From assembly GCA_003194525.1 (NCBI GenBank), contig NBIV01000751.1, positions 1-24,431 on the forward strand: a stretch of 24,431 nucleotides of DNA. The letters run 5' to 3'. The notes under the pieces are model-generated. The model had not been told where the DNA came from and ran no database searches. It saw only the letters and a program-made list of their open reading frames with translations. A program made the position numbers and the translations under genes. Shown piece after piece: positions 1 through 24,431 of the stretch (positions within the stretch are counted from its first letter, which is position 1; each line of letters opens with the position of its first letter). The DNA is from Gracilariopsis chorda. Its lineage: Eukaryota; Rhodophyta; Florideophyceae; Gracilariales; Gracilariaceae.

Positions 1-1
1 T

Positions 2-166
2 TCTATCCCCAGCGGGGTAACGGCGAATGAAAACGAGATCATCGCGCGTTTTCTCCGGGGTGCCGGTCTTAGCGCTGCCGAGGTATCGGGGGATTTCACC
101 ACCATGGCGGACGCGTTGGCCTACCGCCTTGCTGGGGGTTACGCCCCGGGCAACGGCGAAGAGTGA
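2..166 (+). CDS. C-terminal end of an unknown protein, convergent to pol (partial)
   Basis: An open frame enters from the left edge and runs 54 codons to a TGA at 164-166. The peptide has ordinary protein composition (for example NENEIIARFL, ADALAYRLAGGYAP) and ends in GNGEE. I do not recognise the family. It converges on the pol stop at 359-361, leaving about 190 bp between the two stops. Hairpins of the same type as in the rest of the element (7-17, 29-53, 55-66, 78-89, 135-147) run through it, so I infer it belongs to the element as an antisense ORF between pol and the missing 3' LTR, an arrangement known in some plant gypsy elements. It could instead be the tail of a neighbouring, oppositely oriented element. 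A 54-codon frame open at one end can also arise by chance. Confidence 0.4.
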   Translation, partial: SIPSGVTANENEIIARFLRGAGLSAAEVSGDFTTMADALAYRLAGGYAPGNGEE

Positions 167-358
167 GCTCCTTTTGTCCAGTTTTCCTGGTATTCTTTCC
201 CTGGCTATGCAGTTAGTGTAGTGTAGTATCGTGAGGAGCTAGCTGCTCCCCTGAAATAAACTTTCCCGTTTAGAACGGTGATTTCCAATTAGCATTCCCC
301 GTCTTAGACGGACTTTCCCTTGCTATCCTTTCTTATGCCCTCCGCTCGCGCGGCAACG

Positions 359-1010
359 TTACCCAACTTGGGCATTAACCAGCGTGGCTGGGGCTGCAGT
401 TCCCGTTTGACGGTGGTATCGCACGATCTGCGACCGTGGGAGGTGTTCAATTGGCTCCCACGTATCCCCACTGGGTCGTACCCTTACCAGCGGACGCGGT
501 ATTGTAGAATACCATCCTGGTCCCAGGTGTGTCCGACAAGTCGGTCTACTACGAACTCTCGTTCGTAGACCTGCCGGCCGTGCCGGGTGGTGGTTGTACT
601 CCCTTGCGAGGGTTGTCCGCGGTGCGGTATAATGTCCCTTAGCAGGGTGTTCGGCGATAACTCCGACGTTGCCGTGCGCTGTCCTAGTGGCCGCTGCTCA
701 TGCGGGAAAATATCCCTCAAGAGGGTATGTGGTGTCACGGTTTTCCCCGGCAAGTCATTCCCCATTGGGGTGTCGTTGTTCCCGTCTTCACGGTAGGCCA
801 GGCGAACCGCCAACCGGCGGGGGACTTGAACTCCGCATTCGCGGTTGAACTCACGAACCGCGAGTTTGCGGGAAGATGACCGCTCCTGCGGAATCGGCGT
901 TTCCACGATCCCCTGGGGGGTCCCGTGCGGCACGGTGTTGGATGGAAAACCGCCTCCCTGCCAGGCGCACGAGCGCTCTGCACCGTACGTTCCGGCGGCG
1001 CGTGGTGTCC
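359..1010 (-). pseudogene. pol C-terminal tail with chromodomain
   Basis: From about 1010 to 484 the frame encodes a basic, Pro/Arg-rich linker with a repeated peptide (HTLLRDIFPH, then NTLLRDIIPH about 30 residues on), leading into VYEREFVVDRL and YRVRW, the first strands of a chromodomain. TAA at 484-486 sits where the usual residue between W and GYDP would be. Shortly after, a 1-nt shift near 467 restores DTWEPIEHLP and IVRYHRQTG, the diagnostic second half of the fold, and the frame ends at 359. Chromodomains on gypsy integrases are known to bind modified histone tails and steer integration. The domain identity is clear despite one stop and one frameshift within it. Confidence 0.8.
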
Positions 1011-1125
1011 CCGGCTACTGGGGGGTTGCCTAAGGCTAACTCCGGTACACCGGTATTTTGGTCAAAATTCCCCTTTGGGGGGTGCCGGGCAGGTGCCGAT
1101 GACACCCTTTTCAGGGGCCTGGCCG

Positions 1126-2405
1126 CTAAGTGCGGTGCACCGTCTCCATGAGGAGGAGCAGCGTCCGGTACGACCGGTTTCGAGCGTGCGATGGCGCGCG
1201 TTTTTCCCGAGTTCCTCGGTTCTTCGCCGCAGCGTTGCGGTAGTTGGCGCAAATTATTCCCCGGAACGGGGGCTTCGATTCCGTCTGCGACGGGGAGCGT
1301 TTCCGAGCGCTGCGCGCCAGGGCCTGAAGCTTCGGATGCGGCTTGGCTACCCTTTTCCCGATAGGGGTGTGGGTATTTCCCAGCGGCGCTGGTGTATCTG
1401 GGCGCCTCTTCTCCGCGGGGCGCGGGTCTGAGCGACCTGATTGAACCGCTTCCGCGGGACTTCTGCCAATGGCGGCTTTGAGGCATCTCCCTGCTCAGGG
1501 ATTGAGGGCGATTGTCGCCGTACTCCCGTATCGGGATCCTTCCCTGACAGGGGTGTGCGGTAGCTGCGTTTCAGCTTCCCGTGTAACGCGGTGTATTTGC
1601 CGCCTTTGCGGGACCTGCGCGTCTGGTTCCTGTTGCACAGCGCTGCCCGAGGACGGGGGATTAGTGTCGCGTGAGATACTCCGTGCTCCGCGGTCAGTTG
1701 TCCGTATGGTACGGCGTGTTTCCCGTTGCGACGGCGATCTCATTCCTCGAAAACGAGTGTTCTCCTCCCCCTCCTGAGACGGAGCGGCGGGATAAGGGAT
1801 AACATGCCCCGCCTGGCGGGTGTAGATTCGCGCCATAGGGGCGGGCACAGAGAGGCCCGAATTACCCGGCTGAGCCGGTGAGTCCGACAGGGTCGGTAGG
1901 TCTGAGAGTCCCCGGGAGGGGTGTGGTAGCACGGTAGGCCGTCTCACCACCGATGTATCGGATGCAGAGCCATATTCCAGCGTAGGGTCCAGCGTAGCTG
2001 GTGCAGCCTCAGTCGAGGGTGGCGGAGCTAGCACGATGCGATCGCGAGATAACCGCTCATGCGCGTCACCCATTTCCACAACCACTGTGTCCGTCGTGAC
2101 GGAGATAACCTTGAAAGGACCATCCGCCACAGGCGAGAGCTTATGGTGCTTCTCCCGTTCAGGGTTGTAGTACTCCTTGCGGACGAATACGAAGTCCCCG
2201 GAGTTGATCTGTTCCGGTTTGCCTCCTCGCAAGCGAGCATCGAAATTCCGTTTGTAGGCGGCTTGGGCGTGGTCCATCGCCTTCCGCGCTGCGGGTACCA
2301 GCTTGGTCAGCCATGCTTTCCACTTCTGGCGGTAATCCTTCACAGAAGGGAGCGCGTCCAACGTAGGTTGGGATTCCAACGCCATTGGCGGGGTGTCCGT
2401 GAAAG
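1126..2405 (-). pseudogene. Integrase C-terminal GPY/F module and long linker
   Basis: Past a 1-nt shift near 2400 that follows integrase motif SPFELVLSRTP, the frame continues with PPMALESQPTL, a basic helical stretch (KLVPAARKAMDHAQAAYKRN) and the SH3-like GPY/F module (KLSPVADGPFKVISV, then SRDRIVLAPPP). It then enters a low-complexity Pro/Ser/Arg/Thr-rich linker to a TGA at 1495-1497; the same frame is open again to a TAG at 1126-1128. The GPY/F module in gypsy integrases contributes to multimerisation and DNA binding. The linker between it and the chromodomain, over 400 codons, is unusually long. Confidence 0.75.
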
Positions 2406-3158
2406 GACCAACTCGAAAGGGGATATTCCGGTAGTCCGGTGTACCTGCGTATTGTACGCAAAGGTCACGGCATCCGTGTAGATATCCCAAGTCTTGGGGT
2501 GGTCATCCGTGTAAGCACGGAGAGCTGCGAGCATTGTCCGGTTGAAACGCTCGACCTGCCCATTAGACTGGGGATGATACGTGGTCGTGAAGAGATTCTT
2601 CACGTCCAGTATCCGACAGACGTCCTGGAAAAATCGCGATGCGAACTGTTTCCCGTTGTCGGAAAGTAGCTCCAAAGGAGGTCCGTAGGCAAACACCCAA
2701 TGCCGCACAAAGGCGTGAGCGACCGTGTAGGCGGTAATCCTCTTTAGAGGGACTGTCCGAACTAATTTCGAGAACCTGTCCGTAATAACGAGTAGGAACT
2801 TGTTGCCTCTCCTGGTAGAGAGCAATGGTCCGAGAATGTCAATTGCGACAAACTCGAGCGGCGCCCTGGCGGGGAATAGCTTCATCCGTTTGGAGTGCTT
2901 CCGGAGTTTGACCCGGTTCTTCGCGCATTGCGTGCAAAACCGCACCGTAGCGTAGCAATCAACCGCCATGGCGGGCCAGTAGAAATCCCTGCGAAGGGTT
3001 AGATAAAGCTTCCTCCCACCGGAGTGTCCCTCGAGTTTCGGGTAATGCGAAAGGTGCAATATCCGCTTCTGTAGCGTGTGCGGTACCACAACTTGTGGGG
3101 TAGCCTCGACGGTCCTCACGAGGTAACCAATGTCGTTCACCCCGAAGGGGAGGTTCTC
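2340..3158 (-). pseudogene. Integrase zinc-binding and catalytic core
   Basis: This carries out strand transfer of the element's cDNA. In the minus frame, numbering from the codon at 3140: the HHCC zinc module is seen as SHYPKLEGHSGG (H32, H39) and FCTQC (C69, C72). The RNase H-fold core has D101 in AIDILGP, D161 in LLSDNGKQF and E197 in SNGQVERFNRT, so spacing is D-x59-D-x35-E, the classic retroviral/gypsy triad, fully intact. The frame is continuous with RNase H except for one in-frame TGA at 3159-3161. It runs out of frame near 2400, after ISPFELVLSRTP, where the downstream segment takes over through a 1-nt shift in a C run. Confidence 0.92.
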
Positions 3159-3905
3159 TCAGCCGTTGAGGCGTGCACGTATCCTTGTACAGAAGGGGTC
3201 CCCGAATTGTTCTCGGATCATTTCCTCGGTCTCAACCGGTACATAATTTCCCGGTATGGGTTTCTCAGAATCATCTCGCGATGCGAGTAGGTAGTCGAAG
3301 TCAGCATCTTCGTCCCAGTTTTCTGGCTCAGCCTCGACGGCACATTCCGGATCATCCGGGTCCATTGCCATGAAACATGGGACTTCATCATCCTCCGTTG
3401 GGAGTGCCTCCCCACTTGTGGGTAAACGCGACAGAGCGTCGGCTTGGGTGTTCTGCGCGCCCTTTTTATAAATGACTTGGAAGTCATATTCCGCGAGGCG
3501 GAGTCTCCAGCGCATGAGGCGTCCCGACGGGTCGGAGATATTCATTAACCACCTCAGTGAGGAATGATCCGTGTACACGGTGAAATGGACTCCCATAAGG
3601 TAGGGGCGCAGAGTGGTCATCGCCCATACGACGGCGAGGCACTCTTTCTCCGATACGGAGTAGTTCCGCTCATGGACATTGAGCGAGCGCGACCAATAAC
3701 CAATTGGGTGTCGTTCCCCCTCGGGGGTGGTTTGAAAAAGAGCACACCCGACTTGGTAGTCGCTCGAGTCCGTATCTACGGAGTATGGCAACCCAAGTTT
3801 TGGGAGATGTAGGATTGGTGCTGATGTGACAGCCTCCTTCAAGGAGTTAAAGGCTTCCGATTGCTCGGGCGTAAATGTTCCCAGTTTTGGGGGTTCCCCT
3901 TTCGC
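3159..3905 (-). pseudogene. RNase H domain and connection to integrase
   Basis: RNase H degrades the RNA strand after minus-strand synthesis. Visible motifs in order: KGEPPKLGTFTPEQ, the first acidic motif SVDTDSSDYQVGC, SEKECLAVVWA with its Glu, FTVYTDHSSLRWLM with the next Asp, and NTQADALSRLP near the end of the domain. An acidic linker (PENWDEDADFDYL) follows before the TGA at 3159-3161. Relative to the RT frame this segment is reached only through two single-base shifts near 3915 (C run) and 3897 (G run). The catalytic residues I can see are preserved, so the damage looks recent or artefactual. Confidence 0.88.
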
Positions 3906-3915
3906 AACAACGCGT

Positions 3916-6027
3916 TCAGGGCGCTGCAGTATCCGAAAAGTTCGGGATAAACCGTCGATAGACGTTGACCAGCCCCAGAAAGGAGCGCAGTTCCGTTTGA
4001 GTACGGGGTTCTTTCGCCTCAACGAGGGATTTGACTCGAGCTTTCTCGATCGCTAACCGTCCAGGACGGATAATGTGACCCAGATACTTCACAGTATCTG
4101 TGAAAAACTCGCATTTCCTCAACTTGAGGGTAATTCCCGCATCGCGGAGTACGGTCAGCACGTCTCGGACGTGAGTGAGATGGTCGTCCAACGAGTTGGA
4201 GAAGATGATAATATCATCAAGGTAGACCAGACAACTCCGCCACTTAAAGCGGTTGAGTAGAATATCTACTGCACGCTGAAAGGTGGCGGGGGCGTTGGTT
4301 AACCCAAATGGCATCCGCTTGAAGCGGTACATTCCTGCATGGCAGGTGAATGCGGTTTTGTCGCGATCCTCCTGTCTGACAGGTACTTGCCAATATCCCC
4401 AATTGGCATCAAGGGCCGTGAACACGGTGGCGTCTCCAAGGGAGTCAATGCACTCGTCCATACGAGGGATGGGGTACGTGTCCCTAACAGTCACGGCATT
4501 GAGCCGGCGGTAGTCGACACAGAACCTCCAGGTTCCGTCAGCCTTTAAAGCCAGTACAACTGGGGATGCCCAGGGCGATTGAGCGGGCTCAATCACACCT
4601 GCGCGGAGCATCTTGTCCACCTGGGACTGTTCCTCTTCCCGAGCTTTCGGACCTGCCCTGTAAGGGGGTTGTGCAACCGGTCGCGCACCGGGGATTAAAT
4701 CGATCCGGTGTTCCGTTGCATCAATCTCGCCAAGCGAGCCATCCCACATTGTGGTGAATTCCCGTAACATAGTACGGAGTTTGTCGCGGTGCGACTCTGG
4801 CACGTGGCTGAAGTCCAGCGCTTCAAGTGCTTTTTCCGGATCAATCCGGTCATTGCTCGATGGAGCATTGTCCTGTGGAACAGGTGTGGTTCGCAATTCC
4901 GAGTTACTCGGTATGTTCAACGCTGAAGTAGCGGTTTCCTCCCCCTCCTTAGACTTGACGTCTTCGGACGGCGGGGCGAACTCTTCAGAAGAGGTGGTAA
5001 CTCCGAGTACATCGGCGGCTGTCATCTTCGTTGGCAGCATTCCCATAGGATGGGGGGTTACACTCCCAATTACTTGGTGTTTGACCAGATACTGGGGGTG
5101 TTTGCCAAGGTTGGCAACCAATATCCGGAAAGGAACATCCGGGGAAATGGAGACAATTCCATTAGCCAGCGCCAGCTGGGATTTCTCGTACAACGAGGCG
5201 AGGGGTTGTATAACCCGAAGACCGTGTTGACGGGAATTTACCTGTACCCAGACTTGGGACTCAGCCGGTATAGAAACCGAGGCAGCGACGCGGAGCTTGG
5301 TGGACTCGCGGGACGCGGGCGGTGGTTCCTGCGCAGCAGGGAGCGGAACTTGTTTCCGAGAGGACCGCTTTAGTGGGCGGCGAACAATCGGAACCGACGA
5401 TCCGTCGTCAAGTTCTACACGCCTGAGGCGGGGCCTGATTGCGTCGACAAATCTGTCGCAGTAATCACATCCCAGTATGACTGGTGCTGCCAGTGAACGG
5501 CAAACGATGAAGTCCAACTTCACCACAGAGGTACCAAGTCTCACGACGAGGTCCACTGTGCCCACCGTTTGTAACGGATTGTTGTTCGCATCCGAAATGT
5601 CGGGGACCGCGTCAGAGCGGATACGCGACCGCACAAGCGGGGGTAACAATGATTCCACGACAAAGTTGGGGCCTGCACCTGTATCCAGGACGGTGAGAAA
5701 CCTCACCATAAACTGGGGGTCAAGGCCAAGGTCGGCATAGACCTTATAATTGCGCTTGGCCAAGACCAAGACTCTACCGGGAATCCGGGGATTTTTACTC
5801 CGTATCCACGGGCGACGCAACACACCGAGGTGCGCAGAGTCCGCGTCAGCGGTGTGTTTCCTCGAGAGGACTTTCACCGGGGAGCGAGGCGAGGACGCCT
5901 CGGGCGCCAACAGCCTCGTTTTTGAGGACGCCTCTCCCAAAGGGGAGACTCCCTCAGTTAGTTTTCCGCCTTCGGCGGTGGGTTGGTTTCCTCGACAACG
6001 AGTGCTTCATCCCGTTGACGGGGGTTT
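3916..6027 (-). pseudogene. Aspartic protease and reverse transcriptase portion of pol
   Basis: Numbering from a TTG at 5940 (674 codons). The protease active site is FLTVLDTGAG (D86-T87-G88) with the flap-side motif VILGCDYC at about 154-161. An acidic/Ser-rich spacer (about 310-370) leads to the RT: PVAQPPYRAGPKAREE, WRFCVDYRRLNAVT, the first catalytic Asp in FTALDANWGYWQ (D511), MPFGLTNAPATFQ (543-555) and the YLDD box (573-576) before IIIFS. The thumb motif KYLGHIIRPG and SFLGLVNVYRRFIPNF close it. No ATG opens this frame; it overlaps gag's end in the -1 frame and is open back to 6027, so expression is probably by frameshifting. The frame is uninterrupted to 3916. All RT catalytic residues are present. 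Confidence 0.93.
5934..5967 (-). promoter_or_regulatory. Candidate -1 ribosomal frameshift site at the gag/pol junction
   Basis: In the minus sense the heptamer GGAAAAC (5967-5961) lies immediately before the gag TAA (5960-5958). Slipping back one base there reads GGA AAA CTA and continues straight into the protease frame. Eleven bases after the stop there is a stem-loop CTCCC-CTTT-GGGAG (5947-5934). The heptamer resembles, but is not identical to, the best known XXXYYYZ sites; GGAUUUA in MMTV is a comparable relaxed form. A stimulatory hairpin at this distance is typical. Hairpins are everywhere in this element, so the downstream one is weak evidence by itself. Confidence 0.45.
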
Positions 6028-8132
6028 CTATCCGCATAAGCGGGGGTTGCAACGGATGGTTGCGTGATCTCCCGAATCGGGGTGTATGAAGCTTGCCGCG
6101 CACGCGGGGTCTGTGGTAGGGCGTGAGAAAAGTCCGTTTTAGCACGGAGGTAGGAAGCCGTCGGGACGGAACGTTTCTCCTCTGGAGTGAGGGCCTCATA
6201 ATTTGCCACCACCTTGGCCATATCCTTCAGTGAACAAATACACTGAGGAGAGGTATGGCCATGGGCATAGCACAGGTGGCAAATGAGAGCCAGCACCGCG
6301 ACACGCGGATTATTATTCCGAGTATCGGAGAAGCGAACCGCAGGGCGGGTGTCCGTCCATCCAGGCCGCTGATAACGGGATTGACCGTTTGAAAACGGGA
6401 GTCGTTGGGGTTGAACCCGACTGTTACCACCGTATAGAACGGGATCTTCTGTTCCCGTATCATGGGTCATCTCCGTCGTTGACGGTAACTCACTGGTGGG
6501 TATCGACACACCATCCCCCTGCGCTAAATGCACGGTATCAAATCCCTGTCCAGGGTTCCCATCCGCGGTGAGCGGGAGAGAGGAAGCTTCGCTTTCCAGC
6601 AACAACGCCTTGGCGGATTTAGACCGATTGTTCGGAGTTCTTGCACGAAGTGCATCCCCTTCCGCTCGAGCGTGTTGGACCAGCTCGAGGTAGGTGACCC
6701 TTCGCTTGTCCTCCCGATAACGGGTAACTAAACTCCGGATTGCCGGGTCAAGACCATCAATGAACATGGTACTGCGCTCCCCAGCGGGGTATACGTTACC
6801 ACATCTGTGGAAAGCCTTGTTAAGGCGCACCGAGTAATCGGTCTCGGTCTCTCCAGCACGCTGGCGTGTATCTCGCAAAGCGAGGATAGCCTGCTGAATA
6901 GCGGTGTTGGTGGCGTAGGAGCGCAGAAGATACTGCACAGCCTCCGGCCAGCAAGTAACTCCTCCCTCGGAGGCGCGAGAAGATCCTCGGACAGAGGTGT
7001 ATTGGTCCTCGGCCACTCCCCGTAAGAAATACGGTAAAGCCAAATAGGCTTGTCCCTCATTCATACCGAGGATATCGGCCTCCGCTACAAAGCGGGATAG
7101 GAAATCTAGTACTAGGACTGGGTCCTCTCCAGTAAAATACTGGTTGCGGAGCGAGAGCTGCATTCGCTTAATGCATTCTCGCACCTTTCCCGTACCACGG
7201 GGCGTACGTCCAAGTGACGAATCTTCAAGCCGGTAGTACCGGTATGATAAAAGCTTCCGGTAATCCGGGTTTGTCGGTTTCAATTCCCGGAGACCGGGGT
7301 GTCTTCTCCCCTTCTGGCGGGTTCGGACCACACCTTCAGTGGCCGATGACCGCTTCGAGCGGGAGGAGTAGCCTCGCTTCTCGTCCTCCGAGTCGGAGTC
7401 CGAGGAGCTCGAGCTAACCGAATGGTTTCGGGATGAGTCCGACGATGTCGAAGAGTCGGAGTCCGAATATTTTCGGTGGTGTTTCCGTCGGTGACGGCGT
7501 TTCTTCTTCCCAGCAAGCTGGTCGTTGTGCGATGCCTCGTTGACCGGATCACCCGGGGATGGTTTGTCCATGAGGACGAACTGCTCCAGCGTCTCCAGGC
7601 GGGCACCAATCCGATCAAATCGGGCTTCAACTCCTTCGATGAAGGCGGCGGGTTGTCCCAAACTCTCCAACACGGAGTTGACGTCAGACCGTAAAATACG
7701 GAGCTCCTCGGCGACCTCCTTTACGGGGGTTGCCGAGACCACCTCTTGGACGGATTTTAGTTCCCCTACAAGGGTGTCATGGGCGGTCCACAGAGCGCGG
7801 ACCTGGGATTCCAGGGAAGTTCCCTGGGGGGTGTTATCGCCCGTTCCACGGGGGCTTGAAGCCGCGACAGCGGGAGCAGGCCGGGGTGCCTGGGGCACTG
7901 CGGCAACAGCCGGAGTCGATGCTGCATTCCCCTGCGGGGGTGATGACGAGGGCAAAAGGAGGTTCCGGGGTTCCCGGTCGGGGGTATCATTCCGCGATGA
8001 AGCGGCGCCAGCACGGCTGGAACTTGTCCGTATAGGGATACGGGGTACGAACCGAACTTCGGAAGTGTCCGCGTTGTCGCGGGAGCGACTACGCGTAACC
8101 ACTGGCTCCGCGTCGGAGGGATTTCTCGACAT
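5958..8132 (-). CDS. gag: Gag polyprotein of gypsy element A
   Basis: Structural protein that would form the virus-like particle and package element RNA. 724 codons, ATG at 8132, no internal stop. Order: a basic Ser/Arg/Pro-rich N-terminus (1-105); a predicted helical or coiled-coil stretch with regular Leu/Val (about 110-190); a very charged segment, first Lys/Arg/His-rich (209-221), then Ser/Asp-rich (222-250); a retrotransposon gag core (about 315-490) with YFTGEDPVLVLDFLSRF, LALPYFLRGVAEDQ and ETETDYSVRLNKAF; then a zinc knuckle C618-x2-C621-x4-H626-x4-C631. The start is supported because the same ATG context is conserved in copy C at 22789 and follows the LTR and primer site by about 100 bp. 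The coding sequence is threaded with short hairpins yet remains open. Confidence 0.93.
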   Translation of the reverse strand: MSRNPSDAEPVVTRSRSRDNADTSEVRFVPRIPIRTSSSRAGAASSRNDTPDREPRNLLLPSSSPPQGNAASTPAVAAVPQAPRPAPAVAASSPRGTGDNTPQGTSLESQVRALWTAHDTLVGELKSVQEVVSATPVKEVAEELRILRSDVNSVLESLGQPAAFIEGVEARFDRIGARLETLEQFVLMDKPSPGDPVNEASHNDQLAGKKKRRHRRKHHRKYSDSDSSTSSDSSRNHSVSSSSSDSDSEDEKRGYSSRSKRSSATEGVVRTRQKGRRHPGLRELKPTNPDYRKLLSYRYYRLEDSSLGRTPRGTGKVRECIKRMQLSLRNQYFTGEDPVLVLDFLSRFVAEADILGMNEGQAYLALPYFLRGVAEDQYTSVRGSSRASEGGVTCWPEAVQYLLRSYATNTAIQQAILALRDTRQRAGETETDYSVRLNKAFHRCGNVYPAGERSTMFIDGLDPAIRSLVTRYREDKRRVTYLELVQHARAEGDALRARTPNNRSKSAKALLLESEASSLPLTADGNPGQGFDTVHLAQGDGVSIPTSELPSTTEMTHDTGTEDPVLYGGNSRVQPQRLPFSNGQSRYQRPGWTDTRPAVRFSDTRNNNPRVAVLALICHLCYAHGHTSPQCICSLKDMAKVVANYEALTPEEKRSVPTASYLRAKTDFSHALPQTPRARQASYTPIREITQPSVATPAYADRNPRQRDEALVVEETNPPPKAEN

Positions 8133-8212
8133 GAGAAAATACCGTTACGACGGGAAACGATCACGGAACTTCCGGTGAATGAAAACAAACCTCGTAAGAG
8201 GGAAAACAAAAA

Positions 8213-8234
8213 CCGATTCTAGGTCGGGAGACCA
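8213..8234 (-). promoter_or_regulatory. Primer binding site of element A
   Basis: Three bases after the LTR end the minus strand reads TGGTCTCCCGACCTAGAATC. Its complement folds as a tRNA 3' end: T-loop-like CGATT, T-stem CTAGG, acceptor strand TCGGGAG, discriminator A and CCA. This is what a tRNA-primed gypsy element needs to start minus-strand synthesis. The tRNA identity cannot be assigned by eye; its 5' acceptor strand should be CTCCCGA. Confidence 0.7.
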
Positions 8235-8786
8235 CTTTGTGGTGCAATGCCCCAAAGGGGAAAAACACCGAAAGACGTCCGGGATCTTCCTCTCACGAGG
8301 TGAACCCAGTTGGGTAGAGCCCTCCCAGAGGTGTCACGGCGAAGCCGGTTTGTAAGACCAGGGACACCTGTCGCGACTCGCGCAGGGAGGTGAAGGCGAA
8401 GAATCGGTATCCGCGTGAGCGGGGCGTGATCCTCAGTAGAGGTATGTTTCCACGTAAGTGGGGGTGTGTGAGCGGATGCGCACACGAGGGCCGCGGATAG
8501 CGGGAGGTGCTACCCTAAAAAGGGGAAAGAGGAAGGACGAGTGGGTCGCGAGAGCGACGAGTAGATACGGCGATGCCGGTGGACGGGACTCCCTATACAG
8601 GGCGAAACACCAATATGATTGGAACAATTAGTACTCCCAATGATGGGTCTCCTTTAGATGTGCAAGGGGGGTGAACTTCCGTACACTACGGTGCTTCCCT
8701 CCAAGGAGGAGTTGAGAACACGCGGAGGCGGTAAAGCTCAGAGCCAATTCCCCAGGTTCGGGTCCCTTGTTGGGGAAGGTTTACTG

Positions 8787-8811
8787 GTGCGACGGCAGTG
8801 CGCCGTCGCAC
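8787..8811. repeat. Ten-base-pair stem-loop in LTR A
   Basis: GTGCGACGGC and GCCGTCGCAC pair perfectly around a 5-nt loop. It is the strongest hairpin seen in the LTR and is identical in pairing in LTR C (about 22109-22133). LTR B keeps the outer GTGC/GCAC and inner CGGC-type pairing but has lost the middle pairs (near 9581-9605). It lies about 235 nt from the LTR 5' end, close to the AT-rich tract. Confidence 0.8.
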
Positions 8812-8840
8812 TAAGTACTAGCTTCCCAGAAATGGGTGTG

Positions 8841-8870
8841 AAAATAATAAATAAAATTAACTAAAATACT
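8841..8870 (-). promoter_or_regulatory. AT-rich tract in LTR, candidate core promoter region
   Basis: A run made almost only of A and T (minus sense TTTTAGTTAATTTTATTTAT...) conserved in LTR B (9633-9660) and LTR C (22051-22079). It is the one clear stretch in the LTR without the GC-anchored hairpins. By position, about 175-205 nt into the LTR, it could hold the TATA-like element of the U3 promoter. This is inference; no transcription start is visible. Confidence 0.35.
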
Positions 8871-9044
8871 CCACATTCCGTGGCAACATCCACTACTGTG
8901 GCCAACCGCCAATTGACCCAAAACCGTGTCCCACGTGTCCATACCCAGCGTAGTGGGGCGTAGTTCATATACACACTACACAACCGATAATATCGGGAAA
9001 ACAATCAAGTACCAAGAATCCCTCCCTGAGGGCGTTGCACTTCA

Positions 9045-9835
9045 GTGCAATGCCCGGAAGCGGGAGCGCACCGAAAGACGTTCGGGATCTTTCCTCGTTA
9101 GAGGTGAGCCCAGTTGGGTAGAGCCCTCCCAGGAGTGGCACGACTATGTCGGGTTGTAAGGCCAAGGCCACCCGTTGGGACTTGCGCAGGGAGGTTGAGG
9201 CAAGAATCGGGTATCCGCAGGAGCGTGTATGGGGTTGGTCGTCCTCTAGAGAGGTGAGGTTTCCACGTTAGTGACACGCGCGAACACGAGCCGTGGGTAG
9301 CGGGAAAGCCACCCTGTAAAGGTAAAAGTAAGGGGGAGCTGAGTCACGAGTGTCGTGACGAAGACTAAAGGCAGTGCCAGTAAATAAACCTTATGCAAGG
9401 CGAACACCAAGACAGCTGGAATAACAATCCAAATACTCGGGTCCTTTAGATAGGCAAGGGGGTTACACTTCCCGTACGCGACGGTGCTTCCCTCCAAAGA
9501 GGAGTAGAGAACACGCGAAGGCGGTGAGGTCTAGAGCCAATTCCCTAGGTTGGGGTCCCTTGTTGGGGAAGGTTTACTGGTGCAACGGCAACCCGCCAGC
9601 GCACTAAGTACTAACCATCCCAGAAATGGGTGTAAAAATAATAAATAGAATTAACTAAATAACTCCACTTTGGTAATTCATGCCCACTACTGCGGCCAAC
9701 TGCCAATTGACTCTTCCGTGTCCCACGTGTCAAATCCACCATTAGTGGTCGTAGTTCATGCAATGAGTACATTACCGAAACATTCGGAAAATCAACCAAG
9801 TACCAAGAATCCCTCTCTGAGTGCATTGCACTTCA
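9045..9835 (-). repeat. LTR B, diverged LTR of the same family
   Basis: Aligns along its whole length with LTR A in the same orientation, with shared blocks such as GGTAGAGCCCTCCCAG, GAAGGTTTACTGGTGC and CCTCCAA(G/A)GAGG, but with many substitutions and small indels. In element sense it starts TGAAGTGCAATGC at 9835 and stops at GCATTGCAC, lacking the last four or so bases (CACA) of LTR A, directly against LTR A's first base. No internal region follows it, so it is a solo LTR or a recombination remnant. It keeps most hairpins, several through compensatory changes. Confidence 0.82.
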
Positions 9836-12800
9836 TAAATACATGCACGTCCAGTGCTTATTCCAGCCTTGCATCCGTCCGCATGCTTCTATCGTTAAAT
9901 TCTGCGCGCACTCACGCTCTACATACCTGAGCCAAGGTTTGCTCACCAATTCTGCATCTGCTTCTGCTTTCTGTTCCCGGTCGGCTACTTTTGCGAACCT
10001 CAGTGCTTACTTCTGGCTCGTCCCTCTACGCCAAATAGTATTCCATTGTCCAGATCTGATGGTTTCTAGTGCTCCCGCTTCTGCTTTTGCTCTGCGCTCA
10101 CGATCCTCTTACGCCTTGTGTTTCTCTGCATACTTCCGCCCTGTGCTTTCAGTCTTCTCCGTCTTTCGCCCTGTGCTCTCTTATAATCTCGTCTAGCGCT
10201 TTTGCTCTCGCCTCCTACATGCGATCGCACTAGGTGCTTTCCCTGAACTCCGACTAATGCTTTTGCTTTTGCATTGCGTCCTTGCCCTTAAGCTTTCAAA
10301 CCCACCCTTGCTTTGACATCTTACACATGCAAAGCTAAGAACTCGACTTTTTGTTCCCCAGTGACCGTCAGTCAAGGAAATCGTTCCTGTTTCTCCCTCA
10401 TTTTCAGGTGAAGCAACACCACATGTGCAATATCGTCAACCCACTAGGAATACGCCAGGCTCCCAACGTTTGCGCATCGGAAAGCCATACTATAAGCATG
10501 AGTGGTCTCCTTGCCAGCTAGCTACTGCGCCGGTGCAGTATCGCACAGTTTGACAGTTTCTTCTGATTGGTCATCTTTTCTTTGGGTTTTACCTGTTTGG
10601 CATTGTGATTGACCGTACGAGCTAAATGTTCTTGAAATCCACCGTATTTTTGAACAACAGTTATCACTGGCTTGTTTGCATTCTAGATCGATCAATTGAA
10701 GCTTCTAGCTGCCACATATCGCAGTCATTGGAGGCTCCGCACAGAAGCCTCGAGGTAATATCCTCACCGCCCTTTCCTAGAATCAGAAGTTGGCACATCG
10801 CCTAGACTAGGAGTTAGAAAGCTGAGTACTGGTTGAGAATTGAAAAGAAGTCTTGAAATAATCCGGCGGCATTTAAGCACACCAGATAACTGGCTCAGCT
10901 GGGGCGTGACCTCCAAATCGTCGGTGACTGGGTGTATCATCGTTAGGCGTGAATTACAATGCTATTCCAGCACGCAAATCGGACCACGTTTGGCGACAAG
11001 GTAGCCAGAAGAGATCAGAGAAGGTAATCTGTTGAACACATATCTCTCTTTTGATAACATCCCCAGGACTTCTCATACGTTATACGCACCCTCGTTCTGG
11101 ATTGCACAGAACTTCGGCCCATCGTTGAAACCACATTTCATCGGAAGACTCATAGTCAGGGGCAATGCTTTCATGTTCAGGGGTTCTGAGATATCATCTC
11201 CCAACAGTGGCCCAGAACGTTTAACAAGGAAGGATCCCTCCCCTGGTAGGACAAAGATACAAAATGCTCATCTGCCACTTTACAGCTCTCTCGCCTCGAG
11301 CAGACTCGGCGATGGACATTGATAGAGACCAAGGAAGCTGACATATACCCCGACAAAAGTAGATCGCCTATTATTTCATACAGCAAATATACTTACGGAT
11401 CTCTGTAGAGCAATGCTTAGTTGCCGGTCCTCTGAGGGTCGTTTATCATGAAGGTGAAGTACGGAAATTGCATCTTTTCCAATCAGTTATGAGTGGATAA
11501 GTGGAAACTTTGGTGAAATTCAGCATGAATATTAGTTGCTGTTTTGTACCTCTACAGGTGTTCTTATGATATCTGGGATTATTGGACGCATGACCGGCTT
11601 GCAAGGTCTTTTCATCGCTAGTTTGATGCAAATGTGTCGTGTTGCGCCGTGCCCAGTCCTGCAGCTCAGCAACACGAGTGTGTGTACCAAACAAAGCATG
11701 GCGCACTACAGTGTTTAGTATTCATAGTCTGTCCTAGCCATTAGTACTGAAGAGAGAATGCCTCCACAGTTTCCCACTAAAGTAGAGGTAAGCTTCGACT
11801 CGGCTCTGTGCTTATCGCCTGTGGCAAGTGACCAATGACTCCTGGAGTCTCACCGAGTCCTGTTTTGGTAAACTCTCTCGCCCAGTATTTTGTAGGACCA
11901 CTGAAGTATTTTATCTGGTTGGTTCGCCCACTAATTATCTGCCAATACCGTTTTGGTTACTCTTGCTGTTGCGGGAACAGAGAGTTGTTTGACTCAGTAT
12001 GGCCTTTTTGAGCGATGGCCCTAGATGGAATTTTCGGAATAACAGTAGTGCACTTGGACAGTGGATGGCTGTAGTGGATGACGCACAGAAGCTAAATGGA
12101 TGCCATCGAGAGGTTTACGAATCTCTGTTTTTGGCCAATAATTGAGGTGTTCGAACTGAAGTTCCAAAGAGCGCGTGCGACACACAGATGGAGCGCTGAC
12201 CCTACACTTTGCATTCCGTTTATACTCCCACTGCAATGCTTTGAAAGTGGTCACAATGCATTCGCATTCTGTGCGACATCCAGAAAGCGAAACAAGTGCA
12301 ATGTTTTGTGCCAGAAGTGTCCATTTGGAAAATACACCGAGTTCTGCACGAAGGCAAATGGCGTGTGGGACCCTTGTATACTGCACTCCAACTGCACACC
12401 TCGAAGTGCATAAATGTCTTCTAGGGTGGCTAAATATGCATTACCTCACCATGAGGTCTCTTTCGCTTTCTCTAAGAATCACTGGGATGTTTTCTTTTTC
12501 CTTAGCCTATTCCTTTCGTTCTTCTTATGGATTCTCCTGGCTGAGGGCCAGTGCAAACTTGGATCTCAACGCCCTATCCACAGGTTTACCTATTCTTTGA
12601 TACCTTCTCGGCACGTATAGCCAGCCACTACCTCGTTCTTGAACCCAAATCCCATGTGGTGTGGAGGGCTCCATCGCCGAGTTTACATCGCAAGACGGCA
12701 AGGCCGCGAACCACTGGACAGAATCTTCCGTCCAGGTACATTGCCAGACAATCTCTTGGCAAGGTTTCGAGCATTACTCGTGCTCACCGAACCCGTCCAC

Positions 12801-12990
12801 ACCAATGGTACCACGCAAGCACGTAACTGATGAGACGTAACCCACCGATTGGAAATTTTGAGTATAATACAGAACCTTTGGTATACAACCCATTGTTCCT
12901 CCGTCTAAGTTACTAGAACGAAAATATTGAACAGTTTTAGAGTTGTGGACATAAAGTTAGTCCACACAGAAGAAATACAGCATATAATAT
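9836..12990. other. Intergenic DNA without a supportable gene
   Basis: No long open frame and no recognisable domain. From about 9930 to 10300 the plus strand is pyrimidine-rich with loosely repeated blocks such as CTTCTGCTTTTGCTCTGCGCTC broken into variants; its minus strand would read as broken Lys/Arg/Glu/Ala-rich peptide, perhaps a decayed charged or coiled-coil gene. At 12096-12413 a 105-codon plus frame is cysteine-rich in its last third (RKRNKCNVLCQKC, then EFC and PC), but I cannot tie it to a family. The hairpin array stops at 9835. Composition is more AT-rich than the element. Confidence 0.5.
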
Positions 12991-13002
12991 AAACTAGACC
13001 TG

Positions 13003-13200
13003 TTGCAAAATTTAAGAACTTTATCGTTTAATGATGCTGAAAGCATCAACAAACACATTTTCGAGCTGGAAACATCTTGCTTGGAACTGGTCCAATTTTG
13101 TGATCCACTGACGGAAAAAGAACAATCTGCCACTCTGTACCGCACTATAAGCGACATACGCATAGACATAACACTACAGGCACACGCTACGAATATGTAG
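13003..13200 (+). pseudogene. copia Gag fragment
   Basis: 65 codons reading LRTLSFNDAESINKHIFELE, then LVQFCDPLTEKEQSATLYRT. This matches the UBN2/copia gag pattern of a helical segment with a conserved H-x-F-x-x-L and 'DPL(T/S)EK' block. The frame ends at a TAG at 13198-13200, well short of a full gag, and no CCHC knuckle is seen downstream. Very likely a relic. Confidence 0.65.
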
Positions 13201-14169
13201 TAAGACGAAGTAGTATCAACCGTTCGTTCTGAGATGAATCGTCGGACTCGCGTAGCCTCTCACTATTCACTAAGTACTAAAAGTGAACAATACAGACAGC
13301 GGTCACCCATAACTTACAGCGAAACGTTCTACCATTCGGAGCATGCAACCCTCCCGAAGTACAAAAGCAGGATTCTAGTGCCAGAATAATGGACGAACTG
13401 GACATATCCGTTCCCAAGTGCTGATCACGAAAGAAAAGCACTAGCAATAACTGGAAACAACATTTCCACCGTAATGCTAAGTGAAATGAAAACTATCATG
13501 AGGACCGGAACAAGAACCTAAACAGAAAGTGGGAAACGAACCATACTTCCTATCAGCGCAACACAATACAATCATATAATAATCGTGACAAAGTCAATCG
13601 AAGCGTAGCTCCATACCGAGTTCTTATTTCCATTGGAATTGCAAGTATACACTATAATAGGCAAATACACAAATGGCTATATTCATGTGCCAGTCATGTC
13701 TTTGTCAAAGAAAAGGATTTGTTTTAGGACTATCAATCCATGACACCACAGACGGTAAAACACTGCGACCATATGTCTGATATCGCATGATTTGGTAAAA
13801 TCAAACAGCCCCGTGGAAACAGTTTACTGTTACCCACAGAACATACGCCACTCTTCGACTCTAACTCGTAACCCTATCGGATCTTTTAGGGCATGTAAAC
13901 TTGCAATTATCTAACAGCTAACGTTCCCAAGGTTCATCACCAACGACTGTTCTTCTGTTCAAGAGCTTTATCAGTCTACACCAAGGTTTAGAGTTTATCC
14001 GTTTCCAATTCTGGAGCTTCACGCTCGGGCACGAACGAAGTCAAACTTTTCAGACAACACTGCAAAGGACTGGTATATGCAAACTTGGGCACAGCGGTTG
14101 CGATAGGTTGTCATCGTGCATTGAGGAATGCGATAGGGTTCCCAAACTCTCTTCAAGAGAAATAAAAAT

Positions 14170-14695
14170 GTCTTTTGCACTCCATGCCTAGATGTCGGTA
14201 CTAAACGCATTTCACTCATACAGTTCCAGTCAGTTGCAGAAAAGAAATTGGAGGAACCACACTCGGACCTCACCGGCCTCATAACTCCGAGCTCGATACA
14301 AAGATCCACTAAATTCAGGTACTTATCGATGACAACAAAAGGGTAGGAGCGATCTAGGTTCTCGATACGAAGACTCAGTTTCCAATTCATGATGTTGTAA
14401 GAACTCTCGCACAGGGCATAAACTATCTGTAAACCGAATATACTGCGTCCAGTTTGGCTTGGCCGGTGGAAAATGGTCATATGACTTCGTCACCTTTGCT
14501 ATCGAGATCTCGATGACACTCAAATTTACTCCATATTATGCATATCACTCAAATGGTGTGGCAGTGAACATCATCGGGGACTTGTGGAAGATAGCGCAGA
14601 CTTTCCTACTTGCTTCAAAGTTACCAATAAAACTAAGCAAGGAACGCATTTCACATGCTATGTACTTAAGGGACTGCCTCCTAAATCACTAAGTA
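14170..14695 (+). pseudogene. copia integrase fragment
   Basis: From 14170 the frame gives FCTPCLDVGTKRISL (the CxxC of the zinc module), then EEPHSDLTGLITPSS, the first catalytic Asp (14266-14268) of copia integrases, and KFRYLSMTTKG, which matches the KYFLTFIDDYSR region with its residues eroded. In another frame 14459-14692 gives YYAYHSNGVAVNIIGDL, equivalent to the QNGVAERxNR block, where the catalytic Glu position is Val, followed by AQTFLLASKLP and AMYLRDCL. The core is therefore split and inactive. Confidence 0.65.
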
Positions 14696-15220
14696 CGAGT
14701 AAAGGTTCCTTTTGCAGTACTATTCGCATGAAAGCCTGATTTTACCAACATTCTAAAAGTTCGCACAGCAAGGAACATGCGTACATATATCGGTCCGAGA
14801 CTTTAGTGAAAAACAAGCTCCTATCTCGTTTCGTAACAGGTCATTTTTTGGGATGAATAGCTTACAATCCTTTTTGTTGCTCCACGTTCCCAGGATGGAA
14901 ACAGTAATAAAGTGCTGCTAGGCATAATTCAAAGTAAACGAAGTCTCTTCAATCCATTAATGAAAGCAGAGAATTCCCGTTCTTTTGAGGTCACGAAAGC
15001 GAGCGAGAGATGTTAAGAGATGATGAAGAGCATTTGGAAGTCCCTATAGCACATTTTCTTGTTTCCAACTCTCGCTCTAAAGAGCTAAAGTATGACGGGA
15101 GAAACCCTAAGCGCATTGAAGAATCAAAATTTGAGCCCGAAATGACGGACGCAATCGAAAGAAAATAAACCACTCTAGTGCAACGAAGAAACGTTCGTAT
15201 TTGCAGATTGAAAACCAATT

Positions 15221-15720
15221 ATGAAGCCCCAATCATGGCTTTGGACATGTTTAGCAAACTATGTAAATTATAAGCCACTCCAGTCGATCCCAAAGCATGC
15301 TGTGGAGCACAAGGCTCTATTATGTCTCTATTTAGACATCAAACGCGACAATATGTACGCGCCTGGTACCCTACTAGAGACTGTCTGTCTTATCCTCAAA
15401 AAAGCCGCAACCCAGTCTTTAATCTTGGAGGAGGTGGGCATAAGCAACGCCTACTGTCGCGCAGATCTCAACAAAATCTTGATAGTAGAACAATCGCAAA
15501 ACCCCACTGGATCACGGTTTTTCGGTAATACCTTTGGTACTCACGTTCCTCTACAAGACACGTACTTCTGGGCGGGTAAAGCAATCGCTATGATCCAGGA
15601 ACTATTACGAATACGATTCAAAAAATCTAGTAACGATGGGGACCTTTACATATAGCTGTCTTCAAGTGGTGATCTCACACTAATAGTGGTCGTGGATGAC
15701 ATCTTCGGGTCATGAGAATT
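15221..15720 (+). pseudogene. copia reverse transcriptase fragment
   Basis: The frame reads LLETVCLILKKAATQSL, then VGISNAYCRADLNKILIVEQ, the copia finger/palm segment (usual form DVxxAFLNxxLxExIYxxQP), in which the catalytic Asp position has become Gly. Further on come RFKKSSNDGDLYI, a TAG at 15653-15655, and after it LTLIVVVVDDIFGS, with the paired Asp (15695-15700) of the YVDD box kept but Tyr changed to Val. A TGA ends the frame directly after. A recognisable but inactive RT. Confidence 0.7.
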
Positions 15721-15857
15721 GTGGTTTCTACGTAATGGTTTTCATAGCAGTGATGCAGAAATTGTTCGACGTCAATCTTCTCGGAGAAGCGTAGTATTTC
15801 AATGACCTTGACTTAGAGAGGGTTGCAAAGGGCATCAGCGTCCGTCAGAATAGGTAA

Positions 15858-16640
15858 GTGGAAAGCATCTGGAAAGAAAATTGGCTCAGCACATTGAAAC
15901 AGGGCTGGGATACTATTGCCTTCTCTAACCAATTTTGCTGGCCGTGGAAAGGACGAACCCCGAATGAACCCATCATTCACAACCACTATCTTCAAATGGT
16001 CGGAAACTTGATGTGCTTCTCCATCTCATCCACGCCGGTCATACTGTTTGCAGCATCTATTACATCAAGAAACATCCTTCACCCCTACATTAATTATTTG
16101 GGACTTTGGATTGAAGTACTTAGGTACTTGAATGGTGACAGAGAGTCTTTGACTATTCTTTCCCGCAAATACGATTGCACCAATGGAAGCATGTTGCAAT
16201 ACGGATTGGGCTGGTTGTCGGTAGACAAGGAAGATTGCAAATGGAGTATTGATCAATGTGAATGAATCACACTTTGACTACTATAATGCGAACTCTTGTT
16301 CCGTTGTAGTCTGGACAACCGGAGTATACTGCATTTTTGTATTGCGGTAAAGCTCTTACGTAGTTGCGAAGATTTTTCTGAAATTTTGCGCAACGAAACA
16401 GTTCTAGGGGATGAATCTGAAATGCACCCAATATTTATATTTGCGGATGCTTCGATTAAGTTTTCTATAGCGCAGAATCCAATGGTTTCTGAAAGAAAGA
16501 GGCGTATTGCTCTTAAGATTCCGATTCCTTATGTCAAAGAAATTGGGGACATCTAATTTCTGAATGTCAAAGGAATAAAAACTGAAGCACAAGCTGATGA
16601 TTTCTTTACAAAGTTGGTCTCTTACAACATTTTCAAATGA
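15858..16640 (+). pseudogene. copia RNase H region fragment
   Basis: The first frame holds YLQMVGNLMCFSIS and WIEVLRYLNGDRES, the RT-RNase H connection blocks (usual forms YRxxVGSLxYL and VLRYLKGT). The second frame, 16296-16556, holds a RNase H-like stretch ending IFADASIKFSIAQNP and RRIALKIPIPYVKE, corresponding to the DNxxAxxLAxNP and RTKHIDxRYHFxRE blocks. A TAA at 16554-16556 interrupts, and the same frame resumes with KTEAQADDFFTKLV to a TGA at 16638-16640, the usual copia pol ending. Confidence 0.7.
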
Positions 16641-17776
16641 GTGTTATAGATTTGTGGCTTGATACCCCAAACATTGTGAACAATGAATTTCCGTATCTTT
16701 TGTCAATAATGCTTATCTTGTTTGTTCCTATATTCTATGTTGTCTTGTTTTGTCTCTTAGTGTAGTAGAATACTATGTTCCTTAGTTAGCTGGATTAGTA
16801 GTCAAATGAAGGGTAGTAGTGGCAGAGAGACAGCCACTCGGGTGACAGTCCACAGAATACACTGGTGCCACGGGCACCAAGTGACCACGAGGCGCAGTGG
16901 GCGGGCGCTATCTCAACTCCCTACAGGTCGGGAGAAAGGTAGCGACGGCTTCGAGGCGTTTAGCGTCCACTGGCTGCATACGGCAGCAAGAAGACTGCGG
17001 TGGTGCTTGCCTTTACCTTCGGAGATCGGCTGCAGTCGAGCCAACCTATATGTTGATGAGGCGCTCTGACTTCCGGGAACTATCCTATAAAGTTAACTAA
17101 AACTATTACGTATTAAAACCTAAGGCCACAGTACCTTGGCACTTGAAATGCCTCCTGGTATCTTCTTCATCAGCATAAAGCTTGGCAACGTGGAACGTTT
17201 GGGCCAGCAATGTTCCGATTTCTGTCAGCTCAGATCCGAGATTCTTTCACATTACCTTACCTGCCTACTGGTCATTTTCCTACAGACCTCCTTCCTTAAG
17301 ATTCGAAGTCCCGTCGGCCGCCTCTTCTTCATGGGAAGTACCATTTCTTTTTCCTCTGGCGTCCTTCCGCTCTATAGAGACGTTGTGCTTTTGTCCTCAT
17401 TCCAGCGTTGGCCAACCGTCCCCTGGTTAAAAGAAATGACAGTTCAGCCCTCCCGTAGGGGCTACGGCAACCGTACCATTGTGCTTGCATTTGGTTGCTT
17501 TTCTGGTAAGTGGAACGTGGCCGCTACCATACCATTGTTCGCCTGTGAGAGTACCTCATCTTCCAAGGAACGTCAACCTCGGGTCGCTCTCCATGCTTCT
17601 CCATTCTGCCGACCCCTTGCGCCGGAGTTTGAACTTCACCCCGGGATGCTTCTTCCTGTTGTACCTAACTTCTCCCCGCACCGTCGCGGTGCATACATCT
17701 TTTCGCGCCCCTTTGGTAGATCTAAATGCATTCCCCTATCCTTTCAGGTTTTGGACTGTCGGGTTCCCCTGGCGCC
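16641..17776. other. Non-coding stretch between the copia relic and a gag-like ORF
   Basis: 16641-16800 is AT-rich and may include the decayed copia 3' end. 16806-17070 turns GC-rich without a recognisable protein. 17110-17776 is pyrimidine-rich and may be the LTR or leader of the element whose gag-like ORF begins at 17777, but I could not find LTR ends or a primer site. Only two strong hairpins occur (about 17454-17468 and 17680-17694), unlike the dense array in elements A, B and C. Confidence 0.4.
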
Positions 17777-18046
17777 ATGTCCGCTCCTTTGGTGCCTCCC
17801 CCTACTTCTGCGCCGGTCATTCCTGAGGCCATTACTATGGCTTATGATGACCTGAAGAACGTCTGCTCGTCTGTTGGTATCTTTGAACCCACTGGCATAG
17901 TGGAGGCTCTCCATGCTGCCCTTTCATTGGTTCGCCGGGCTTTACGGTACGACTTGCTGGTTCAACGCAACCAAGAGGTTAAGGACGCGTTATTGACCAT
18001 CTTGGAGGGTACCTCCAAGGTGTTATCAGAACGCGTCGCGACGTAA
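17777..18046 (+). CDS. Short gag-like N-terminal ORF of unknown family
   Basis: ATG at 17777, TAA at 18044-18046, 89 codons. It begins MSAPLVPPPTSAPVIPEA, a Pro/Ser/Ala-rich leader, followed by a helical amphipathic segment (DDLKNVCSSVG, VEALHAALSLVRRAL, QEVKDALLTILEGTSKVLSE). Such a Pro-rich start before a coiled-coil-like region is typical of gypsy gag N-termini, and the gypsy integrase relic nearby on the opposite strand fits retroelement debris. There is no gag core or zinc knuckle after the stop, so it is either truncated or a separate small protein. Identification is inference. Confidence 0.45.
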   Translation: MSAPLVPPPTSAPVIPEAITMAYDDLKNVCSSVGIFEPTGIVEALHAALSLVRRALRYDLLVQRNQEVKDALLTILEGTSKVLSERVAT

Positions 18047-18437
18047 CTGGACAACTGTCTCTGCCTAAACCTTTCGGACACGGAGTAATCGGGTTGTGCG
18101 TCGTGCAACTCGGCGCAGATTCCATCTCGTTAGCGCGCCCGCACTGGGTCTCCTCAACCAGCAGCGTTGTCCTAGTGGTCGTCGTTTTGGGTAAAGACCT
18201 CCAGTAAACTCCTCTGATGTTCACTTGTGGCCCTTACGCGTCTACGTGTACCTGTGATCCCTCTCGTACCGACGTTATTGGTCTCGGGCGTTTCGTTCAG
18301 CAGGTCGACTTTGACACAAGTCCTTGGGTTGTTGGTGCGTTTTTTCTGTAGATTAGCCGTTTGCGCCTCGTTCCGATGGTTTGTAACCTCAACGGCCCAG
18401 CGACCTCGGAGTTATAGGCGGATCCAGTCAGAAATCG
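18047..18437. other. Unassigned stretch
   Basis: Follows the gag-like ORF. A plus frame of about 180 codons from 18227 passes through but has no domain I recognise and overlaps the minus-strand chromodomain relic, so I treat it as incidental. The junction between the plus-strand gag-like piece and the minus-strand integrase piece must lie here. Confidence 0.4.
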
Positions 18438-19335
18438 TCACTGCAATCCTAAGGAAGAACCTAGTCCGGCCAGCAAGTGGGGTGGTAAGTGGGAGGCGGT
18501 TCCTTGATCACCGTGGCCGGTGGCCATGCTCCAATTGGATGGTGGGAGAAAAAGTATGCGTGAGCGCAAGTTTGTGGCCGGGGATCCCCCCTTTTTTAAG
18601 TTCACGCTCAGTGTGGCCAGTTTTGGACCAATACCCGGAAAAAAAATGCCGCGGATGTCAGATAGTGGGAGCCAGGTATCATCCTGAAGCTCGTAGTGAA
18701 ACCGCCGGAAGTTGTAGGGCACTTTGCCTTCGTCGGTCAGCCCAGCAGACAAGATGCATTCAATAACGTATTCCCGTTGATCTTCCACTCCTTTGTTCTT
18801 GGGTAGGTCCATTTGGCCGAAGGAGCCGTATCCGTCAATAGATGGAAAGAGATCATCGGAGTTCGCCACGTATAGTCCAAAGAGGCTGGTCGTTCATCTG
18901 GTAGAGCGTGTTTTCCGTGGGGCCTAATACCTCAGGGAAGGCCCTCCTGGATATGCAGAAACCAATCGTTCCAGAGAGACAGTAGTGCGAAAGACGCGCT
19001 GTGTGGTGGGGGCGGCGGGCTGGGTTTTGGGATGTAGGGACGGGTGCACGAGTCCATCGGGTCACCTGAAAGTGGGCGTGGGTCGAACAGGATCTGTTTT
19101 AATGGTGATAGTGTCCTGAAGTCCATCATGGTCGTTTGTAAACGTGTGCCTACGGTTCTTGAGAACCCTGAAGGGTCCAGTGCAGTGAGACAGCAGCTTC
19201 TTGGTGACGTCTTCGACTTCGTGCTTTTTCTTTGATGCTCTGTTCGAATGTTTACAATCACCAGGGGCCACTTGCGACGTAAACCAGACGGCTCTGTCAA
19301 AGTCTGCCTTGTAGTGGCTTGGGCATCGTCCAATG
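18438..19335 (-). pseudogene. Gypsy integrase C-terminus with chromodomain, second family
   Basis: Reading minus: near 19310-19060 come DFDRAVWFTSQVAPGD, KKLLSHCTGPFRVLKN and HTFTNDHDGLQDTITIK, the GPY/F module and following strand typical of gypsy integrases. A Pro-rich linker (KPSPPPPPHS) follows in another frame. At 18869-18438 comes a chromodomain: QREYVIECILSAGLTDEGK, then YELQDDTWLPLSDI. The aromatic and DDTW landmarks are kept, but the W-x-GY core reads RRFHYE. Frame changes between the pieces mark it as a relic. It differs from elements A and C in sequence and lacks their dense hairpins. Confidence 0.68.
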
Positions 19336-20453
19336 TCTGCGCAGCTTTAAGGATGGAATCGATTTGCTTACGCGAATACTATTTGGCCTGGGAAGGAGTC
19401 ATTTCTCCCAGTATGTTCTGAGGTGCACCTAAGTTCTGTATAGAAAACGTTTGTCAAACGTACGTCGGAGTACCAACAATCAATACATAGTGAGTGCATT
19501 GCTGCGTGAAAACATGCTCGATGAAGCGTTGAACGTATTACTTTACAAGGAGACCGTAGGGAATAAACTTAGAACAACATCAATAATGAGCTCTTGTTGT
19601 ACAAGGTATATCACAGCATTGTGAATACGATGTGGCGCATAAAAACAGGAAGGCGTACGCAAAATGCAAGCAGTACTATCTGAATATAAAGTGCCTCAAG
19701 AACATTCTTTGGCGAGAGATAAAACACAACGGCAAGGGATAAAAGAAGATGGCGTGGTGTATACGAGCTTTCGCCTACCTGATACCGATTCAGTCAGTGA
19801 TATAAAGTCTGTTCATCAGTTTTTAAATCGACTGTTCAAATAGAAGCATTCTTTGTCAAGATACGGTGCATGCGGCATTGTCAAATTCCGACGGGTTATG
19901 ACAGAATTACGTTTCAGTACGCACACCATGTGGTACTGTTTGAAGTTGGCAATGAGACTGTCAAATACGGTGAGGAGTGACAACAGAGTGGAAGGTATTA
20001 GAGCCACGTCATCAGCTGAGCACGAGCGCACTTTGGACGATCAAGCATTCTTAAGTATTATTGGCTCTTCTGCACGTAATGATCAAGTTTATTCAGCCCT
20101 CAAGAAAGTTTTAAGGCTTTCCTTTTCGTCCATGGTGATTAACCCGAGCGTTTGTCAAATACGGGCACGACAGGCACAACAAAGTCGTCCACTGACGTGA
20201 TTCGAGGAGCTTATCTATACGTTTGCCAAAGACAAATACCATTTGAAAATGCAGTCACTACGAAGTGACTTGGAGAGTCTTTTAGTCGGTTTCGTGAAAC
20301 TAAGAGAGGTACGGTTTGCACTTACTCGAGGACGAAGGATGGCATCCACATTATGTCTAGCGTACCATTCGTATCATATTTAAGATCGGTTTGGACCACT
20401 TTTGGCTAGATCAAACAAAGACGCATATTTCGATCTGTGTCATGCTGGTTTTG
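19336..20453. other. AT-rich stretch without a supportable gene
   Basis: No domain recognised. A motif close to TTGTCAA(A/G)ATACGG recurs at about 19853, 19878 (as TTGTCAAATTCCG), 19959 and 20153, irregularly spaced, with a related GTTTGTCAAACG near 19448. The plus frame 19853-20200 (115 codons) across these repeats shows no known domain. The stretch may hold more decayed mobile DNA. Confidence 0.4.
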
Positions 20454-20681
20454 CTAGTTCAAGAACTCCTCACACTCTTTCTCGAATCTTTCAGGCTTTA
20501 GCTGCACTCGATCTTCATGTATTTTCTGAACTCCGCCAAAGCAGCTCTCTAGAACGATGAAGATATTGAAGCGAGTTCCTTTTGTCGATCTTTTGCCAGC
20601 ATTGCCTTCATTGGCTACTTCTTTACGATCCTGAAAAAACATCTGATATGCCACAAGAGGTGCAGATGGCTTCCTTTTCAA
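20454..20681 (-). pseudogene. HMG-box-like segment
   Basis: 75 codons beginning KRKPSAPLVAYQMFFQDRKE and ending PERFEKECEEFLN. HMG boxes begin with a basic 'KP(K/S)xPxxAYxxFF' block and end with 'xRYxKExxEF', and both ends match well. The middle (FNIFIVLESCFGG) does not keep the usual Gly-x-x-Trp core, so the fold is probably lost. It lies in the same frame as the upstream remnant, separated by stops. HMG boxes bend DNA; no function is inferred for this copy. Confidence 0.55.
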
Positions 20682-21873
20682 ACGTGCCTTGCACTATCTC
20701 AGAAACATCTTGTACTTCCTGATGGCCATTTATTCAGCGCTTTTTGCTTAGGGTTGTAAATGTGCATCTACGTGATTAACCTCAATTATCCCCATCTCTT
20801 CTCTCACAAACTTATAAACATCCAACACGGAGATAGAACTGCTCAGCTTTTCTATGTACTCCAGCGAGAGTTTGCTCATAGCGTTGAATGAACAGGTTCC
20901 CTTAACGATGGGGAATGAAGGTTCGTCATTGGTTTCTACAAATAGGTAGTGCGAAATTTGTAGCCGTGGCGAATGTTTAGCAATGGCGTTCACAAAGTTC
21001 AGTGGAGGGTATTGGGCAAGGTTTGGAACATTAAGTTGCTCGTTTGATTATTTCATCGAGACACTACGAGCGATCCAATTCTCCGGAGCAACTGCAACAG
21101 TGCCTCCCGCCTCGAAACATTCCGAGTATCCGGGAGGCCAAAGATGTTTCGTCGAAGGCGACATACTTTGCAGAATGGGAATCTTATTTCTGAATGCAAA
21201 TGAGTTGTGGCCCACTATGGATGCTGTTCTATGGGAAACAACACCATCACTACTATCCGCAAACGGATGAGAAAGCGGAAATGATAGCATTCCTTCCTCT
21301 GTGTCCGCTATTCTTTGTACCGTACAGTTATTGACTTTGAGCTTTGCTGACGGAATATCTACAGGTCTCTGGTTGCGCGGTATGTCGGATAGTCTGTCAC
21401 TGAAACGAGGCCATGAGGTGATGCAGACACATTTCTCGCATTCAGGAAGCAAGGGCCTAACCTTTTTTTTTTCAGCTCTTCGTCGAGGGATTTCTTGGCC
21501 TTCTGGCGACAAGCACATGCGTGATGCGGGTTCATCAATTCCCAACCAATATCTTAATGGGGAGATGTGGTGTATCCTAACCGATCAAGGTTTTTATTCC
21601 AATCCACCGATGCAACGGGATTAAGAGCATAACCCTTAACTTTAGCACCGTTTGATCTCTTGACGCTCTCGAAGACCTGTAGCATTTCATCTATGGACAT
21701 GACTTTCTCGTTCCTCGGACGTCTGCTCCATCGTCCAAGTAAAGAATCACAACTGTACTTACCATGCCTGTTTGCATGGAATCCAAATAAAGCAGCGCCA
21801 CACAACCCTGAGTCTACTAGACTGTGTGGTGGCCAGAAAAGAGAAGAAACTGCGCCCAACGGACACGCAATCT
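20454..21873 (-). pseudogene. Non-retroelement gene remnant with C-terminal HMG-box-like segment
   Basis: One minus frame covers about 21545-20454 (364 codons) interrupted by only four stops: TAA at 21048-21050, TAA at 20748-20750, a second TAA soon after, and a TAG just before the HMG part. Upstream, 21873-21554 reads in another frame (SRRPRNEKVMSIDEMLQVFE, then WNKNLDRLGYTTSP) and joins through a 1-nt shift in a C run near 21560 (LRYWLGIDEPASRMC). Other visible features: a basic patch (PRRRAEKKKVRP), a Cys pair (PECEKCVC) and SLEYIEKLSSSISVLDVYKF. A GTAAGT at about 21758-21763 (minus sense) could be a 5' splice site. I do not recognise the N-terminal protein. LTR C begins one base beyond its upstream limit, so that insertion may have cut the gene. 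Confidence 0.55.
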
Positions 21874-22681
21874 TGAAGTGCAACGCCCTCAGGGAGGGAT
21901 TCTGGGTACTTGAACGCTTTCCCGATATTATCGGTTGTGTAGTGTGTATATGAACTACGCCACACAATGGTGGGTATGGACACGTGGGACACGGTTTTTG
22001 GGTCAATTGGCGGTTGGCCACAGTAGTGGATGTTGCCACGGAATGTAGAGTATTTTAGTTAATTTTATTTATTATTTTCACACCCATTTCTGGGAAGCTA
22101 GTACTTAGTGCGACGGCGCACTGCCGTCGCACGAGTAACCTTCCCCAAACAAGGGACCCCAACCTGGGGAATTGGCTCTGAGCTTTACCGCCTCCGCGTG
22201 TTCTCAACTCCTCCTTGGAGGGAAGCACCGTAGTGTACGGAAGTTCACCCCCCTTGCACATCTAAAGGAGACCCATCATTGGAAGTACTAATTGTTCCAA
22301 TCATATTGGTGTTTCGCCCTGTATAGGGAGTCCTGTCCACCGGCATTGCCGTATCTACTGGTCGCTCTCGCGACCCACTCGTCCTTCCTCTTTCCCCTTT
22401 TTAGGGTAGCACCTCCCGCTATCCGCGGCCCTCGTGTGCGCATCCGCTCACACACCCCCACTTACGTGGAAACATACCTCTACTGAGGATCACACCCCGC
22501 TCACGCGGATACCGATTCTTCGCCTTCACCTCCCTGCGCGAGTCGCGACAGGTGTCCCTGGTCTTACAAACCGGCTTCGCCGTGACACCTCTGGGAGGGC
22601 TCTACCCAACTGGGTTCACCTCGTGAGAGGAAGATCCCGGACGTCTTTCGGTGTTTTTCCCCTTTGGGCCATCGCACCACA
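21874..22681 (+). repeat. LTR C, 5' LTR of element C (808 bp)
   Basis: Begins TGAAGTGCAACG and ends ATCGCACCACA, with TG...CA ends. The inverted match to LTR A covers its full length. It contains the AT-rich tract (22051-22079) and the 10-bp stem-loop (about 22109-22133). A few point differences from A restore or lose pairs: C has CCCCA/TGGGG where A has one mismatch, near 22147-22166. Confidence 0.88.
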
Positions 22682-22684
22682 AAG

Positions 22685-22706
22685 TGGTCTCCCGACCTAG
22701 AATCGA
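22685..22706 (+). promoter_or_regulatory. Primer binding site of element C
   Basis: TGGTCTCCCGACCTAGAATC, three bases after the LTR, the same position and near-identical sequence as in element A. Complementarity runs through a whole tRNA acceptor strand, T-stem and into the T-loop. Confidence 0.7.
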
Positions 22707-22788
22707 TTTTTGTTTTTCCCTTCTTACGAGGTTTGTTTTCATTCACCGGAAGTTCCGTGATCGTTTCCCGTCGTAACGGTATTTTCTC

Positions 22789-24431
22789 ATGTCGAGAAAT
22801 CCCTCCGACGCGGAGCCAGTGGTTACGCGTAGTCGCTCCCGCGACAACGCGGACACTTCCGAAGTTCGGTTCGTACCCCGTATCCCTATACGGACAAGTT
22901 CCAGCCGTGCTGGCGCCGCTTCATCGCGGAATGATACCCCCGACCGGGAACCCCGGAACCTCCTTTTGCCCTCGTTATCACCCCCGCAGGGGAATGCAGC
23001 ATCGACTCCGGCTGTTGCCGCAGTGCCCCAGGCACCCGGCCTGCTCCCGCTGTCGCGGCTTCAAGCCCCCGTGGAACGGGCGATAACACCCCCCCAGGGG
23101 ACTTCCCTGGAATCCCAGGTCCGCGCTCTGTGGACCGCCCATGACACCCTTGTAGGGGGAACTAAAATCCCTCCAAGAGGTGGTTTCGGCAACCCCTGTA
23201 AAGGAGGTCGCCGAGGAACTCCGTATTTTACGGTCTGACGTCAACTCCGTGTTGGAGAGTTTGGGACAACCCGCCGCCTTCATCGAAGGAGTTGAAGCCC
23301 GATTTGATCGGATTGGTGCCCGCCTGGAGACGCTGGAGCAGTTCGTCCTCATGGACAAACCATCCCCGGGTGATCCGGTAAACGAGGCATCGCACAAAGA
23401 CCAGCTTGCTGGGAAGAAGAAACGCCGTCACCGACGGAAACACCACCGAAAATATTCGGACTCCGATTCTTCGACATCGTCGGACTCATCCCGAAACCAT
23501 TCGGTTAGCTCGAGCTCCTCGGACTCCGACTCGGAGGACGAGAAGCGAGGCTACTCCTCCCGCTCGAAGCGGTCATCGGCCACTGAAGGTGTGGTCCGAA
23601 CCCGCCAGAAGGGGAGAAGACACCGTCTCCGGGAATTGAAACCGACAAACCCGGATTACCGGAAGCTTTATCATACCGGTACTACCGGCTTGAAGATTCG
23701 TCACTTGGACGTACGCCCCGTGGTACGGGAAAGGTGCGAGAATGCATTAAGCGAATGCAGCTCTCGCTCCGCAAGCAGTATTTTACTGGAGAGGACCCAG
23801 TCCTAGTACTGGATTTCCTATCCCGCTTTGTAGCGGAGGCCGATATCCTCGGTATGAATGAGGGACAAGCCTATTTGGCTTTACCGTATTTCTTACGGGG
23901 AGTGGCCGAGGACCAATACACCTCTGTCCGAGGATCTTCTCGCGCCTCCGAGGGAGGAGTTACTTGCTGGCCGGAGGCGTGCAGTATCTTCTGCGCTCCT
24001 ACGCCACCAACACCGCTATTCAGCAGGCTATCCTCGCTTTGCGAGATACACGCCAGCGTGCTGGAGAGACCGAGACCGATTACTCGGTGCGCCTTAACAA
24101 GGCTTTCCACAGATGTGGTAACGTATACCCCGCTGGGGAGCGCAGTACCATGTTCATTGATGGTCTTGACCCGGCAATCCGGAGTTTAGTTACCCGTTAT
24201 CGGGAGGACAAGCGAAGGATCACCTACCTCGAGCTGGTCCAACACGCTCGAGCGGAAGGGGACACTTCGTGCAAGAAAAACTCCGGTCTAAATCCGCCAA
24301 GGCGTTGTTGCTGGAAAGCGAAGCTTCCTCTCTCCCGCTCACCGCGGATGGGAACCCTGGACAGGGATTTGATACCGTGCATTTAGCGCAGGGAGATGGT
24401 GTGTCGATACCCACCAGTGAGTTACCGTCAA
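22789..24431 (+). pseudogene. gag: gag of element C, frameshifted and cut by the window edge
   Basis: ATG at 22789 in the same context as the intact gag of element A. Against A there is an extra G in a G run near 23155; a 3-base loss near 23625 that also destroys one hairpin; a lost T in a T run near 23669; a lost T near 23979; and further changes near 24265. The coding potential therefore moves through at least four frames: N-terminus and Ser/Arg region, coiled-coil plus Ser/Asp-rich part, gag core (YFTGEDPVLVLDFLSRF) and its C-terminal half. The zinc knuckle would lie beyond the edge. As in pol of A, the indels are mostly single bases in short runs. Confidence 0.85.

What the first reader, a model, noticed from the sequence alone, without database searches (positions are those of the whole stretch)
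1..9044. A retrotransposon built as an almost continuous array of short hairpins
Element A carries a short perfect inverted repeat about every 22-23 bp through LTR, leader, gag, pol and the terminal region. A random 5-bp stem with a 2-6 nt loop is expected about once per 200 bp; in the homologous 23170-24250 stretch of copy C I counted about 20 in 1.1 kb, roughly four times that, plus many 4-bp ones. The hairpins overlie conserved protein domains (protease, RT, integrase) without breaking them, so synonymous freedom seems to be used to keep pairing. RNA viruses with genome-scale ordered RNA structure are a known parallel; I know of no retrotransposon described with such regular small stem-loops. 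Possible roles: RNA compaction or packaging, shielding from small-RNA silencing, pausing of reverse transcriptase, or a genome-wide protein-binding code.
Basis: partly seen in the sequence, partly recalled or inferred. Interest (0 to 1): 0.9.

Follow-up and report, generated by a model that had tools for sequence, protein, structure and literature searches.

The report
Retrotransposon lined with conserved micro-hairpins
A group of jumping genes in a red seaweed carries many tiny, evolutionarily maintained hairpin-forming sequences along its length, even inside its protein genes, which points to an undescribed signal that something in its life cycle reads.

Summary
Element A (window 1-9044, sense = minus strand; a Ty3/gypsy element of a red alga) has 175 perfect stems of at least 5 bp against 41.9 in dinucleotide shuffles. 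Stems with a 5'-CC...GG-3' foot inside ORF pieces of A and three relatives number 213 against 28.8±4.8 in codon-preserving shuffles. Sampled controls of the same genome (kinase genes, copia elements, one other Ty3/gypsy locus) lack it.

The hairpins have defined anatomy: 4-5 Watson-Crick pairs, a loop of at least 3 nt, and in most families a foot beyond which pairing is avoided. Preferred neighbour spacing is 18-24 nt. G·U is no commoner than other mismatches. Arms are conserved between close relatives although fresh mutations strike them normally. Double changes restore pairing about twice as often as with slid partners.

So selection for hairpins in a single strand is the best reading, rather than composition, chance or hairpin-copying mutation. 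My mechanism is inferred: many copies of a recognition site on the element's own nucleic acid, most likely read by its Gag protein during packaging or reverse transcription (0.4). The missing G·U speaks against ordinary RNA-only structure and leaves a role in single-stranded DNA, or in both strands, open.

The parts
1..9044 (-). Element A: Ty3/gypsy LTR retrotransposon copy, sense on the minus strand, cut off at position 1 by the contig end; carries the hairpin array throughout
   Evidence: RVT_1, RNase H, integrase domains; stem density in every 700-bp bin
8243..9044 (-). 5' LTR, TG...CA, about 802 bp; 20 CC-foot stems against 1.5 expected (counted over 8242-9044)
   Evidence: read from sequence; L040 holds the same start as a 3' LTR; counts
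8984..8996 (-). example hairpin ccgat-ATT-atcgg (5 bp, 3-nt loop) in the LTR
8610..8622 (-). example hairpin ccaat-CAT-attgg in the LTR, showing that A-T inner pairs are accepted
5958..8132 (-). Gag ORF (724 aa) with a Lys/Arg- and Ser-rich stretch and a CCHC knuckle CHLCYAHGHTSPQC (window 6240-6281); 48 CC-foot hairpins vs 4.7 in codon-preserving shuffles
3916..5940 (-). Pol ORF piece with reverse transcriptase; 35 CC-foot hairpins vs 4.0
3159..4022 (-). Pol ORF piece with RNase H; 16 CC-foot hairpins vs 3.2
2340..3140 (-). Integrase ORF piece; 9 CC-foot hairpins vs 1.2
1495..2490 (-). Pol 3' ORF piece; 17 CC-foot hairpins vs 2.8
484..933 (-). ORF piece ending in the first part of a chromodomain-like region (full chromodomain PF00385 found in relative L040)
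923..935 (-). example hairpin ccgtg-CCG-cacgg
21874..24431 (+). Copy C of the same family (98% identical), cut off by the contig end; 49 stems of at least 5 bp vs 11.9
9045..9860 (-). Older related LTR (about 74% identical) abutting A; 9 CC-foot hairpins vs 1.2; its far end was not defined

Best explanation
Shown: one lineage of Ty3/gypsy elements in this red alga carries micro-hairpins (4-5 Watson-Crick pairs, loop of at least 3 nt, mostly a 5'-CC...GG-3' foot, neighbours preferably 18-24 nt apart) through LTR and genes. There are about 20 CC-foot stems per kb in A and about 6-18 per kb in the relatives, and selection maintains them. Inferred: each hairpin is one copy of a multi-copy recognition site on the single-stranded genome copy of the element (genomic RNA, and perhaps also its cDNA). 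It is read by a protein of the element, most likely Gag, which has a basic stretch and a CCHC knuckle. Many weak sites together would recruit or order Gag on the element's own nucleic acid during packaging and reverse transcription, much as dispersed packaging signals do in small RNA viruses. Inner bases are free because only paired shape and foot are read; the foot differs between families because each would recognise its own RNA.
For: Pairing is physical: from the fourth pair inward, in spans 11-13, the next pair is complementary with chance 0.66-0.73 while the loop stays at 3-5 nt, and 0.25-0.30 when the loop would be 1-2 nt. A site is delimited: the pair just outside the foot is Watson-Crick 48 times against 104.7 expected (n=440; not in the L014 family, 10 vs 11.4). 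Orientation matters: in A, CC-foot 182 vs 13.4, GG-foot 19 vs 12.7. Inner triplets are diverse: 45 of 64, 5.2 bits, n=128. Selection: arms differ at 11/343 sites, loops 15/124, outside 115/1101 between A and L043 at hairpins located in the third sequence L040 (Fisher 5e-6), while singleton mutations among 38 copies hit arms normally (59/2108 vs 217/8856). Two-sided changes restore pairing 161/336 vs 21-30% with slid partners; hairpin centres coincide between families (A-L077 29 vs 3.4). Foot differs by family: L014 TC 24 vs 3.8 plus CC 21 vs 3.2; A mostly CC. Pooled sense-strand flanks are A-rich and G-poor (C over G odds 1.36, p 3e-6). Most Gag homologues aligned share the CCHC knuckle.
Against: No reader has been shown and no Gag-hairpin contact was tested. 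G·U pairs have no clear excess inside stems (GT 8 vs 8.0, TG 11 vs 8.8, while WC is 500 vs 38.8) and are not avoided outside the foot (26 vs 29.9), which is odd for an RNA-only signal. In A 1-3000 only 49 of 130 hairpin placements are in the 300-nt RNA MFE, and sense and antisense RNA have similar folding excess. The flank bias is not in every family (L009 and L014 lack the A excess). At about 35% divergence between families, arms are no more conserved than the rest in two of three comparisons, and small LTR comparisons are mixed, so single sites turn over. Arms in parallel-complement geometry are also raised (112 vs 60).
Confidence: 0.4

Rival explanations
1. The hairpins act in single-stranded DNA (minus- or plus-strand cDNA during reverse transcription), or in both strands, for example to protect, compact or time copying of the cDNA or to load a DNA-binding element protein.
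For: Strict Watson-Crick pairing with G·U no commoner than other mismatches and no counting of G·U as pairing at the foot is what DNA hairpins, or a requirement on both strands, predict; folding excess is similar on both strands.
Against: No direct evidence of ssDNA; pooled flanks are strand-asymmetric in the way expected of a folded sense strand; the mirror-image sign for a folded minus strand is mixed (interior C·A 20 vs 9.2 but A·C 9 vs 8.9).
Confidence: 0.22
2. Shield against small-RNA silencing: hairpins about 20 nt apart make both the target site and any 20-22-nt guide from either strand self-folding.
For: Nearest-neighbour spacing peaks at 18-24 nt; the both-strand requirement would forbid G·U.
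Against: Does not explain the CC...GG foot, avoidance of longer stems, or family-specific feet; twelve gaps of 87-128 nt remain in A; the copia loci in the same genome do without. No small-RNA data were available.
Confidence: 0.1
3. Generic genome-scale RNA structure (compaction, stability) without a specific reader.
For: Local RNA folding energy is below shuffles (sense z -3.2 to -8.0 in six stretches of four hairpin families, 0.1 to 1.2 in three control loci).
Against: Constant oriented foot, sharp stem boundary, no G·U use, similar signal on antisense, few hairpins in the RNA MFE of A 1-3000.
Confidence: 0.1
4. Binding sites in double-stranded DNA for a homodimeric protein (dyad symmetry only).
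For: Strand-symmetric Watson-Crick rule; foot resembles a half-site.
Against: Inner triplets are nearly free yet complementary to each other, which a duplex reader should not sense; complementarity ends where a loop would be sterically too small; flanks are asymmetric.
Confidence: 0.05
5. Mutational origin: template switching during reverse transcription or repair copies one arm onto the other.
For: Perfect pairing without wobble; private gains exceed simulated random substitution (gain/loss 0.58-0.82 vs 0.24-0.33); one private gain (L015) changed both members of one pair.
Against: 14 of the 30 private gains overlap another stem and so largely re-define it, four more rest on gaps or indels, and most of the others are single substitutions. 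Arms change more slowly than loops between lineages while new mutations hit them normally, which correction between arms would not give. Copia loci and another gypsy locus of the same host lack the pattern.
Confidence: 0.05

Closest known systems
Dispersed packaging signals of single-stranded RNA viruses (packaging-signal-mediated assembly; review PMC6281560, passages read)
   Same: Many short stem-loops spread through the genome, sharing a recognition feature and varying elsewhere
   Different: In the MS2 example read there the recognition motif is in the loop and a bulge; here loops are free and the constant part is the foot; very dense; no G·U; in an LTR retrotransposon; protein contact untested
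Palindromic motif clusters in Sirevirus (copia) LTRs of maize (PMC10760457, passages read; original study PMC4728375 not held)
   Same: LTR retrotransposon with clusters of short palindromes able to form hairpins; the quoted consensus CACCGGACNNNGTCCGGTG also has a CCG..CGG and 3-nt-loop shape
   Different: A common consensus, concentrated in LTRs of copia elements and associated with small RNAs; here variable arms over LTR, gag and pol of a Ty3/gypsy lineage. [quoted passage not shown]
Genome-scale ordered RNA structure of RNA viruses (recalled; listing only)
   Same: Folding energy lower than shuffles along the genome
   Different: Here discrete oriented micro-hairpins with strict Watson-Crick pairing and similar signal on both strands
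Ty3/gypsy chromoviruses (definition recalled)
   Same: Gag, then RT-RNase H-integrase, with a chromodomain downstream in relative L040
   Different: Hairpin array and an extra antisense ORF at the 3' side

Membership tests
Ty3/gypsy LTR retrotransposon (chromodomain type) | RT, RNase H, integrase in this order | tested here: met
   Pfam RVT_1, RT_RNaseH, Integrase_H2C2, rve
Ty3/gypsy LTR retrotransposon (chromodomain type) | Chromodomain after integrase | tested here: met
   PF00385 E 8e-11 in relative L040; in copy A only a shortened homologous stretch
Ty3/gypsy LTR retrotransposon (chromodomain type) | LTR with TG...CA ends | tested here: met
   read from sequence; same start seen as 3' LTR in L040
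Dispersed packaging signals | Many stem-loops with a shared recognition feature, kept by selection | tested here: met
   CC...GG foot, arm conservation, compensatory change
Dispersed packaging signals | Stem-loops bind the capsid/Gag protein and promote assembly | not testable with these tools
   needs binding and packaging assays
Dispersed packaging signals | RNA-type pairing (G·U accepted; expectation from general knowledge) | tested here: not met
   G·U no commoner than other mismatches
Genome-scale ordered RNA structure | Sense RNA folds more stably than shuffles along the genome | tested here: met
   sense z -3.2 to -8.0 in six stretches of hairpin families
Genome-scale ordered RNA structure | Signal belongs to the RNA strand rather than equally to its complement | tested here: not met
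   antisense z -3.3 to -9.6
Sirevirus-type palindromic LTR motifs | Repeated copies of one consensus palindrome, concentrated in LTRs | tested here: not met
   45 of 64 inner triplets used; CC-foot density 16-27 per kb in LTR, leader, gag, pol and 3' region

The most novel reading that the evidence does not exclude
A Ty3/gypsy lineage has written a Watson-Crick-only hairpin code over its genome, around 200 micro-hairpins in element A whose constant foot differs between families, read in single-stranded DNA or on both strands by an element-encoded protein as a self-versus-foreign mark that governs which molecules are packaged and copied.
Probability: 0.3. Interest if true: 0.95.

Novelty: new variant of a known kind. 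Interest (0 to 1): 0.85.

Why it matters
How a retrotransposon's Gag tells its own RNA from the mass of cellular and rival-element RNA is an open question. A signal written many times over the genome, superposed on the protein code and with a foot that differs between families, would be a new answer, testable by synonymous recoding. The strict Watson-Crick rule makes it an unusual natural case in which RNA-level and DNA-level selection on structure can be told apart. It also warns that codon-usage and selection analyses of such elements would be misread if the hairpin layer were ignored.

Tried and rejected
Composition: rejected by dinucleotide shuffles and codon-preserving shuffles.

Whole-genome or host property: rejected for the loci sampled (15 kinase, 12 copia, 10 random pieces) and one other gypsy locus, L079. 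The 12 copia loci are mostly near-copies of a few families (judged from their nearly equal scores, not clustered), so their CC-foot deficit (4 vs 32) is not 12 independent results.

21-bp lattice: only a nearest-neighbour preference; z 2 against gap permutation.

Arm-geometry control: mirror repeats 59 vs 61.8 (none in the hairpin families, but raised in kinase genes, 244 vs 120). Direct repeats 115 vs 65 (also high in kinase genes, 323 vs 122; codon periodicity is my guess). Parallel-complement arms 112 vs 60 in the hairpin families and 127 vs 116 in kinase genes; I take this as a by-product of dense CC and GG at fixed distance but did not prove it. Reverse-complement arms 285 vs 62.7.

Cytosine-deaminase shielding (CC/TC placed in stems): set aside because only 182 of the 886 CC in A are CC-foot 5' ends; not tested further.

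Templated mutation: see rivals.

Relatives elsewhere: viral contigs gave none. Genome contigs gave 9 distant loci, of which I counted 7 (not L087, L089): none is strongly enriched; the most raised are L085 (CC-foot 34 vs 19.7), L088 (11 vs 6.1) and L086 (14 vs 8.1). A hAT-transposon control failed because its loci could not be cut out. Structure prediction of the antisense-ORF protein was never accepted. One search timed out and was redone. Literature searches listed no description that I recognised of such an array in a retrotransposon; I saw titles and abstract openings only, except passages of PMC10760457 and PMC6281560.


Full report
WHAT IS THERE. The window is a 24.4-kb contig of an unnamed 91.3-Mb genome. 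The organisms named among the listed integrase relatives are the red algae Agarophyton chilense and Chondrus crispus, and an extra ORF has its best relative in Gracilariopsis chorda at 53%, so the host is a red alga, probably near Gracilariales (inference). Positions 1-9044 hold a Ty3/gypsy element with its sense on the minus strand: 5' LTR (about 8243-9044), Gag, and Pol with RT, RNase H and integrase. A second copy starts at 21874 on the plus strand (98% identical), and an older LTR abuts A at 9045. All 40 scored matches to a 1-kb probe in the genome are 99-100% identical (of 898 candidates), so the family is abundant and recent.

THE OBSERVATION. Perfect stems of at least 5 bp with loop 2-6: 175 against 41.9±8.1 in dinucleotide shuffles; at least 4 bp: 419, one per 21.6 bp; the middle of the window 69 vs 54.9. 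The excess is confined to short loops: exact 4-bp stems number 72 at loop 4 but 11-33 at each loop length from 9 to 30. Codon-preserving shuffles of ten ORF pieces from A, L014, L009 and L043 give 28.8±4.8 CC-foot stems against 213 observed.

WHO HAS IT. Three further families in the same genome, about 63-72% identical to A over 2.5 kb of pol, share it: L009 type (CC-foot 50-54 vs 2.8-4.0 per 3.5-kb locus, 7 loci), L014 type (18-32 vs 1.8-6.4, 23 loci of 2.2-3.5 kb), both, and L077 (21 vs 3.0). Closer relatives L043 and L040 share it too. Not enriched: 15 kinase loci, 12 copia loci, and L079, a Ty3/gypsy-like locus without nucleotide similarity to A (25 stems vs 30.2). So among the loci sampled the property follows one retrotransposon lineage, not the host's base composition or mutation in general. 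Of 10 random 4-kb pieces two were strongly enriched (both with gypsy sequence); L047 and L045 were mildly enriched and not examined; the other six were near background.

ANATOMY. In A, 98 of 185 stems of at least 5 bp begin with CC and end with GG (5.2 expected). GG...CC feet are near chance (19 vs 12.7 for stems of at least 4 bp). From the fourth pair inward, in spans 11-13, complementarity of the next pair holds at 0.66-0.73 while the loop stays at 3-5 nt (third pair 0.46-0.56; 0.51-0.52 at span 14). It is 0.22-0.30, about chance, when the loop would be 1-2 nt. This is the steric limit of a real hairpin. The pair just outside the foot is Watson-Crick only 48 times against 104.7 expected among 440, though not in the L014 family (10 vs 11.4), so in most families the stem has a defined end. 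Flanks differ between strands: pooled, A is over- and G under-represented on the sense strand, but L009 and L014 lack the A excess. Inner triplets are diverse (45 of 64). In L014 the foot is shared between TC (24 vs 3.8) and CC (21 vs 3.2), unlike A. Nearest neighbours lie preferably 18-24 nt apart without a longer-range lattice; with CC, TC, CT and CG feet together A has 255 non-overlapping stems covering 35% of its length.

STRICT WATSON-CRICK PAIRING. With all other pairs of a stem intact, interior pairs are Watson-Crick 500 times (38.8 expected); GT 8 (8.0), TG 11 (8.8), AC 9 (8.9), CA 20 (9.2), CT 19 (8.2), AG 17 (8.1). If the loop-closing pair is included, most mismatch types rise and G·U does not stand out. 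A-T inner pairs are common. Outside the foot G·U is not avoided (26 vs 29.9), while Watson-Crick pairs are. Among one-sided changes between families G·U and A·C are about equal (208 and 218, both directions of comparison counted). RNA folding excess is similar on both strands, and in A 1-3000 only 49 of 130 hairpin placements (52 of 130 antisense; overlapping windows) occur in 300-nt RNA minimum-energy structures.

SELECTION. Hairpins located in L040 show 11/343 differences in arms, 15/124 in loops and 115/1101 outside between A and L043. The two other rotations are weaker but agree (18/352 vs 88/1099; 26/351 vs 145/1103). LTR comparisons with small numbers are mixed (1/49 vs 48/408; 22/100 vs 76/343; 23/98 vs 72/345), and at about 35% divergence in pol arms are no more conserved than the rest in two of three rotations. 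Fresh mutations, singletons among 38 copies of three families, hit arms as often as other sites (59/2108 vs 217/8856, odds 1.15, p 0.35), so arms are not mutation-cold. The contrast between singletons and divergence has p 3e-4; hairpin definitions and families differ between the two counts. Across four families hairpin centres coincide above every shifted value in five of six pairs (A-L077 29 vs mean 3.4, A-L009 16 vs 3.0, A-L014 11 vs 2.5, L009-L014 12 vs 1.7, L009-L077 13 vs 2.0); L014-L077 (7 vs 2.0) equals the largest shifted value. Two-sided changes are Watson-Crick in 161 of 336 (48%) against 21-30% with slid partners (both directions of each pair are counted, so these are not independent events). 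Private gains of stems exceed simulation at first sight (30 gains to 42 losses). But 14 of the 30 overlap another stem, four rest on gaps or indels, and most of the others are single substitutions; one (L015) changed both members of a pair. A small templated contribution is not excluded.

HOW IT MOST LIKELY WORKS. Shown: a selected, oriented, delimited single-strand hairpin repeated over the element and, among sampled loci, restricted to one lineage. Inferred: a protein reads the foot and the paired shape, and many sites act together. Gag is the best candidate: it is the protein that coats LTR-element nucleic acid (general knowledge), it has a basic stretch and a CCHC knuckle found in most aligned relatives, and family-specific feet would let each family pick its own RNA. 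The G·U result leaves cDNA, or both strands, as the strongest alternative.

COMPARISON WITH THE KNOWN. The closest concept is dispersed packaging signals (PMC6281560, passages), whose MS2 example puts recognition in loop and bulge. The closest retrotransposon case is the Sirevirus palindrome cluster (PMC10760457, passages), a common consensus concentrated in copia LTRs. Neither definition is met in full. My searches listed no retrotransposon that I recognised as having such an array; the library holds open-licence papers only.

VERDICT. Confirmed, strongly non-random, under selection, mechanism open.

Noticed in passing
window 1-160 (+, by eye); L040:548-2335(+); L043:2807-3712(-): An extra ORF antisense to gag-pol lies before the 3' LTR in related elements (53% to Gracilariopsis chorda BWQ96_03215, also Gracilaria domingensis); no Pfam domain above its cut-off. 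A appears to hold only its C-terminal end. It lies in hairpin-dense DNA.
   Followed up: partly
window 484-5940 (-): The Pol reading of copy A is split over several ORFs in different frames and its chromodomain stretch ends early at a stop; this copy looks defective. Members of related families show longer open frames.
   Followed up: no
window 9040-9050: A's LTR starts directly beside the end of an older, about 74% identical LTR, so A sits at or next to a related element's LTR.
   Followed up: no
window 8222-8242 (-): A hairpin ccac-AAA-gtgg (8232-8242) spans the first bases after the 5' LTR, overlapping a TGGTCTCCCGACC stretch (8222-8234) that could be the primer-binding site; tRNA match not checked.
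   Followed up: no
window 7344-7508 (-): Gag has a Lys/Arg-rich stretch (KKKRRHRRKHHRKY) followed by a Ser/Asp-rich one between its N-terminal part and the conserved core, unusual-looking for a Gag and shared in kind by many of its aligned homologues.
   Followed up: no
L049-L060: Copia loci of the same genome have almost no CC-foot stems (4 vs 32 expected over 12 loci), but they seem to be few families in many copies.
   Followed up: no
L045, L047: Random 4-kb pieces with mild enrichment (CC-foot 10 vs 3.6 and 14 vs 3.1); may hold decayed members of the lineage.
   Followed up: no
hairpin families, interior stem positions (sense): C·A (20 vs 9.2), C·T (19 vs 8.2) and A·G (17 vs 8.1) mismatches exceed chance while A·C, T·C and G·A do not; unexplained asymmetry between the two arms.
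   Followed up: partly
L061-L075: Kinase-gene loci show more mirror repeats (244 vs 120) and direct repeats (323 vs 122) of 5 nt at these spacings than shuffles.
   Followed up: no
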